Below are positions 1 through 64,000 of a stretch of 64,000 nucleotides of DNA, piece by piece. The position numbers and the translations under genes are program-made. The notes below the pieces were generated by a model. It saw only the letters and a program-made list of their open reading frames with translations, searched no databases and had not been told where the DNA came from. Location of the stretch: positions 4,464,001 to 4,528,000 of the forward strand of contig NZ_CP011340.1 of assembly GCF_001278075.1 (NCBI RefSeq), read 5' to 3'. How positions within the stretch are numbered: the first letter of the stretch is position 1; the number at the start of each line of letters is the position of its first letter. The stretch comes from Streptomyces pristinaespiralis. GTDB taxonomy: Bacteria > Actinomycetota > Actinomycetes > Streptomycetales > Streptomycetaceae.

Positions 1-1184
<1,184 letters not shown>

Positions 1185-1212
1185 CGCGGCGGCGACGCCG
1201 ACGGGCGAGGGG

Positions 1213-1240
1213 GCGGGCCGGCACCGTGGCGTCGGCCCGC
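1213..1240 (+). terminator. hairpin downstream of thiC
   Basis: Inverted repeat GCGGGCCG (1213-1220) and CGGCCCGC (1233-1240) with a 12-nt loop, about 30 bases after the thiC stop. It is a plausible intrinsic terminator of the actinobacterial type that lacks a U tract. Confidence 0.45.
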
Positions 1241-1321
1241 GTCCGCGGCCCAGGTACGCACCGGGCTTCGCGCCGCGGGGGCCTACCGGCCACCCGGCCC
1301 CAGGTGTGCGCCGGCTGCTGA

Positions 1322-2152
1322 TCACTCCGGGCGGTGTTCGGGCCCGCCGAAGTCGGGGCTCGTGAAGTCCGGGCTGGTGAAGGTCGGCCGCTGTCCGGCG
1401 GTCGACCCTTCCGCGGGGCTGGAGAAGTCCGGTCCGCTGAAACCGATCTTGGGGATCCGGCTGACCGGCCTCGGCGGTGCGGTGGACGCCGGATCGGCGC
1501 TGGGGTCGGCGAGGGCCGCCCTCAGGAAGGGCAGGATCCCCCGCTCCAGAAGGGCGTGGCGCCAGGCGTCCTTCGCTCTGGACACCTCGTCCGGCAGCTC
1601 TCCGGAGGGCACCTCCTCCGCCACCTGGGCGGCGCCGTTGCGCAGGGCGGTCAGGAGCAGCCCCACGGCGGCGACCAGGATCGCGGCCGCCGTGAGCGCG
1701 CCGAAGAACCAGCCGGCCGTCAGAAGGGCGTCGGCGAACGACGGCGTCGGGCTGAGCATCTTCAGGATGTAGCCGACGAGCAGGAATATCAGCGCGGCGG
1801 TCCCGGCGAGGAGGGGGGCGAGCACCGCGATGACGGCGGCGAAGCCGGCCCCTCCGTCCTCCGCGCTCCGGCCGACGGCCGGCGACAGCACGGAGCCGTG
1901 GACCGAGGCGGCCGCCGTGGACGTGCGCATATCCCGGCGCACTTTCACATAGTGCTCGTACTCGGCCGCGGCGGAGGCCGCTATCAGTGCCGTCGCGTTG
2001 AGCGCCATGGTGCGCAACTGCTCGGCGTTGAGGCGCAGCCCCACGGCGGCGAGGTCAGGGCGTTCATGGGCGTTGCGCAGTGCTTCGTCGAGGACCCGCT
2101 GGTACTCGGCGCGGTCCTCGTTGAGCAGGTGCGGAGCGCTGTTCATGTGCAT
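1322..2152 (-). CDS. hypothetical membrane protein, two transmembrane segments
   Basis: Unrecognised 276-residue protein. About 100 N-terminal residues are soluble and mostly helical, with conserved-looking Glu/Asn-rich stretches. Two hydrophobic helices follow (about residues 103-130 and 142-168). A charged region and a Pro/Ser/Phe-rich tail with repeated SPDF motifs (SGPDF, TSPDF, TSPDF) end the protein. The start may be Met1 or Met3. It stands alone, facing away from thiC. No enzymatic motif is visible. The repeated SPDF tail could be a peptide-interaction segment, which is only an inference. Confidence 0.75.
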   Translation of the reverse strand: MHMNSAPHLLNEDRAEYQRVLDEALRNAHERPDLAAVGLRLNAEQLRTMALNATALIAASAAAEYEHYVKVRRDMRTSTAAASVHGSVLSPAVGRSAEDGGAGFAAVIAVLAPLLAGTAALIFLLVGYILKMLSPTPSFADALLTAGWFFGALTAAAILVAAVGLLLTALRNGAAQVAEEVPSGELPDEVSRAKDAWRHALLERGILPFLRAALADPSADPASTAPPRPVSRIPKIGFSGPDFSSPAEGSTAGQRPTFTSPDFTSPDFGGPEHRPE

Positions 2153-2297
2153 CCCCCGATGCTCCGTAGGGCCGGACGGCCCGCATCACGGGCAGTTGGG
2201 CGGAAACGGAGGAGAGTCTGCTACGGATAAGCCGATGGTAGAGCGGTTACGGCACAGCGTGACAGGGGGTTTCCGTAAATCGCCTGCCGCAGTCGGC

Positions 2298-3380
2298 TCA
2301 GTCCGTCAGGGGGAGTTGCTGGACAAGAAGCTTTCCGGCCATGGTCACGCCGCCGTCCATGGCGATGGCGAGGCCGTCCGCGTAGACATGCGGACCCTCG
2401 ACCACCGGACGCTCGCCGTCCTCGCCGTCCTCGGTGCCCACTTCGCCCAGCAGATACGGGATGGGGCTGTGACCATGGACGATGCGCCGGCCGCCATAGG
2501 CGGAGAGCAGCTCGCGCACCGCCTCGGGGCCGCCCTCGTCGCGGAAGGCGAAGCGCTTGGTGAACTTGCGGAACAGGTCCCAGCATTCGTCCGCGTCGCC
2601 CCGGGTGAGGACCGCGTGCACGGTGTCGTTGACGTCCGCGATGGTGGACCCGTAATCGAGATACGCGGTCGTGTCGGAGTGCAGCAGCAGGTGGCTGTCC
2701 TCCTCGACGATCGCGTCGAGCCTGGCCATCCACTGCAGGTGGACCTCCTGCAGCCGGTCCATGTCCGTCTTCTGGCCGCCGTTGAGAAGCCAGGCCGCCT
2801 GGAAGGTGGCGGTGCCGGCACCGGAGTTGACGGGCGTGTCCCCGAAGCGTTTGGCGCCGATCAGCAGCAGTTCGTGATTGCCCATCAGGGCCTTGCAGTA
2901 TCCGCCGGCTGCGGCGGCCTCCGCGGACAGGCGCATGACCAGGTCGATGACGCCGATCCCGTCGGGACCGCGGTCGGTGAAGTCGCCGAGGAACCAGAGC
3001 CGGGCGTTGCCCGCGGCCCAGTGCCCGTCGGCGTCGATGAGGCCCTTCGCGGCCAGGGCGGCGACGAGCTCGTCCAGGTATCCGTGGACGTCACCGACGA
3101 CGTACAGCGGGCCGCGTCCGTCGGGAGCGGGCGCGTCGTCCGGGTCGACATGGATCTGGACGGTGTCGCCCGGGCCGCCGCGGCTGATGACGGGAAGGTC
3201 GCGCGCGGTGGGGGTGTAGCCCTCCGGCGGTTCGCCCTCGGGGAAGGCGTTCCCAGGATGGCCCGAATGGATCGGGTCCTGCGTGTGTGACTGCACGGGA
3301 ACCTGCGCGTACGGCGGTACGCGGAAATCGCGCAACGTCGCCGTCCGGACCACGGGTCCTTGACCGGCCCCCTGAGTCAT
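2298..3380 (-). CDS. calcineurin-like metallophosphoesterase
   Basis: Predicted cytosolic metal-dependent phosphatase of about 360 residues. The metallophosphoesterase blocks appear in order: GDVHG (about residue 92), GDFTDRG (about 129), GNHE (about 166) and a distal VHGHSPIP carrying the last metal-binding His. The frame stays open further upstream, but I chose the ATG at 3380 because GGAGGGG sits directly before it and the upstream residues are low-complexity. The blocks resemble PPP/ApaH-type phosphatases; the substrate is unknown. The N-terminal 80 residues are specific to this protein. It is convergent with nothing and runs in the same direction as its LacI-type neighbour. Confidence 0.88.
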   Translation of the reverse strand: MTQGAGQGPVVRTATLRDFRVPPYAQVPVQSHTQDPIHSGHPGNAFPEGEPPEGYTPTARDLPVISRGGPGDTVQIHVDPDDAPAPDGRGPLYVVGDVHGYLDELVAALAAKGLIDADGHWAAGNARLWFLGDFTDRGPDGIGVIDLVMRLSAEAAAAGGYCKALMGNHELLLIGAKRFGDTPVNSGAGTATFQAAWLLNGGQKTDMDRLQEVHLQWMARLDAIVEEDSHLLLHSDTTAYLDYGSTIADVNDTVHAVLTRGDADECWDLFRKFTKRFAFRDEGGPEAVRELLSAYGGRRIVHGHSPIPYLLGEVGTEDGEDGERPVVEGPHVYADGLAIAMDGGVTMAGKLLVQQLPLTD

Positions 3381-3576
3381 CGACCCCTCCACCACCGTCG
3401 CGCCGCCGTTCACCTCTCGGCCCAGCCTGGTCGGGGTGGTCCGCGGTGTCGTTCGCCCATCATAGGAATGAGCCAGGCGGTGTGTGACGCACCAGGGGTG
3501 GTGAAATCCTCGCGCACCCCTGGTTCGCCGGTCGTTTCGTCCCAATTGGGAAGGTCCAGTCCTTTGTGGGGACGGT

Positions 3577-4689
3577 TCAGTTCTTCGAGGGAGACCGCGG
3601 TGCGCTCACGGTCGTCCTCGGAGGACGGCGCTGCGACGAGGTCCTGACGATCAGTTCGGTCGGTATCACCTGTTCGACCGGCCGGTCCTCGTCGATTCCC
3701 TCGATCGCGTCGATCAGCAACTGGACGACCGCCGTCCCGATTCTGCGCGGCTTGAGCGAGAGGGTGGTGATAGGGGGCTCGGTGGTGGCGTACACGGTCG
3801 ACTCGCTGCAGCACACGAGGAGCAGATCGTCGGGGACGCGCAGGCCGTACCTGCGGGCGGCGGCGAGGAGATCGGTGCCGTTGGGGTCGAAGAGCCCGTA
3901 CACGGCGTCGGGCCGGTCCGGCCGGGCGAGCAGCCGGTCGGCGGCGACGGCGCCGGCGCACGGGTCGTGCGCGGGATAGGACTCGTAGACGGGGTCCTGG
4001 CCGACGCGTTCGCACCAGTTGAGGTAGGCGGTGGTGGACAGCCGGGTGTACGTGTCGGTGGTGGTGCCGGTGAGCAGGCCGATGCGGCGGGCCCCGGCGG
4101 CGGCGAGATGGTCGAGCAGATCGAGTACGGCGGCTTCGTGGTCGTTGTCCACCCAGGCGGTGACCGGGAGGGTGCCTGCGGGGCGGCCGTCGGAGACGAC
4201 GGGCAGTCCCTGGCGCACCAGCTCGGTGACGACCGGGTCGTGGTCGGAGGGGTCGATGACGACGGTGCCGTCGAGGGCGACGTTCGACCAGACGTCGTGT
4301 CGTGAGGTGGCGGGCAGAATGACGAGTGCGTAGCCGCGGGCGAGCGCGGCCGAGGTCGCGGCTCTGGCCATCTCGGCGAAGTACGCGAACTCCGTGAAGG
4401 TGAAAGGTTCATCCCCGTACGTCGTCACGGTCAGGCCGATTAAGCCCGACTTTCCGGTACGGAGGGTGCGGGCCGCTGCGGAGGGGCGGTAGCCCAGCCG
4501 GTCTGCGACCTCGCGGACGTGTCGGCGGGTGGCGTCCGGGAGCCGGCCCTTGCCGTTGAGGGCGTCGGAGACGGTCGTGATGGAGACCCCGGCCGCGGCG
4601 GCCACGTCCCTGATGCCTGCCCGGCCTTGCCTACCGCTCCGGCGGGATGTGTCCGTCCGGCTCACCTGATGCTTCCCTGCTGCTGTCAT
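3577..4689 (-). CDS. LacI-family transcriptional regulator with a TTA codon
   Basis: Predicted sugar-responsive repressor of 370 residues from the ATG at 4689. The N-terminal LacI helix-turn-helix (IRDVAAAAGVSITTVSDALN) is followed by the hinge and RPSAAARTLRTGKSGLIGL. A periplasmic-binding-protein-like sensor domain of about 280 residues follows, ending in the usual LSLKPRRIG and TELIVR blocks. No clear Shine-Dalgarno precedes the ATG; a longer start at 4755 is possible but adds unconserved sequence. Codon 4443-4441 (the first Leu of LIGL) is TTA, very rare in this genome type, so translation may depend on the bldA tRNA. No sugar transporter is adjacent, so the regulon cannot be read from context. 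Confidence 0.9.
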   Translation of the reverse strand: MTAAGKHQVSRTDTSRRSGRQGRAGIRDVAAAAGVSITTVSDALNGKGRLPDATRRHVREVADRLGYRPSAAARTLRTGKSGLIGLTVTTYGDEPFTFTEFAYFAEMARAATSAALARGYALVILPATSRHDVWSNVALDGTVVIDPSDHDPVVTELVRQGLPVVSDGRPAGTLPVTAWVDNDHEAAVLDLLDHLAAAGARRIGLLTGTTTDTYTRLSTTAYLNWCERVGQDPVYESYPAHDPCAGAVAADRLLARPDRPDAVYGLFDPNGTDLLAAARRYGLRVPDDLLLVCCSESTVYATTEPPITTLSLKPRRIGTAVVQLLIDAIEGIDEDRPVEQVIPTELIVRTSSQRRPPRTTVSAPRSPSKN

Positions 4690-5092
4690 GGCGAGCCGAT
4701 AGTAGGGCTCGCGCAGGTGGTACGGCCGGTCGCATATGCACGCGTTGACAGGCACGTTTCTGCATGATCATTCATGCTCGACTGCCTTGCAAAGTACGGC
4801 AGTTGACCGTCATCGCCATGGAGTGTCGGGTGCCGCGCCGCTGACGCCTGGCGAAGGCCTCATGTCTCGAAGAGGTCTCAACTCATCACTACGGGGGATG
4901 CGCGCCACGGCGTGAGCCACCGGCGCGCGCCGTGCCGAAGGCGCTCCCCCCGGACAGGGCCCCTCGGAGAACCGGCTTCGAGGGGTTCGTGAGGTTCCGT
5001 GCCTCCGGCCATTCGCAGCAGAGGTGAATCCTCATAAGGTGAGCAGTATTGGTTGAGTACCGATGTGCACGGACGGTCGAGGAGGACCTGCG
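4690..5092. other. 403-bp intergenic region between LacI regulator and hisC-type gene
   Basis: Divergent promoter region. It contains the inverted repeat GCATGA-TCAT-TCATGC at 4762-4777, about 73 bases upstream of the LacI-type start, a possible autoregulatory operator. A GC-rich stretch follows. The last part carries the Shine-Dalgarno GGAGGA at 5081-5086 serving the aminotransferase. I see no gene or RNA here. Confidence 0.5.
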
Positions 5093-6172
5093 GTGAGCGA
5101 GACGAGCCCCAAGCTGCGCGCCGAGCTGGACGGCATCCCCACATACAAGCCCGGCAGGCCGGCGGCGGCCGGCGGCCCCGTCGCCTACAAGCTGTCCTCC
5201 AACGAGAACCCGTATCCGCCGCTGCCCGGTGTGATGGAGAGCGCGATCGCGGCGGCGCAGAACTTCAACCGCTACCCCGACATGGCATGCACCGGGCTGA
5301 TGAACGAGCTCGCGGACCGGTTCGGCGTGCCGGTGACCCACCTGGCCACGGGCACCGGCTCCGTCGGTGTGGCCCAGTCGCTGATCCAGTCCACCTCCGG
5401 CCCCGGCGACGAAGTGATCTACGCCTGGCGCTCCTTCGAGGCGTACCCGATCATCACGCAGATCAGCGGGGCGACGTCCGTGCAGGTCCCGCTGACCGAG
5501 GGCGAGGTGCACGACCTCGACGCCATGGCGGACGCGATCACCGACCGGACCCGCCTGATCTTCGTCTGCAACCCCAACAACCCGACCGGCACCGTCGTGC
5601 GCCGTGCCGAGCTGGAGCGGTTCCTGGACCGGGTGCCCTCCGACGTGCTGGTGGTGCTGGACGAGGCGTACCGGGAGTTCATCCGCGACGCCGACGTCCC
5701 CGACGGGCTCGAGATCTACCGCGACCGGCCGAACGTCGCGGTGCTGCGCACCTTCTCCAAGGCCTACGGGCTGGCGGGTCTGCGGGTCGGCTTCGCGGTC
5801 GCCCATGAGCCGGTGGCCGCGGCGCTGCGCAAGACGGCGGTCCCCTTCGGCGTCAGCCAGCTCGCACAGGACGCGGCGGTGGCCTCGCTCCGCGCCGAGG
5901 ACGAGCTGCTGGGCCGGGTCGGCAATCTGGTCACGGAGCGGGCCCGGGTGCATCACACCCTGGTCGAGCAGGGCTGGACGGTTCCCGAGACGCAGGCGAA
6001 CTTCGTATGGCTCCGCCTCGGCGACCGCACGCTCGATTTCGCCGCCGCGTGCGAGAAGGCCGGCGTCGTCGTCCGGCCGTTCGTGGGCGAGGGTGTGCGC
6101 GTGACCATCGGTGAGTGCGAGGCCAACGATGTGTTTCTGCACACGGCCGCGACCTTCCGTAAAGAGGACTGA
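5093..6172 (+). CDS. hisC: histidinol-phosphate aminotransferase (class I/II PLP enzyme)
   Basis: PLP-dependent transaminase, 359 residues, expected to convert imidazole-acetol phosphate to histidinol phosphate, or a related aromatic substrate. I chose GTG at 5093 because GGAGGA lies 6 bases upstream; an upstream in-frame ATG at 5063 lacks one. Motifs: SSNENPYPP near the N terminus, NPNNPTG (substrate and cofactor contacts), DEAYREF, and [12 protein letters not shown] with the PLP lysine at about Lys223. The remaining his genes are not in the window, so this could be the stand-alone second HisC/Pat-type aminotransferase often found in actinobacteria; the exact substrate is uncertain. Confidence 0.9.
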
Positions 6173-6233
6173 GCGCCCACTGCCTCCCGCCCGAAGCGGG
6201 CGAAAGGCTGCCTGACCAGTACAGATCCTCCCG

Positions 6234-6260
6234 CCCCCGCGAGCGCTCGGCTCGCGGGGG
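6234..6260 (+). terminator. terminator between hisC-type gene and cydA
   Basis: Perfect 10-bp stem (6234-6243 with 6251-6260) with a 7-nt loop, GC-rich, about 60 bases past the hisC stop. A smaller hairpin precedes it (6188-6193 with 6197-6202). Together they separate hisC from the regulated cyd promoter. Confidence 0.7.
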
Positions 6261-6326
6261 GTCCTGCATTCAAGGGGCACCCCCGGTCAAAGCGTCCGAA
6301 TGGCTGTGCGCAATAATGCTTGTGAA

Positions 6327-6342
6327 TGTGAACGCGTTTACA
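6327..6342. promoter_or_regulatory. Rex (NADH/NAD+ sensor) operator of the cyd operon
   Basis: TGTGAACGCGTTTACA differs by one base from the Streptomyces Rex operator consensus TGTGAACGCGTTCACA. It lies 86 bases upstream of cydA, the classical Rex target in S. coelicolor. A second TGTGAA immediately to its left (6321-6326) creates an overlapping half-site. Expected effect: repression when NADH/NAD+ is low and release during oxygen limitation. Confidence 0.88.
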
Positions 6343-6427
6343 AGCGCGTCCCGGTTCCTCCCGGAATCAGTCGAAAGGGGAGGGGGACGGCTGCCGCTGT
6401 GACCACGGCGACGTAAGGAGAGACGAC

Positions 6428-7936
6428 GTGGACATCGCTCTGGCGCCAGAGACCTTGGCGCGATGGCAGTTCGGCATCACCACCGTCTACCACTTCCTGT
6501 TCGTCCCCCTCACGATCTCGCTCGCGGCCCTCACCGCCGGCCTGCAGACCGCATGGGTGCGCACGGGTAAGGAGAAGTACCTCAGGGCCACCAAGTTCTG
6601 GGGCAAGCTCTTCCTGATCAACATCGCCATGGGCGTCGTCACGGGCATCGTCCAGGAGTTCCAGTTCGGGATGAACTGGTCCGACTACTCGCGCTTCGTC
6701 GGTGACGTCTTCGGCGCGCCGCTCGCCTTCGAGGCGCTGATCGCCTTCTTCTTCGAGTCCACCTTCATCGGGCTGTGGATCTTCGGCTGGGACAAGCTGC
6801 CCCAGAAGATCCACCTGGCCTGCATCTGGATGGTCTCGATCGGCACCATCCTCTCCGCCTACTTCATCCTGGCCGCCAACTCCTGGATGCAGCACCCGGT
6901 CGGCTACCGGATCAACGAGGAACGCGGGCGGGCCGAGCTCACCGACTTCTGGCTGGTCCTGACCCAGAACACCGCGCTCACCCAGTTCTTCCACACCATG
7001 ACGGCGGCCTTCCTGGTCGGCGGCGCGTTCATGGCGGGCATATCGGCCTACCACCTGGCCCGTAAGCGGCACGTCCCCGTGATGCGGATGTCGCTGCGGG
7101 TGGGCCTGGTCACGGTCACGATCGCCGGTCTGATGACCGCTGTCAGCGGTGACCTGCTCGGCAAGGTGATGTACGAGCAGCAGCCCATGAAGATGGCGGC
7201 CGCCGAAGCGCTCTGGGACGGCGAGGCGCCCGCTCCGTTCTCGGTCTTCGCCTACGGCGACGTCGACGAGGGCCACAACAAGGTGGCCGTCGAGATCCCG
7301 GGCCTGTTGTCCTTCCTCGCGCACAGCGACTTCGACTCCTACGTCCCCGGCATCAACGACGTCAACGAGGAACTGCAGGAGACCTACGGGCCCGGCGACT
7401 ACCGGCCCAACATCCCCGTCGCCTACTGGGGCTTCCGCTGGATGATCGGTTTCGGCATGGCCTCCCTCACCATCGGGATGATCGGGCTCTGGCTGACCCG
7501 CAGAAAGTTCCTGCTGCCCGCCGCGCTCCGCACGGGCGAGGACGAGGTGCCCCACCTGGTCCTCTTCAGGAACAAGGCGCTCAGCCCCCGTCTGGGCAGG
7601 TGGTACTGGCTGATCGCGCTGTGGACGATGGCCTTCCCCCTGATCGCCAACTCGTGGGGCTGGATCTTCACCGAGATGGGCAGGCAGCCGTGGGTCGTCT
7701 ACGGAGTGATGCGCACTCGTGACGCGGTCTCCCCCGGTGTGTCCCAGGGCGAGGTGCTCATCTCGATGGGCGTCTTCACCCTGCTCTACGCCCTACTCGC
7801 GGTGATCGAGGTCAGGCTGCTCGTGAAGTACGTCAAGGCCGGCCCGCCCGAACTCACCGAGGCCGACCTCACCCCGCCCACCAAGATCGGCGGCGACGAC
7901 CGTGACGCCGACCGGCCGATGGCCTTCTCGTACTGA
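6428..7936 (+). CDS. cydA: cytochrome bd ubiquinol/menaquinol oxidase subunit I
   Basis: Membrane quinol oxidase subunit carrying haems b558, b595 and d, part of the high-affinity terminal oxidase. It has 502 residues, the short Q-loop type, with about nine membrane helices. Landmarks matching E. coli CydA: His22 in TTVYHFLFVPLT, Glu102 and Glu110 in the FEALIAFFFEST block, His189 in FFHTM, Met339 in FRWMIG and GRQPW at about 418. The GTG start follows AAGGAG at about 6416. First gene of a cydA-cydB-cydDC-kinase run behind a Rex operator, so oxygen/redox control is expected. Confidence 0.97.
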   Translation: MDIALAPETLARWQFGITTVYHFLFVPLTISLAALTAGLQTAWVRTGKEKYLRATKFWGKLFLINIAMGVVTGIVQEFQFGMNWSDYSRFVGDVFGAPLAFEALIAFFFESTFIGLWIFGWDKLPQKIHLACIWMVSIGTILSAYFILAANSWMQHPVGYRINEERGRAELTDFWLVLTQNTALTQFFHTMTAAFLVGGAFMAGISAYHLARKRHVPVMRMSLRVGLVTVTIAGLMTAVSGDLLGKVMYEQQPMKMAAAEALWDGEAPAPFSVFAYGDVDEGHNKVAVEIPGLLSFLAHSDFDSYVPGINDVNEELQETYGPGDYRPNIPVAYWGFRWMIGFGMASLTIGMIGLWLTRRKFLLPAALRTGEDEVPHLVLFRNKALSPRLGRWYWLIALWTMAFPLIANSWGWIFTEMGRQPWVVYGVMRTRDAVSPGVSQGEVLISMGVFTLLYALLAVIEVRLLVKYVKAGPPELTEADLTPPTKIGGDDRDADRPMAFSY

Positions 7937-7959
7937 GTCCGCTGAGGAGCTGCTGAGGC

Positions 7960-8961
7960 ATGGAACTCCACAACGTCTGGTTCGTACTCATCGCCGTCCT
8001 GTGGATCGGCTACTTCTTCCTGGAGGGCTTCGACTTCGGTATCGGCGTCCTCACCAAGCTGCTGGCGAGGGACCGCTCCGAGCGACGTGTCCTGATCAAC
8101 ACCATCGGACCGGTCTGGGACGGCAACGAGGTGTGGCTGCTCACGGCGGGCGGCGCCACGTTCGCCGCGTTCCCCGAGTGGTACGCCACGCTCTTCTCGG
8201 GCTTCTATCTCCCGCTACTGCTCATCCTCGTCTGCCTGATCGTGCGAGGGGTCGCGTTCGAGTACCGGCACAAGCGGACGGAGGAGCGCTGGCAGACCAA
8301 CTGGGAGCACGCGATCTTCTGGACCTCGCTGCTGCCGGCCTTCCTGTGGGGCGTCGCCTTCGGCAACATCGCGCGCGGCGTGAAGATCGACGCGAACAAG
8401 GAGTACGTCGGCGGTCTCCTCGACCTCCTCAACCCGTACGCACTGCTCGGCGGCCTGGTGACGCTGACGCTGTTCACCTTCCACGGTGCGGTCTTCGCGG
8501 CGCTGAAGACGGTGGGTGACATCAGGACCCGCGCGAGGGCCCTCGCCCTGAGGCTCGGACTGCTCGCCATGGTTCCGGCGCTCGGTTTCCTGCTGTGGAC
8601 CCAGGCGTCGCGCGGTGACGGCAAGAGCCTGGTGGCGCTGATCGTCGCGGCCGTGGCGCTGGCCGGAGCGGTCGTCGCGGTGAAGGCCGGCAGGGAGGGC
8701 TGGTCGTTCGCCCTCTCGGGGGTCACCATCGCCACCTCGGTGGCGATGCTGTTCCTGGCGCTCTTCCCTGACGTGATGCCTTCCTCTCTCGACGAGGCGT
8801 GGAGCCTGACCGTCACCAATGCCTCGTCGAGCCCGTACACCCTCAAGATCATGACTTGGTGCGCGGCCGTCGCTGCCCCGCTGGTGATGCTCTATCAGGG
8901 GTGGACCTACTGGGTGTTCCGTAAGCGGATCGGCACCCAGCACATAGCCGATGCGCACTAG
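7960..8961 (+). CDS. cydB: cytochrome bd oxidase subunit II
   Basis: Partner subunit of CydA, 333 residues, about eight to nine hydrophobic helices. The N terminus (ELHNVWFVLIAVLWIGYFF) followed by LEGFDFGIG, and GPVWDGNEVWLL, are typical of the family. It starts 23 bases after the cydA stop, with GAGGAGC upstream of the ATG, and ends 6 bases before cydDC, so it is clearly cotranscribed. Confidence 0.97.
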   Translation: MELHNVWFVLIAVLWIGYFFLEGFDFGIGVLTKLLARDRSERRVLINTIGPVWDGNEVWLLTAGGATFAAFPEWYATLFSGFYLPLLLILVCLIVRGVAFEYRHKRTEERWQTNWEHAIFWTSLLPAFLWGVAFGNIARGVKIDANKEYVGGLLDLLNPYALLGGLVTLTLFTFHGAVFAALKTVGDIRTRARALALRLGLLAMVPALGFLLWTQASRGDGKSLVALIVAAVALAGAVVAVKAGREGWSFALSGVTIATSVAMLFLALFPDVMPSSLDEAWSLTVTNASSSPYTLKIMTWCAAVAAPLVMLYQGWTYWVFRKRIGTQHIADAH

Positions 8962-8967
8962 CGGGAG

Positions 8968-11900
8968 ATGTTTCACGTGAAACCGATCGACCCGCGGCTG
9001 CTTCGGTACGCGCACGCGACCCGCCGCTTCCTGGCCGCAGTAGTGGTGCTCGGGGTCGCCGGTGCGGTCCTGGTCATCGCCCAGGCGATGCTCATCGCCG
9101 AGGTGGTGGTCGGGGCGTTCCAAGGAGGGCTGTCCGTTTCGGGGCTCGGCACACCGCTCGTGCTGCTGGCCGCGGTGGCGGTCGGACGCGCGGCTGTTTC
9201 CTGGCTGACGGAACTGGCCGCGCACCGCGCGAGCGCGGCGGTGAAGTCGGAGCTCCGGCGCCGGCTCCTGGAGCGGGCCGCCGAGTTGGGGCCGGGCCGG
9301 CTGAGCGGACAGAACACCGGATCGCTCGTCGCGCTGGCCACGCGAGGTGTCGACGCGCTGGACGACTACTTCTCGCGCTATCTGCCCCAACTGGGACTCG
9401 CGGTCGTGGTGCCGGTCGCGGTGCTCGCGCGGATCGTCACAGAGGACTGGGTCTCGGCCGCGGTCATCGTGGTGACCCTGCCCTTGATCCCCCTGTTCAT
9501 GGTGCTGATCGGCTGGGCGACGCAATCGAGCATGGACCGCCAGTGGCGGCTGCTGTCCCGGCTCTCCGGCCACTTTCTGGATGTGGTCGCGGGACTGCCG
9601 ACACTGAAGGTCTTCGGACGGGCGAAGGCCCAGGCCGAGTCCATCCGGAGCATCACGACCCAGTACCGCCGAGCGACCATGCGCACGCTGCGGATCGCGT
9701 TCCTGTCGTCCTTCGCGCTGGAACTGCTCTCGACGCTGTCGGTGGCCCTGGTGGCCGTCGGTGTCGGTATGCGGCTGGTCCACGGTGATCTGGATCTGTA
9801 CACGGGACTGGTGATCCTCATCCTCGCGCCGGAGGCATATCTGCCGATCCGGCAGGTGGGGGCCCAGTTCCACGCCGCCGCAGAGGGCCTCTCCGCGGCG
9901 GAGGAGATCTTCGACGTGCTCGAGACCGCACCGCGCCGATCCGGGGAAGCTCCCGTACCCGGCACGCTCCGGCTGGAGGTCGACGGGCTGACGGTCCGCC
10001 ACCATGGCCGTGCGGAACCCTCGTTGGACCGCGCGTCACTGGTGGTCGAACCGGGCGAGACGGTCGCCCTCGTCGGAGAGAGCGGCGTCGGCAAGTCCAC
10101 CCTGCTCGACGTGCTGCTGGGCTTCGTGGACCCGGCAGAGGGGCGCGTACGCGTCGGCGGAACGGACCTGACGGATCTGGACATGGAGGCGTGGAGGCGG
10201 CAGATCGCCCGGGTCCCCCAGCTGCCGTATCTCTTCGCCGGAACGGTCGCGGAGAACGTGCGGCTCGCGCGGCCGGACGCGGACGACGCTGCCGTCATGG
10301 CCGCGTTGCGCGAGGCGGGGGCGTACGACTTCATCGCCGCCCTTCCCCAAGGGCCGGACACGCTGATCGGGGACGAGGGCGTCGGTCTCTCCGCCGGCCA
10401 GCGGCAACGGCTCGCGCTGGCGAGGGCGTTCCTCGCGGACAGGCCGCTGCTGCTGCTCGACGAGCCGACGGCCGCCCTGGACGGGGCCACGGAGGAAGGC
10501 ATCGTCGAGGCGGTGGGGCGGCTGGCTGAGGGACGGACCGTGCTGCTCGTCGTCCACCGCCCGGCACTCCTGGCGGTGGCGGACCGGGTCGTCCGACTGT
10601 CCCGGCCGGCAACCCCGCGCGAGACGGAGTTCGGTGCACCGGCGGTGTCGGCCGAGCCGGGGGCAGCGGGGTCGAGCACGGCCGATCCGCTCCCCGCGCC
10701 GCACCCTGCATCTGGCGGAGTGCGGGGCGCGAAGGAAAGCCGGCCGCTGGTCCGGGTCCGGGAGACCGCCCGGAACCTGCGCGGGCGGCTCGCACTGGCC
10801 CTGTTGCTGGGCAGCCTCGCCCTCGGCTCCGCGGTCGGCCTCATGGCCGTCTCGGGATGGCTCATCTCCCGCGCGTCCGAACAGCCGCCGGTGCTGCACC
10901 TGATGGTGGCCGTGACGGCCACCCGGGCATTCGGGATCGGACGGGCCGTCTTCCGGTACGCGGAGCGGCTCGTGTCCCATGACGCCGTACTGCGGATGCT
11001 CGCCGAGATGCGCGTAGCGGTGTACCGCAGGCTCGAACGGATCGCGCCCGCCGGGCTCGGCCGGACCAGGCGCGGTGACCTGCTCTCCCGGCTGGTCGCC
11101 GACGTGGACGCCCTGCAGGACTACTGGCTTCGATGGCTGCTGCCTGCCGGCACGGCCGTCCTGGTCGGCGCCGGTTCCGTCGGTTTCACCGCCTGGCTGC
11201 TGCCCGAGGCGGGAGCGGTCCTCGCCGTCGGCCTGCTCGTGGCGGGAGTGGGCGTCCCGCTGATCGGCGGGGCGTTCGCCCGGCGCGCGGAGCAGCAACT
11301 CGCGCCCGCGCGCGGCGCCCTGGCCACCGGCGTCGTCGATCTGCTGCGGGGGACGGCCGAGCTGACCGTCGCAGGTGCGCTGCCGCGGCGCCTCGCTTCT
11401 GCGCGCGACGCCGACCGGGCACTGACCCGCATCGCGGCACGCCAGGCCGCCGCCACCGCGCTCGGCGGTGGGCTCTCCGCCCTCGTCTGCTCGCTGACCG
11501 TGGTGTGCGCCGCGTTGGTCGGTGTACAGGCGGTGGCGACGGGGCGTCTCGACGGGACCAGCCTGGCGGTCGTCGTGCTCACACCGCTCGCCGCCTTCGA
11601 AGTGGTCTCGGTGCTGCCCCTCGCGGTGCAGTACCGGCGCCGGGTCACGCGCAGTGCGGAGCGGGTGTACGAGGTCCTCGACGCGCCTGTTCCCGTGCGG
11701 GAGCCGGCCCGGCCGGCCGCTCCGCCCGCCACGGCGTTCCCGCTGGAACTGCGCGGGACCGGCGCACGGTACGCGGGCCGGCGGCGGGACGCGCTGAGCG
11801 GGTTCGATCTGACGCTGACCCCCGGGAAGCGGGTCGCTGTCGTCGGCACCTCGGGCTCAGGCAAGACGACGCTCGCGCAGGTGCTGCTCCGGTTCCTGGA

Positions 11901-12582
11901 CGCCGGATCGGGGACCTACACCATCGGCGGTGTGCCCGCCGGTGAGATGGAGGGCGACGCCGTGCGGCGTTTCGTGGGGCTGTGCGCCCAGGACGCCCAT
12001 CTCTTCGACAGTTCCGTACGCGAGAACCTCAGGCTCGCCCGCCCGGACGCGACGGAGGAGGAACTGAGGGGAGCGCTCGAGGACGCCCGGCTGCTGGAGT
12101 GGGTCGACGGCCTCCCCGACGGACTCGACACCCTCGTCGGGGAGCACGGCGCCCGGCTCTCCGGAGGCCAGCGCCAGAGGCTGGCCCTGGCGCGGGCGCT
12201 CCTCGCCGCCTTCCCTGTACTCGTACTGGACGAGCCCGCCGAGCATCTCGACCTGGCGACGGCCGACGCGCTCACCGCCGACCTGCTGGCGGTGACGGAA
12301 AGGCGTGCGGCGCGGCCGGGAGGGCGCGCAGCAGCGGCCGGAAACGGGACGGGCCCGGGGGACGGCATCGCGACGGCGCCGGCGACCGTGTTCATCACCC
12401 ATCGGCTGCGGGGCCTGGAGGCGGTCGACGAGGTCGTGGTGCTGGAGTCGGGGCGCGTGGTGCAGCGGGGGCCGTACGAGGACCTCGCCGTGGTCGAAGG
12501 GCCGCTGCGGACGATGCTCGAACGCGAACAGGCCACCGACCGGATCGGCACCCGACTTTCCCTGTCAAATGGGACTAATTAG
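8968..12582 (+). CDS. cydDC: CydD-CydC fusion, heterodimer-like thiol/haem ABC exporter in one chain
   Basis: ABC exporter needed for cytochrome bd assembly, moving cysteine/glutathione-type thiols across the membrane; in E. coli it is two proteins, here one of 1204 residues. The CydD half has six membrane helices in about residues 20-310 and an ATPase with GESGVGKST (about 369), LSAGQRQRLALARAF (about 474) and LLLLDEPTAALD. A Pro/Ala-rich linker (about 545-600) leads to the CydC half with helices in about 600-890 and GTSGSGKTT (about 957), LSGGQRQRLALARAL and VLVLDEPAEHLD. An insertion of about 20 residues follows the second Walker B. The ATG at 8968 has GGGAG upstream, and its first codons are formed by a parS site. 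Confidence 0.95.
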   Translation: MFHVKPIDPRLLRYAHATRRFLAAVVVLGVAGAVLVIAQAMLIAEVVVGAFQGGLSVSGLGTPLVLLAAVAVGRAAVSWLTELAAHRASAAVKSELRRRLLERAAELGPGRLSGQNTGSLVALATRGVDALDDYFSRYLPQLGLAVVVPVAVLARIVTEDWVSAAVIVVTLPLIPLFMVLIGWATQSSMDRQWRLLSRLSGHFLDVVAGLPTLKVFGRAKAQAESIRSITTQYRRATMRTLRIAFLSSFALELLSTLSVALVAVGVGMRLVHGDLDLYTGLVILILAPEAYLPIRQVGAQFHAAAEGLSAAEEIFDVLETAPRRSGEAPVPGTLRLEVDGLTVRHHGRAEPSLDRASLVVEPGETVALVGESGVGKSTLLDVLLGFVDPAEGRVRVGGTDLTDLDMEAWRRQIARVPQLPYLFAGTVAENVRLARPDADDAAVMAALREAGAYDFIAALPQGPDTLIGDEGVGLSAGQRQRLALARAFLADRPLLLLDEPTAALDGATEEGIVEAVGRLAEGRTVLLVVHRPALLAVADRVVRLSRPATPRETEFGAPAVSAEPGAAGSSTADPLPAPHPASGGVRGAKESRPLVRVRETARNLRGRLALALLLGSLALGSAVGLMAVSGWLISRASEQPPVLHLMVAVTATRAFGIGRAVFRYAERLVSHDAVLRMLAEMRVAVYRRLERIAPAGLGRTRRGDLLSRLVADVDALQDYWLRWLLPAGTAVLVGAGSVGFTAWLLPEAGAVLAVGLLVAGVGVPLIGGAFARRAEQQLAPARGALATGVVDLLRGTAELTVAGALPRRLASARDADRALTRIAARQAAATALGGGLSALVCSLTVVCAALVGVQAVATGRLDGTSLAVVVLTPLAAFEVVSVLPLAVQYRRRVTRSAERVYEVLDAPVPVREPARPAAPPATAFPLELRGTGARYAGRRRDALSGFDLTLTPGKRVAVVGTSGSGKTTLAQVLLRFLDAGSGTYTIGGVPAGEMEGDAVRRFVGLCAQDAHLFDSSVRENLRLARPDATEEELRGALEDARLLEWVDGLPDGLDTLVGEHGARLSGGQRQRLALARALLAAFPVLVLDEPAEHLDLATADALTADLLAVTERRAARPGGRAAAAGNGTGPGDGIATAPATVFITHRLRGLEAVDEVVVLESGRVVQRGPYEDLAVVEGPLRTMLEREQATDRIGTRLSLSNGTN
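8970..8983. other. parS centromere site (ParB binding)
   Basis: GTTTCACGTGAAAC is a perfect 14-bp palindrome identical to the Streptomyces ParB-binding core; with flanks it matches the 16-bp consensus TGTTTCACGTGAAACA at 15 of 16 positions. It overlaps codons 1-6 of cydDC, so the protein starts MFHVKP. parS sites cluster around oriC in Streptomyces, supporting an origin-proximal window. Confidence 0.9.
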
Positions 12583-12591
12583 TCTCGGGGC

Positions 12592-14343
12592 ATGACCGCG
12601 TCCGAACCGCAGGGCCCGTCCGATGCCGCGGCCCGGGAGGCCCCTGCCCCTCCCGGGCCGGCCGCGGAGGTGACCGCCCGGTTGCCGCAGCTCCTGGAGG
12701 CCATGCGGTCGGTCGGCACCGGACTGGAGCTGCACGGCACGCTCGATCGGATCTGCCGGACCGCAGCCGGGCTGGCGGACGCCCGCTATGCGGCGATCGG
12801 CGTCTTCGACGCGCAGGGACAGGGCCTCTCCGACTTCGTGACGTGCGGTGTCGACGAGCAGGTGGCGCGGCGCATCGGGCACCGGCCCGACGGCCGGCGG
12901 GGGCTGCTCGGCGCACTGGTCCGTGAGCCGTCACCGGTACGGCTCACCGACCTGACGACCGACCCCCGGGCCACCGGATTTCCCCCCGGCCACCCGCCGA
13001 TGCGTTCCTTCCTCGGTGTACCCATCCGCGTCGAGGGCGAGATCTTCGGCAATCTGTACCTGACGGAGAAGGCGGGCGGGGGCTCGTTCGACCTCGACGA
13101 CCTCCACATGGTCCGGCTGCTCGCCGCCGAGGCGGGCATCGCCATCGGCAACGCCCGGCTGTACGAGGCCGCCCGACGGCGCGAGCGGTGGATCGACGGC
13201 TCGGTGGCCGTCACCACGGCGCTGCTCTCCGGAGGCGATGCGGACGACGCGCTCTCCGTCGTCGCCGAACAGGCACGGCACCTCGCCGGGTCGGCCGCCG
13301 GCATCGTGCTGCTGACCACCGAGGACGGCGGCCTCGAGGTCGTCGCCGTCTCCGCGGACCGGCCCGCCGCCTCGCTCGGCGTGGTGATCCCCGCGGACAG
13401 CCCCGTCGTCGCCCGACTGCTGGCCGGGGAGGCCGTGTTCGCCACGGACGCGGCCACCGACCCCCGGATGCTCACGCGGGTGGCGAACCGGTACGGACCG
13501 GTCATGATGCTGCCGCTGCAGAGCGGCGGACGCGTGCTCGGCGCGCTCGCCACGCCACGGGAGGCCGGGGCGCCGCCGTTCACCGAGGCGGAACGCAGGC
13601 TCGCAACCCGGTTCGCCTCGCAGGCCGCGCTGGCGCTGATGATGGCGGAGGCCCAGCGGGACCGGGAGCGGCTGGCGGTGCTCGAGGACCGTGACCGTAT
13701 CGCCCGTGATCTGCACGACCTGGTCATCCAACGGCTCTTCGCCACCGGCATGATGCTGGAGAGCGCACAGCGCGGGACCGGCGTGCCCGCGGTGCACGAC
13801 GGAATCGGCCGGGCCGTCGACGAACTCGACGTGACCATCCAGGAGATCCGTACGGCCGTCTTCGCCCTCCAGCAGGGGACCGCGGAGGTGCCGTCGAGTC
13901 TGCGCACCCGCGTGACGCGAGAGATCAACATGGCGGCCGTGCCGCTTGGTTTCCGGCCCGTCCACCGCTTCGTCGGCCCCGTCGACGGGGCCGTCGGCGA
14001 ACTCACCGGGAAGAACCTGGTGGCAGCGCTCCGTGAAGCCCTCTCCAACGCCTTCCGGCACGCGGGTGCCTCCCGCATCGAGGTGGTCGTCGATGCGACC
14101 GTGCGGCTTCCTGACGGCACCGGTGGCGTACGCCTGACGGTCGCCGACGACGGCGTCGGAATGCCGCTCGGCGGCAGGCGCAGCGGACTGCGCAACCTCG
14201 CACGGCGGGCGGAATCCCTCGGCGGATCGAGCCGGTACGGGCCCGGCATCGGCCATGACGGGGCGGGAACCACCGTCACATGGGAGGCCCCGCTGCGGCC
14301 CGCGCCGACGGGACAGCTCCGGCCGCCGCCCACTGGGGCCTGA
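12592..14343 (+). CDS. two-GAF sensor histidine kinase, DevS/DosT-like
   Basis: Predicted cytosolic gas/redox-sensing kinase of 583 residues. Order: GAF-A (about 35-195), GAF-B (about 205-355), HisKA_3 with the phosphoacceptor His375 in RDLHDLVIQRLF, and HATPase_c (about 460-565, ALSNAFRHA and DDGVGM). In GAF-A, His134 in FPPGHPPMRSF and Tyr156 in FGNLYLTEK have the same context and 22-residue spacing as the proximal haem His149 and distal Tyr171 of M. tuberculosis DevS (recalled), so haem binding is likely. It starts 9 bases after cydDC, so cotranscription with the oxidase genes is expected. No response regulator is adjacent. The Pro-rich tail is short. Confidence 0.92.
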   Translation: MTASEPQGPSDAAAREAPAPPGPAAEVTARLPQLLEAMRSVGTGLELHGTLDRICRTAAGLADARYAAIGVFDAQGQGLSDFVTCGVDEQVARRIGHRPDGRRGLLGALVREPSPVRLTDLTTDPRATGFPPGHPPMRSFLGVPIRVEGEIFGNLYLTEKAGGGSFDLDDLHMVRLLAAEAGIAIGNARLYEAARRRERWIDGSVAVTTALLSGGDADDALSVVAEQARHLAGSAAGIVLLTTEDGGLEVVAVSADRPAASLGVVIPADSPVVARLLAGEAVFATDAATDPRMLTRVANRYGPVMMLPLQSGGRVLGALATPREAGAPPFTEAERRLATRFASQAALALMMAEAQRDRERLAVLEDRDRIARDLHDLVIQRLFATGMMLESAQRGTGVPAVHDGIGRAVDELDVTIQEIRTAVFALQQGTAEVPSSLRTRVTREINMAAVPLGFRPVHRFVGPVDGAVGELTGKNLVAALREALSNAFRHAGASRIEVVVDATVRLPDGTGGVRLTVADDGVGMPLGGRRSGLRNLARRAESLGGSSRYGPGIGHDGAGTTVTWEAPLRPAPTGQLRPPPTGA

Positions 14344-14710
14344 CCGGGCGTGGCGGACCGGGGTCCGGCCCGGGGCGGACGGGGCCCGGTCCGGGCGGGG
14401 CGCTGATCGTGCCTGGGACCGACGGGGCGCTGATCGTGCCCGGGACCGACGGGGCGCTGATCGTGCCCGGGACCGACGGGGCCTGATCTGCACGTCGCTG
14501 ACCGGGTCCTGATCTGCACTTCGCAGCTGGGCCCGGGCCCGGGGCGGGCCCCTGTTCCGGCCCGGGACCGGACCGTCCCCGTCCGGCCTGACCCCACCGG
14601 AGGGGCACCGCCCCGGTTGTCGCCCGTGTTGCGGCTGTCACTGGGCCAGCCGGCCGTACGACACCGTTCCGGTCCCCGGCATCCCGCCGTTCCCGGGTGA
14701 CGATCCGTCA
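14344..14710. other. 367-bp gap between kinase and M23 peptidase genes
   Basis: No gene seen. The first third holds a tandem-repeat block (14397-14520). The rest is very GC-rich with stretches of G/C-homopolymer character and ends just before a peptidase gene that lacks a clear Shine-Dalgarno. Confidence 0.6.
14397..14519. repeat. 27-bp tandem repeat, three near-identical units plus two degenerate units
   Basis: Units 14397-14423, 14424-14450 and 14451-14477 each read GGGGCGCTGATCGTGCC followed by (C/T)GGGACCGAC, differing at one base. A decayed pair sharing CCTGATCTGCAC follows at 14482-14493 and 14508-14519, period 26. The block lies 54 bases after the kinase stop. Confidence 0.9.
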
Positions 14711-15757
14711 ATGAGCTCGAGACACCGCGACCGGTTTCTGATCGTCCCGGTGATGCTGTGCACGCTCCTCGGCACGCCGGCATCCACAGCCGTGGCGTCC
14801 GACGGCCCGGCGCCACCGGCAGGCGCCGAAGTGGCACGGCTCTACGCGGAGGCGGCCAGGGCGACGGAGCAGTACGAGCAGGGCAGGCGCGCCGCAGAGC
14901 GGCAGCGGGCCACGGCGAACCGGCTCGAGGGCAGGGTGGCCCGACAACGGGAGCGGCTCGGCGTCGTCCACGACGCCATCGGCGGCGTCGCCCGGGAGCA
15001 GTACCGCACCGGTGGCTCGCTCGCCCACGCCGGCCGCCTCCTGCTCGCGGACGACCCGGACGCGTTGCTGCGCGGCTACCGGCTCGCCGCCCGGGCCGAG
15101 AAGGCCGTCAGCCGGCTGCTGGACCGCGAGCGGGCGGCGGAGCGTGACCTCGTCGCCGCGGAGACGAACGCCCGTGCCGCATGGCAGAACCTCGACGAAC
15201 GCACCGCGCGCCTGGCGGTCGTCAAGCGCGGTATCGAGACCAAGCTGGAGTCCGCGCAGTGGAGGCTCCAGGCAGAGGCGGACCGCAGTGTGGCGGCGGG
15301 CAGGTGCGCGGGGGCCGTGCGCATCGATCAGCCGGGCAGGGCCGCGCGGGGCCCGGACTGGGTGGCGCCCGTGGAGAACTACACGCTGTCCGCCGGCTTC
15401 GGCGGCTCCGGCGAGCGATGGGCGCGGCGGCACACCGGCCAGGACTTCGCCGTGGACATCGGGGCCCCCGTGCGGTCGGTCGGGACGGGCCGGGTGGCGT
15501 CCGTGTCGTGCGGCGGGGCCTTCGGTATCGAGATCCTGGTGCAGCACCCCGACGGCTACTACTCCCAGTACGCGCACCTGGCGGGGGTCACCGTCGACCA
15601 GGGCGAGCGGGTGGCCGCCGGCCAGTGGATCGGTCAGGCGGGTACGACGGGGAATTCGACGGGGCCGCACCTGCACTTCGAGGTGCGGCTCACGCCGTAT
15701 CTGGGGTCCGGTGTGGATCCGGCCGTCTGGCTGCGCGAGCGCGGTGTGAACCTCTGA
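14711..15757 (+). CDS. secreted M23 metallopeptidase with coiled-coil region
   Basis: Predicted exported murein endopeptidase of the LytM/lysostaphin type, 348 residues. A signal peptide (about residues 1-28, hydrophobic core then AVAS) leads into an Ala/Arg/Glu-rich coiled coil (about 38-190). The C-terminal peptidase M23 domain (about 210-345) has the zinc ligands His241 and Asp245 in HTGQDF and His320/His322 in GPHLHFE. The layout resembles EnvC/NlpD-like division proteins, but an active zinc site is present. The gene stands alone after the repeat block and converges on a HAD phosphatase gene. Confidence 0.92.
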   Translation: MSSRHRDRFLIVPVMLCTLLGTPASTAVASDGPAPPAGAEVARLYAEAARATEQYEQGRRAAERQRATANRLEGRVARQRERLGVVHDAIGGVAREQYRTGGSLAHAGRLLLADDPDALLRGYRLAARAEKAVSRLLDRERAAERDLVAAETNARAAWQNLDERTARLAVVKRGIETKLESAQWRLQAEADRSVAAGRCAGAVRIDQPGRAARGPDWVAPVENYTLSAGFGGSGERWARRHTGQDFAVDIGAPVRSVGTGRVASVSCGGAFGIEILVQHPDGYYSQYAHLAGVTVDQGERVAAGQWIGQAGTTGNSTGPHLHFEVRLTPYLGSGVDPAVWLRERGVNL

Positions 15758-15818
15758 CCGCGACCGCGCGGCCGGTGCGTCCGTGGAGCATCCCGCCGCG
15801 GGCACGGCAGGGTCCGTC

Positions 15819-16685
15819 TCAGAGCTGCTGCTCCGAGCGCGTGGCCAGGATCTGTTCGATGACCACCGCGACTCCGTCGTCGTTGTTGGCGACCGTGCGC
15901 CCGGAGGCGGCCGCGATCACGTCGGGGTGCGCGTTGCCCATGGCGTAGGAGGTCCCGGCCCAGGTCAGCATCTCGACGTCGTTCGGCATGTCACCGAACG
16001 CCACCACCTCGTCGGAGGAGATGCCCCGCTGGGCGCAGCACAGCGCCAGGGTGCTGGCCTTGCTCACGCCCCGTCCGCTGACCTCCAGGAGCGCGGTCGG
16101 GCTGGAGCGGGTGAAGGAGGCGACGCCGCCCGCTGCCGTGCGGGCCAGGGTGAGGAAGCCGTCCGGCAGGAGTTCGGGATGGTGGGCGAGCAGCTTGAGC
16201 ACGGGGGCGCCCTCGCCCGGCTCCTCCTCGTGGAGAAGCTTCTCCGCCGGGGCGATCGTCGCCCCGGGGTCGAGATGGAAGGGCGGGTAGTCGGGCTCGT
16301 AGTGGATGCCGGTGGTCAGCTCGACCGCGAAGGACGTGCCGGGGGCGGTCGCGCGCAGCGTCCGCACGACCTCCAGGGCCGCGGCCCGGGGCAGGTCGCG
16401 GACCTCCAGCAGTTCGCCGCCGGCGTGCAGATCGACCACCGCGGCACCGTTCGCGCAGATGGCGAGGCCGTGGCCGTGGACGTGGGCGCTGACGACGTCC
16501 ATCCAGCGGGCGGGCCTGCCGGTGACGAAGAAGACCTCGATCCCCGCCTCCTCGGCGGCCGCGAGTGCGGCGATCGTACGGTCGGAGACCGACTTGTCGT
16601 CGCGCAGCAGAGTGCCGTCGAGGTCGGTGGCGATCAGCCGGGGTGTGGTGGCGGGCAGGCGGCGGGGATCGGTAGCTGAGGTCAC
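15819..16685 (-). CDS. HAD-superfamily phosphatase, Cof/IIB type
   Basis: Cytosolic Mg-dependent phosphatase of about 288 residues. Motif I is at Asp21 and Asp23 in [12 protein letters not shown], motif II in FVTGRP, and motif IV in [13 protein letters not shown]. The large IIB cap lies between. I chose GTG at 16685; an upstream ATG at 16712 would add nine residues and neither has a strong Shine-Dalgarno. A second protein of the same type lies at 26327-27139 with the same C-terminal layout, so the two are paralogues. The substrate is probably a sugar or nucleotide phosphate and cannot be read from context. Confidence 0.9.
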   Translation of the reverse strand: MTSATDPRRLPATTPRLIATDLDGTLLRDDKSVSDRTIAALAAAEEAGIEVFFVTGRPARWMDVVSAHVHGHGLAICANGAAVVDLHAGGELLEVRDLPRAAALEVVRTLRATAPGTSFAVELTTGIHYEPDYPPFHLDPGATIAPAEKLLHEEEPGEGAPVLKLLAHHPELLPDGFLTLARTAAGGVASFTRSSPTALLEVSGRGVSKASTLALCCAQRGISSDEVVAFGDMPNDVEMLTWAGTSYAMGNAHPDVIAAASGRTVANNDDGVAVVIEQILATRSEQQL

Positions 16686-16780
16686 AGATCCATTCTCGCG
16701 TACCGGGTGCACGTGCGTGCGAGAGGGCGCACATTTGAGTGGACATCGGCAAACCGGCCCGTCCGCGTACGCTCGGGGTC

Positions 16781-17680
16781 ATGCGTCTGAGCACTGTGAT
16801 ACTCCCCGTCCGCCCCTGGCGGACCGGTGGCCGCGACGAGTGGCTGCGCGCCGAGCAGCTCGGCTTCCACACCGCGTACACCTACGACCACCTCTCGTGG
16901 CGGTCCTTCCGGGACGGCCCCTGGTACGGGGCCGTCCCGACGCTGACCGCGGCTGCCGCGGCGACCGAGCGGCTGCGCCTCGGGACGCTGGTCACCTCGC
17001 CGAACTTCCGGCACCCGGTGACCCTGGCGAAGGACCTGATCTCGCTGGACGACGTCTCCGACGGGCGGATCACCCTGGGGATCGGTGCGGGCGGAACGGG
17101 CTTCGACGCCACCGCCCTGGGGCAGGAGGCGTGGACACCTCGGGAGCGGGCGGACCGCTTCGCCGAGTTCGTGCCGCTGCTCGACCGGCTGCTCAGCGAG
17201 GGTTCCGTGACGCACGAGGGGGCCTTCTACTCTGCGGTGGAGGCCAGGAACATCCCCGGGTGCGTGCAGCGGCCGCGGCTGCCGTTCGCGATCGCCGCGA
17301 CCGGACCGCGCGGGCTGAAGCTCGCGGCGCGGTACGGGCAGGCCTGGGTGACCACCGGAGACCCGAAGCTGTTCGAGACGGGCACCCCGGAGCAGTCCCT
17401 GGAAGCCATCGCCGGCCAGATCGACAAGCTCGCCAAGGCCTGTGCGGACACCGGCCGGAAGGTGGAAGAGCTGGACAAGGTCCTGCTCACCGGCTTCACA
17501 CCCGACCGTGGGCGGCCGCTCGAGTCGCTGGACGCGTTCGTCGACTTCGCGGGCAAGCACATCGAGCTCGGGTTCACCGAGATCGTCGTCCACGCCCCGA
17601 TCCCCGACTCGGACTTCGCCGCCGACCAGGCGGTCTTCGAACGCATCGCTACGGAGGCGCCGGCCCAGCTCGGCGGCTGA
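16781..17680 (+). CDS. LLM-class F420/flavin-dependent oxidoreductase
   Basis: Luciferase-like TIM-barrel oxidoreductase of 299 residues, cytosolic, probably using F420 or FMN. Family features: the N-terminal strand LSTVILPVRPW, the TAYTYDHLSW motif, LGTLVTSPNFRHPVTLAKDLISLD and GAGGTGFDA. I chose the ATG at 16781 over an upstream frame extension because conserved sequence begins there; a TACGCT box about 10 bases upstream suggests a leaderless transcript. It is divergent from the HAD phosphatase gene. The substrate is unknown. Confidence 0.88.
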   Translation: MRLSTVILPVRPWRTGGRDEWLRAEQLGFHTAYTYDHLSWRSFRDGPWYGAVPTLTAAAAATERLRLGTLVTSPNFRHPVTLAKDLISLDDVSDGRITLGIGAGGTGFDATALGQEAWTPRERADRFAEFVPLLDRLLSEGSVTHEGAFYSAVEARNIPGCVQRPRLPFAIAATGPRGLKLAARYGQAWVTTGDPKLFETGTPEQSLEAIAGQIDKLAKACADTGRKVEELDKVLLTGFTPDRGRPLESLDAFVDFAGKHIELGFTEIVVHAPIPDSDFAADQAVFERIATEAPAQLGG

Positions 17681-17701
17681 CGCAGGCGCGGACCGCTGCC
17701 C

Positions 17702-18292
17702 TCAGGGGCGCTGGGCGCCGGGGAAGCGGATGAACCGGGGCGGTACGGAAGCGGTGAGCCAGACGCCGTTGGCGCTCACCCGGAAGACATGACCGGCCCG
17801 GTGCAGCGCTCCGGCGTGGACGGAGAGGACGACGGGGCGGCCGCGCCGGGCGCCCACGCGGGTCGCCGTCTCCCGGTCGGGCGAGAGGTGCACGTCGTGG
17901 CGGGCCATGGGCAGCAGGCCGTCCGCGCGGATCGCGTCCAGATTGCGGGAGACGGTCCCGTGGTACAGGTATTCGGGCGGCTCCGAGGCGGGCAGGTCGA
18001 GATCGACGGCGACGGTGTGGCCCTGGTTGGCGCGGATGAGCGTGCCGTCGATGGTGAAACGGCGTTTGTCGTTGACGGCGACGACGTGCTCGAGCTCGGC
18101 ACGGGTGAAAGGGAAGCCGTGCTCGGACGCCGCCCGCATCAGATCGTCGATCTCCACCCAGCCGTTGGCGTCGAGGGTGATGCCGATCCGCTCCGGTTGG
18201 TGACGCAGATGCTTCGAGAGGTACTTCGACACCTTGACGGTGCGTCTCTCGTCCGGCGGCACTGTTCCGCCGGTTCCAGATGTCGGGTTCAT
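17702..18292 (-). CDS. kptA: RNA 2'-phosphotransferase, Tpt1/KptA family
   Basis: NAD+-dependent enzyme that removes an internal 2'-phosphate from RNA, releasing ADP-ribose 1'',2''-cyclic phosphate; some bacterial members also ADP-ribosylate RNA ends. Length 196 residues from ATG at 18292, with GGCGG just upstream. Motifs: SKYLSKHLRH with the catalytic Arg30-His31 pair, NDKRRFTID, ANQGHTV, LYHGT and the HDVHLS and VGARRGRPVVL blocks. The usual eukaryotic substrate (spliced tRNA) does not exist here, so the biological role is open. DnaA-box-like sequences lie just upstream. Confidence 0.92.
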   Translation of the reverse strand: MNPTSGTGGTVPPDERRTVKVSKYLSKHLRHQPERIGITLDANGWVEIDDLMRAASEHGFPFTRAELEHVVAVNDKRRFTIDGTLIRANQGHTVAVDLDLPASEPPEYLYHGTVSRNLDAIRADGLLPMARHDVHLSPDRETATRVGARRGRPVVLSVHAGALHRAGHVFRVSANGVWLTASVPPRFIRFPGAQRP

Positions 18293-18353
18293 GCCGCCAG
18301 CGTGCCCGGTGGGATGTCGCCGACGCCACTGAGAAAATTTCGGCCCCGAGGTT

Positions 18354-18407
18354 TGATCCACAAGCAACTCCGCTTATCCACAGGGGAATTGGCAGCTCTG
18401 TGGACAA
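18354..18407. promoter_or_regulatory. DnaA-box group between kptA and the MerR gene
   Basis: Three 9-mers: TGATCCACA (18354-18362, weak), TTATCCACA (18374-18382, E. coli-type perfect) and TTGTCCACA on the minus strand (18399-18407, Streptomyces consensus). They lie in the short, unusually AT-rich gap between two minus-strand genes. Confidence 0.65.
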
Positions 18408-18420
18408 CTGCTTTTACTTT

Positions 18421-19362
18421 TCAGTCTATTTGATCAACTTGCCGCGATCTTGCACGGTTTGACGCCATTGCATCCAATGCCCTGTTATGGAGCTCGCGTT
18501 CGGTTGCCGCGCGCACGAAGGCGGCAGCGTCGTCCGGACCAACCAGGCGTCGTACGGCACGCATTGTTCCGGCGGGGAGGATCACCGTCGTGCGCTCTTC
18601 CTCCGCCTTCGGCGGCCCGTCCGCCAAGAGGTGCTGCCGGAGGTGGAGCGTCGCGAACAGCCTCATGGCACGCGCCAGTTCGGCGTCGATCGTCTGCTGC
18701 GCGAGAGGGCGCAGCCGCCGGACGAGTGCCGCCGCTTCCGTCGCGTCGGAGTCGGTCGGCGGCCCGTTCTCCAGGAACCGCGCGAAGACGTGCTCGGTCG
18801 TGAACTCCAGGAAGCGGGAGGCGATGTGCTCGACCTGCTGCCGAACCTCCCTGAGATGTCCCGATATTGCGCTGAGCGGAACACCCGCCGCATGCAACTC
18901 AACGGCTACAGAGAGCTCTTGGGGGCTCGGCACGAGGAACTCGTCCTCTTCGCCCGGAATCGGCTCCAGTACGCCGAGAGCCACCGCCTCCGCGAGAGCG
19001 TCCTCGTCGGGCGCCCCGCCGAAGCGGCGCTCCAACTCCGCGCGGGAGATCCTCGTGCCCTCCTCGTCGGTCCACGGGCCCTGTACTTCGGCCACCAGAC
19101 CGAGGACTCCGCCGAGTCCGCGACCGGTGTCCCAGGCGTCCATAAGCTCCTTGATGGAGGCCAGTGTGTAGCCCCGGTCGAGGAGGTCCGCGATCTGGTG
19201 CAGGCGGTCGAGGTGGGCGGGGCCGTACACGTTGGACCGGCCCCGCCGCTCCGGCCTGGGCAGCAGCCCGCGGTCCTGATAGGCGCGGATGGTCCGGACC
19301 GTGGCCCCGCTGTGGTGCGCCAGGTCCTCGATCCGGTATTCGGCTGCGACATGTTCCGGCAA
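18421..19362 (-). CDS. MerR-family transcriptional regulator
   Basis: Predicted DNA-binding regulator of 313 residues. The winged helix-turn-helix is at about residues 9-75 (YRIEDLAHHSGATVRTIRAYQDRGLLPRPERRG is cut here to its core RTIRAYQDRGLLP). A long C-terminal region of about 230 residues follows, much longer than metal-type MerR proteins; it contains no Cys ligand cluster and looks like a helical effector domain. It is divergent from nothing and sits 35 bases downstream of the EphD-like fusion on the same strand, so it may be cotranscribed with it. Confidence 0.88.
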   Translation of the reverse strand: MPEHVAAEYRIEDLAHHSGATVRTIRAYQDRGLLPRPERRGRSNVYGPAHLDRLHQIADLLDRGYTLASIKELMDAWDTGRGLGGVLGLVAEVQGPWTDEEGTRISRAELERRFGGAPDEDALAEAVALGVLEPIPGEEDEFLVPSPQELSVAVELHAAGVPLSAISGHLREVRQQVEHIASRFLEFTTEHVFARFLENGPPTDSDATEAAALVRRLRPLAQQTIDAELARAMRLFATLHLRQHLLADGPPKAEEERTTVILPAGTMRAVRRLVGPDDAAAFVRAATERELHNRALDAMASNRARSRQVDQID

Positions 19363-19397
19363 ATCCCGCTCCCCTCAACCGCCTTCGGCGGCGCTGC

Positions 19398-21185
19398 TCA
19401 AAGCCGCGGCTCGATCCTCGCGAACGCGCGCAGCAGCCCCGGCGAGACGCGCGACAGCACACGAGCGCCGCGGGCCTCCGGGGTGACCGGTACGACGGCC
19501 TGGTTCCGCACGACGGCCCGCAGGATGGCCTCTGCGACCTTCTCCGGAGGGTAGTTGCGGAGCCCGTACAGCCGCGCGGTCCTCTTCTGCCGCCGCTTCT
19601 CCTCCGTCTCGTCCACCCCCGCGAAGCGGGCGGTGGCGGTGATGTTGGTGTTGACGATCCCGGGGCAGACCGCGGTGACCCCGATGTCCCGGCCGGCCAG
19701 TTCGGCACGCAGACACTCGCTGAGCATCAGCACCGCGGCCTTCGAGGTGCTGTACGCGGGCAGGGCCCGGGACGGCAAATAGGCAGCGGCGGAGGCGGTG
19801 TTGACAATGTGGCCGCCCTGGCCGCGCTCGGCCATCTGACCGCCGAAGATCCGGCAACCGTGGATCACTCCCCACAAGTTGACGTCCAGGACCTTCTTCC
19901 AGTCCTCCGAGCTCGTGTCCAGGAACGGTCCGGAGAGGCCGATCCCGGCGTTGTTGACCAGTACATCGACGACGCCGTATTCGGCGGCGACCTTCCCGGC
20001 CAGTTCCTCCATGGCTTGTTCGTCGCTGACGTCCACCACTTCGGCCCAGGCGTCGTAGGCGCCTGTGAGCAGGCACGTCTCAGCCGTGTCGGCCGCGCCC
20101 GCGGCGTCCCGGTCCGCGGCCACGACGCGCGCGCCGGCCGCCGCGAAGGCGAGTGCCGTGGCGCGGCCGATACCGCTGGCCGCTCCCGTCACCAGGACCA
20201 GCCGGCCGGCGAAGTGTTCCGCGTACGGCCCCGTTGCCGGCCGTGCCTGCGTCTCCTGACCGCGGGACCCGCCGTCGCGGGCCTCGTGCGTCTCGACGAA
20301 GTCGGCGATCCATGCGCTGAGTTGGTCCGGGCGCGTGCGGGGCACCCAGTGCTTGGCCGCCAGCGAGCGCCGGGTCAACTGCGGTACCCACTCGTCGAGA
20401 TCGTCGTACAGCCGCTCGGAGAGGAACGCGTCACCGGTCGGAGTGATCAGCTGGACCGGAGCGTGGGCGTGGGCGTCCGCGCGCGGGCGACGCAGCCGGG
20501 CGCGGATGTTGTCGCGGTAGAGCCAGGCGCCGCGGGCCGCGTCCTGCGGCAACGACGCCGTCGGGTAGTCGCCCGAGGGCACCTTCTCGATCCGCTGAAG
20601 GATTCCCGGCCAGTACTTGCCCAGCGGGCCGCGCCAGGCCAGCTCGGGCAGGACCGGCGTGTGCAGCATGTACACGTACCAGGACTTGGCGCCCTGGCCG
20701 AGCAGTTGGCCGACCCTCCTGGGCGTCGGGCGGACCGTCCGCCGTTTGATCCAGTGGCCGAAGTGGTCCAGGGACGGACCCGACATGGAGGTGAAGGAGG
20801 CGATGCGGCCCTCGGTCCGCCCGACCGTGACGAACTCCCACGCCTGCACGGAGCCCCAGTCGTGTCCGACCAGGTGCACGGGCCGGTCGGGACTCACGGC
20901 GTCGGCGACCGCCAGGAAATCGTCCGTCAGCTTTTCCAGCGTGAATCCGCCGCGCAACGGGACGGGGGCCGTGGAGCGGCCGTGGCCACGGACGTCGTAC
21001 AGCACCACGTGGAACTTCTCCGCGAGGCGGGTCGCGACCTTTGACCAGACCTCCTTGCTGTCGGGATAGCCGTGGACGAGCACCACGGTCGGCCGTGTCG
21101 CGTCGCCGAGCTCGGCGACGCACAGCTCGATCCCTCCCGTACTGATCCGGCGCTCACGCGCCGTCGGCAGTCCTCGCACGCTCAA
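19398..21185 (-). CDS. alpha/beta-hydrolase and short-chain dehydrogenase fusion, EphD-like
   Basis: Bifunctional protein of about 595 residues. The N half (about 1-300) is an epoxide-hydrolase-type alpha/beta hydrolase: HGYP oxyanion motif at about 38, nucleophile Asp109 in VGHDWGS and a candidate catalytic His279. The C half (about 325-595) is an SDR oxidoreductase: TGAASGIG at 333-340, NNAG and Tyr-x-x-x-Lys in YSTSK. This domain pairing is that of mycobacterial EphD (Rv2214c), linked there to mycolate metabolism, which Streptomyces lacks; the substrate here is unknown. Start: TTG at 21185 is best placed after GAGGAGAGG; GTG at 21179 is the alternative. The MerR gene follows directly. Confidence 0.88.
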   Translation of the reverse strand: MSVRGLPTARERRISTGGIELCVAELGDATRPTVVLVHGYPDSKEVWSKVATRLAEKFHVVLYDVRGHGRSTAPVPLRGGFTLEKLTDDFLAVADAVSPDRPVHLVGHDWGSVQAWEFVTVGRTEGRIASFTSMSGPSLDHFGHWIKRRTVRPTPRRVGQLLGQGAKSWYVYMLHTPVLPELAWRGPLGKYWPGILQRIEKVPSGDYPTASLPQDAARGAWLYRDNIRARLRRPRADAHAHAPVQLITPTGDAFLSERLYDDLDEWVPQLTRRSLAAKHWVPRTRPDQLSAWIADFVETHEARDGGSRGQETQARPATGPYAEHFAGRLVLVTGAASGIGRATALAFAAAGARVVAADRDAAGAADTAETCLLTGAYDAWAEVVDVSDEQAMEELAGKVAAEYGVVDVLVNNAGIGLSGPFLDTSSEDWKKVLDVNLWGVIHGCRIFGGQMAERGQGGHIVNTASAAAYLPSRALPAYSTSKAAVLMLSECLRAELAGRDIGVTAVCPGIVNTNITATARFAGVDETEEKRRQKRTARLYGLRNYPPEKVAEAILRAVVRNQAVVPVTPEARGARVLSRVSPGLLRAFARIEPRL

Positions 21186-21537
21186 CGGTCCTCTCCTCGG
21201 CACAGCCTCCGCACCCGGGCAGTCCTCCGGCCGGAAAGGCGCTTCCCAGGGGCTTCGGGGCCGCGAACGCCGTGCGGTCCCCACCCACGGGCCCCGGCCA
21301 CCGTCCGTCCCCCGGTGTGACACGCGCCGTAACCGGCCACTGATGAATGTGACAATGCCCGGCGGCTGCGTCAAGGGTCGTGCGGAGCCTGTGGAAAACC
21401 CGTCCGCCGTTCCTCCTCCCCCGAGAGCCGCGTCCACCAAGGTCGGACAGCCCTTACGGGCCTGTACCTCTTGAGTCGGAGACGGATAGAGCCGCGAGGC
21501 TGACGTCAGACGTGCCGTACGCCACTACCTTCGAAAC
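21186..21537. other. 352-bp divergent promoter region, EphD-like gene and ABC operon
   Basis: Holds the promoters of the two divergent units. The palindrome CTGACGTCAG at 21500-21509 lies 29 bases before the ABC start, and a weak DnaA-like TGTGGAAAA occurs near 21392. No gene is seen. Confidence 0.5.
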
Positions 21538-22503
21538 GTGACTGTGATCGCGACCGAAAGCCTGAGCAAGCGGTTCCCCAGGGTGACCGCGCTTGACCGG
21601 CTCTCCTTGGACATCGGCCCCGGTGTGACCGGCCTGGTGGGCGCCAACGGAGCCGGCAAGTCCACGTTGATCAAGATCCTGCTGGGTCTGTCCCCCGCCA
21701 CGGAAGGCCGTGCCGCCGTGCTCGGCCTGGACGTCGCCACCGACGGCGCCCGGATCCGCGAGCAGGTGGGCTACATGCCCGAGCACGACTGCCTGCCGCC
21801 GGACGTCTCCGCCACGGAGTTCGTCGTCCACATGGCGCGCATGTCCGGCCTCCCGCCGACCGCCGCACGAGAACGCACCGCGGACACGCTGCGCCACGTC
21901 GGCCTGTACGAGGAGCGGTACCGCCCCATCGGCGGTTACTCGACCGGCATGAAGCAGCGCGTCAAACTCGCGCAGGCCCTGGTCCACGACCCGAAGCTGG
22001 TCCTGCTCGACGAGCCGACCAACGGCCTCGACCCGGTCGGCCGTGACGAAATGCTCGGCCTGATCCGGCGCGTCCACACCGACTTCGGCATCTCGGTCCT
22101 GGTCACCTCCCATCTGCTCGGCGAACTCGAGCGCACCTGCGACCACGTCGTCGTCGTCGACGGCGGCACCCTGCTGCGTTCCAGCTCCACCAAGGAGTTC
22201 ACGCAGACGACGACCACCCTCGCGGTCGAGGTCACCGACTCCGACGCACATCCCGACGGAACGGCCGCGCTCCGTGCGGCCCTCACCGCCGCCGGACTCA
22301 AGCTGCACGACCGCACGGAGGACGGGCTGCCCGGCGCCGGCCACGTCCTCCTGCTCGAGGCGTCCGGCGAGGAGACGTACGACACCGTGCGCGACGCCGT
22401 CGCGGACCTCGGTCTCGGGCTCGTGCGCATGGAACAGCGACGCCACCACATCGCGGAGGTCTTCCGCCCTGAGGCCGCCAAGGCCATGGAGGTGCAGGCC
22501 TGA
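21538..22503 (+). CDS. ABC transporter ATP-binding protein (ABC-2 type, first pair)
   Basis: ATPase of 321 residues with Walker A GANGAGKST, signature YSTGMKQRVKLAQAL, Walker B LVLLDEPTNGLDP and the switch His in VTSHLLGELE. The extra C-terminal region of about 90 residues is typical of ABC-2 exporter ATPases. The GTG start has no strong Shine-Dalgarno and may be leaderless. The stop overlaps the permease start (TGATG), so the two are translationally coupled. The substrate cannot be predicted. Confidence 0.92.
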   Translation: MTVIATESLSKRFPRVTALDRLSLDIGPGVTGLVGANGAGKSTLIKILLGLSPATEGRAAVLGLDVATDGARIREQVGYMPEHDCLPPDVSATEFVVHMARMSGLPPTAARERTADTLRHVGLYEERYRPIGGYSTGMKQRVKLAQALVHDPKLVLLDEPTNGLDPVGRDEMLGLIRRVHTDFGISVLVTSHLLGELERTCDHVVVVDGGTLLRSSSTKEFTQTTTTLAVEVTDSDAHPDGTAALRAALTAAGLKLHDRTEDGLPGAGHVLLLEASGEETYDTVRDAVADLGLGLVRMEQRRHHIAEVFRPEAAKAMEVQA

Positions 22504-23411
22504 TGAGCACCCAGCCCCTCGGCGGACAGGCCCCCGGAACCACGCGGATCCACAACATCGGCTACCGCAACTACGACGGCCCCCGCCTCGGCCGCGCCTA
22601 CGCGCGCCGCTCCCTCTACTCGCAGTCGCTGCGCGGCGCCTTCGGTCTCGGCCGCTCGGCCAAGTCCAAGGTGCTGCCGATGATCCTCCTCGGCATCATG
22701 TGCATGGTCGCGGCGATCATCGTGGCCGTGGCGGTCGCCACCCCCAACATGACCGACCTGCCGCTGAAGTACACGCGCTACGCGATCATCATGCAGGCGC
22801 TGATCGCCCTGTTCCTCGCCTCGCAGGCACCGCAGTCCGTCTCCCGCGATCTGCGTTTCAAGTCCGTGCCGCTGTACTTCTCCCGTCCGATCGAACGCGT
22901 CGACTACGTCCTCGCCAAGTTCGCGGCGATGGCCTCCGCCGTCTTCGTGCTCACCGCCGCACCGCTGGTGATCCTTTACGCGGGCGCGCTGCTGGCGGAG
23001 TTCGACTTCGCCGATCAGACGAAGGGCTTCGCCCAGGGACTGGTCTCCGTGGCCGTCCTCTCGGTCCTGTTCGGCGGGATCGGGCTCGTGCTCGCCGCGT
23101 TCACTCCCCGCCGCGGCTTCGGCGTGGCCGCAGTGATCGCGACGCTCACCATCACCTACGGCGCGGTCTCCACCGTCCAGGCCATCGCCTGGGAAACGGG
23201 TTCCGCCGGTGTGATCCAGTGGCTGGGACTCTTCTCACCGGTCACGCTCATCGACGGGCTGCAGACCGCCTTCCTCGGCGCGACCTCCGCCTTCCCCGGC
23301 GGTGAGGGACCCGGCGCCGGCGTCGGAGTCGTCTACCTGCTCACCGTCCTCGCGCTCGTCGCCGGTTCGTACGGCGTCCTCATGCGCCGCTACCGAAAGG
23401 TCGGGCTGTGA
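22503..23411 (+). CDS. ABC-2 type permease (first pair)
   Basis: Membrane subunit of 302 residues with about six hydrophobic helices; the first (about 60-80) is followed by others around 95-115, 140-165, 175-200, 210-235 and the C-terminal helix before MRRYRKVGL. It overlaps the preceding ATPase gene by one base. A positively charged soluble N terminus of about 55 residues precedes the first helix. Partner of the 21538 ATPase. Confidence 0.88.
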   Translation: MSTQPLGGQAPGTTRIHNIGYRNYDGPRLGRAYARRSLYSQSLRGAFGLGRSAKSKVLPMILLGIMCMVAAIIVAVAVATPNMTDLPLKYTRYAIIMQALIALFLASQAPQSVSRDLRFKSVPLYFSRPIERVDYVLAKFAAMASAVFVLTAAPLVILYAGALLAEFDFADQTKGFAQGLVSVAVLSVLFGGIGLVLAAFTPRRGFGVAAVIATLTITYGAVSTVQAIAWETGSAGVIQWLGLFSPVTLIDGLQTAFLGATSAFPGGEGPGAGVGVVYLLTVLALVAGSYGVLMRRYRKVGL

Positions 23412-23460
23412 CCTCGCAACCGTCGCCCGCCACCACCCTTCCTAGGAATGCGCCGCGCCC

Positions 23461-24372
23461 ATGAGCACTCTTCGCATCGACAACACCTCTCGGTGGTTCG
23501 GCAACGTCGTCGCCGTCAACGACGTGACGATGACCATCGGCCCCGGCGTCACCGGCCTCCTCGGCCCCAACGGTGCGGGAAAGTCCACCCTCATCAACAT
23601 GATGGGCGGCTTCCTCGCCCCCTCGAACGGCACCGTCACCCTGGACGGAGCACAGATCTGGCGCAACGAGTCCGTGTACCGGCAGATCGGCGTCGTCCCG
23701 GAGCGGGAGGCGATGTACGACTTCCTCACCGGCCGTGAGTTCGTGGTCGCCAACGCCGAACTGCACGGGCTGGGCACGAAGGAGGCCCAGAGGGCGCTCG
23801 CGACGGTCGAGATGGAGTACGCGCAGGACCGCAAGGTCTCCACGTACAGCAAGGGCATGCGCCAGCGGGTGAAGATGGCTTCCGCCCTCGTGCACGACCC
23901 GTCGGTGCTGCTGCTCGACGAACCGTTCAACGGCATGGACCCGCGCCAGCGGATGCAGCTGATGGACCTGCTGCGGCGCATGGGCGCCGAGGGCCGTACG
24001 GTCCTGTTCTCCTCGCACATCCTGGAGGAGGTGGAGCAACTCGCCTCGCACATCGAGGTGATCGTCGCGGGACGCCACGCGGCCAGCGGCGACTTCCGCC
24101 GGATCCGCCGGCTGATGACGGACCGGCCGCACCGCTATCTCGTGCGCTCCAGCGACGACCGGGCGCTCGCCGCCGCCTTGATCGCCGACCCGTCGACCGC
24201 GGGGATCGAGGTCGACCTTGCCGAGGGCGCGCTGCGCATCCAGGCGGTGGACTTCGGCCGGTTCACCGAGCTCCTTCCGAGGGTCGCCCGCGAGCACTCC
24301 ATCCGGCTGCTGACGGTCTCGCCCTCCGACGAGTCCCTCGAGTCGGTCTTCTCCTACCTCGTAGCGGCCTGA
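23461..24372 (+). CDS. ABC transporter ATP-binding protein (second pair)
   Basis: ATPase of 303 residues: Walker A GPNGAGKST, signature YSKGMRQRVKMASAL, Walker B VLLLDEPFNGMDP and switch FSSHILEEVE. It is a paralogue of the first ATPase but diverged, so the operon encodes two distinct half-transporters that may form one asymmetric complex or two exporters. It lies 49 bases after the first permease; the ATG has only a distant AGGA. Confidence 0.92.
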   Translation: MSTLRIDNTSRWFGNVVAVNDVTMTIGPGVTGLLGPNGAGKSTLINMMGGFLAPSNGTVTLDGAQIWRNESVYRQIGVVPEREAMYDFLTGREFVVANAELHGLGTKEAQRALATVEMEYAQDRKVSTYSKGMRQRVKMASALVHDPSVLLLDEPFNGMDPRQRMQLMDLLRRMGAEGRTVLFSSHILEEVEQLASHIEVIVAGRHAASGDFRRIRRLMTDRPHRYLVRSSDDRALAAALIADPSTAGIEVDLAEGALRIQAVDFGRFTELLPRVAREHSIRLLTVSPSDESLESVFSYLVAA

Positions 24373-24389
24373 AAGGAGCTGTGACGGAC

Positions 24390-25109
24390 ATGTACAACCC
24401 CACAGTCGCCCGGCTCACCTATCGGGCCGTCCTCGGCAGGCGCCGAGCCGCGATCCTGTTCGTGCTCCCCGGCCTGCTGCTGCTGATCGCGGCCGCCGTA
24501 CGGGGCTTCAACGGGGCGGACGACCAGGTCGCCGCCGACGTCCTCGGCGGATTCGCCATCGCCACGATGGTGCCGCTGATCGGCGTCATCGCCGGTACGG
24601 GGTCGATCGGCCCGGAGATCGACGACGGCTCGATCGTCTATCTGCTCGCCAAGCCGGTGAAGCGGCCGACGATCATCTTCACCAAGCTCATCGTCGCGAT
24701 CGCCGTCACGATGGCCTTCTCCGCGGTGCCCACGTTCATCGCCGGGTTCATCCTGAACGGCAACGGCCAGCAGGTGGCCATCGCCTACACGGTGGCGGCG
24801 CTGGTGGCGTCGATCGCGTACAGCGCGCTCTTCCTGCTGCTCGGAACGGTCAGCCGGCACGCGGTGGTCATCGGCCTCGTCTACGCCCTGGTGTGGGAGA
24901 CCCTCTTCGGCAGCCTGGTGCCCGGCGCCCGGACGCTGAGCGTCCAGCAGTGGTCCCTGTCGCTCGCCGAGAAGATCGGCGGCGAGGGACTGATCGGCTC
25001 CGACGTGGGCCTGCCCGCGGCGGTGGCGCTGCTGGCGGGCGTCACGGTGGCCGCGACCTGGTACGCGGGCCAGAAGCTGCGGGTGCTCAAGCTCGCCGGC
25101 GAGGAGTGA
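24390..25109 (+). CDS. ABC-2 type permease (second pair)
   Basis: Membrane subunit of about 239 residues, six predicted helices, ABC-2 family with the conserved TGSIGPEIDDGSIVYLLAKP region after helix 2 and a second long loop before the last helix. Start: AAAGGAG at 24372-24378 is well spaced for the ATG at 24390; a GTG at 24381 is too close. It begins 17 bases after the ATPase stop and is the last gene before a strong terminator. Confidence 0.88.
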   Translation: MYNPTVARLTYRAVLGRRRAAILFVLPGLLLLIAAAVRGFNGADDQVAADVLGGFAIATMVPLIGVIAGTGSIGPEIDDGSIVYLLAKPVKRPTIIFTKLIVAIAVTMAFSAVPTFIAGFILNGNGQQVAIAYTVAALVASIAYSALFLLLGTVSRHAVVIGLVYALVWETLFGSLVPGARTLSVQQWSLSLAEKIGGEGLIGSDVGLPAAVALLAGVTVAATWYAGQKLRVLKLAGEE

Positions 25110-25122
25110 GCCGGGACCGTTC

Positions 25123-25169
25123 CGATATGCCTCGGCCCCTGCCCTTCCGGCAGGGGCCGAGGCATATCG
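25123..25169. terminator. 21-bp perfect-stem terminator after the ABC operon
   Basis: Arms 25123-25143 and 25149-25169 are perfectly complementary with a 5-nt loop. It begins 13 bases after the permease stop. No U tract follows, as usual in Streptomyces, and the structure works in both directions. Confidence 0.85.
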
Positions 25170-25193
25170 CGTAACTGTACGGTTATCGGCTCG

Positions 25194-25677
25194 TTGTCCA
25201 CCGTGCGTGGAGGCAACTGGAGTTCGTGACGTCGAGCGTTCGTGAAGTCGGGGATTGCCGGTGCCGGGCGACGTTCTCGCCCCGGGCCGGTCATTGAGTG
25301 GGATGCACCGTGAGCCGACCTCCGCTCCTGTGCCCGGGGAGAGGGCTGTCCCTGACGGTTTCACGAACGGAAGGCATTCCCATGCCGACGGAAATTGCCC
25401 TGCTCGAGTCGCGCGCGATGCGCGTCGAGCACGCGGGGCGTATCGAGGCGCTGGACAAGGTGAAGGCTCTGGTCCTGCTGCCCGACAGCATTCATGTGTC
25501 CACAGAGGGGGTCGCGCGCTACTTCGAAGTATCCACAGAGGTCATCAGGCAGGTGACGTCCCGGCATCGCGAGGAGCTCACCGAGAACGGAATGTGGGTG
25601 CTGCGCGGCGCTGACCTGCGCGAATATCAGAGTGACAAGATGTCACTCTCATCCGCCGGGGCGAAAAGTTATCCACA
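25194..25677. promoter_or_regulatory. dispersed DnaA-box group upstream of and inside the 25382 gene
   Basis: TTGTCCACC (25194-25202), GTGTCCACA (25496-25504), GTATCCACA (25529-25537) and perfect TTATCCACA (25669-25677), all on the plus strand. Three lie in the coding region, where they specify ordinary residues (HVSTE, VSTEV, SYPQ). Confidence 0.5.
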
Positions 25678-26071
25678 GCGCCGCTCCAGCCTCACCCTCT
25701 TCACCCGCCGGGCGGTCCTCAACATCGCGATGCTCCTCCGCGACAGTGACATCGCCCGGCGCGTCCGCACCCACCTTCTCGACGCCGAGGAGGGCCTGCG
25801 TGAGGTCTGTGCCTCGCTCGACCGGCGGGTCACCGCCGTCGAGCACTGCCTCGCCGGCGTCGGCGCGGCCCTTCAGGAGCTCGGTCCGGTGCTCGACCGG
25901 ATGTCGGAGCGGCTCGACCGCCTCGATCACCGGCTCGACGCCACCAACCGGGTCGTCGCCGCGATGAGCAACCGATTGTGCGAGCTGTCCGACGACATGG
26001 CCCGGATGGACGCCAGGATGGACGACTTCGCCCGGCAGTTGAGGGATCTTCGCCGGCGTGGTCGGCGCTGA
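25382..26071 (+). CDS. unrecognised DNA-binding-like protein with C-terminal coiled coil
   Basis: Protein of 229 residues from the ATG at 25382, with GAAGG upstream; a longer frame to 25298 has no conserved feel. The N-terminal part (about 20-110) resembles phage antirepressor/ORF6-type domains: an HTH-like VARYFEVSTEVIRQVTSRH segment, then LTLFTRRAVLNIAMLLRDSDIA and RRVRTHLLD. The C-terminal 100 residues are a heptad-rich coiled coil (VLDRMSERLDRLDHRLDATN and similar). No catalytic motif is seen. It is monocistronic, between a strong terminator and a convergent HAD gene. DNA binding is inferred; its gene carries several DnaA-box-like words. Confidence 0.75.
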   Translation: MPTEIALLESRAMRVEHAGRIEALDKVKALVLLPDSIHVSTEGVARYFEVSTEVIRQVTSRHREELTENGMWVLRGADLREYQSDKMSLSSAGAKSYPQRRSSLTLFTRRAVLNIAMLLRDSDIARRVRTHLLDAEEGLREVCASLDRRVTAVEHCLAGVGAALQELGPVLDRMSERLDRLDHRLDATNRVVAAMSNRLCELSDDMARMDARMDDFARQLRDLRRRGRR

Positions 26072-26263
26072 TTAATCGGTGGCGCCGGCGTGCCCGGCCC
26101 GGCAGAGTTGTGGAGCCGGGACAGCACATGTGTGCGACCGGCGCCACCGACCGGGAGAGGAGCGCGGCGATGACCGAGGGTTCGAGCCCGAGTCCGTCGT
26201 GCTCCCGTCGAGGCGGCACCCGGCAGGCGGCGGAGTAGTCATCACACTCCGCACGGCCGCCGG

Positions 26264-26286
26264 GCGGCCGCCCAGGGGGCGGCCGC
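26264..26286. terminator. hairpin between convergent genes
   Basis: GCGGCCGCCC (26264-26273) pairs with GGGCGGCCGC (26277-26286) around a 3-nt loop. It lies between the plus-strand coiled-coil gene and the minus-strand HAD gene and probably ends transcription both ways. The 255-bp gap around it contains no gene that I can support. Confidence 0.7.
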
Positions 26287-26326
26287 TTCGAGCGCGCATC
26301 CGCGCGGGCCGCCCCCCTCCCGGCCT

Positions 26327-27139
26327 TCAGCCGGCGAGCAGGTGTTCCAGCACCACCGCGATGCCGTCGTTGTCGTTCGACGCGGTGATCTCGTGGGCCA
26401 CGGCCTTCAGTTCGTCGTGCGCGTTCGCCATCGCCACACCGTGCGCCGCCCAGCCGAACATCGGGATGTCGTTCGGCATGTCACCGAACGCGATGGTGTC
26501 CGCCGCCCGCAGTCCCAGCCGCCGGGCGGCCAGTGACAGGCCGGTGGCCTTGCTCAGCCCCAGCGGAAGGATCTCCACGACCCCCGCGCCGGCCATGACC
26601 ACGTCCACCAGGTTCCCGACCGTCGCCCTGGCCGCCTTCGCCAGTTCGTCGTCGCCGAGCGTCGGGTGCTGTATGTAGACCTTGTTCAGCGGTGCTGCCC
26701 ACAGGTCGGCGGGGTCGTGCATGGGCACGTACGGCAGCGGGCCTTCCAGCACCCGGTAGCCGGAGCCGACCAGCACGTCGCCCTCGAGTCCGTCGCGGCT
26801 CGCGGCGAGCAGCAGCGGCCCGACCTCGGCCTCGATCTTGGACAGGGCGAGCCCGGCGAGCTGCCGGTCGAGCGTCACGGAGGTCAGCAGCCGGTGCTCG
26901 CCGGCGTGGTAGACCTGCGCCCCCTGCCCGCAGACGGCCAGACCGTCGTATCCGAGGTCGTCGAGGATGTGCCGGGTCCACGGCACGGCCCGACCGGTGA
27001 CGATGATGTGCGCGGCGCCCGCCTCCGTGACCGCGGCGAGCGCGTCGCGCGTGCGCTGCGAGACCGTGTCGTCGTCGCGTAGCAGCGTTCCGTCGAGATC
27101 GGTGGCGACGAGCTTGTACGGGAAGGGGGCAGGGCTCAC
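26327..27139 (-). CDS. HAD-superfamily phosphatase, Cof/IIB type, coupled to serS
   Basis: Cytosolic Mg-dependent phosphatase of 270 residues: [12 protein letters not shown] (motif I), IVTGRA (motif II) and [12 protein letters not shown] (motif IV), with the IIB cap between. The GTG at 27139 overlaps the serS stop as GTGA, so translation is coupled to serS; longer frames upstream are only the antiparallel reading of serS. A paralogue lies at 15819-16685. The link to seryl-tRNA synthetase is conserved by position in Streptomyces as I recall, but no functional connection is established. Confidence 0.92.
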
Positions 27140-28413
27140 TTGGAGATCGGCTCCAGCAGTTCGCGGCCGCCCAGATACGGGCGCAGCACCTCGGGAACCC
27201 GCACGGAACCGTCGGCCAGCTGGTGGTTCTCGAGGATCGCCACGATGGTGCGCGGCACGGCGCACAGCGTCCCGTTCAGCGTCGCCAGCGGCTGCACCTT
27301 CTTGCCCTCGCGCATCCGCACGGACAGGCGGCGCGCCTGGAAGCCGTCGCAGTTCGAGGCGGAGGTCAGCTCGCGGTACTTGCCCTGCGTCGGGATCCAC
27401 GCCTCGCAGTCGAACTTGCGCGACGCGGACGAGCCCAGGTCACCGGTCGCCACGTCGATCACCTGGAACGGCAGCTCCAGGGCGGTCAGCCACTGCTTCT
27501 CCCAGTCCAGCAGCCGCTTGTGCTCGGCCTCTGCGTCCTCCGGCGCGACGTACGAGAACATCTCGACCTTGTCGAACTGGTGGACACGGAAGATGCCGCG
27601 GGTGTCCTTGCCGTAGGTGCCGGCCTCCCGGCGGAAGCAGGGCGAGAAGCCCGCGTACCGCAGCGGCAGCTTGTCGGCGTCGATGATCTCGTCCATGTGG
27701 TACGCGGCGAGCGGTACTTCGGAGGTGCCGACCAGGTAGTAGTCGTCCTTCTCCAGGTGGTACACGTTCTCCGCGGCCTGGCCGAGGAAACCGGTGCCCT
27801 CCATGGCGCGCGGGCGGACCAGCGCGGGCGTGAGCATCGGGATGAAGCCGGCCTCGGTGGCCTGCGCGATCGCCGCGTTGACGAGGGCGAGCTCGAGAAG
27901 CGCGCCGACACCGGTGAGGTAGTAGAAGCGCGAGCCGGACACCTTGGCGCCGCGCTCGACGTCGATGGCGCCGAGCGCCTCGCCGAGCTCCAGGTGGTCC
28001 TTGGGGGTGAATCCCTCCGCGCCGAAGTCGCGGATCGTGCCGTGCGTCTCGAGGACGACGAAGTCCTCCTCGCCGCCGACCGGGACGTCCTCGTGGACGA
28101 GGTTGCCGACCTGGAGCAGCAGGCGGCGGGTCTCTTCCTCCGCGTCGTTCTGCTCGGCCTCCGCGGCCTTGACGTCGCTCTTGAGCTGCTCGGCCTTCTT
28201 GAGCAGCTCCGCGCGCTCGTCCGGGGTGGCCTTGGGGATCAGCTTGCCGAGCGACTTCTGCTCGGAGCGCAGCTCGTCGAAGCGGAGGCCCGAGGACCTT
28301 CGGCGCTCGTCTGCGGAGAGCAGGGCGTCGACGAGGCCGACGTCCTCTCCACGGGCGCGCTGGGAGGCGCGGACACGGTCAGGGTCCTCACGGAGCAGGC
28401 GAAGGTCAATCAC
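27136..28413 (-). CDS. serS: seryl-tRNA synthetase
   Basis: Class II aminoacyl-tRNA synthetase charging tRNA-Ser, cytosolic, 425 residues. The N-terminal long antiparallel coiled coil (about 25-105) grips the tRNA-Ser variable arm. Motif 2 is seen in [18 protein letters not shown] and motif 3 in [18 protein letters not shown]; the TSEVPL serine-binding loop is present. The GTG start is preceded by TAGCCT about 9 bases upstream, suggesting a leaderless transcript. A HAD phosphatase overlaps its stop. Both tRNA-Ser genes of the window are substrates. Confidence 0.98.
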
Positions 28414-28967
28414 CCCACCAGGCTACCGGTGTCGACTCGCCCCACCCCACCCGATATCCGAGCGCGTGTCGCTTTGCCCGGATTGTTGGGATAGCTGCCG
28501 GATTTATAAAGGTGCGGCGAAATCGAATCCGGCAGCGTCAAACAATCGAGGCCCTTTCGTCGAAAGGGTGCACGGTGGCGGTTCCGTGTCGGCCTCACCC
28601 TCCCCGGCGGCCGTGCCCGAAGGGGCTTGTCCACAGGGATGCGCCGCCTCGTAAAGTTAGTGTGCATGATCTGTGGATTACGGAAGTGATCATTCCGGTG
28701 GTCGTCTGCTGGGTCGAGAATTCTCATCTCAAACCGGCCTCACACACTCATTCGGGTGGGAATTCCTCGCCCCAAAGAGTTGATCAATGGAATTTGGGTG
28801 ACAGGGGCGACCTGTCGCTCTGTGGACGGAAGTGGGCGGGTCGGCCGATTTGTCGACCCTGTGGCGTTCTGTTGTCGACTTGTCCCCAGGTCGAGAACCG
28901 TGCCTGTGGACAAGTTCTGTGGACAACGAAAATCCGCAGGCGGGAACAGCCCCCGGGGCGGCTCGCC
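28414..28967. promoter_or_regulatory. 554-bp serS-pheA gap with a DnaA-box cluster
   Basis: Exact Streptomyces DnaA boxes TTGTCCACA occur at 28627-28635 (plus), 28905-28913 (minus) and 28918-28926 (minus). Near matches are at 28672-28680 (TAATCCACA, minus), 28821-28829 (CCGTCCACA, minus) and 28880-28888 (TTGTCCCCA, plus). The DNA is distinctly less GC-rich than its surroundings (28660-28800). I find no coding potential: the long frame crossing the region has codon usage unlike its neighbours. It also holds the serS promoter. Confidence 0.8.
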
Positions 28968-29903
28968 TCAGGCGCGGCCGTCCTGGCAGCGCGCCAGCCA
29001 GTCCGACGCGGCCGTGAACTCCACGTCCGAGGTGCCGGCTCGCAGCGGCCGTACGTCGTCCGCCGTCACACCGGCCCGCGGATAGGAACCGAGGAAGCGC
29101 ACCTTGGGGCAGATGCGCTTCAATCCCATCAGCGCCTCGCCCACGCGCCGGTCCGCGATATGTCCTTCCGCGTCCACCGCGAAGCAGTAATTACCGATGC
29201 CGGCGCCCGTCGGCCGGGACTGGATCAGCATCAGGTTCACCCCGCGTACCGCGAACTCCTGGAGCAGTTCCAGCAGGGCACCGGGGTGGTCGTCGCCGAG
29301 CCAGATGACGACGGACGTCTTGTCGGCGCCGGTCGGCGCCGAGGGCCTCGCGGGCCGCCCCACCAGGACGAAGCGCGTCTCCGCGTTCTCCGCGTCGTGG
29401 ATCTCGCTGACCAGGGGCACCAGCCCGTACGTGGCGGCCGCGAACTCCCCGGCGAAGGCGGCGTCGTAGCGGCCTTCCTGCACCAGCCGGGCGCCGTCCG
29501 CGTTCGAGGCGGCCGACTCCCACAGGGCGTCCGGCAGGTTGTTGCGCAGCCAGTTCCGCACCTGCGGCTGCGCGACCGGGTGGCCGGTCACCGTCTTCAC
29601 CTCGGAGAGCTGCGTCCCCGGCCGCACCAGCAGCGCGAACGCGATGGGCAGCAGCACCTCGCGGTAGATCATCAACGGCTCGCCCGAGGCCAGTTCGTCG
29701 AGCGTGGCGGTGACGCCGCCCTCCACGGAGTTCTCGATCGGTACGAGAGCGGCCGCCGCCTCCCCGGCCCGTACGGCGTCGAGCGCCGCGGGGACGGAGA
29801 CCATCGGGACGAGTTCCCTGGTCGCGGCTTCCGGGAGAGTACGCAGGGCGGCTTCGGTGAAGGTGCCCTCGGGACCGAGATATGTGAAGCGCGTGGCCGA
29901 CAT
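28968..29903 (-). CDS. pheA: prephenate dehydratase
   Basis: Converts prephenate to phenylpyruvate in phenylalanine synthesis, cytosolic, 311 residues. The catalytic domain covers about residues 4-185, opening with FTYLGPEGTFTEAAL and including the VPIENSVEGGVTATLD motif. The ACT regulatory domain (about 198-280) contains LLELLQEFAVRGVNLMLIQSRP and the Phe-binding region. The ATG is preceded within about 12 bases by TAGGGT, a good -10 box, so the transcript may be leaderless. It lies 32 bases downstream of the DyP peroxidase gene but probably has its own promoter. Confidence 0.96.
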   Translation of the reverse strand: MSATRFTYLGPEGTFTEAALRTLPEAATRELVPMVSVPAALDAVRAGEAAAALVPIENSVEGGVTATLDELASGEPLMIYREVLLPIAFALLVRPGTQLSEVKTVTGHPVAQPQVRNWLRNNLPDALWESAASNADGARLVQEGRYDAAFAGEFAAATYGLVPLVSEIHDAENAETRFVLVGRPARPSAPTGADKTSVVIWLGDDHPGALLELLQEFAVRGVNLMLIQSRPTGAGIGNYCFAVDAEGHIADRRVGEALMGLKRICPKVRFLGSYPRAGVTADDVRPLRAGTSDVEFTAASDWLARCQDGRA

Positions 29904-29935
29904 ACCGTCACCCTAATGGGCCGCGGAACCGCCCA

Positions 29936-31201
29936 TCACGTCTCCAGCAACCGCTGTCCCACGTACTCGCCCTTCTTCGGCGCCGCCGGCACGGCGAACA
30001 GTCCGCTCGCCTCGTGCCGGATGAACGCGGAGAGGGCGTCCCCCCGGTCCAGCTTGCGCTGCACCGGCACGAAGCCGCGCAGCGGGTCGGCCTGCCAGCA
30101 GATGAAGAGCAGCCCGGCGTCGGGGGTTCCGTCCGGGGCGAACCCGTCATGGAAGGAGAAGGGGCGGCGCAGCATCGCGGCCCCGCCGTTCTGCTCCGGT
30201 GCGGAGATACGGGCGTGCGCGTTCTCCGGGACGACCAGCTTTCCGTCGGGCCCGGTCTCGTCGAGGGCGAGCTCCGTCGTCTCCGTGCCGCCGGTCAGCG
30301 GGGCGCCGTCCGACTTCCGTCGTCCGATGACCCGCTCCTGCTGGTGCAGCGGGAGCTTCTCCCAGTCGTCGAGCAGCATCCGGATCCGGCGCACCACGGC
30401 ATAGGACCCGCCGTCCAGCCACGGATGGTCGCTGCCGGACGGGACGAAGAGCCGCTGCTCGAAATCGGGCTCCGACGGCTTGGGGTTTCCGGTGCCGTCG
30501 ACCTGTCCCATCAGATTGCGGGCGGTCATCGGCTGCGCGGTCGCGCCGGGCGAGCGGTTGAAGCCGTTCATCTGCCAGCGGACCCGGGCCGCCGCACCCC
30601 CCGCCTTCTGGATCGCGCGCAGCGCGTGGAAGGCGACGAGAGCGTCGTTCGCCCCGATCTGTACCCAGAGATCGCCGTCGGAACGTCCCGCGTCCAGGTG
30701 GTCGGAGGAGAAGGCGGGCAGCGGGTCGAGACCCGGCGGCCGCTGCGCCACCAGGGACGTGCGGTCGAAGAAGGAGCGGCCGAATCCGAAGGTGACGGTC
30801 AGCGAGGACGGTCCGGCGTCCAGAGCGACACCCGTGTCACCGTCGCCGGCCGGCCTGCCCGCCATCAGATCGGCCGCCAGGGCCGACCAGCGCCGCATCA
30901 GCGCCGCGGCCTCCTTGCGCCCGGCGCCGGGTGCGAGGTCGAAGGCGACCAGGTGACCGTGGGCCTGCTGCGGTTCCGTGATGCCCGCCTGGTGCGGGCG
31001 GTCGTGGAAGGCGATGCCCGTGGACCCGACCGTGGCGAGCGCCGTGGGGCTCTCCTCGGCGACCGCGTACGCCGCGGCGCCGCCCGCCGCGCCCAGCACG
31101 AGACCGGTCGCACCGGCGGCGCCCGCCGTGCCGAGCAGTCGTCGTCTCGAGATGCCGTCGTGGCCCAAGGAGGCGCCGCTCGCAGGATTCAGGGGTGTCA
31201 C
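29936..31201 (-). CDS. Tat-exported Dyp-type haem peroxidase (EfeB-like)
   Basis: Secreted haem peroxidase of 421 residues. A twin-arginine signal (SRRRLLGTAGAAG at about 18-30, then a hydrophobic stretch and AYAVAEE) directs export of the folded protein. The DyP motif GxxDG appears as GQVDGTGN, and the haem His is likely in FHDGF near the C terminus, followed by LLFICWQADP. The GTG start is 6 bases after the CopC-CopD stop, so it belongs to the copper operon. EfeU/EfeO iron-transport partners are absent here. Some Streptomyces DyP/copper pairs are tied to extracellular copper-oxidase-dependent morphogenesis, but that link is inferred. Confidence 0.93.
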   Translation of the reverse strand: MTPLNPASGASLGHDGISRRRLLGTAGAAGATGLVLGAAGGAAAYAVAEESPTALATVGSTGIAFHDRPHQAGITEPQQAHGHLVAFDLAPGAGRKEAAALMRRWSALAADLMAGRPAGDGDTGVALDAGPSSLTVTFGFGRSFFDRTSLVAQRPPGLDPLPAFSSDHLDAGRSDGDLWVQIGANDALVAFHALRAIQKAGGAAARVRWQMNGFNRSPGATAQPMTARNLMGQVDGTGNPKPSEPDFEQRLFVPSGSDHPWLDGGSYAVVRRIRMLLDDWEKLPLHQQERVIGRRKSDGAPLTGGTETTELALDETGPDGKLVVPENAHARISAPEQNGGAAMLRRPFSFHDGFAPDGTPDAGLLFICWQADPLRGFVPVQRKLDRGDALSAFIRHEASGLFAVPAAPKKGEYVGQRLLET

Positions 31202-31207
31202 GGTGGT

Positions 31208-33127
31208 TCAGCCGATCTTGATGTTCTTGTCGATGGTGGTCTGGTCGATGTCCGAGGTCCGCACGGTCACCTTGACCTGCCAGTCGCCCGGCATCGGGAT
31301 CTGGACGGCGCTCGCGGTCCAGTGTCCCGCGGTGATGCGGTCCGGGGTGATGGGCAGCGGGCCGATCTCCTTGGCCTTGAGAGTGAAGGAGATCTTCACC
31401 TCCGGGGCGTCCAGTGCCTTGCCGTCCGGTGACTCGATCCATACGTGCATGTCGTTGGCGCCGGAGAGCGCCGGGTCCAGGGTGAGCCGCACCGTTCCCT
31501 TGCCCTTCGGGCCGCCGGTGTCGAACGGCATCCTGATCTCCGTCGGACCGGCCGGAGCGGCGGGCGCGGCCTGGGCGTTGCCGGCCTTGGCGGTCTCTTC
31601 CGTACGGCCCGGCTCGGTGGAGGTGAGGACGGTCGTCACGGCGAGCAGGACCACCGCGACACCTGTCTCCGCCAGCACGGAGCGGCGCAGCCCCGAACGC
31701 TCGTGGTCCGCATCCCTGTTCCGCTTCCGCTCGGCCGTCGCCACGGCGGCCTTCTGCCGGGCGAGCTGGGCCTCGCGCGCGGGATCGACGGACGTCCCCG
31801 CGTCCTTGTCCTTCTCTTCCGCCTCTTCTGCCTCTTCGGCCCCGGCGACCTCAGTCGCCCCTTCGGCCTCGGCGACCTCGGCGAGCTGCGCCGTCCAGCG
31901 CCGGGAGATCCACGCGACGCCGACCATGACGGCCACGAGGCCCACCTTGAGCAGCAGCAGTTGCCCGTACGTCGTCCCGGTCAGCGCCGACCACGAGCCG
32001 ACCTGGCGCCACGACTGGTACAGCCCGGTCGCGGCCAGCACCACGACGCTGACGAAGGCGACGGTGGAGAACCGCCGGACCGCCCGGCGTTCGACCGCCG
32101 CCGACCGATAGAGAGCGGTGAGCAGGGTGGCGAGGCCACCGAGCCAGACGGCGACGGCGAGCAGGTGCAGCACGTCGACGGGCATCGCGACGGACGGCTG
32201 GATGCCGGTCGAGGCGTGCTCGGACAGGGCCCAGGTCGCGGCGATCCCGGCCGCGACGACCGAGCCCCCGATGGCGAGCCCGAAGGTCAGGTCCTTCTTC
32301 TCGGCCCCGTCCTCGCGTTTGGCGAACGCGCCGAACAGGACGGCCACGAACAGCGCGGCGGCCCCGAGCAGCAGCAGCCGTGAGACGAGAGCCGCCCCGG
32401 TCTTGGACTCGAGGACAGCGGGCAGCGCCCCGAGGTCGAGGACGTCGCCGAGGCTGCCGGAGGTGGTGTAGGGCCCCCGCAGCAGCAGCATGGTGAGGGT
32501 GGACGCCGTCATGGCCACCCAGCCGTGCACGACCAGGCGCTGCACCGGCCGCACCGCCGCACCGCGGTGCCAGCACAGCAGCACGAAGGCCGCGCCGCCC
32601 GCGAGCAGGACGAAACCGGCGTACGCGACGTAGCGCGCGACGCCGTACAGGAAGCCGACGAGCCCGCCGCCGGCCTGCTCGTCCGGCAGCGCGACCGTGG
32701 TGCTGGAAGGGGCGCCGATGGAGAAGGTGAAGGCTCCGGAGACCGGATGGCTGTCGGCGGAGACGGCCTGCCAGGCGACGGTGTACGTGCCGTCAGGCAG
32801 GCCGGAGTGGAGAGCGACACCGTAGGCGACGGTGCCCCCGGTGCCGAGATCGCGGACCTCGGCGGTGTCGGCGCGCTTGCCGCTCGGCTCCAGGACCCGG
32901 ATCGAGTCGTCGCCCATGGCGATCTGCTCGGAGAAGGTCAGGGTGACCTCCTTGGGCGCGGTGGCCACCACCGCCCCGTCCTTCGGGTTGCTCCCGGTCA
33001 GCGCGGCGTGCGCCGCCGCGGGGCTCGCGCCGGCCAGCAGCGCGCCGAGGAGCGTGCCGGCCAGCACGGTCACGGCCAGCAGCACCCGGACCGGGAAGCG
33101 TCCGAAGCGCGGGGCGGTGGCTGTCAT
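31208..33127 (-). CDS. CopC-CopD copper resistance/import fusion with extra C-terminal domain
   Basis: Exported then membrane-embedded copper protein of about 639 residues. A signal peptide (about 1-38) ends at ASPAAAHAAL, giving the mature N-terminal copper His. The CopC beta-sandwich covers about 40-140. The CopD part has eight or more helices (about 155-430). A charged cytosolic segment rich in Glu/Lys (about 430-500) leads to one more helix and a C-terminal extracytoplasmic YtkA-like beta domain (about 540-639). The start may be the first or second ATG. It lies between the PCuAC and DyP genes with gaps of 22 and 6 bases, so copper handling is well supported by context. Confidence 0.92.
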   Translation of the reverse strand: MTATAPRFGRFPVRVLLAVTVLAGTLLGALLAGASPAAAHAALTGSNPKDGAVVATAPKEVTLTFSEQIAMGDDSIRVLEPSGKRADTAEVRDLGTGGTVAYGVALHSGLPDGTYTVAWQAVSADSHPVSGAFTFSIGAPSSTTVALPDEQAGGGLVGFLYGVARYVAYAGFVLLAGGAAFVLLCWHRGAAVRPVQRLVVHGWVAMTASTLTMLLLRGPYTTSGSLGDVLDLGALPAVLESKTGAALVSRLLLLGAAALFVAVLFGAFAKREDGAEKKDLTFGLAIGGSVVAAGIAATWALSEHASTGIQPSVAMPVDVLHLLAVAVWLGGLATLLTALYRSAAVERRAVRRFSTVAFVSVVVLAATGLYQSWRQVGSWSALTGTTYGQLLLLKVGLVAVMVGVAWISRRWTAQLAEVAEAEGATEVAGAEEAEEAEEKDKDAGTSVDPAREAQLARQKAAVATAERKRNRDADHERSGLRRSVLAETGVAVVLLAVTTVLTSTEPGRTEETAKAGNAQAAPAAPAGPTEIRMPFDTGGPKGKGTVRLTLDPALSGANDMHVWIESPDGKALDAPEVKISFTLKAKEIGPLPITPDRITAGHWTASAVQIPMPGDWQVKVTVRTSDIDQTTIDKNIKIG

Positions 33128-33149
33128 CATCTGATCAGTCCCTCGAGGC

Positions 33150-33599
33150 TCAGTGCTTCTGCGGGTTGTGGGTGGTCTCCTTCACGGGGAGCTCGACCTT
33201 GATCGGGTCCGACTTCTCGAAGTGCAGTTCGACGGCGACCTTCTCGCCCTGCTTCGGCTGCTGCTTGAGGGCCATGAACATGATGTGGCTGCCACCACGC
33301 TCGAGGTCGAGCTCGCCGCCGGCGGGGATCTCGAAGGACGTCACCTCCCGCATCTTCTGGTTCTTCGTCTCGTGGATCGTGACGTCGTCGGAGATGGTGC
33401 TGGTGACCGAGGTGAGCTTGTCCGCGCTGCCGCCGCCGTTCTCGACGGTCAGGAACCCGGCGGCCATGTCTCCGACGGGCTGCGGCATGAAGGCGCCGCT
33501 GACCGTCAACTCGGGACCGCTGTCGGACGAGCAGCCGGCGAGCGCCAGACCCGTGCCCAGCGCGACCGCCACGACGGCGGCACGGACGGATCGGGTCAC
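33150..33599 (-). CDS. PCu(A)C-type periplasmic copper chaperone lipoprotein
   Basis: Lipoprotein of 149 residues that delivers Cu(I), usually to cytochrome oxidase. The signal peptide ends in the lipobox LALAGC, so it is anchored outside the membrane. The copper-binding His/Met pattern is visible: Met residues in FMPQPVGDM, His in IHETKNQKM and the GGSHIMFM motif. The GTG start at 33599 overlaps the Sco1 stop (GTGA), so the two are translationally coupled. Confidence 0.93.
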   Translation of the reverse strand: MTRSVRAAVVAVALGTGLALAGCSSDSGPELTVSGAFMPQPVGDMAAGFLTVENGGGSADKLTSVTSTISDDVTIHETKNQKMREVTSFEIPAGGELDLERGGSHIMFMALKQQPKQGEKVAVELHFEKSDPIKVELPVKETTHNPQKH

Positions 33600-34294
33600 G
33601 GCTTCTCGCCCTTGATCAGCTTCGGCAGGTCCGCGGCCCATTCGTCCGCCGTGGTGTCCTCGCCGTACAGGACGTAGCCCTGGTCCGTCTTGGGGGAGAA
33701 GGCGACGACCTGGGCGCCGTGCATGGACGTGACGGTGCCGTTCTTCTCCTTCTTCGGAGCGTCGATGCCGATGCCGATCTGACGCGCGCCCGCCTGGATG
33801 GTCGGGAAGTCGCCGGTCAGCCCGATGAAGGACGGGTCGCCCGCGCTGGGCAGCCACTTGGCGAGCTCGGCCGCGGTGTCCCGCTCGGGGTCGGTGGTGA
33901 CGAAGACGACCTGGAGCTTGTCCTGGTCGGCCTCGGGCAGCTGCTTCCTGGCGATGGACAGGTTGCTCATCGTCAGGGGGCAGACGTCGGGGCAGTGCGT
34001 GTAGCCGAAGTAGATCAGCGTCGGCCGGCCCTTGGTCCGCTCGCGCAGGTCGAACTTCTTGCCGGTGGTGTCGGTCAGCACGAGATCCGGCTTGGTGTAC
34101 GGCTGCGTGAGCACCGTCGCCGCCTTCGTCTTCGCCTCCGCGGAGACCTGACTGACGGGGCTCGCGTCACCGGAGTCGTTCTGGGTGACGGCGAAGCCCG
34201 CCACCACGGCGAAAGCGGCCGTGACGGCGAGCGCCGCGATCAGCGGCGCTCGCCGGCTGCGGCGGGGCTCCCCGTCGCTCTTGGGGTTGTGCAT
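33596..34294 (-). CDS. SCO1/SenC copper-dependent cytochrome oxidase assembly factor
   Basis: Membrane-anchored thioredoxin-fold protein of 232 residues. One N-terminal hydrophobic anchor (about 18-40) precedes a SCO domain with the copper motif CPDVCP in YTHCPDVCPLT and the distal His in SMHGAQVVAF. I chose the ATG at 34294, which has GGAAAGAG 6 bases upstream, over one five codons earlier. Its role is loading the CuA centre of cytochrome c oxidase together with the coupled PCuAC chaperone. Confidence 0.95.
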   Translation of the reverse strand: MHNPKSDGEPRRSRRAPLIAALAVTAAFAVVAGFAVTQNDSGDASPVSQVSAEAKTKAATVLTQPYTKPDLVLTDTTGKKFDLRERTKGRPTLIYFGYTHCPDVCPLTMSNLSIARKQLPEADQDKLQVVFVTTDPERDTAAELAKWLPSAGDPSFIGLTGDFPTIQAGARQIGIGIDAPKKEKNGTVTSMHGAQVVAFSPKTDQGYVLYGEDTTADEWAADLPKLIKGEKP

Positions 34295-34329
34295 GGGTTC
34301 TCTTTCCAAGCGGTTCGGTACGGGGCCGG

Positions 34330-35070
34330 TCAGGCCGAGCGGCGGCGGCCGGCGAGCACGCCGAAGGCCACGCCCGCTGCGCCGACGAGAATGCCGACGA
34401 CACCAAGGATGCGGGCGGTGGAGTCACTGCTGTCGCCGGAGGCGGACGATGTGGCGTCCTTCTCGTCGTGGTCCGACGCCTTGGCGTCGTCCGCGGCGGC
34501 GGCACCGGTCGCGCCCGCGCCGTGGTGGTCGTCGCCGGCGGCCGACAGCTTGAGGACGGGAGCGGGGGCCTCGGGCTCCTCGCCACCCTCCACCGGCTCC
34601 TCGATCCAGCGGACGACCTCCTTGTTGTCGTACGTCTGGATGGCCTTGAACACCAGCTGGTCGGCGTCCTCGGGCAGCGGGCCGAGGGAGAGCGGGAACT
34701 GCTGGAACTGGCCCGGCCCGATCTTGCCGCCGTCGGCGGTCCAGGTGACCTTGGTGACGGCTTCGGTGATCTGCTTGCCGTGCACCTCGAGGGGCTTGTC
34801 CAGCTTGGACTTGTCGACGGTGACCTTCCAGCCCTGCACGGGCTGCGGCATCACGGACGACAGGGGGTGCTCCGCCGGCAGGTTGATCTCGACCTTGACG
34901 GTCGAGGCGTTGTCGCGCTCGTTCGGCACCTTGACGTTGACGACCGCGTAACCGCCCTTGGCGGCCTCACCCTGCGGCTGGACCCCGACGTGCGCGAAGG
35001 CGGCGCCCGAGAACATCAGCACCGAGGTGCCGGCGAGAGCGGACGCGGCGGCGATACGGGAAACGTTCAT
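34330..35070 (-). CDS. YcnI-type copper-binding membrane protein (DUF1775)
   Basis: Exported copper-associated protein of 246 residues. The signal peptide ends in AFAHVGVQPQ, so cleavage exposes the N-terminal His that binds copper in YcnI. The beta domain (about 28-165) contains the conserved Trp in GWKVTVD. A His/Asp-rich flexible segment (DDHHGAGATG and following) and one C-terminal helix (about 220-240, then Arg residues) anchor it outside. The frame runs open far upstream to 35820, but only as the shadow of the neighbouring gene; the ATG at 35070 with GGAG about 11 bases upstream starts the signal peptide. First gene of the copper cluster. Confidence 0.93.
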   Translation of the reverse strand: MNVSRIAAASALAGTSVLMFSGAAFAHVGVQPQGEAAKGGYAVVNVKVPNERDNASTVKVEINLPAEHPLSSVMPQPVQGWKVTVDKSKLDKPLEVHGKQITEAVTKVTWTADGGKIGPGQFQQFPLSLGPLPEDADQLVFKAIQTYDNKEVVRWIEEPVEGGEEPEAPAPVLKLSAAGDDHHGAGATGAAAADDAKASDHDEKDATSSASGDSSDSTARILGVVGILVGAAGVAFGVLAGRRRSA

Positions 35071-35165
35071 GACAGAAAGCTCCACGGTGGAGGAGAAGTG
35101 AGGTGTGCCGACACCGCACAGGTGTGCGCGGGCACCGCGGCACCACTCCCGTCGAGCGGGCCGCG

Positions 35166-35948
35166 TCAGGCGCTGAGGACGAATACGGGCGGCGGCCCGC
35201 GCCTGATCACCGTGTGCTGAAGTTCCTGACCCGGTCCGGGCAGGGGAGGTCCGTCCACCGGCGGCGCGACGCCGGGCCCGGTCCCCGGCGTCCGCCGAAG
35301 CCCGGCCCGCAGGGCGCGCACCATGGCGAGCGCGGCCCGCAACGGGCGCAACCAAGCGATCTGCACGATCTCGTGGGCCGATTCGGCCGACAGCCGGATC
35401 AGCCGCGACAGCGCGGCGTCGCCGCGACGCATCAGCAGACCGGTCGCGATCGCGGCCAGCAGGTGCCCGAGCACCATGGGCAGCGAGGGCAGCAGTTCCG
35501 GTGAGGCCACGGCCTGGGCGGTGTGCGTGTGCGCGGTGTGGGCGGCCGGATCGATGCCCGCCATGGTGACGATGCGACGGGCTTCCGCGGGGCTCATGGC
35601 GGAGGCCCCGGCTCCGCACACCAGCTTCGCGGCCAGCCTGATCAGGGCGTCGTCGGCGGTCGGTGCGAGCCGCAGGTGCCCTTGGCCGGTGGCGAAGAGC
35701 GTGTGCAGCGCGAGCTGTCCCGCGGTGAGCACGGAGGCGATCGCGGGCAGCGAACGCTCCTTGCCCGTGAACGGCAGGACGAGGACGAAGACCCCGAGAA
35801 GACCGAGAGCCAGGGTCCACAGCGGGACCGCCCGGCAGGCGGCGAGCACATGTCCCGTCGCGGACAGCACGACACAGGCCGCGGTGAACACCGCGGCCCT
35901 CAGCAGCCGCAGACCGGCTCCGGCGCGTGCTTGGCGTATGGACGACAT
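35166..35948 (-). CDS. hypothetical multi-pass membrane protein with His-rich loop
   Basis: Unrecognised integral membrane protein of 260 residues. Helices are predicted at about 17-38, 42-60, 68-88 and 155-175. Between the third and fourth lies an extracytoplasmic-looking loop with AHTAHTHTAQ, a possible metal-binding patch. The C-terminal 60 residues are Arg/Pro-rich. It lies upstream of the YcnI gene on the same strand (gap 95 bases), and the His-rich loop would suit a copper or zinc role, but this is inference from context only. Confidence 0.8.
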   Translation of the reverse strand: MSSIRQARAGAGLRLLRAAVFTAACVVLSATGHVLAACRAVPLWTLALGLLGVFVLVLPFTGKERSLPAIASVLTAGQLALHTLFATGQGHLRLAPTADDALIRLAAKLVCGAGASAMSPAEARRIVTMAGIDPAAHTAHTHTAQAVASPELLPSLPMVLGHLLAAIATGLLMRRGDAALSRLIRLSAESAHEIVQIAWLRPLRAALAMVRALRAGLRRTPGTGPGVAPPVDGPPLPGPGQELQHTVIRRGPPPVFVLSA

Positions 35949-36140
35949 GGCCGGCTCATCATCGCACTGCGCTGTGGGCGGCCGTACGGCAGGTCCGGAA
36001 GATCCCCTTTGGCGACATACACCGGCGGGTGCGGGACGCGCATCCGCCGAACGAGGGCCGTCAGCGCGACGATGCGCTTACGCAGCGTGCCTTGGGGCAA
36101 TACGTATCGGTATGTCGAGCCGCGGCCAGGAGGCTGGAGC

Positions 36141-36602
36141 ATGAGCATCTGGTGGTCCCTCCATTTGCGGCGCGAGGCTGCGAGCGTGCCGCTCGCACGG
36201 CGCCTGTTGCTGGGCACCATGGAGACCGCGGGCGTCGATCCGGACATCTCCTACGACCTGTCGGTCGCACTGACCGAGGCGTGCGCCAACGCCGTCGAGC
36301 ACGGCGGCGACCGCGACACCGACGAAGTGTCCAGGGACTACCGCGTGACGGCCTACCTGGACGGCGAGAAGTGCCGTATCGAGGTGGCCGATTCGGGTCC
36401 GGGATTTCCCGTCGGCGGCGCCACCCTGCGCGGGCACAGCGCCGCCCCGGCACCCGGCCATGCCGAGAGCGGCCGCGGTATGTGCCTGATCGAGCAGCTC
36501 GCCGACCATGTGCACGTCCGCAACAGGCCCGGGCGCGGTGCCGTGGTCAGCTTCGACAAGGTCCTCAAATGGCGGGAGGGCGCGCTGCTCGACGTGTCGT
36601 GA
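36141..36602 (+). CDS. anti-sigma-factor-type ATP-binding protein (RsbW/SpoIIAB-like)
   Basis: GHKL ATPase of 153 residues, the stand-alone serine-kinase type that regulates sigma factors or anti-anti-sigma proteins. N box EACANAVEHG, G1 box DSGPGF and G2 box SGRGMCLIEQ are seen. AGGAGG lies 10 bases before the ATG. No antagonist or sigma gene is adjacent; the closest possible partner is the PP2C-like gene at 38245, beyond pepP. The terminator stem begins inside the last codons. Confidence 0.92.
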   Translation: MSIWWSLHLRREAASVPLARRLLLGTMETAGVDPDISYDLSVALTEACANAVEHGGDRDTDEVSRDYRVTAYLDGEKCRIEVADSGPGFPVGGATLRGHSAAPAPGHAESGRGMCLIEQLADHVHVRNRPGRGAVVSFDKVLKWREGALLDVS

Positions 36603-36615
36603 GCAGCGCGCCCTC
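36576..36615. terminator. 15-bp stem terminator overlapping the end of the anti-sigma gene
   Basis: Arms GAGGGCGCGCTGCTC (36576-36590) and GAGCAGCGCGCCCTC (36601-36615) are perfectly complementary, loop 10 nt. The 5' arm encodes the last residues of the anti-sigma protein and the stop codon (36600-36602) runs into the 3' arm. It separates this gene from convergent pepP. Confidence 0.85.
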
Positions 36616-36637
36616 ACCCGGGGCGTGTCCCGTCGGA

Positions 36638-38125
36638 TCAGCTCTGCTGGAGCGAGGCCATCCAGGCCTCGACCTCGTCGGCCTGGCGCGGCAGCGCGGC
36701 GGAGAGGTTCCTGTTGCCGTCCTCGGTGACGAGGATGTCGTCCTCGATACGGACGCCGATGCCGCGGTACTCCTCGGGCACGGTCAGGTCGTCCGCCTGG
36801 AAGTACAGACCGGGCTCGACGGTGAGGCACATGCCCGGCTCCAGGGTCCCGTCGACGTACGCCTCCGTGCGCGCGGCGGCGCAGTCGTGGACGTCCATGC
36901 CGAGCATGTGGCCGGTGCCGTGGAGCGTCCAGCGGCGCTGAAGGCCCAGCTCGATCACCCGCTCGACGGGGCCTTCGACCAGACCCCACTCGACGAGCTT
37001 CTCGGCGAGCACCCGCTGCGAGGCGTCGTGGAAGTCGCGGTACTTGGCACCGGGCCTGACAGCCGCGATCCCGGCCTCCTGGGCCTCGTACACGGCGTCG
37101 TAGATCTTGCGCTGGATCTCGGTGTACCGGCCGCTGATGGGCAGCGTGCGGGTGACGTCCGCGGTGTAGAGCGTGTGGGTCTCCACACCGGCGTCGAGCA
37201 GCAGCAGGTCGCCGGAGCGGACCGGGCCGTCGTTGCGCACCCAGTGCAGGGTGGTCGCGTGCGGGCCGGCGGCGCAGATGGAGCCGTAGCCGACGTCGTT
37301 GCCCTCGACCCGGGCGCGCAGGAAGAACGTGCCCTCGATGTAGCGCTCGCTGGTGGCCTGCGCCTTGTCGAGGACTTTGACGACGTCCTCGAAGCCGCGG
37401 GCGGTGGAGTCGCACGCCTTCTGCAGCTCGCCGATCTCGAACTCGTCCTTCACCGCGCGGGCTTCCGAGAGGAAGACGCGCAGCTCCTCGTCGCGCTCCT
37501 TGGTGACCTTGTCGGTCAGCGCCGCCTCGATGGAGGCGTCGTGGCCGCGGACGACCCGTACCGGGCCGGTGGCCTCGCTCAGCCTGCCGGCCAGCTCGCG
37601 GACGTCCTCGGCGGGAATGCCCAGCAGCTGCTCGGCCTCCGCGAGGGAGTGGCGGCGGCCGACCCACAGCTCGCCCTGGCCCGACAGCCAGAACTCGCCG
37701 TTCTCACGGTTGGAGCGCGGGAGGAGGTAGATGGTGGCGACGTGGCCCTCGCCCCGGGGCTCGAGCACCAGGACGCCGTCCTCGCTCTGGTCGCCGGTCA
37801 GGTACGCGTACTCGGTCGAGGCGCGGAAGCTGTACTCGGTGTCGTTCGAGCGGGTCTTCAGGTTGCCCGCGGGGACGACCAGCCGCTCGCCGGGGAAGCG
37901 CGCCGAGAGTGCGGCACGGCGGGCCGCGGTGTGCGCGGCCTGGGCGATGGGCTCGAGACCGTGCAGCTCGGTGTCGGCCCAGCCGGTGGTCATGTTCTCG
38001 GCCAGCTCGTCGGACACGCCCGGGTACAGGCCGTTCTTGCGCTGCTTGATCGGCTGCTCCTCGCCCTCCGCGCCTGCTGCTTCAGCAGCAAGATCGGTTT
38101 CCGCCGGGGTGAGCTCCTCAGCCAC
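36638..38125 (-). CDS. pepP: Xaa-Pro aminopeptidase (M24B)
   Basis: Cytosolic dinuclear-metal aminopeptidase removing N-terminal residues before proline, 495 residues. The N-terminal creatinase-like domain covers about 40-240. The pita-bread catalytic domain follows with metal ligands in LLLDAGVETHTLYTADVTRT, in TLHGTGHMLGMDVHD, in LEPGMCLTVEPGLY and in GIGVRIEDDILVTEDG. I chose the GTG at 38125 because AGGAGG sits 5 bases upstream; a longer frame to 38236 is unconserved. The Glu/Ala-rich first 30 residues are low complexity. Confidence 0.96.
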   Translation of the reverse strand: MAEELTPAETDLAAEAAGAEGEEQPIKQRKNGLYPGVSDELAENMTTGWADTELHGLEPIAQAAHTAARRAALSARFPGERLVVPAGNLKTRSNDTEYSFRASTEYAYLTGDQSEDGVLVLEPRGEGHVATIYLLPRSNRENGEFWLSGQGELWVGRRHSLAEAEQLLGIPAEDVRELAGRLSEATGPVRVVRGHDASIEAALTDKVTKERDEELRVFLSEARAVKDEFEIGELQKACDSTARGFEDVVKVLDKAQATSERYIEGTFFLRARVEGNDVGYGSICAAGPHATTLHWVRNDGPVRSGDLLLLDAGVETHTLYTADVTRTLPISGRYTEIQRKIYDAVYEAQEAGIAAVRPGAKYRDFHDASQRVLAEKLVEWGLVEGPVERVIELGLQRRWTLHGTGHMLGMDVHDCAAARTEAYVDGTLEPGMCLTVEPGLYFQADDLTVPEEYRGIGVRIEDDILVTEDGNRNLSAALPRQADEVEAWMASLQQS

Positions 38126-38244
38126 GTCTGCCTCCTGGGCTTGTCGGCCTTGACCGTTACGACACCTGGTCCCCTCTGCCGGGTCGGCGAGGGGACGCTT
38201 CCATCGTATGTGCGACCGGAAGAGGCCGGAAAGCATGTGAGAAA

Positions 38245-39657
38245 TCAGTCAAATCGGGCGGCAAGCAGCACGATGTCCTCTCCGTCGCCGGTGGCGTCCG
38301 GTCCTTCGGGGAGCACGGTCCGCAGGACGTGGTCGGCGATCGCCGCAGGGTCGCCGCGCAACGCTCGCGGAACGCCCGCCGCCGCGGAGTGGAGCCGGGT
38401 GAAGGCGCGGTCCATGGGGTCGCCGGTGCGCCGCAGCAGCCCGTCCGTGTACAGCAGCACCGTTTCTCCGGGCTGGGGGCGGAGTTCGACGCTCGGCGCC
38501 TCCCAGCAGGCGAGCATGCCCAGCGGAGCCGACAGCGACGTCTCGACGAACTCGGTGCGCTGGTCCCCGATCACCAGCGGCGGGGTGTGACCGGCCCCGG
38601 CGAGCACGATCTTCCGCTCGGCGGGTTCGGCGTACGCGAAGAGCGCGGTGGCCGTGCGCGCGGGCTCGGTGAGACGCAGCAGCAGTTCGAGATCGGACAG
38701 GACCGCGAGCGGATCTTCCCCTTCCATCACCGCGTAAGCCCGCAAGGAGGCCCGGAGCCTGCCCATCGCGGCGAGCGCGCTGGGGCCGCGGCCGCTGACC
38801 GAGCCGACCGCGAGCCCGAGGGCTCCCTCGGGCAGCGGCAGCGCGTCGTACCAGTCACCGCCGCCGCGCGGGCCGCTGTGATGCCTGGCGGCGAGCTGGA
38901 CACCGGGCACCCGGGGCAGCCTGCTGGGCAGCAACTCCTCGGCGACGGTCGCGACGGTCGCGCGCGCCTGTTCCAGCTCGATCAGGCGGCCCAGGTGTTC
39001 GGTGGCGGAACGCATGTAGAGGCCGACCAGATGACACTGCCGCTCGACGGGTGTGGCCGGTTCGTCGTAGAGCCACACGGCCGCGCCGAGGGTGCCGGCG
39101 TCCTCTGTGGCCAGCGGCACCGTGTAACTGGCCGAGTAGCCGAGGCGGGCGGCGACCTCGCGGTGCAGGGGGTGGAGCGAGTCGTCGCCGAGCAGGTCGG
39201 GGTGGGCGATGGGGCCGGGGACTCCGGACCGGCCGCTGTCGAGGATGCGGCCGTACGCCGTCGCGCCGCGCGGAACCGTCTCGATGTGGCCGAGGTCGGA
39301 GCGGGTCAGTCCGAGGCCCTTGGCGAGACCGGGACCGCGGTCGTCCTCGAGCGGGCTGTCGCGGGCGGCGTCGCGGGGCGGTTCGAGGACGACCAGACCG
39401 CGGCGGGCACCGACGAGTGCGGCGCCCGCGCCGAGCAGTTCCTCGAGGGCGTCGTCGAGCGTGCCGGTTCTGATCAGCCGCTCGGTGAGTTCATGGAGCG
39501 TCGTCAGGTCCGAGACCCAGCCGGCCAGCCGGTCCTGAAGCACCGCTCCGGCCGCAGGGGGCGCGGCGGGGACAGGGGGCAGGGTTGAGGGAGTGTGCGC
39601 CGGGGCAGGAACCGTTGAGTCGATTCCAGCCACTTTCGGCAGGTGAGGGGCGCTCAT
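38245..39657 (-). CDS. GAF domain and SpoIIE-type PP2C phosphatase, metal site altered
   Basis: Regulatory protein of about 470 residues: a Pro/Ala-rich N terminus, a GAF domain (about 60-225) and a SpoIIE/RsbU phosphatase domain (about 250-470). The metal motif GGDWYDALPL and the distal EDIVLLAARF are present. The usual GD(V/I)xGxG motif reads VGSVSGRG, with Ser in place of the metal-binding Asp, so activity may be reduced or lost. Start: ATG at 39657 has GGAAAG upstream; in-frame starts at 39711 and 39774 would add codons with low third-position GC, including a TTA, and look noncoding. Likely function: control of an anti-anti-sigma protein. Confidence 0.88.
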   Translation of the reverse strand: MSAPHLPKVAGIDSTVPAPAHTPSTLPPVPAAPPAAGAVLQDRLAGWVSDLTTLHELTERLIRTGTLDDALEELLGAGAALVGARRGLVVLEPPRDAARDSPLEDDRGPGLAKGLGLTRSDLGHIETVPRGATAYGRILDSGRSGVPGPIAHPDLLGDDSLHPLHREVAARLGYSASYTVPLATEDAGTLGAAVWLYDEPATPVERQCHLVGLYMRSATEHLGRLIELEQARATVATVAEELLPSRLPRVPGVQLAARHHSGPRGGGDWYDALPLPEGALGLAVGSVSGRGPSALAAMGRLRASLRAYAVMEGEDPLAVLSDLELLLRLTEPARTATALFAYAEPAERKIVLAGAGHTPPLVIGDQRTEFVETSLSAPLGMLACWEAPSVELRPQPGETVLLYTDGLLRRTGDPMDRAFTRLHSAAAGVPRALRGDPAAIADHVLRTVLPEGPDATGDGEDIVLLAARFD

Positions 39658-40282
39658 GGCAGCCGGCTTTCCGGCAGGTGCGTTTCGCTCAATAGCATCG
39701 CAAACCCCCATGTCATTCTGCGCCGCTATCAGTGCATCCACATCTACACGTACACGTAAGGTGATGTCCAGCACTGTCCCGGTGGGATTGGTGGTGTCCG
39801 GGCGTTATGGGGACACCAGTTAACTTGGCCGAAAAATGCACCTGATGGCGGTCGATTGGGGTCGACTGAGGGCGTTCGGCAGGGGGTCCCCCAGGGCGAA
39901 GGCCCAGGGGGAAAGCGTCATTGCAAGCGTGCTGGGTACGTAAACGGTGATGACCAGGGGCAGTTGGAAGCGCCCCGGAACCTGGCCGCGGGCCCCGGCG
40001 TCCTAACAGCCGGAGGCCGCGCCTCATCCCGGAGTGGCGGGGAAGAAGTACAGCGGGACTGCAAGCGCCAGGCGCGCGCCACCCCTCGCCACACGTTTAA
40101 TGGACTACAGCCCACGTTCGGCCCTCGGGCGACGATCCTGTCGCCGACGAAACCGGGGGCCCGCCCATGCCGATGGCATGGGGCGATGACGCCGATCAGT
40201 ACGCGCACTTGTACGCACAGTAATGAGCTGCACACCTGATGTGATGTGGACCCCGGCGTTCAACGGAAAGGAACGAGCGCTC
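39658..40282. other. 625-bp divergent intergenic region
   Basis: Holds promoters of the PP2C-like and primase-like genes. Structures: an 8-bp inverted repeat TGGTGTCC / GGACACCA (39792-39799 and 39811-39818), an imperfect CCCCCAGGGC / GCCCAGGGGG hairpin near 39890-39912 of the kind often seen between Streptomyces genes, and CCCATGCC / GGCATGGG (40164-40171 and 40175-40182). I see no convincing gene; frames here have mixed third-position GC. Confidence 0.5.
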
Positions 40283-41047
40283 ATGCGCGAGATCCTCGGA
40301 AGGCGACGCAGGCTCCGGTACCGGCGCAAGAAGGGGCCTGTTCAGCTTGAAGCGGCGCTGACCTTCGCCGTCGAGTGGCAATGGCCCGTGCTCCCCGGTG
40401 CAGGACTGAAATCGGCCGGTGGTGACCGGTCGGAGGGCCGCGGCAGAAGCCGCGGCGAACGTGGGTGCGCCTGCCCCGACCCCGAGTGCGTCGTCCCCGG
40501 CGCCCACCCCTTCGATCCCGGCCTCCTCGCCGCGACCACCGACGAGCGGATGATCCGCTGGTGGTGGACCAACCGGCCGACGGCGCCGATCATGCTGGCG
40601 ACCGGTGGCCCGGCCCGGGCCGGAGGCTCCGGCGACGGCAGGGCGCCCTGCGCCGTGAGTCTGCCCGCGGTGGCCGCGTCGCGCGCGCTGTCGGTGCTGG
40701 ACCGGATGGACATGCGACTGGGACCGGTCGTCGCCACCCCGACCCGATGGTCGCTGCTGGTGGCTCCGTACACCCTGGAGCAGCTCGGTGAGCTGCTCTT
40801 CGTCAAGGACTGCGTGCCCAGTTCGCTGCGCTTCCACGGCAGCGGCGGCTATCTCGTGCTGCCCCCTTCGGAGACCGGCACGGGCCAGGTGCGGTGGGAA
40901 CGGGCGCCGCTGCCCGGGTCTTCCGCGCCGTGGCTGCCCGACGTCGAAGCGGTCGTGGACGCTCTCGTCGAGGCGAGTGCGAGCAGTGCGCCCGGCAGCG
41001 GGCTCTATCCGCCGGAGTCCGGAGAGGGCAGCCGGCTCACGTACTGA
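40283..41047 (+). CDS. bifunctional primase/polymerase-like protein lacking the DxD motif
   Basis: Protein of 254 residues from the ATG at 40283, with AAAGGA about 10 bases upstream. Its overall layout follows the N-terminal prim-pol domain of actinobacterial plasmids and chromosomes: WPVLPG near the N terminus, a CACPDPECVVPGAHP Cys/His cluster, WWTNRPTAPIMLATG and HGSGGYLVLPPS. However, the region that should carry the catalytic Asp-x-Asp reads VVATPTRWSLLVAP, with no acidic pair, unlike the second copy at 51657. It may be a non-catalytic DNA-binding relative. The first 25 residues are strongly basic. Confidence 0.82.
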   Translation: MREILGRRRRLRYRRKKGPVQLEAALTFAVEWQWPVLPGAGLKSAGGDRSEGRGRSRGERGCACPDPECVVPGAHPFDPGLLAATTDERMIRWWWTNRPTAPIMLATGGPARAGGSGDGRAPCAVSLPAVAASRALSVLDRMDMRLGPVVATPTRWSLLVAPYTLEQLGELLFVKDCVPSSLRFHGSGGYLVLPPSETGTGQVRWERAPLPGSSAPWLPDVEAVVDALVEASASSAPGSGLYPPESGEGSRLTY

Positions 41048-41245
41048 ACACCGGCCCGGCAGCGCGGTCATGGACGGCCGCGCGGCCGGCCGCCAAGGCC
41101 GCCACGTCGGGCCCGGTTCGTCACTCGTACGGGTAGCAGGCGGGCCGAGTCGGCAGAGACATGGGCGCGCGGCGGCCGTCCGGCCGCGGTCCGCCGATAT
41201 CTTCGGGCAGTCGCGTCCGAACCTCCGCAGCCGGCAGGGTGCCCC

Positions 41246-41878
41246 ATGAATCTCCGCATGATCGGGCTCGCCGCCGTGGTCGTGACCGCCACGCTGGTAC
41301 CGCTCGTCGCGTCGGCAGGACCGGCCGCGGGGCCGCGACCGGGGACCGGCACGGGAACCGTCCCCGACGACGACGCCAAGGGCCTCGGGACGACCGGACC
41401 GACCGGTCTGCTGCAGGGGTTCGGGACGCCTGAGACCGACGGCCTGGACGCGAGCGGGCCGGACGGCGCGGAAGGCATGGAGGGCGGGTCCGGCGTCTCC
41501 GGGGGTGACGGCGAGGCCGTCCCCCGGACCGACTCCCGATGTGGGCCGGAACTCGCCTCTGCCGACGGCATCGAGGCGCAGACCTGCGTGCTCACCCGGG
41601 GCGGCCGGACCTGGGGCCGCACCTATTACCGCAATGCGACCGGTGAGGAATTGACGTCCGTACTCACTCTGATGGCACCGGGCGGACGCACTGTGCAGAC
41701 GAACTGCGACGTCGAGGCGGGCGATGAGCCGGGCACTTGCGAAACCGCTCGTGAGCCTTCGCGCGGCAGCGCTTCCGACTACAGGGCGATCGCCGAGTTC
41801 GCCGTTCACGACGGAACGGGGGACGCGCCGCTGCTGCTCCGCTCCGGAAGCAACTCCCAAGAGTTCACGGGCCGTTGA
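41246..41878 (+). CDS. secreted hypothetical protein
   Basis: Unrecognised protein of 210 residues. A signal peptide (about 1-25, cleavage near VASAGPA) is followed by a Gly/Asp/Thr-rich low-complexity region (about 28-95) and a compact C-terminal domain (about 96-210) with four cysteines (RCGPEL, QTCVL, TNCDV, GTCET), probably two disulfides. GGGTG lies about 7 bases upstream of the ATG. It is monocistronic; no function can be assigned. Confidence 0.8.
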   Translation: MNLRMIGLAAVVVTATLVPLVASAGPAAGPRPGTGTGTVPDDDAKGLGTTGPTGLLQGFGTPETDGLDASGPDGAEGMEGGSGVSGGDGEAVPRTDSRCGPELASADGIEAQTCVLTRGGRTWGRTYYRNATGEELTSVLTLMAPGGRTVQTNCDVEAGDEPGTCETAREPSRGSASDYRAIAEFAVHDGTGDAPLLLRSGSNSQEFTGR

Positions 41879-42072
41879 GGCGCCGGGGGCGTCCGGGAAA
41901 TGGAAACGCCCGATCGCTGGCGACGGGGGATGCACCAGCGACCGGGCTTCTAGAACGGTAACAAGAGATCTGCGGTTCGCAAATTCGATCTCTCGTATTC
42001 GGACAGGGATTTACCTTCCGAATGAGCGAGTTGTGACAGGTGTCACCCGGCGTCCACCGGTAATCGTCACTC
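41879..42072. terminator. convergent gap with stem-loops, locally AT-rich
   Basis: A 7-bp stem (41914-41920 with 41935-41941) follows the secreted-protein gene. Next, in AT-richer DNA, AGAGATC (41964-41970) pairs with GATCTCT (41987-41993) and encloses TGCG-GTT-CGCA (41971-41981). They are probable terminators for the two convergent genes; a small RNA cannot be excluded. Confidence 0.5.
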
Positions 42073-43065
42073 TCAGCTGAGCGTCACCTGGCGGTTGGTG
42101 AGACCGCCTCGCGCCCGGCGCTCCTCGGCGGTGAGAGGGGCGTCGCTCTTCAGCGCGCCGGCCAGCCGCTCGGCGAACTCGGCGGCGGGCTTCTCGCACT
42201 CCTCCGCACCCATCGTGGTCGGCAGGTCCCACACGGGGACCATCAGTCCGTGCGCACGGAAGGAGCCCACCAGACGGGTCCCTTCGCCGAGCGACGAGGT
42301 GCCCGCCGCGTGCAGCCTGGCCAGTGCGTCGAGCAGCTGCTCCTCGGGGTGCGGCATGACCCAGCGGAGGTGGTTCTTCTCCGGCGTCTCGCACCAGTAG
42401 GCGGCGTCGACGCCCGAGAGCTTCACGGTCGGGATCGCCGCCGCGTTGGCGCGCTCGAGGGAAGCGGCCACCTCGGGGGAGGCCTGCTCGGCCGAAGCCG
42501 GGACCCAGAACTCGAAACCGGAGTGCACGGTCGGCTCGAAAGCGGCGTCCGGGTCGAGCAGGTCCTGCAGCCGCACGGCCTCGGCCGGGGCGGTGGCGGC
42601 GGTGACCGGGGTGCCGGGCTCGGCGGTGAGCGCCCGCTGCAGCGTGCCGGCGAGGTCGCGGCTGAGATCACCGGAGGGGGTGTCGTTCTGCAGACCGAGG
42701 AGGACGGAGCCGTCGTCGCGCCGCAGGGCCGGCCATGCCATGGGCAGTACCGTCGCGAGCGTCACGGAGGGAACGCCCTCGGGAAGGCCGTCCTTCAGGG
42801 TGAGTTCGACGGTCGCCGCGGGCACCAGCTCGCGCAGGGCCACCCAGTCGCACTCGCCCGGCAGCCCTTCGAAGGGGCGCTGGACCAGCTCCGTCACGGC
42901 GTGGGACGCGGCCCGGCCGTGACATGCCTTGTAACGGCGGCCGGAACCGCAGGGGCAGGGCTCGCGGGCTCCCACCACCGGAACCGGCTCGTCGCGGCCT
43001 GCGGTACGGGCCCCGTCCTTGAACTGAGGCTTCGTCGCCTTCGTCTGGGGGCGCTTCTTGGCCAT
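42073..43065 (-). CDS. SEC-C motif protein (DUF5926-like)
   Basis: Conserved actinobacterial protein of 330 residues. The N terminus is basic (MAKKRPQTKATK), and the zinc-binding SEC-C motif CPCGSGRRYKACHG is at about residues 37-50, here N-terminal rather than C-terminal as in SecA. The remaining 270 residues form an alpha/beta domain of unknown function with FEFWVP and KNHLRWVMPHPEEQLLDALARL. No membrane segment. The zinc motif suggests protein or ribosome binding; the biological role is not known to me. Confidence 0.88.
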   Translation of the reverse strand: MAKKRPQTKATKPQFKDGARTAGRDEPVPVVGAREPCPCGSGRRYKACHGRAASHAVTELVQRPFEGLPGECDWVALRELVPAATVELTLKDGLPEGVPSVTLATVLPMAWPALRRDDGSVLLGLQNDTPSGDLSRDLAGTLQRALTAEPGTPVTAATAPAEAVRLQDLLDPDAAFEPTVHSGFEFWVPASAEQASPEVAASLERANAAAIPTVKLSGVDAAYWCETPEKNHLRWVMPHPEEQLLDALARLHAAGTSSLGEGTRLVGSFRAHGLMVPVWDLPTTMGAEECEKPAAEFAERLAGALKSDAPLTAEERRARGGLTNRQVTLS

Positions 43066-43397
43066 GGTGTGGCTTTCTCCCGATTGCGGCGGTGCTGTGT
43101 CGGGCGCGAGCCTAGCCGTACGCCGCCTCCGTGGGGGAGCGGCGGGGCGAGGCGCCCCGGAAGTCCACGCCGGCGTAGGCGCGTGAGCGGCCGGTGGCCG
43201 TGAGCTTGCGGAGCCGAACGGGAACGCCGGAGCGGCGGAGCGCCGGAGCCGCCGGGATCACCTACCGCCATCCCGTGCCTCGAACCGGCGCGGTGCCTGT
43301 GCACCTGAACCGGCCGTGTCCTTTGACAGCCGGACTCGCTGCGACGCGCGGTCGCGCGGTTGCGCGGGCGGGTCGACGAAAGCCCCCTCGGCAGACC

Positions 43398-43910
43398 TCA
43401 GTCGAGATCGTCGAAAGCGTCCGCGAAGTCGAACGCGGGGCCGCCGACGCGCGCAGCGAAGTCCTCGCGGCGGTGCCCTTCGGTGACGATCACCCAGACG
43501 GTGACCTCACCGGTCGCGCTGTCGCGTACTCCCCACTCCTGCGCCAGCGCCGTGATGATGTTGAGCCCGCGGCCGCCCCGTGCGGTGACCGAGGGCGTGG
43601 CCGGAACAGGGCGGGTCGGACCGCCTCCGTCCGTCACCTCGACCGTGAGCCGCCCCGCCTTGTCGACACGCCATGCGGCTCGTACGTCCCCGTCCCCCGC
43701 GTCCCCGTTTCCCAGCGGCCTGCCGTGCCGGCACGCGTTGCTGAGCAGCTCGGAAAGGATCAGCACTGCATCGTCGACGACCGTTTCCGGGACACCACTG
43801 CGGTTCAGCTGTTCGCGCATCCTGTGTCGCGCCTCACCCACGCCCGCAGGGCCATGGGGTACGGCCATGCTCGACGACGTGGGCACCTCCTGTGCCACCA
43901 CAAACGCCAC
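43398..43910 (-). CDS. ATP-binding regulatory protein (GHKL, RsbW-like)
   Basis: Stand-alone GHKL ATPase of 170 residues from the GTG at 43910, which follows AAAGGAGG. N box ELLSNACRHG, G1-like DGGGPTRP and G2 box GGRGLNIITAL are seen. The first 30 residues are Val/Pro/Ser-rich and not part of the fold. The family in Streptomyces is large and usually acts as anti-sigma or phosphotransfer partner; no partner is adjacent. A long upstream frame extension is the antiparallel shadow of the glycerophosphodiesterase gene. Confidence 0.9.
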   Translation of the reverse strand: MAFVVAQEVPTSSSMAVPHGPAGVGEARHRMREQLNRSGVPETVVDDAVLILSELLSNACRHGRPLGNGDAGDGDVRAAWRVDKAGRLTVEVTDGGGPTRPVPATPSVTARGGRGLNIITALAQEWGVRDSATGEVTVWVIVTEGHRREDFAARVGGPAFDFADAFDDLD

Positions 43911-44086
43911 CCCCGAGACCTCCTTTGCCCCACGCCACGGTGTGAATGCCCCAATGGACTGGACCGGAAACCGGCCAAGGGCGGAGCAGTGACGTACTCG
44001 ACACGATCGAGCACGCGCCGAACGCGCCGGTGCACTCCCTGCCGGGCGGACCGGACGCCCACGGACCGGGGGCCGGGCCAGCCGGA

Positions 44087-44887
44087 TCAGAGGCGGCCCA
44101 GCTGTGTGAGTACCTGCTTGGGGCGGTTGGTGATGATGGCCTCCACGCCCAGCCGCGCACAGAGCTCGACGTCCTCCGGCTCGTTGACGGTCCAGACATG
44201 GACGGGGTGGCCGGCGCGGTGCAGCTTGGCGACGTAGCTCGGGTGATTGCGTACGATCCGGATCCCCGGACCGGCGATCCGCGCACCGGCGGGCAGCCGT
44301 CCGTCGCGCATCCGCGGCGTCATGAACTGCATCAGATACACGGTGGGGAGCGTCGGCGCGGCCGCGGAGATCCGGCTGAGGGAGCGGGCCGAGAAGCTCA
44401 TGACACGGACCGCCGAGTCGGTGGGCGACGCCGGCGCGGACAGCCCGAACCGTCCCAGCAGCTGGAGCAGCCGCTCCTCCACCTGTCCCGCCCAGCGCGT
44501 GGGGTGCTTGGTCTCGATGGCCAGCTCGACACGGCGTCCCGCGTCGGCCACCAGCTCCAGCAGCCGCTCCAGCGTGAGCACGGAGGTGAGGGACGGGTCC
44601 TTCCAGTCGGGGCTCTCCGCCGCGTCCTTCCACGAACCGAAGTCGAGCGCCGCGAGATCCGCGAGCTCCAGCGCGGAGACCGCGCCCCGCCCGTTGGAGG
44701 TGCGGTTCACCCGGCGGTCGTGGACGCACACCAGATGACCGTCGGCGGTGAGCCGTACATCGCACTCGAGGGCGTCCGCGCCGTCCTCGATCGCCTTCCG
44801 GTAGGCGGCCAGGGTGTGCTCGGGGGCGTCTTCGGAGGCGCCGCGGTGCGCGACGACCTGGATGCTGTGCTGCCGTGCTTGGGTCAC
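44087..44887 (-). CDS. glycerophosphodiester phosphodiesterase
   Basis: Hydrolyses glycerophosphodiesters to glycerol 3-phosphate and an alcohol; 266 residues, no signal peptide, so cytosolic (UgpQ-like) rather than secreted (GlpQ-like). Catalytic residues: His-Arg in AHRGASEDAPEHTLAAY, Glu-Cys-Asp in ALECDVRLTADGHLVCVHD, and the later ELAIETKHP block. The C terminus HVWTVNEPEDVELCARLGVEAIITNRP is typical. The GTG start has no clear Shine-Dalgarno. Confidence 0.95.
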   Translation of the reverse strand: MTQARQHSIQVVAHRGASEDAPEHTLAAYRKAIEDGADALECDVRLTADGHLVCVHDRRVNRTSNGRGAVSALELADLAALDFGSWKDAAESPDWKDPSLTSVLTLERLLELVADAGRRVELAIETKHPTRWAGQVEERLLQLLGRFGLSAPASPTDSAVRVMSFSARSLSRISAAAPTLPTVYLMQFMTPRMRDGRLPAGARIAGPGIRIVRNHPSYVAKLHRAGHPVHVWTVNEPEDVELCARLGVEAIITNRPKQVLTQLGRL

Positions 44888-45230
44888 CGCGTCATGGTGT
44901 CATCGCCGTGGGGTAGACGGCGTGCAGGGTGTCGGACAACGTCCGGCGCCGACGTGGACGCGGTCAGTGAGGAGGGCTCGTACGCCGGGGAGGACCCGCA
45001 GGGGTGACCCGACCGAACGGCCCCGGAGGGCGCTGTGGAAGTGCGCCCTTATTGTCGGAAGTAAAGGATTGCCGGAATACACACAGGTCCTGCTTACAGT
45101 GGCCTGACGTGCAGTGGTAAAAGCTGGCCGCGGACACTTGCACAGCGGAAGTCATGACATGACGTACTGCCGGCCGGTGCGGACCCCGCCGCGCGCCGGA
45201 GACCGACGTGGAACCTGAGGAGAAAGAGCT
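44888..45230. other. 343-bp divergent promoter region, glycerophosphodiesterase and htrA
   Basis: Holds both promoters. The part nearest htrA (45050-45120) is AT-richer and has a CTTACAGT element near 45098 that could be a -10 region, followed by a long leader to the htrA start with GGAG at 45219. No gene seen. Confidence 0.45.
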
Positions 45231-46787
45231 GTGAGCACCGAGAACGAGGGCAACGCGGTCCCTGCCGCCCCGTCCGTACCTCCTGTGCCGGGCGCCGCTC
45301 CCGAGGGATCGACGTCTCCCGGTCCCGGAGAAGCGCCGCACGACGCGGCCCACGGGTCCACCGGTTCCCCCTCTCCTGCTGTCCCCTCCCACCCCGCGCC
45401 GCCCGCCCATGAGCCGGTGGCCTCCGCGGAGCAGCCCGGCCACTCCCCCCGGCCCGAGCCCGCCGCGGCACCGGTACCCGGCCACGGCGGCGACGCGACG
45501 CCGCCGGCGGGCGCTCCCGCAGGTGCTCAGCACGCCGGCGCGGACTGGCCCCCGCCGCCGCCCACGCTCCCCTCTTACGGAGGCGGCAGCGGCGGCGGTC
45601 CCGCCTGGGGTGCGCCGGTCCCGGCGCACGAGCCCCGGCGCCGGCGCGCGGGCGGGTTGGCGGCCACCGTGCTCGCCGCGGCACTCGTCGCCGGTGGTGT
45701 CGGTGGCGGTATCGGCTACTGGGCGGCCGAGCGGGTCGACGACAGCTCCAGCTCGACCACGGTCTCTGCGGCCAGCCCGCAGGATCTGAAGCGCGAGCCG
45801 GGCACGGTCGCCGCGGTCGCCGCGAACGCGCTGCCCAGCGTGGTCACCATCGAAGCCAAGTCGGGTGGCGGCGGCATCGAGGGCTCCGAGGGTGAGGGCG
45901 AGGGCGAGGGCGGAACAGGCACCGGCTTCGTCTACGACAAGGAGGGCCACATCCTCACCAACAACCATGTGGTCGCCTCCGCCGCCGAGGGCGGCACCCT
46001 GTCGGTGATCTTCTCCAACGGCAAGAAGTACGACGCCGAGGTCGTCGGCCGGGCGCAGGGCTACGACGTGGCCGTCCTCAAGCTGAAGAACGCTCCCTCC
46101 GGCGTCGAACCGCTGGCCCTCGGTGACTCGGAGAAGGTCGCCGTCGGCGACTCGACCATCGCCATCGGCGCCCCCTTCGGGCTGTCGAACACCGTCACCA
46201 CCGGAATCATCAGCGCCAAGAACCGGCCGGTCGCCTCCGGCGACGGGTCCAGCGGCAACAACTCCTACATGAGCGCACTGCAGACGGACGCGTCCATCAA
46301 CCCGGGCAACTCCGGCGGCCCCCTGCTGGACTCGCGTGGCGCGGTCATCGGCATCAACTCGGCCATCCAGTCCGCGGGCAGCGGCGGTTTCGGCCAGACC
46401 CAGGCCGGCTCCATCGGCCTCGGGTTCGCCATCCCGATCAACCAGGCCAAGACGGTCGCGGAGCAGCTCATCAAGACGGGCCAGCCGGTCTATCCGGTCA
46501 TCGGCGCGACGGTCGACATGTCGGAGCAGGGTTCCGGCGCGCGGATCACCGAGGAGGGCTCCGGCGGCAGCCCGGCGGTGACTCCGAACGGACCGGCGGC
46601 GAAGGCCGGGCTCAAGCCGGGCGACGTCATCACCACGTTCAACGGCAAGCCGATCGACAGCGGCCCCACCCTGATCAGCGAGATCTGGACCAAGAAGCCG
46701 GGCGACAAGGTCACGATGACCTACGAACGCGACGGCGAGTCCCACAAGGTGGAGCTCGTCCTGGGCGAACGCAAGGGCGACAGCTGA
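45231..46787 (+). CDS. HtrA/DegP-type serine protease with PDZ domain
   Basis: Membrane-anchored envelope protease of 518 residues. The first 135 residues are a cytosolic Pro/Ala-rich tail. One transmembrane helix (about 141-165) places the trypsin-like domain outside: catalytic His246 in NNHVV, Asp279 in GYDVAVLKL and Ser361 in NPGNSGGPLL. A PDZ domain follows (about 420-510, with GLKPGDVITTFNGKPI). GTG start with GGAGAAAG upstream. A Glu/Gly-rich loop (about 218-230) precedes the catalytic His. Role: envelope protein quality control; the neighbouring regulators of the CssRS type are not seen here. Confidence 0.95.
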   Translation: MSTENEGNAVPAAPSVPPVPGAAPEGSTSPGPGEAPHDAAHGSTGSPSPAVPSHPAPPAHEPVASAEQPGHSPRPEPAAAPVPGHGGDATPPAGAPAGAQHAGADWPPPPPTLPSYGGGSGGGPAWGAPVPAHEPRRRRAGGLAATVLAAALVAGGVGGGIGYWAAERVDDSSSSTTVSAASPQDLKREPGTVAAVAANALPSVVTIEAKSGGGGIEGSEGEGEGEGGTGTGFVYDKEGHILTNNHVVASAAEGGTLSVIFSNGKKYDAEVVGRAQGYDVAVLKLKNAPSGVEPLALGDSEKVAVGDSTIAIGAPFGLSNTVTTGIISAKNRPVASGDGSSGNNSYMSALQTDASINPGNSGGPLLDSRGAVIGINSAIQSAGSGGFGQTQAGSIGLGFAIPINQAKTVAEQLIKTGQPVYPVIGATVDMSEQGSGARITEEGSGGSPAVTPNGPAAKAGLKPGDVITTFNGKPIDSGPTLISEIWTKKPGDKVTMTYERDGESHKVELVLGERKGDS

Positions 46788-46892
46788 CCCCCCCTCGGCC
46801 CGCACCGCCCACCGTCCCTGGAACGCTGCTGCGCCCGACGACGCGGGCCCGGTAGTCTGTAGCCCGCTCCGCAGCAGGTGAGGCGGGGCGTG

Positions 46893-46977
46893 GGTGGGTT
46901 GCCCGAGCGGCCTAAGGGAACGGTCTTGAAAACCGTCGTGGCGCGAGTCACCGTGGGTTCAAATCCCACACCCACCG
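46893..46977 (+). tRNA. tRNA-Ser (anticodon UGA)
   Basis: Acceptor arm GGTGGGT pairs with ACCCACC, the T arm is GTGGG-TTCAAAT-CCCAC, and the anticodon stem ACGGT/ACCGT frames CT-TGA-AA. The long variable arm (CGTGGCGCGAGTCACC) is typical of class II serine tRNAs. The discriminator is G46977 and CCA is not encoded. TAGTCT at about 46852 is a fitting -10 box. Its 3' half is the attachment site of an integrated element. Confidence 0.96.
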
Positions 46978-46978
46978 C
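46938..46978 (+). repeat. left attachment site, 41-bp tRNA-Ser 3' end (attL)
   Basis: This segment, from the variable arm to just past the discriminator base, is repeated base for base at 48890-48930. The left copy belongs to the intact tRNA gene. Exact duplication of a tRNA 3' end is the standard footprint of tyrosine-recombinase integration. Confidence 0.88.
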
Positions 46979-46982
46979 AGTT

Positions 46983-47021
46983 GAACGGCCTCTGACCAGG
47001 TGAATCGGTCGGGGGCCGTTC
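46983..47021 (+). terminator. hairpin after tRNA-Ser(UGA)
   Basis: GAACGGCC (46983-46990) pairs with GGCCGTTC (47014-47021); inner bases can extend pairing. It follows the tRNA by 5 bases and would terminate its transcript. Confidence 0.65.
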
Positions 47022-47122
47022 GCGTGCGTGTTGCCCATCTGACGCTGTGGTTCCCCGTCACTCCCCGACCGATCGGGCACGGCAGGGGCACGGATGCCTG
47101 CGGTGGTTCGCACGTAGGTGGG

Positions 47123-47323
47123 TCAGAACGGTCTGTACGCCTCCGGAGAGGTATCGGGCGGCAGGGAGCGTGCGAACATCACGTACACAGGGCCATACGG
47201 TGTGTCGGTCTGCAAGTTCTCCCACTGGTCGAGTTCGTATGCGCAGTACCGGCGGAGGAGATCGCGAAACTGATCAAACTCCAGGTCGGACAGAGGGCCG
47301 TCAGGCGGGGCGGGAGAGTCCAT
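47123..47323 (-). CDS. small hypothetical protein in the tRNA-Ser element
   Basis: Unrecognised protein of 66 residues from the ATG at 47323. It is acidic and aromatic, with LSDLEFDQFRDLLRRYCAY and DTPYGPVYVMFAR segments that look like a small alpha/beta fold. The frame extends to 47398, but the extra residues are less convincing; neither start has a strong Shine-Dalgarno. It lies between the two att copies, so it is accessory DNA. Confidence 0.6.
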   Translation of the reverse strand: MDSPAPPDGPLSDLEFDQFRDLLRRYCAYELDQWENLQTDTPYGPVYVMFARSLPPDTSPEAYRPF

Positions 47324-47474
47324 GGCGTGCAGGCTAATGCTCGTCCGGTGGAGTCCGGCCGCATCCTTATCAGGTCGATCACCAGTCTTCGTGACCACCG
47401 GACAACCGGCCTACGACTCGGTAGTACGTCCTCCGGGGCCCGGCGTCGGCCGGTGCTGTTCGCGCTTGTTGGTG

Positions 47475-47981
47475 TCAGCTGTTGATGTCAGGAGCCTGCT
47501 GCACGCTCTTACGCAGGGACATGGATTCCACGTCATAACCGTTGCGGTGATACAGAGCAATGGCTGCCTCATTGTCCCCGGAGACATTCAAGCCGAGAGA
47601 AGTCCAGCCCTCACGGGCAACGAGTTCTTCGGCGGCGGAGAGGACCGCAGACCCGTATCCGCGGCGCCGAAACGTGGGGAAGACGTTGATGTCGTACAGC
47701 CAAGCTGAGCTGGCAGTGCCCGCGGCTTGGCGCGGATCCGGGCCGATCCATGCGTTCCCCACGACCTCGCCTGATCCGTTTTCCACGGCCACGAGATGGT
47801 GACCAGTCGTGTCGAGCCCGTCGGGGAGGAACCGTGCTGTGCCCTGATGAGCCCGCTCCCGCGCCAGCTCCCCGGGCATGAATTTGCCGAGTTCTCGGGC
47901 CGTCTCGGCTTCGCGATGCTCAGTCGCCGCGTCGTACTCCGACGGCGTCATCTTCCGTAAGGTCACCTTCTGCGCGTCCAT
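47475..47981 (-). CDS. GNAT-family N-acetyltransferase with a TTA codon
   Basis: Acetyl-CoA-dependent acetyltransferase of 168 residues. The fold is recognised by VVGNAWIG (beta 4), the acetyl-CoA loop FRRRGYGSAVLSAAEELVAREG (core RRRGYGSA) and LNVSGDNEAAIALYHRNGY near the end. Codon 8 (47960-47958) is TTA, suggesting bldA dependence. It lies between the att copies. GNAT enzymes are common cargo of integrated elements; the substrate is unknown. Confidence 0.88.
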   Translation of the reverse strand: MDAQKVTLRKMTPSEYDAATEHREAETARELGKFMPGELARERAHQGTARFLPDGLDTTGHHLVAVENGSGEVVGNAWIGPDPRQAAGTASSAWLYDINVFPTFRRRGYGSAVLSAAEELVAREGWTSLGLNVSGDNEAAIALYHRNGYDVESMSLRKSVQQAPDINS

Positions 47982-48257
47982 GCCCCCATCTTCGACCGGT
48001 CACTGGTGACTGCGGTACCGGGTTTCCGATCTCGGAGGGCGCCAGCCCACCACTCTCCCCAGCTCCCCACGCACGCCACTACGGACCCGCGGTCGGCGAC
48101 GGCGCCCCCTCCATCCCGGTGCCGGCCGATCCCCCGCCGGAGGCATCATCTTGTGCCCGCGGAGGACGTCCCCGCCCTTGCCCGCTTGCACGCAGCGCGC
48201 CGCAGAGGCGGCGCGCGCCCGCGCCGTGCGCGGGCCTTGAACCCGTAGAGAAGGTTT

Positions 48258-48860
48258 CTACTCACTCGCCCGAGTCGCATCGTGGATGAGCCGACTGGTG
48301 AACCCCTGGGCCTGCAAGCGCTCGTAGGCATCCTGCACGTCCTGCGGAACCTCCTGGCCGGTCATGAAGCCTTGGGCCGGATAGACCAGTAGGCACTGAA
48401 GCGCTCCGACGAGCATGTCAACGACGAGACGGGCATCACCGATCGAGCGGATGTGGTCGGCCAAGGTCATGGGCGCCGACGCACTGACGAACTCGGCTTC
48501 CGGCCACAGTTTGCGCGCAGTGGCGTAGGCCCGACGCTCCTCGTACGGCTTGCTGACCAGCAGTACGGACGACACAGGGATGCCTTGCTCCTCCAGAAGC
48601 GCGCGTGAGAAGCGGATGTTCTCCCCGGTGTTCCGGGCGCGCGGCTCCACGAGGATGGCGTCGTTGGGTACGCCCAGCTCGACGGCACGCTCCCGGTAGT
48701 GCTCGGCTTCCCCCCGGGGCATCCGGTCGTGAGTCGTTCGGCTGGTGGCTCCGGTGAAGACGACAACGGGCGCCATCCCCTGCCGGTACAGATCGGCGGT
48801 CACGTCGGCCACGCCCAGGTCGTGACTGTTCCTGCAACTGCCACCAGGTGAGCCGATCAT
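48258..48860 (-). pseudogene. YdcF/DUF218-family gene truncated at its 5' end next to attR
   Basis: The frame encodes the body of a YdcF-type protein: HDLGVADVTADLYRQG, VVFTGATS, MPRGEAEHYRERA, EPRARNTGENI, LLVSKPYEERRAYATARKLWP and SIGDARLVVDMLVG. Intact relatives, as I recall them, have about 35-40 more residues before the SHDLGVA motif, including the first glycine-rich strand. Here the homology stops at about 48830, and only an unrelated MIGSPGGSCRN-like lead precedes it, 30 bases from the second att copy. The break therefore sits at the element boundary. It may still be expressed as a shortened protein, but loss of the N-terminal strand suggests inactivation. Confidence 0.7.
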
Positions 48861-48889
48861 GGAGCTTCACCGGACTGCGTACACGGCGG

Positions 48890-48930
48890 GTGGCGCGAGT
48901 CACCGTGGGTTCAAATCCCACACCCACCGC
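48890..48930 (+). repeat. right attachment site, second 41-bp copy of the tRNA-Ser 3' end (attR)
   Basis: Identical over 41 bases to 46938-46978 and in the same orientation, without the 5' half of the tRNA. The distance between copies is 1952 bp. Confidence 0.88.
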
Positions 48931-48956
48931 TTGCAGGTCAGAGAAGTAGCAGGTCA

Positions 48957-48989
48957 GAGGGCGCGGCTCCGGTTCGGAGCCGCGCCCTC
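48957..48989. terminator. 15-bp stem hairpin after attR
   Basis: Arms 48957-48971 and 48975-48989 are perfectly complementary with a 3-nt loop. Just before it, CAGGTCAGAG is directly repeated at 48934-48943 and 48950-48959. This could be the original terminator downstream of a tRNA-Ser gene. Confidence 0.7.
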
Positions 48990-49085
48990 CGCGTTCACGT
49001 GTCTCACCCCGCGCCGCCCGTATCCCACCTCTGATCAGGGCGTGTGGGTCATCCGTGGGCCGGGATTCCGGTCGATCGCTGCTGC

Positions 49086-49241
49086 TCACCCCCTTGTCGA
49101 GGAGGTCGTTGGCGAGCGTCTCTGACGGCGCAGGACCTTCGCGTAGAAACGGAACAGCAGCGTGAGGCTGTGGCCGGCGCGGCGGGCGACTTCGACCGGG
49201 ACCACGCCGGAGTTGATCCACAGGGAGACGCGCGACAGGCG
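49086..49241 (-). pseudogene. remnant of a tyrosine-recombinase integrase, C-terminal end
   Basis: Reading minus, the frame just downstream of the FG-GAP stop gives LSRVSLWINSGVVPVEVA followed by RRAGHSLTLLFRFYAKVLRR. This is the C-terminal block of actinomycete phage/AICE integrases: the GH of the His box and the FYAK tyrosine nucleophile. The catalytic Arg and the rest of the protein are gone, and the next frame (ETLANDLLDKG) looks like the original continuation, implying a frameshift too. About 155 bases survive, beyond the second att copy. Confidence 0.75.
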
Positions 49242-51413
49242 TCAGAAGAAGGTCTTGAAGCGGGTGGAGTCGCTGCGTAGCGGCAGCGTGCGGGCCGCTT
49301 CGAAGGGCCGGGTCGTGCTGTTGCGGCCGGAGTAGTGCGCCGAGCCGGAGGGCCCGATGGCATGGATGTCGGCCACGCCGTCGGCGTTCCTGCCCGCCGG
49401 GATGATGTGGGTGTACTTCTGCCAGCCGCCGCCGATCTTGCGGCGGGCTGTGAAGGTGCCGTCGCCCTTGCCCAGGTAGAGCCAGAGGACGCCGTCCTTG
49501 TCGCGGGCGAGGAGGTCGCCGCCGGTGGCGCCCGCGACGTTGCCGGGGGCGGTGAGGAGGTTGTAGACGCCCCAGCCGCCGCCGATCTTCTTGCGGGCCT
49601 TGAAGGGGGCCGTGGCATTGCCGGTGGAGGCATAGAACCACAACACGCCGGAGGTGTCGGTGGCGAGGAGGTCGCCCCGTCCGTCACCGTTCAGGTCGGA
49701 GCCGCCGGTGATCTTGTTGTAGACCTGCCAGCCGCCGCCGATCTTCGTACGGGGCAGGAGCTTCTGCTTGCTGCCCTGGTGGAGCCACAGCACACCGTCG
49801 CGGTCCCGGCCGACGACATCGTGCGCGGCCGTACCTGCCGCGTTTCCAGGAGAGGTCATCAGCGTGTACGTGTTCCAGCCGGTGCCCAGCACGTCCGGAC
49901 TCGGGTCGCGGACGACCGGCGGGCAGCCCTCTTCATGGCAGTCTTCGCTGTTGCCCATGGCTCTCAGCTGGCTGAGGTCGTAGGCGGACAGGTTGCCCGT
50001 GCTGTCGCGGACGAGCGCGTCCGCGTGGGCGTTGTCGTTGAAGTCGCGCGGCGAGGTGCCCCGGTCCACCGTGGTCGTCCCGGTCTTCACGGCGGCGGGG
50101 CCGACCCCGGACGCCGGGAGGGCGGTCATCTTCCAGGTGTACGCGCCGTTGTAGGCGCCGATCACCTTGTCGAGGTAACCGTCCCAGCGGATGTAGGTGT
50201 CGTAGTAGCTCCAGAGCGACACCGTGCGGCCGGTGGCCACGTGGGTCAGGTCCAGCGAGACACCCAGGTCCGACTCGCTGGTCTCCCAGGTGACGCGCCT
50301 GTCCGTGCCGTCGAAGCGGTACACGCTCGGAACGTCCGCCCGCTCCAGAACGATTCCCAGAGGGCGCTGCTTGTCCGCGACCATGGTGGCCACCGGGGTG
50401 CCGCTCGCGTCGAGTGAGATGCGGAAGAGCCCTCGGCCCTGCGCGAAGGTGCCGCCCGGCACCAGGAGCGTGCCGTCGCCGATGGGGGAACCGGGTCCGG
50501 CGAGGTCGAGGAGCGGGACCTTCCGGCCGTCCGTCAGCGACTTGAGGACGATCGGTCTGTTCGGGTACGTGATCCCGTCGACGACGAGGTCGTCGCCACC
50601 CGTGATCGCCAGCCAGTCGCCGCCCAGGGCGATCTGCGCGCGGTAGGGGAGGGTTTCGGCCTGCTTGGTCTTCCGGTCCACGATCCTGGTATGCCGGTAC
50701 GGCGACTCCCAGAGCACGCGGTCGGGCGTGACCTGCGCGAAGTCGCTGTGGCGGCCGAGTTCGTACGTCTCGACGGCGGCGGCCGTGGCCACGTCGACCA
50801 GGGCGAGACGGAAGTCGAAGTCCGGCGCCGAGGTCTCCACGGCGACCGTGCCGGGCGTTGAGCCGTAGAACTTCCAGGGGACTCCGGCCGGCATCCCGGT
50901 CACCTTGTGGTCGATGATCTCGCCGCCGGGCGCCCGGCTGACGAGGTGGAGCTCGTCGGTGGCGGTGTCGACCATCACGAGCGTCGAGCCGTTGACCTCG
51001 TGCAGCTCGTAGGGGATGTCGATGACCACCGGGTCGCCGCCCTTGGTCATGTCGTGGACGGTGTGGCGGGTTCCTTCGCTCGCCACGACGACGTCGGCTC
51101 CGGCGGCGCCTCGGTAGGTGACCGCGGCGTTCTTCGGGAACGTTGTGGCGGAGCCGTCCGCGTATCGCATCCAGACGGCGACGTCGTCCGTCCGGACGCC
51201 CAGGAACCCGTTGGGCCCGGCGGATACGAAGCTGCCGGTGAACGGGAAGGCCGCGTCCCCGGCGCCCTGCCACGCCACCTCGGCCGCTCCGGCGGGGGTT
51301 GCCGTCTCGGCGCTGGCCGGGCCGGCGAGCGTACCGGCCGTCGTGGTGGCCAGAGCGACGGCGGCGGCGGCGGTCAGCCGGAACCGGGAGGTGCGGACGC
51401 GGGCGCGGGACAT
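49242..51413 (-). CDS. secreted FG-GAP/VCBS-repeat protein
   Basis: Exported protein of about 723 residues. The signal peptide (about 1-35, cleavage after ASA) follows the ATG at 51413, which has GAGGAGG upstream. The N-terminal 430 residues look like a beta-propeller-type domain with no catalytic motif. The C-terminal 260 residues hold FG-GAP-like repeats (SDLNGDGRGDLLATDTSG, GNVAGATGGDLLARDKDG, RNADGVADIHAIGPSG) with Asp-rich calcium loops and recurring KIGGGW. Proteins of this type are numerous in Streptomyces; adhesion or carbohydrate binding is usual, but no role is proven. Its stop abuts the integrase remnant. Confidence 0.88.
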   Translation of the reverse strand: MSRARVRTSRFRLTAAAAVALATTTAGTLAGPASAETATPAGAAEVAWQGAGDAAFPFTGSFVSAGPNGFLGVRTDDVAVWMRYADGSATTFPKNAAVTYRGAAGADVVVASEGTRHTVHDMTKGGDPVVIDIPYELHEVNGSTLVMVDTATDELHLVSRAPGGEIIDHKVTGMPAGVPWKFYGSTPGTVAVETSAPDFDFRLALVDVATAAAVETYELGRHSDFAQVTPDRVLWESPYRHTRIVDRKTKQAETLPYRAQIALGGDWLAITGGDDLVVDGITYPNRPIVLKSLTDGRKVPLLDLAGPGSPIGDGTLLVPGGTFAQGRGLFRISLDASGTPVATMVADKQRPLGIVLERADVPSVYRFDGTDRRVTWETSESDLGVSLDLTHVATGRTVSLWSYYDTYIRWDGYLDKVIGAYNGAYTWKMTALPASGVGPAAVKTGTTTVDRGTSPRDFNDNAHADALVRDSTGNLSAYDLSQLRAMGNSEDCHEEGCPPVVRDPSPDVLGTGWNTYTLMTSPGNAAGTAAHDVVGRDRDGVLWLHQGSKQKLLPRTKIGGGWQVYNKITGGSDLNGDGRGDLLATDTSGVLWFYASTGNATAPFKARKKIGGGWGVYNLLTAPGNVAGATGGDLLARDKDGVLWLYLGKGDGTFTARRKIGGGWQKYTHIIPAGRNADGVADIHAIGPSGSAHYSGRNSTTRPFEAARTLPLRSDSTRFKTFF

Positions 51414-51656
51414 GGGGTAGGGCCTCCTCGGGGAAGGACGTGCGGGTGGCGGGGAACGCCACGCCCACAAGACCTGTGAGAAGACCGGACGGTTGTACCC
51501 CCGTTGCGACGAATGTGGTGGAACAAGGGCTGTGTGCCCCGCGGCTGAAGGGTCTCTGGAAGGGAAGCCTGGCAGTGCGCACCTCGGTGCGCACCGATCT
51601 TGTCCACCTCTGAGCCGGACCCAGGGTTGTACGGGCGCTCGCCTGTTGTTCTCCGG

Positions 51657-52526
51657 TCAGCGGATGCCGCGGTTCGCGGTGAGGCGGTCGGCGGAGGCGA
51701 TCGTGGCGCGGGCCTCGCGTTCCGTGAGGCCGGCCCGGACCGCCGCGGCGGTGAGGGCTTCCGTCAGGGAGTCGCCGAGGCCGTTCTCGTAGGCGCGGCA
51801 TGCCGCCCAGAACAGCCGGGTGTTCCGCTGCCCCTCCTGCGCCGCCAGGACGAACTGGACCAGGCCGTGCCCCTGGCCGTGGGGCGAACCGGCGGCGGAA
51901 CGGGTGCGCGCCGGGGGTGCGATCAGGCGCAGGAGCGCGCGGGGGCAGGGCGCCGGCGCCAGGTGCGCCGTGCCGGGGGCGATGCGGTACGCGCCGTGGG
52001 CGGTGACCGAGCCGGGGCCGACGAGATATCCGCCCGTGCCGCGGACGTCTATGCCGGGTGCGAGCCGGCTCGCCGAGTTGGGGACGACGGTGTCGGGCGG
52101 GCCCGTCAGCCAAAGGTGGCGGCCGCCGCTCGGCGTGAGGACGGTGACCGTCTCCGGGATGGTGAACAGATGGCGCAGCGCCAGGTGCTGCAGTTCCGCC
52201 ATCGAATCGGTCGAGGACTTGGTGTCGAGGTCGATGCCGATCAGGTGGTGCGGCGGACGACCGCAGGCGATGCCGTAGCCGGTGGCCCAGGGCGCGGCGG
52301 CGAAGAGGGCGCGCACGGCAGCGGGGTCGGTGGTGGCGTCGTGGACGCCATGGCCGGGGACACCGCATTCGCCCCGGCACAGGACCGGTTGCGGGTCGCC
52401 GCGGTGAGGGGAGCGCAGGGCGGGGAGCTTCGTCGCGGACAGGGGGATGACGGGGAGCCCGCGCTCAGCGGCGGAGAGGGCGTGGGCGAGGGCCAGGGTG
52501 GCGGTCTGCCGGTCGGTGATGGCCAT
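51657..52526 (-). CDS. bifunctional DNA primase/polymerase (prim-pol) domain protein
   Basis: Archaeo-eukaryotic primase-type protein of 289 residues. The N-terminal prim-pol domain (about 10-195) has GLPVIPLS, the catalytic Asp-x-Asp in IGIDLDTKS, GGRHLWL with the conserved His, and the GIDVRGTGGYLVGPGS block. The C-terminal part (about 215-289) is helical and ends EREARATIASADRLTANRG, as in chromosomal Streptomyces members. CRGECGVPGHGVHDAT is a Cys/His cluster. ATG at 52526 with GGAG close by. It lacks a helicase domain, so a stand-alone primase-like role, perhaps from an ancient integrated plasmid, is likely. Confidence 0.9.
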   Translation of the reverse strand: MAITDRQTATLALAHALSAAERGLPVIPLSATKLPALRSPHRGDPQPVLCRGECGVPGHGVHDATTDPAAVRALFAAAPWATGYGIACGRPPHHLIGIDLDTKSSTDSMAELQHLALRHLFTIPETVTVLTPSGGRHLWLTGPPDTVVPNSASRLAPGIDVRGTGGYLVGPGSVTAHGAYRIAPGTAHLAPAPCPRALLRLIAPPARTRSAAGSPHGQGHGLVQFVLAAQEGQRNTRLFWAACRAYENGLGDSLTEALTAAAVRAGLTEREARATIASADRLTANRGIR

Positions 52527-52832
52527 GGCTCCATTTTCGTACAGACGTTCGAAGAAGGGAAGGCGGAGATATGGCGCAAAAGGTGCTGAATCGTATCGCC
52601 TCATGCGGCGTCCGCTCCTGAAGCGATGGCGCTAATCGGTGGATCTTCGGGCAGGAAGAGGGTTTATCGACAAGTCCTCACGCTTGCGAGCGAACCGCAC
52701 CTACCGGGGCGATTGGTGGTGGATCACATGGGCAACTCTGATCCTGCGGCGTCGTGATCAAGCCGGGAGCGGCAGGCCAACCGCTCTGGAAACCGCAGCA
52801 CTTGTGCAGTCCCACTACATGGAGGAAATGAC
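52527..52832. other. 306-bp divergent intergenic region
   Basis: Contains the promoters of the prim-pol gene (minus) and the small secreted protein gene (plus). The sequence is AT-richer than average around 52640-52690. I see no gene, RNA or clear operator. Confidence 0.45.
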
Positions 52833-53138
52833 ATGGCAAGCATCCGTTCCGCCCGCGTTCTCGCCACTGCTGCCGCCCTGCCCCTCACGGTCGCTCTCCT
52901 CGGCGGGGTGGCCCAGGCCGACAACGGCGGCTTCGGGGACGACGGATCGAACGTGTCGGTGGCGACCGTCACCGGCAGTGGCGTGGGTGGTGCCGGCTTC
53001 GGCGACTCGTCCACCACTCAACAGGTGGCGACCGGAGAGGGGGTGAGTAATCAAAGCAATACCGCCGGCTCGAGCGGGCTCGGCTTCACGGCCGTCGACC
53101 AGGACACCGTCACCGTGAATTTCTCGCCCCTTTGGTGA
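52833..53138 (+). CDS. small secreted Gly/Ser/Asn-rich protein
   Basis: Protein of 101 residues with a signal peptide (about 1-29, cleavage after AQA) and a 72-residue mature part almost free of charged and Cys residues: GGFGDDGSNVSVATVTG, GVGGAGFGDSS, SNQSNTAGSSGLGF and a beta-prone VDQDTVTVNFSPLW. GGAGGAA lies upstream of the ATG. The composition recalls surface-active or amyloid-forming envelope proteins, but it is neither a chaplin nor a rodlin by motif. I do not recognise the family. Confidence 0.82.
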   Translation: MASIRSARVLATAAALPLTVALLGGVAQADNGGFGDDGSNVSVATVTGSGVGGAGFGDSSTTQQVATGEGVSNQSNTAGSSGLGFTAVDQDTVTVNFSPLW

Positions 53139-53469
53139 CGGCCGGCCCGAGGGGAGCGTGAGCTGGGGGACGACGATCGTCTGGGCGTCGGCGCTTGGGG
53201 GCGCCGACGCGCAGATGGGCTCGTGGTGGGGAGTGGCGGTCCGGCAGCGTGGGGGCATGCCCGGACCGCCCGACCGTACAGCCTTGACAGAGGTCCATAT
53301 CTGACGGACAGTCAGATTCGGGTTGGTTCATATGCCAGGGGGAGCCCGGCAGAGCGCAAGGAGGCAGGGGTCATCGGGGGCCGCGCAGGTCGACACCTTG
53401 GGGGAAGGGGTGAGCGATGCGCAGCGGGAAGCCGTGGCGACGATCCGCATCACACGAGGGAGGGGAGAG
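53139..53469. promoter_or_regulatory. 331-bp leader with a candidate operator upstream of the MaoC-OB gene
   Basis: The inverted repeat TCTGAC-GGACA-GTCAGA (53300-53316) lies just after a TTGACA hexamer (53284-53289), suggesting a TetR-like repressor site over a promoter. The end of the region holds in-frame alternative GTG starts of the downstream gene. No other gene is seen. Confidence 0.5.
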
Positions 53470-54912
53470 GTGACCGACGGCCTGTACGCACGGCTGCGGA
53501 CGTACGAGGGGCGGGACGCCACCCTCTCCGGGGTGGGCAAGGACCGGGTCAACGAACCGATGATCAGGCACTGGTGCGAGGCGATGGGGGACACGAACCC
53601 CGCGTACGCCGGGCCGGGCGCCGTCGCTCCGCCGGCGATGCTCCAGGCGTGGACGATGGGCGGTCTGTCGGGGCACACCGGCCGTACCGCGGCGCAGGAC
53701 GAGCTGTTCGAACTGCTCGACGGGGCAGGGTGCACCTCGGTGGTGGCGACGGATTGCGAACAGGAGTATCTGCGGCCGTTACGCCCGGGCGACCGGATCA
53801 CCTTCGATTCGGTGATCGAGTCCGTGTCCGAGCGCAAGACCACCAAGCTCGGGACCGGCTACTTCATCACCACCCGGACGGACGTGCGGGCGGGCGGGGA
53901 ACCGGCAGGCAGGCACCGCTTCCGGATCCTGAAGTACGCGCCCAGGAACCGGAAACCGAAGGATGCCCGGCCGCGCCCGGTGATCAACAGGGACAACGCC
54001 GGCTTCTGGGAGGGGGTGGCCGAGCGCCGGCTGCTCATTCAACGTTGCGAGGGATGCGGAAAGCCACGATTCCCCTGGCTGCCGGGATGCGGTGCCTGTG
54101 GATCGCCTCACTGGGACACGCTGGAGGCCGGCGGCTCGGGAAGGGTCTTCTCGTACGTGGTCATGCACCACCCGCCGTTCCCGGCGTTCGACCCGCCGTT
54201 CGCCGTGGGGCTGATCGAGCTGACCGAGGGGGTGCGGATGGTCAGCAACATCGTGGGCGTGCCGCCCGACAAGGTGCGTATCGGAATGCCCGTGGAGCTC
54301 GAATTCCTCGGCGTGGGCGGGGAGTACGAGCTGCCCGTCTTCCGTGGCGTGCCGGACGAGCCGGCCGACACGGAATCCTCGAAGCCCGCCGCGGCCGCAG
54401 ACCCGGACCCGGCCCGCAGCGCGGCCCGCGACCCGGCCGCAGAGCCGGTCCCGGCCGCAGACCCGGACCCGGCCGCCGACCAGGACCCGGACCTCGCGGC
54501 GCCCGGTCCGGCCCTCGCCCTGCGCGTCGGTACGGCGCTGCCGCCGCTGGCCGTTCCCGTCACCCGCACGTTGATCGTCGCCGGGGCCATCGCCTCGCGT
54601 GACTTCCAGGATGTGCACCACGACGCGGAGATCGCCAAGGAGAAGGGGTCCCCGGACATCTTCATGAACATCCTGACGACCAACGGCCTGGTCGGTCGGT
54701 ACATCACCGACTTCTTCGGGGACCGCGCCGTCCTGCGCAAGGTGTCCATACGGCTCGGCGCCCCGAACCACCCCGGGGACACGATGGTGCTGAGCGGCAC
54801 GATCGACGCGTTCGACGGAACGACCGCCGAGGTGCGGGTCGTCGGCGCCAACAGTCTCGGCAACCACGTCACCGGCACGGTGACGGTGACGATTCCGGAG
54901 GCCGCCGCATGA
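53470..54912 (+). CDS. MaoC-like dehydratase / OB-fold (DUF35) / MaoC fusion, TTA codon
   Basis: Acyl-CoA hydratase-type protein of about 480 residues from GTG 53470 (GGGGAGAG upstream); GTG 53410 is possible. Order: N-terminal hot-dog MaoC domain (about 15-160), DUF35 zinc ribbon (CEGCGKPRF and CGACGS) with OB fold (about 180-300), an Ala/Pro/Asp linker (PAADPDP repeats, about 300-355), and a C-terminal MaoC hydratase with the RDFQDVHHD active-site loop. It resembles fused ChsH1/ChsH2 of the steroid side-chain pathway with an extra hydratase. Codon 53779-53781 is TTA. The lipid-transfer thiolase overlaps its stop (ATGA), so they act together. Confidence 0.88.
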   Translation: MTDGLYARLRTYEGRDATLSGVGKDRVNEPMIRHWCEAMGDTNPAYAGPGAVAPPAMLQAWTMGGLSGHTGRTAAQDELFELLDGAGCTSVVATDCEQEYLRPLRPGDRITFDSVIESVSERKTTKLGTGYFITTRTDVRAGGEPAGRHRFRILKYAPRNRKPKDARPRPVINRDNAGFWEGVAERRLLIQRCEGCGKPRFPWLPGCGACGSPHWDTLEAGGSGRVFSYVVMHHPPFPAFDPPFAVGLIELTEGVRMVSNIVGVPPDKVRIGMPVELEFLGVGGEYELPVFRGVPDEPADTESSKPAAAADPDPARSAARDPAAEPVPAADPDPAADQDPDLAAPGPALALRVGTALPPLAVPVTRTLIVAGAIASRDFQDVHHDAEIAKEKGSPDIFMNILTTNGLVGRYITDFFGDRAVLRKVSIRLGAPNHPGDTMVLSGTIDAFDGTTAEVRVVGANSLGNHVTGTVTVTIPEAAA

Positions 54913-56078
54913 GCATCCGTGACAAGGATGCCCTCGGCGGGAGGGCGGCCGTCGTCGGTATCGGGGCGACGGAGTTCTCGAAGAACTCCGGCCGCAGCGA
55001 GTTGAGGCTCGCCGCCGAGGCCGTGCGTGCCGCGCTGGACGACGCGGGCCTCTCCCCCGCGGACGTCGACGGCATGGTGACCTTCACGATGGACACCAAC
55101 CCGGAGATCACGGTCGCGCAGGCCGCCGGCATCGGAGAGCTGTCGTTCTTCTCGCGCGTCCATTACGGCGGCGGCGCTGCCTGCGCGACCGTGCAGCAGG
55201 CGGCACTGGCGGTTGCCGCCGGCATCGCGGAGGTCGTCGTCTGCTACCGGGCGTTCAACGAGCGGTCCGGGCGGCGCTTCGGTTCCGGCGTGCAGCACAG
55301 GGAGCCGTCCGCGGAGGGCGCGGCGCTCGGCTGGAATCTCCCGTTCGGGCTGCTGACGCCCGCATCCTGGGTGGCCATGGCCGCCCAGCGCTATCTGTAC
55401 GCATACGGGCTGACACCCGAGGCGTTCGGCCATGTCGCCGTCACCGGCCGGCGTCACGCGGCGACCAACCCCGCCGCGTACTTCTACGGCCGCCCCATCA
55501 CCCTGGAGGATCACGCGGCCTCCCGCTGGACGGTCGAGCCGCTGCGGCTGCTGGACTGCTGCCAGGAGACCGATGGCGGCCAGGCGATCGTCGTCACCCG
55601 CCTCGAGCGGGCACGCGACCTGCGGCGGCCGCCGGCCGTGATCCTCGCCGCCGCCCAGGGCGCGGGCAGAGCTCAGGAGCAGATGACCAGCTTCTACCGC
55701 GACGACCTCACCGGCCTGCCCGAGATGGGAGTCGTCGCCCGGCAGCTGTGGCGGACCTCGGGGCTCGCCCCCAGGGACATCGACGTGGGGATCGTCTACG
55801 ACCACTTCACACCGTTCGTGCTCATGCAGCTCGAGGAGTTCGGCTTCTGCGAGCCGGGAGAGGGGGCCGCGTTCGTGGCTTCGGACGTCCTGCCGCTCAA
55901 CACTCATGGCGGGCAGCTGGGAGAGGCGTATCTGCACGGGATGAACGGCGTGGCCGAGGCGGTCAGGCAGATTCGCGGCACGGCGGTGAACCAGATACCC
56001 GGCGCGGCCAGGGCTCTGGTGACCGCGGGCACGGGCGTGCCCACCTCCGGACTGGTTCTCGGGGCCGACGGCGAGTAG
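54909..56078 (+). CDS. thiolase-like lipid-transfer protein (Ltp2-type aldolase)
   Basis: Thiolase-fold protein of 389 residues, SCP-x thiolase type. It starts inside the stop of the MaoC-OB gene. Seen: VGIGATEFSKNSGRSELRL near the N terminus, GGGAACATVQQAALAVAAG around the position of the usual catalytic Cys, VYDHFTPFVLMQLEEFGFC, NTHGGQLGEAYLHGMNGV and the C-terminal GTGVPTSG. In Ltp2/ChsH pairs this family catalyses retro-aldol cleavage after hydration; the pairing here supports a coupled hydratase-aldolase on a branched or steroid-like acyl-CoA. The substrate is not shown by the sequence. Confidence 0.9.
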   Translation: MSIRDKDALGGRAAVVGIGATEFSKNSGRSELRLAAEAVRAALDDAGLSPADVDGMVTFTMDTNPEITVAQAAGIGELSFFSRVHYGGGAACATVQQAALAVAAGIAEVVVCYRAFNERSGRRFGSGVQHREPSAEGAALGWNLPFGLLTPASWVAMAAQRYLYAYGLTPEAFGHVAVTGRRHAATNPAAYFYGRPITLEDHAASRWTVEPLRLLDCCQETDGGQAIVVTRLERARDLRRPPAVILAAAQGAGRAQEQMTSFYRDDLTGLPEMGVVARQLWRTSGLAPRDIDVGIVYDHFTPFVLMQLEEFGFCEPGEGAAFVASDVLPLNTHGGQLGEAYLHGMNGVAEAVRQIRGTAVNQIPGAARALVTAGTGVPTSGLVLGADGE

Positions 56079-56201
56079 CCCCTGAGGGTGTCCTCCACCT
56101 TCAGGAGGTGCAGTCCGAGGCGCCCCTACAACCTGAGGGGGACAACGCTTCGGGACCTGGGGCCGATCCGCGACGGCGGGGTGCGCTCCTAGCGTTGAGC
56201 C

Positions 56202-56756
56202 ATGACCACGCCAGTCTGTACGAGCGCTTCCACGGCCGCCGCGCCGGTGCCGTCGTACACGCCCTACGCCTCGTTCTCGTCGTACGTACAGGCGCGGGGG
56301 CCCGTGCTGCTGCGCACCGCCCGCTCGCTGACGTCGAACGCGAGCGACGCCGAGGACCTGCTGCAGACGGCGCTGACCAAGACGTACGTCGCCTGGGAGC
56401 GGATCGAGGACCACCGGGCGCTCGACGGCTACGTGCGCCGGGCCCTGCTGAACACGCGGACGTCGCAGTGGCGCAAGCGCAAGGTGGACGAGTTCGTCTG
56501 CGACGAGCTGCCCGAGCCGGCGACCGTTCCTTCCACCGACCCGGCCGAGCAGCAGGTGCTGCACGACGCGATGTGGCGCGCGGTGATGAAGCTGCCGGAC
56601 CGCCAGCGGGCGATGGTCGTGCTCCGCTACTACGAGGACCTGAGCGAGGCCCAGACGGCAGAGGTGCTCGGGGTCTCGATCGGTACGGTCAAGAGTGCCG
56701 TGTCCCGGGCGCTGGGGAAGCTCCGCGAGGATCCGGAGCTCTCACCGGTCCGCTGA
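56202..56756 (+). CDS. ECF RNA polymerase sigma factor, SigE-family type
   Basis: Sigma factor of 184 residues. Region 2 covers about 25-95 (FSSYVQARGPVLLRTARSL, SDAEDLLQTALTKTYVAWERI) and region 4 about 125-178 (LPDRQRAMVVLRYYEDLSEAQTAEVLG with the HTH SIGTVKSAVSRALGKL). The Ser/Thr/Ala-rich first 20 residues are low complexity. No anti-sigma gene is adjacent, consistent with the SigE-family members controlled at transcription. CCTGAGGG repeats at 56081 and 56131 lie upstream. Confidence 0.93.
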   Translation: MTTPVCTSASTAAAPVPSYTPYASFSSYVQARGPVLLRTARSLTSNASDAEDLLQTALTKTYVAWERIEDHRALDGYVRRALLNTRTSQWRKRKVDEFVCDELPEPATVPSTDPAEQQVLHDAMWRAVMKLPDRQRAMVVLRYYEDLSEAQTAEVLGVSIGTVKSAVSRALGKLREDPELSPVR

Positions 56757-57060
56757 CCGCGGTCCCTGAGTCTCTGGCGCGTCGCCTTGGCGCCCCCCTC
56801 CCGGTCAGCCCCCCGCCCCGCCTGGTGTGCCTCAGCCATCCGCCCGCCTGGAGCCTGCGGGCCCACGCCATCCGCGTGCCCACACGCGCCTCGCCCGCCT
56901 CACCCGTCGCGTTGGCCGGTTCGTGTGCGTTGTTGTGCGGTGCTGCGCGGCGATGTACGACTATTCATTACCTCCGGGTAGTGACATACCGCGTGGTATG
57001 TGCGCAGAATCTTCCCACCTTTTCTGCCACGTAGCGCAACGCGCCCACCGGGAGGACGCC
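56757..57060. promoter_or_regulatory. 304-bp leader of the acyl-CoA synthetase gene
   Basis: Contains the 18-bp palindrome listed separately, in a locally AT-rich stretch (56955-57005), preceded by GC-rich DNA without coding signs. GGGAGGAC lies directly upstream of the synthetase start. Confidence 0.55.
56984..57001. promoter_or_regulatory. 18-bp palindromic operator upstream of the acyl-CoA synthetase
   Basis: ACATACCGCGTGGTATGT is a perfect palindrome (7-bp arms and a self-complementary GCGT/ACGC-like centre of 4 bases), 60 bases before the start codon. Such sites are typical of TetR-family repressors of fatty-acid genes in actinobacteria. The regulator is not in the window. Confidence 0.65.
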
Positions 57061-58707
57061 GTGCTGAGCACCATGCAGGACGTACCGCTGACTGTGACCC
57101 GCATCCTCCAGCATGGGATGACGATCCACGGCAAGTCGCAGATCACCACCTGGACCGGCGAGGCCGAGCCGCAGCGGCGCAGTTTCGCGGAGGCGGGCCG
57201 GCGTGCCACCCAGCTGGCCAACGCCCTGCGCGACGAGCTCGGCATCAACGGTGACGAGAGAGTCGCCACCCTCATGTGGAACAACGCCGAGCATGTGGAG
57301 GCGTACTTCGCGATCCCCTCCATGGGCGCCGTGCTCCACACGCTCAACCTGCGGCTGCCCGCCGAGCAGCTGGTCTGGATCGTCAACCACGCCGCGGACC
57401 GTGCCGTGATCGTCAACGGCTCGCTCCTGCCGCTTCTGGCGCCGCTGCTGCCGCATCTGCCGACGATCGAGCACATCGTCGTCTCCGGCCCGGGCGACCG
57501 CTCCCTCCTCGCCGACACGGAGGCGCAGGTCCACGAGTACGAGGAGCTGATCGCCGGCCGCCCGACCACGTACGACTGGCCGGAGCTGGACGAGCGCGCC
57601 GCCGCGGCCATGTGCTACACCTCCGGCACGACGGGCGACCCCAAGGGCGTCGTCTACTCCCACCGCTCGATCTACCTGCACTCCATGCAGGTCAACATGG
57701 CCGAGTCGATGGGCCTGACCGACAAGGACACCACCCTGGTGGTCGTCCCCCAGTTCCATGTGAACGCCTGGGGCCTGCCGCACGCCACGTTCATGACCGG
57801 CATCAACATGCTGATGCCGGACCGTTTCCTCCAGCCCGCTCCGCTCGCCGAGATGATCGAGCGCGAGAAGCCCCAGCACGCCGCTGCGGTCCCGACGATC
57901 TGGCAGGGCCTGCTCGCGGAGGTGACCGCGAACCCCCGCGACCTGAGCTCCATGACCCAGGTGACCATCGGCGGTGCCGCCTGCCCGCCCTCCCTCATGG
58001 AGGCGTACGACAAGCTCGGCGTGCGGCTGTGTCAGGCGTGGGGCATGACCGAGACCTCCCCGCTCGGCACCATGGCCCACCCTCCGGCCGGTCTGACCGC
58101 CGAGGAGGAGTGGCCGTACCGGATCACGCAGGGCCGCTTCCCGGCCGGAGTCGAAGGGCGGCTGGTCGGCCCCGGCGGCGACATCCTGCCGTGGGACGGT
58201 GAGTCGGCCGGTGAGCTGGAGGTGCGCGGCGCCTGGATCGCCGGTGCGTACTACGGCGGTGCGGGCGGTGAGGACTTCCGGCCCGAGGACAAGTTCAGCG
58301 AGGACGGCTGGCTGAAGACCGGCGACGTCGGCGTGATCAGCTCCGACGGCTTCCTGACCCTGACCGACCGGGCGAAGGACGTCATCAAGTCGGGCGGCGA
58401 GTGGATCTCCAGCGTCGAGCTCGAGAACGCCCTCATGGCACACCCCGAGGTTGCCGAGGCGGCGGTCGTCGCCGTCCCCGACGACAAGTGGGGCGAGCGG
58501 CCGCTGGCGACCGTGGTGCTGAAGGAAGGGTCGACCGCGGACTACGAGAGCCTCAAGACGTTCCTCGCCGGGAAGATCGCCAAGTGGCAGCTCCCGGAGC
58601 GCTGGGCGGTGGTCCCGGCGGTGCCGAAGACCAGCGTGGGCAAGTTCGACAAGAAGGTCATCCGCCGGCAGTTCGCGGACGGCGAGCTCGACGTCACGGA
58701 GCTGTAG
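57061..58707 (+). CDS. fadD: long-chain fatty-acid--CoA ligase (acyl-CoA synthetase)
   Basis: Adenylate-forming enzyme activating fatty acids to acyl-CoA, cytosolic or membrane-associated, 548 residues. The P loop [18 protein letters not shown] is at about residue 186, the second motif in [10 protein letters not shown], the third in GWLKTGDVG and [21 protein letters not shown], and the catalytic Lys in [11 protein letters not shown] chose the GTG at 57061, with GGGAGGAC 4 bases upstream; a longer frame from 56827 spans the operator and is noncoding. It is a single gene ended by a strong hairpin. Confidence 0.95.
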
Positions 58708-58816
58708 GGCACCGGTCGCAGAGCCCGGAGCCGTAGGAGAGCGCGCTCCGGGGGCGCGGCAGTCACGGCACGGACCCCTGGCCGCTCCGGCGGCACGGGT
58801 ACCAGCGGAGCAGAAA

Positions 58817-58842
58817 GGGCCGGCGGTCGACACCGCCGGCCC
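58817..58842. terminator. bidirectional terminator between fadD and the PAS protein
   Basis: GGGCCGGCGGT (58817-58827) pairs with ACCGCCGGCCC (58832-58842), loop 4 nt. It lies between two convergent genes. Confidence 0.85.
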
Positions 58843-58857
58843 CTTCGCGTCAGCGCG

Positions 58858-61800
58858 TCAGTTGGTGCCGATCTTCGCGAGCAGGTCCACGATGCGCGCC
58901 TGGACCTCGCTGCTCGTCGAGCGTTCCGCGAGGAAGAGCACCGTCTCCCCCGAGGACAGCCGCGGCAGCTCCGCCGGGTCGAGGCCGGCCGAGGTGTAGA
59001 CGACGAGCGGAGTGCGGTTCAACTGGCCGTTCGCGCGCAGCCAGTCGATGATCCCGGCACGCCGGCGGCGCACCTGCATCAGGTCCATCACGACCAGGTT
59101 CGGCCGCATCTGGGAGGCGAGGGTGACGGCGTCCGCATCGGCGCCGGCGCGCGCGACCTGCATGCCGCGCCGCTCCAGCGTGGACGTCAGCGCGAGGGCG
59201 ATCTCCTCGTGCTCCTCGATCAGCAGCACCCGCGACGGGTGCTGCTCGCTGTCCCTGGGCGCCAGGGCCTTGAGCAGTACGGCGGGGTCGGCGCCGTACG
59301 CGGCCTCCCGCGTCGCCTGCCCGAGACCGGCCGTCACCAGCACCGGGACCTCGGCGGCCACCGCGGCCTGGCGCAGCGACTGCAGGGCGGTCCGGGTGAT
59401 CGGCCCGGTGAGCGGGTCCACGAACAGGGCGGCCGGGAACGCCGCGATCTGCGCGTCGACCTCCTCGCGGGAGTGCACGACGACGGGCCGGTAACCACGG
59501 TCGCTCAGCGCCTGCTGGGTCGAGACGTCGGGCGCGGGCCACACCAGCAGCCGACGCGGGTTGTCCAGCGGCTCCGGGGGCAGTTCGTCGTCGACGGGCT
59601 GCGGCTGCGGCTGGTTGGCGACCTCGACCGCACCTCCGGGCCCGTCCAGCGGCTCGGGCCCCTCCGCGCCTTCGTCGGGTGCCCCTATCGCGTAGGACCG
59701 CCCCTCGGAGCGGCTGTCCGCGCGGTCGGCGGGGAGCCGGGGTCCGCTCTGCGGTCCGGCGGGCGGAACGGGCGCGGGCACCGGTGCCGCGGCGGGCTGC
59801 GGGTGGGGCCTGGCGGTGAGTTCGGCCTGCTCGCTGTCCGGACGGGTGCCCAGTTTCCTGCGGCGGCCGGATCCGAGCGTCTGGTTCTGCTGCTGGGTGA
59901 GGTGCTGGGCGAACGGCACGCCCTGGCCGAGGGTGCGCACGCTGAACGCACGCCCCTGCGTCGAGTCGGCCGGTACCGGCTGCTCCTCCGGGAGGGGCTG
60001 GGCGACCCGCGCGGGCGCCGGCCGGGGTGTCCGGGCAGGTGGCAGCGCTCCGGCCTGCTGGGCGGCGTTCCCGTCCTGGTCCTGCTGCCCCGCGTCCTCC
60101 GGCGGCTGAACGACGGCAGGCGGCAGGGGCAGTGATACGGAACCGGTGTCGGACGTCTGCGCGGGCGTGGCGAAGCCCTGGCCGGCCACCGGGTGCCCGG
60201 CTGCGGCGGGCGGTCCGGCGACGGCGGAGACGCCGTCCGTACCGGCACCGGCCGTACCGCTGCCGTCCGTGTCGGCGCCGGAAGGACCGGCCTCGGAAGG
60301 ACTGTGGGCGGGACCGCCGGGGAGAGCGGCTTCCTGCCCCCACGCGGCCCGACCGGCCGCCGTGGGCCCTCCCGGAGCTCCGGGAACCTGGGCCTGCGGC
60401 GGCGGGGTCGGCTGCCCCTCGTTACGGGCCCGCCTGCGCCCGGTCGGTGCCGGATGCTGCTGCGGAGGCGTGTGCTGCGTGGTGTCCGGAGCCGACGCGA
60501 CAGCGTCGTGCCGTTCCGCCGCGGGGCCCTCGGGCCTGACCGCTCCCGCGGGGAGCCGGTCCGCCTCCGCCGGCGGCAGTGCGAACGCGCTCCGCGGTGC
60601 CGCGCTCTCGGCGTCGGCCGGTGCCGCCGCCAGCGCCCGCCTGGCTCGCCGGCCGCCGGGCTGCGGCGCCTGCCGGGTCTGCTCGGGGCCCGCCGGTGAG
60701 GGCAGGCCGCTCTCGACGGCCCTCCGCGCGCGCCGCCCGGAAGGCGCCGCCTGCATGCCGTGCGCGTCGACCGGTACGCCCTGCGGCGGCACGGTCTCCC
60801 CGAGCGCCGCGCGTCCGCCCGCGCCCTCCGCGGCGGTCACCACGGAGCCTTCCGCGGGCTGCACGGCCACGGCCGCGTTCTCGGCGGGGCTGGGGCGTCC
60901 ACGCCGGCGCCCGGTCCCCCCGCTGCCGCCCTGGCCCTCGGCCGGGCCCTCGATGCTCCTCCGGGCAGGTCCCTCCCCGGTGTCCTGGGCGGGAATGAAC
61001 TCGGCGTCCGCCTGCGTCGCCCGGCGCCGCCCGGTCGGCTGCGCGGCCACCGGGTCCTCCATGGCCACGGGGCTCTCCAGGAACGCGTCCGTGGAGGCAC
61101 GCCGGGCCCGTCGGCGTCCGCCGCCGCCGGTCGTCGTGTTCGCCGAAGCCATGACAGGCCCGGACGGCCCGGACTGCTCGGACGGCGACTGCTGCGCCGG
61201 CAGCGCGGGCAGCTGACCCGCGGCAGGGGCGGGCGGGACGACCGTCCCCGCGCCCTCGCCGAGCGGCACCTCGAGCACGTACGCGCTGCCGCTCATCCCG
61301 GGCACCTCGTGCGTCTGCAGCACACCGCCGTGCGCCCGTACGATCCCGCGGACGATCGGCTCGTGCACCGGGTCTCCCCCGGCGAACGGCCCGCGCACCT
61401 CGATCCGGACGACGTCACCGCGCTGGGCGGCCGCGACGACGACCGTCGAGTCCACGTAGCCGCCACCGGGAGCGAGCTTGGCCTTTCCGGTCGAGTCGAC
61501 ACCGGCCACGTCGGCCACCAGGTGCGCGAGCGCCGTGGCCAGCCGTGCCCCGTCGACCTCCGCCTCTATCGGGGGCGCGTGCACCGCGAACTGGGCGCGT
61601 CCGGGGCCGATGAGCTCGATCGCGCCCTCGACGCCGGCCGCGACGACCGCGTCGAGCAGGACGTTGGCCTTCGTCAGCTGTTCCGCGCCCGTGTCGAGGC
61701 GCTGATAGCCGAGGACGCTGTCGACGAGCGTCGTCATCCGGGCGTAGCCGGCGGCCAGGTGGTGCAGGATCTGGTTCGCCTCCGGCCACAGCTGTCCGGC

Positions 61801-62895
61801 CGGGTCGGCCGCCAGCGTGCCCAGTTCCGTGCGCAGTTCCTCCAGAGGGCCGCGCAGCGACTCCCCGAGCACCGCGGTCAGCTGCGCGTGCCGGGCGGCC
61901 AGCTCCGCGTACCGCTCGGAGCCGGCTTCCAGCTCGGCCGTGTAGCGGTCGGCCTTGTCCGCCAGCTCGGCCTCGTAGTGCTCGATCTTGGCGGCCAGCT
62001 CGGTCGCGTGGCGCTCGGAGGCGGCGGCGATCTCCGCCGTGAGCCGCTCCGTCGTCTCCGCCAGTTCGGCGGCGTGCTTCTCTGCCTGCTCCTCGTACGG
62101 CCGCCGGTCGGTGAACGTCATCACCGCGCCGACCAGCTGGTCCCCGTCGCGCACCGGCGCCGTCGTCAGGTCGACGGCGACCCTGGAGCCGTTCTTCGCC
62201 CACAGCACCTGGCCGCGCACCCGGTGCTTGCGCCCGGACTTGAGGGTGTCGGCGAGCGGCGACTCCTCGTAAGGGAACGGCTCGCCGTCCGCGCGCGAGT
62301 GCAGGATCAGCGGATGCAGCTCCTGGCCGCCGAGGTCGCTGGCGCGGAACCCGAGGATCTGGGCGGCGGCCGGGTTGACCAGGACGACCCGTCCGTCGGT
62401 GTCGGTGCCCACGACACCCTCGGAGGCCGCCCGGAGGATCATCTCGGTCTGCCGCTGCGAACGCGCCAGCTCCGCCTCGGTGTCCACGGTGCCCGACAGA
62501 TCGCGGACGACGAGCATCAGCAGCTCGTCGCCGGTGTACGCGTTGTAGGAGTCGTACGCCTCGCGCCCGTCCTCCAGGCTGGCGCTGGTCACCTCTACGG
62601 GGAACTCGCCGCCGTCCGTACGCCGCGCGATCATGCGGGTGGGCTTGGTCCGCCCCCGCTGGTCGGCGGAGTCGGGCCGGCGCATCGACCCCGGGATCAG
62701 CCGAGAGTCGAACTCGGGCAGCAGATCGAGGAGACCCCGTCCGACCAATGCGGTCCCGGGGGTCTCGAAAAGCTCGAGGGCGATGGTGTTGGCGTTGACG
62801 ACCGTGCCGTTGGCATTGACGAGAACGAGCCCGTCCGGAAGGGCGTCGAGTATGGCTGCGAGGCGAGCAGCGCCTCGGGATGGCCTGCTGCTCAC
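58858..62895 (-). CDS. large PAS / degenerate histidine-kinase / receiver-like signalling protein
   Basis: Protein of 1345 residues from a GTG with GGGAGGAA upstream; no signal or membrane segment. Order: PAS (about 10-130), PAS (about 150-275), a long coiled coil (about 280-340), a HisKA-like bundle, an HATPase-like region (about 420-560), a 500-residue disordered Pro/Gln/Arg-rich linker with repeated GRRRAR motifs, and two receiver-like domains (about 1115-1215, 1225-1345). The H box reads ESLRGPL, without the His, and ATP boxes are weak; EPIVRGIVRAHGG remains. The last receiver keeps Asp in VVMDLM but lacks a clear acidic pair and the distal Lys. It is likely a non-catalytic scaffold or sensor. 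Confidence 0.85.
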   Translation of the reverse strand: MSSRPSRGAARLAAILDALPDGLVLVNANGTVVNANTIALELFETPGTALVGRGLLDLLPEFDSRLIPGSMRRPDSADQRGRTKPTRMIARRTDGGEFPVEVTSASLEDGREAYDSYNAYTGDELLMLVVRDLSGTVDTEAELARSQRQTEMILRAASEGVVGTDTDGRVVLVNPAAAQILGFRASDLGGQELHPLILHSRADGEPFPYEESPLADTLKSGRKHRVRGQVLWAKNGSRVAVDLTTAPVRDGDQLVGAVMTFTDRRPYEEQAEKHAAELAETTERLTAEIAAASERHATELAAKIEHYEAELADKADRYTAELEAGSERYAELAARHAQLTAVLGESLRGPLEELRTELGTLAADPAGQLWPEANQILHHLAAGYARMTTLVDSVLGYQRLDTGAEQLTKANVLLDAVVAAGVEGAIELIGPGRAQFAVHAPPIEAEVDGARLATALAHLVADVAGVDSTGKAKLAPGGGYVDSTVVVAAAQRGDVVRIEVRGPFAGGDPVHEPIVRGIVRAHGGVLQTHEVPGMSGSAYVLEVPLGEGAGTVVPPAPAAGQLPALPAQQSPSEQSGPSGPVMASANTTTGGGGRRRARRASTDAFLESPVAMEDPVAAQPTGRRRATQADAEFIPAQDTGEGPARRSIEGPAEGQGGSGGTGRRRGRPSPAENAAVAVQPAEGSVVTAAEGAGGRAALGETVPPQGVPVDAHGMQAAPSGRRARRAVESGLPSPAGPEQTRQAPQPGGRRARRALAAAPADAESAAPRSAFALPPAEADRLPAGAVRPEGPAAERHDAVASAPDTTQHTPPQQHPAPTGRRRARNEGQPTPPPQAQVPGAPGGPTAAGRAAWGQEAALPGGPAHSPSEAGPSGADTDGSGTAGAGTDGVSAVAGPPAAAGHPVAGQGFATPAQTSDTGSVSLPLPPAVVQPPEDAGQQDQDGNAAQQAGALPPARTPRPAPARVAQPLPEEQPVPADSTQGRAFSVRTLGQGVPFAQHLTQQQNQTLGSGRRRKLGTRPDSEQAELTARPHPQPAAAPVPAPVPPAGPQSGPRLPADRADSRSEGRSYAIGAPDEGAEGPEPLDGPGGAVEVANQPQPQPVDDELPPEPLDNPRRLLVWPAPDVSTQQALSDRGYRPVVVHSREEVDAQIAAFPAALFVDPLTGPITRTALQSLRQAAVAAEVPVLVTAGLGQATREAAYGADPAVLLKALAPRDSEQHPSRVLLIEEHEEIALALTSTLERRGMQVARAGADADAVTLASQMRPNLVVMDLMQVRRRRAGIIDWLRANGQLNRTPLVVYTSAGLDPAELPRLSSGETVLFLAERSTSSEVQARIVDLLAKIGTN

Positions 62896-63064
62896 GACGA
62901 CGGTTCCTCCCTGACCTACTGCGTATTGCGGACGGCCGGTCCCATACTGCCCCTCGGGCCTCGGCCTGTCACTGAAGGGAGTCTAAGGGCACCGGCCGGG
63001 GCTCGGACGGCGGATGAGGGGGAGCTCTCACCAAGGTTGTGTGCACATGGCGTCCGCCGTCGGC

Positions 63065-63529
63065 CTATGACCTGGTGTTCGGCAGCACGGGCTCGAGTGT
63101 CTGCCAGCGTGAGATCTCGCAGCCGTTGCTCCGGTCGAAGGTGGCGTCCACCTGCCGCCCCTGCCAGGTACCGGTGACCCGCGCCGTGGCCGGCCCGCCG
63201 AACTGCTGGGTGCACATCTGGTCCTCGGCCACCGGGGCGAACGGGTCCTGCTGCTCCCGCGCGAGCTCCTCGAGGCGGCTGCAGGCCGACTCGGCGGAGG
63301 GGTGCGTCCCGCCGGCCGGTCCGCACTCCAGCTCGTACCGGCCGTCCGTCCGGGTGTTCCCGCTCGCCGAGACGATCACTGTCAGCCGGTCGGGCTGCTC
63401 GGCGGACGGTCTCTCCAGCAGCGGAAGGGGCAGCGGCGGCGGTGAGAGCACGACCGCCCCGGCGGTGGGAACGGCCGAGGCCAGCGCGGCGACGGACGCG
63501 GTTGCGGTGAGGACGAGGCGGCGCAGCAT
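63065..63529 (-). CDS. secreted subtilisin-inhibitor (SSI) family protein
   Basis: Exported protease inhibitor of 154 residues. The signal peptide (about 1-25, cleavage after AGA) follows the ATG at 63529, which has GGAG a few bases upstream. SSI-family pattern: LTVIVSASG, ECGPAGGTHPSAESAC, then DQMCTQQFGGPATARVTGTW and FDRSNGCEISRW. The four cysteines match the two conserved disulfides. The reactive-site loop follows the third Cys (CTQQFGG) and differs from classical SSI (Met-Val), so the target protease may differ. Confidence 0.92.
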   Translation of the reverse strand: MLRRLVLTATASVAALASAVPTAGAVVLSPPPLPLPLLERPSAEQPDRLTVIVSASGNTRTDGRYELECGPAGGTHPSAESACSRLEELAREQQDPFAPVAEDQMCTQQFGGPATARVTGTWQGRQVDATFDRSNGCEISRWQTLEPVLPNTRS

Positions 63530-63730
63530 GGGGGCTCCTGAAGATTCACGTGTCCGGAGGGGGCCGCGACCGGCCCCGGCATGTCTAACGCTGCTCACGC
63601 CACGGCGTTGCGCAACCGCAAGCGCTTTGCTCTGCGGGCCCAGGGGCTAGTACCGTGGACGGCGATTGGTGACACGCCCTTGGGCTGTGTCATCATCTGC
63701 ACGCAACACTCGCGCCCGCGCGGGTGTGCT

Positions 63731-63824
63731 GGAGGCGTCGCCTAGTCCGGTCTATGGCGCCGCACTGCTAATGCGGTTTGGGTCTTAAAGCCCATCGAGG
63801 GTTCAAATCCCTCCGCCTCCGCCA
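63731..63824 (+). tRNA. tRNA-Ser (anticodon GCU)
   Basis: GGAGGCG pairs with CGCCTCC in the acceptor stem; the anticodon stem CGCA/TGCG frames CT-GCT-AA; the variable arm is long (class II) and the T loop is GGTTCAAATCC. The 3' CCA is encoded (63822-63824), unlike the UGA serine tRNA. TAGTAC at about 63648 is a candidate -10 box. The remaining 176 bases of the window show no gene. Confidence 0.96.
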
Positions 63825-64000
63825 GCTGATCACCGAAGCCCCGGCCACACGGCCGGGGCTTCGGTCGTCCCGGAGCCCGTGCGGGTACACCCGTTCAGGT
63901 GTTTTCGCAGGTCAGATGGGGTGCGGCTAATGGATTTCGCGTCGCGGCGCAGGTCATGTAATGTTGTTCCCGCAACGCCGACCAGGCAGAAAAGCCCGGG

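Follow-up and report, generated by a model that had tools for sequence, protein, structure and literature searches.

The partitioning site parS and the start of cydDC, a respiratory-assembly gene, share the same few bases in Streptomyces pristinaespiralis, which raises the question of which codon opens the gene, whether selection holds the DNA or only the peptide in place, and whether ParB loaded there would interfere with cyd expression. The window that we analysed is a stretch of 64 kb (contig NZ_CP011340.1, positions 4,464,001 to 4,528,000), and position numbers below refer to it unless they are given for the contig. The original prediction for this locus was that a perfect palindrome forms codons 1-6 of cydDC and thereby constrains its N terminus to MFHVKP.

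The palindrome and its array

The 14-mer GTTTCACGTGAAAC begins at the third base of ATG 8968-8970, just as predicted, and occupies positions 8970-8983 as an exact copy of the parS consensus palindrome. No other match with two or fewer mismatches occurs in the window (shuffle mean, 0.05). The contig of 8,532,592 bases carries 16 exact copies and two with one mismatch, and all 18 sites fall within 4.202-4.473 Mb, the exact copies spanning 271 kb around parAB; a control with the reversed pattern gave 0 matches over the whole contig. The cydDC copy is the outermost parS on its side of the array and lies 60.6 kb from parAB (approximately 4.4124-4.4144 Mb), where a ParA-like gene starts near 4412354 (L121:2855) and parB comes next. 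The ParB gene (L121:3775-4872) scores 202.8 bits against TIGR00180 (cutoff, 58.45), and for the ParA gene (L121:2855-3775) the matches to ParA-type ATPase models do not reach the curated cutoffs. One of the one-mismatch sites (G000:C1:4329191-4329204) sits in ordinary codons inside a predicted frame of 954 aa and may be a chance occurrence.

Its sequence, copy number and clustering thus identify 8970-8983 as parS. Judged by the consensus match, the clustering around parAB, the ParB and ParA genes encoded in the same genome and the conservation of the orthologous DNA (see below), it is an ordinary parS-type site. CACGTG cores are in general bound by other proteins, and the palindrome could accordingly be the target of another DNA-binding protein and resemble parS by coincidence. 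We regard this as extremely improbable, since the 15 further exact copies cluster around parAB with no match in the control, the palindrome differs from the Rex operator pattern, and the same 14 bp are described as the S. coelicolor parS bound by ParB (PMC13245405) and also for Embleya chromosomes (PMC13152386). The S. coelicolor array, as described, is built of these 14 bp, with 23 central copies, a similar number, around oriC and parAB, and that of S. venezuelae contains 16-17 parS with ChIP-seq peaks at parS (PMC4852455, PMC12511625). Unlike the Streptomyces arrays as these two sources describe them, the present one has a copy, that at cydDC, which sits on a translation start (PMC4852455, PMC12511625).

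The features of the locus are collected in Table 1. Their order and coordinates bear out the prediction that parS overlies the ribosome-binding and start region of cydDC within a cydA-cydB-cydDC row. CydD and CydC are encoded in tandem in one frame (NCBIfam TIGR02857, 938.5 bits; TIGR02868, 907.1 bits; above the curated cutoff), which would comprise 1204 aa if opened by ATG 8968-8970. The Rex-operator-like sequence upstream of cydA (0.18 such matches expected by chance at up to three mismatches) fits the published control of the cyd operon by Rex in S. coelicolor and S. avermitilis (PMC5355995). Two neighbouring cydB copies were observed in each of two relatives, at G201:C5:3625696-3629525 and at G207:C120:39500-43184, one of those in G201 having an in-frame TGA.

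Table 1. Sequence features of the cyd gene row and of the parS site at the cydDC start (window coordinates)
Feature	Position	Strand	Basis or remark
Rex-operator-like sequence	6326..6343	+	Upstream of cydA; 2 mismatches to TTGTGAANNNNTTCACAA
cydA	6428..7936	+	ORF; opens the row; closest NCBIfam models are those of cytochrome bd subunit I, scores under the curated cutoffs
cydB	7960..8961	+	ORF; TIGR00203, 344.7 bits, above cutoff; stop 15 bp before GTG 8977
Likely Shine-Dalgarno sequence GGGAG	8963..8967	+	Sequence; 8 nt aligned spacing to GTG 8977
ATG, originally predicted start, probably not used	8968..8970	+	CTG/ACG at this place in 16/132 loci; Shine-Dalgarno sequence too near
parS palindrome GTTTCACGTGAAAC	8970..8983	.	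Exact; 1 of 16 genome copies; exact in 132/147 same-genus loci
Inferred cydDC start GTG, parS core	8977..8979	+	Orthologous start column
cydDC, fused CydD-CydC ABC exporter	8977..12582	+	1201 aa counted from GTG
Lys2 codon AAA inside parS	8980..8982	+	AAA in 135/144 Lys2 codons, 147 loci

The start codon of cydDC

To avoid selecting on the site itself, same-genus loci were sought via cydB and not via parS. The set comprised the best 149 of 159 genomes by cydB match, and the DNA behind cydB was read in all 149; parS-less loci may be commoner in the other 10, whose cydB matches were the weakest. cydDC could be aligned in 147 of the 149 loci, L147 and L177 having no cydDC match. Outside the genus but within its family, 60 of 80 genomes were queried, which yielded 59 cydDC loci in 16 genera (nothing in G199 passed the threshold, and L274, a second paralog, was excluded). 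Another 80 loci, retrieved in part with the peptide MFHVKPID and in an order set by the query, contained exact parS in 78 cases, a biased sample that gives no frequency.

Among the 147 same-genus loci, thus within the best 149 of 159 genomes, the cydDC start carries exact parS in 132, a one-mismatch site in one, a two-mismatch remnant in one and no parS in 13. In the 132 exact loci the codon aligned to ATG 8968 is ATG (61), GTG (52), CTG (13), TTG (3) or ACG (3). The 13 parS-less loci place ATG (11) or GTG (2) in the column of the GTG at the parS core, followed by Lys or Arg and then Pro. The same parS-less start, with ATG or GTG in the core-GTG column, was found in 40/40 loci from 15 other genera; the remaining genus, g7, has 19 loci, six with exact parS, 12 with GTTCCACGTGAAAC and one with none. 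Overall, the core-GTG column holds ATG or GTG in 54/54 parS-less loci and GTG in 150/150 parS-bearing loci (up to one mismatch). CTG or ACG occupies the place of ATG 8968 in 17 of these 150, and in 15 of the 17 no in-frame ATG, GTG or TTG was found in up to 51 nt upstream; a stop closes the upstream frame in 10 of those 15.

The position of the Shine-Dalgarno sequence points the same way. A match of at least four bases is present in 112/132 exact loci, and it lies 6-13 nt before the core GTG and only -3 to +4 nt from the place of ATG 8968. Less in favour of the GTG, the aligned spacing to it, mostly 8-11 nt in the 120 of 150 parS-bearing loci with a match, is longer than the mostly 4-8 nt of the 31 of 54 parS-less loci with one; no four-base match was found in 30/150 and 23/54 loci, respectively. 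Given the orthologous start column, the CTG and ACG codons at the ATG place and the Shine-Dalgarno register, initiation at GTG 8977-8979 is the simplest reading, and cydDC very probably starts there, at the centre of parS, rather than at ATG 8968.

A start at ATG 8968, which would make parS codons 1-6 and give MFHVKP, was rejected on the same three lines of evidence, and we consider it improbable. It can draw on the ATG, GTG or TTG present at that place in 116/132 exact loci and on the T kept before parS in 129/132. Set against this are the CTG or ACG in the other 16, a Shine-Dalgarno register too near in the 112 loci with a match, and the parS-less relatives, which start in the GTG column; the flanking T, moreover, is common to parS copies away from gene starts as well. 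In the 132 exact loci the second base out is a purine in 116, so that a start-type NTG is kept in most species with the exact site. As a control, 65 non-start exact copies from the same loci have T at 108/130 flanks and a purine next to it at 106/130, and the 15 other exact copies of the S. pristinaespiralis genome have T at 20/30 flanks. Since non-start copies have a nearly equal flank, the T looks like a property of parS, somewhat commoner at the start copy than elsewhere. There is room for some initiation upstream of GTG 8977 in parS-bearing species.

With the start at GTG 8977, which is codon 4 of the frame from 8968, the left half-site becomes untranslated spacer. The palindrome would then cover the spacer, the start codon, Lys2 and one base of Pro3, very probably giving CydDC the N terminus MKPIDPRLLRYA (MKPIDP); MFHVKP is very probably three residues too long. 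The part of the prediction that assigned codons 1-6 and MFHVKP to the palindrome is thus not supported, as parS-less orthologs start at the GTG column and 16/132 exact loci have CTG or ACG at the predicted start.

Constraint on the DNA and origin of the overlap

Substitutions were counted per column as minimum changes on a tree of 205 loci, built from 570 columns of cydDC coding DNA (L008 was too short); the tree has weak nodes, and the counts are partly conditioned on carrying the site. With this conditioning, a parS column changed 0.21 times on average (14 columns) across the 133 same-genus loci that carry the site. In the same loci the mean was 29.2 for the 17 columns upstream (-24 to -8) and, downstream, 22.6 at third codon positions and 4.2 at first and second positions. 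The seven spacer columns average 18.9 changes in 54 parS-less loci, so that by itself the spacer is not constrained in this way. At the first base of the start codon, 11 or more changes fall among parS-less loci and 0 among 151 parS-bearing ones. Codon usage, which is not conditioned on the site, gives the same picture: Lys2 within parS is AAA in 135/144 cases across the 147 loci, and lysines in the first approximately 190 codons downstream are AAA in 7/184. The third base of Pro3, just outside parS, varies (CCG 91, CCA 32, CCC 7, CCT 2). Free synonymous variation of the 14 bases, named beforehand as an observation that would speak against the prediction, was looked for across the relatives and not seen, and the comparison of 0.21 with 22.6 changes, together with the AAA count, agrees with the expectation that the DNA is more conserved than the codons require. 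Hence, on these counts, selection acts on the DNA of parS beyond coding needs.

Parsimony on the tree gives five changes of site status, and the weak nodes mean that this figure does not fix the number of gains and losses. Under midpoint rooting, a clade of 42 loci is wholly without the site and the rest mostly carry it, which suggests that parS was laid over a pre-existing start, probably near the base of the genus plus g7. Several parS-less loci (e.g., L249, L299, L247) spell GTGAAGC or GTGAAAC at the start, so the right half-site is almost pre-made by Met-Lys-Pro. We propose that a start of (A/G)TG, Lys or Arg, and Pro existed beforehand, in which GTG, AAA and C would make up the right half-site GTGAAAC, and that the left half GTTTCAC may have arisen later, upstream of the start codon, where the spacer that follows the Shine-Dalgarno sequence was free to vary. 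All 14 bases would then have been frozen by selection for ParB loading, which fixed the GTG start and the otherwise rare AAA. ParB would load at the cydDC site as at other parS and slide outward, and cydDC may tolerate it because the core itself is a usable start codon at a workable spacing.

The site goes with a larger array: a selection of 15 complete genomes with the exact cydDC site all have 12-27 exact parS, and the 13 same-genus genomes without a site at the cydDC start all have 5-11. G080, which keeps a remnant at the cydDC start, has 16. In 54/134 site-bearing loci one to three extra parS (up to one mismatch) were found in the 125-160 nt upstream, which points to centromere building. 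Their distance from the start copy is 23-118 bp, with 34-38 bp the most frequent spacing (e.g., L038, L092, L111). In L294 (g7) the start parS is absent, the half-site GTGAAAC is kept and a parS variant lies 42 bp before the IDP codon, and L247 (g12) has a parS variant only at 45 bp before the IDP codon.

We also considered whether parS commonly sits on gene starts, and set the idea aside. Strings of ATG-parS-CC occur in 116/199 genomes; among 20 such places that were read, two are cydDC itself, and 15 of the other 18 open short frames of 6-98 aa. The remaining three frames are longer (L307, 325 aa; L313, 558 aa; L316, 228 aa), and with these judged by length only, the 20 places contained no second clear case of parS on a start. 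The 15 other exact sites of the S. pristinaespiralis genome were placed approximately, against simple ORF calls with a GC3 heuristic; by sequence, those at 4334213 and 4381411 are covered by an ORF only when it is extended to its full length, a likelier ATG lying downstream of them.

Possible effect on expression and place among known sites

The original prediction raised the possibility that segregation and cyd expression interfere. ParB at the cydDC start could act as a roadblock in the cyd operon, lowering CydDC relative to CydAB as ParB complexes assemble during sporulation, with the position kept for that purpose; we consider this unlikely. Regulation would explain why parS stays exactly on the start codon in most of the Streptomyces examined (132/147 same-genus loci), and it would link cytochrome bd maturation to sporulation-stage chromosome segregation; moreover, ParB is described as a repressor at parS3 and parS4 of P. 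aeruginosa (PMC7022226). However, site status changed five times by parsimony, 13/147 same-genus loci do without parS, and the extra parS in the gap (54/134) suggest centromere building and not a precise switch. ParB effects on adjacent genes are, as summarised in the same source, absent or small in several species: none was seen in B. subtilis, V. cholerae has few affected genes, and in S. pneumoniae one operon responds modestly (PMC7022226). The overlap of parS and the cydDC start is thus most likely a tolerated one. A translational switch by an RNA hairpin was rejected: the hairpin formed by the 14-mer is weak (-2.3 kcal/mol), and the fold of the start region is nothing out of the ordinary (z, -1.55).

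The parS sequence, the array to which it belongs, the start column shared with orthologs and the constraint on the DNA are observations. What we infer beyond them is that GTG serves as the start, that ParB binds here, in what order the overlap evolved and that cyd is little affected. We consider it likely, with good though not full confidence, that the site is a genuine ParB-loading parS of an array of about 16 copies, which evolved on a pre-existing start and would have little net effect on cyd expression.

Overlaps of parS with expression signals or coding sequence have been described before. In Mycobacterium bovis BCG one parS overlaps the -10 box of the gidB promoter and another lies inside parA (PMC2346475); these overlaps, as described there, concern a promoter or the middle of a gene beside the par genes, whereas at cydDC the start codon is concerned. 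parS3 and parS4 of P. aeruginosa lie, as does the cydDC copy, near the starts of genes outside the par operon, but they are described as intergenic and their repression was measured (PMC7022226), while the cydDC parS occupies a start within a gene row. No description of a parS with a start codon as its core, or of a parS at cydDC, was found in the mainly open-access literature searched. The kind of site is already known; its placement on a start codon would be a new variation.

For annotation, the locus is a warning that gene callers may make the CydDC N terminus three residues too long. The overlap also lends itself to recoding, by which one could ask whether ParB matters for expression through the operon. 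One stretch of 14 bases would here carry two messages, a ParB loading site on the one hand and spacer, start codon and second codon on the other. It suggests one way in which a new parS may develop, namely from a half-site spelled by a start region (GTG-AAA-C). The case is relevant to the expansion of centromere regions, which a study of the permissive zone in Caulobacter has raised as a question (PMC5815017).
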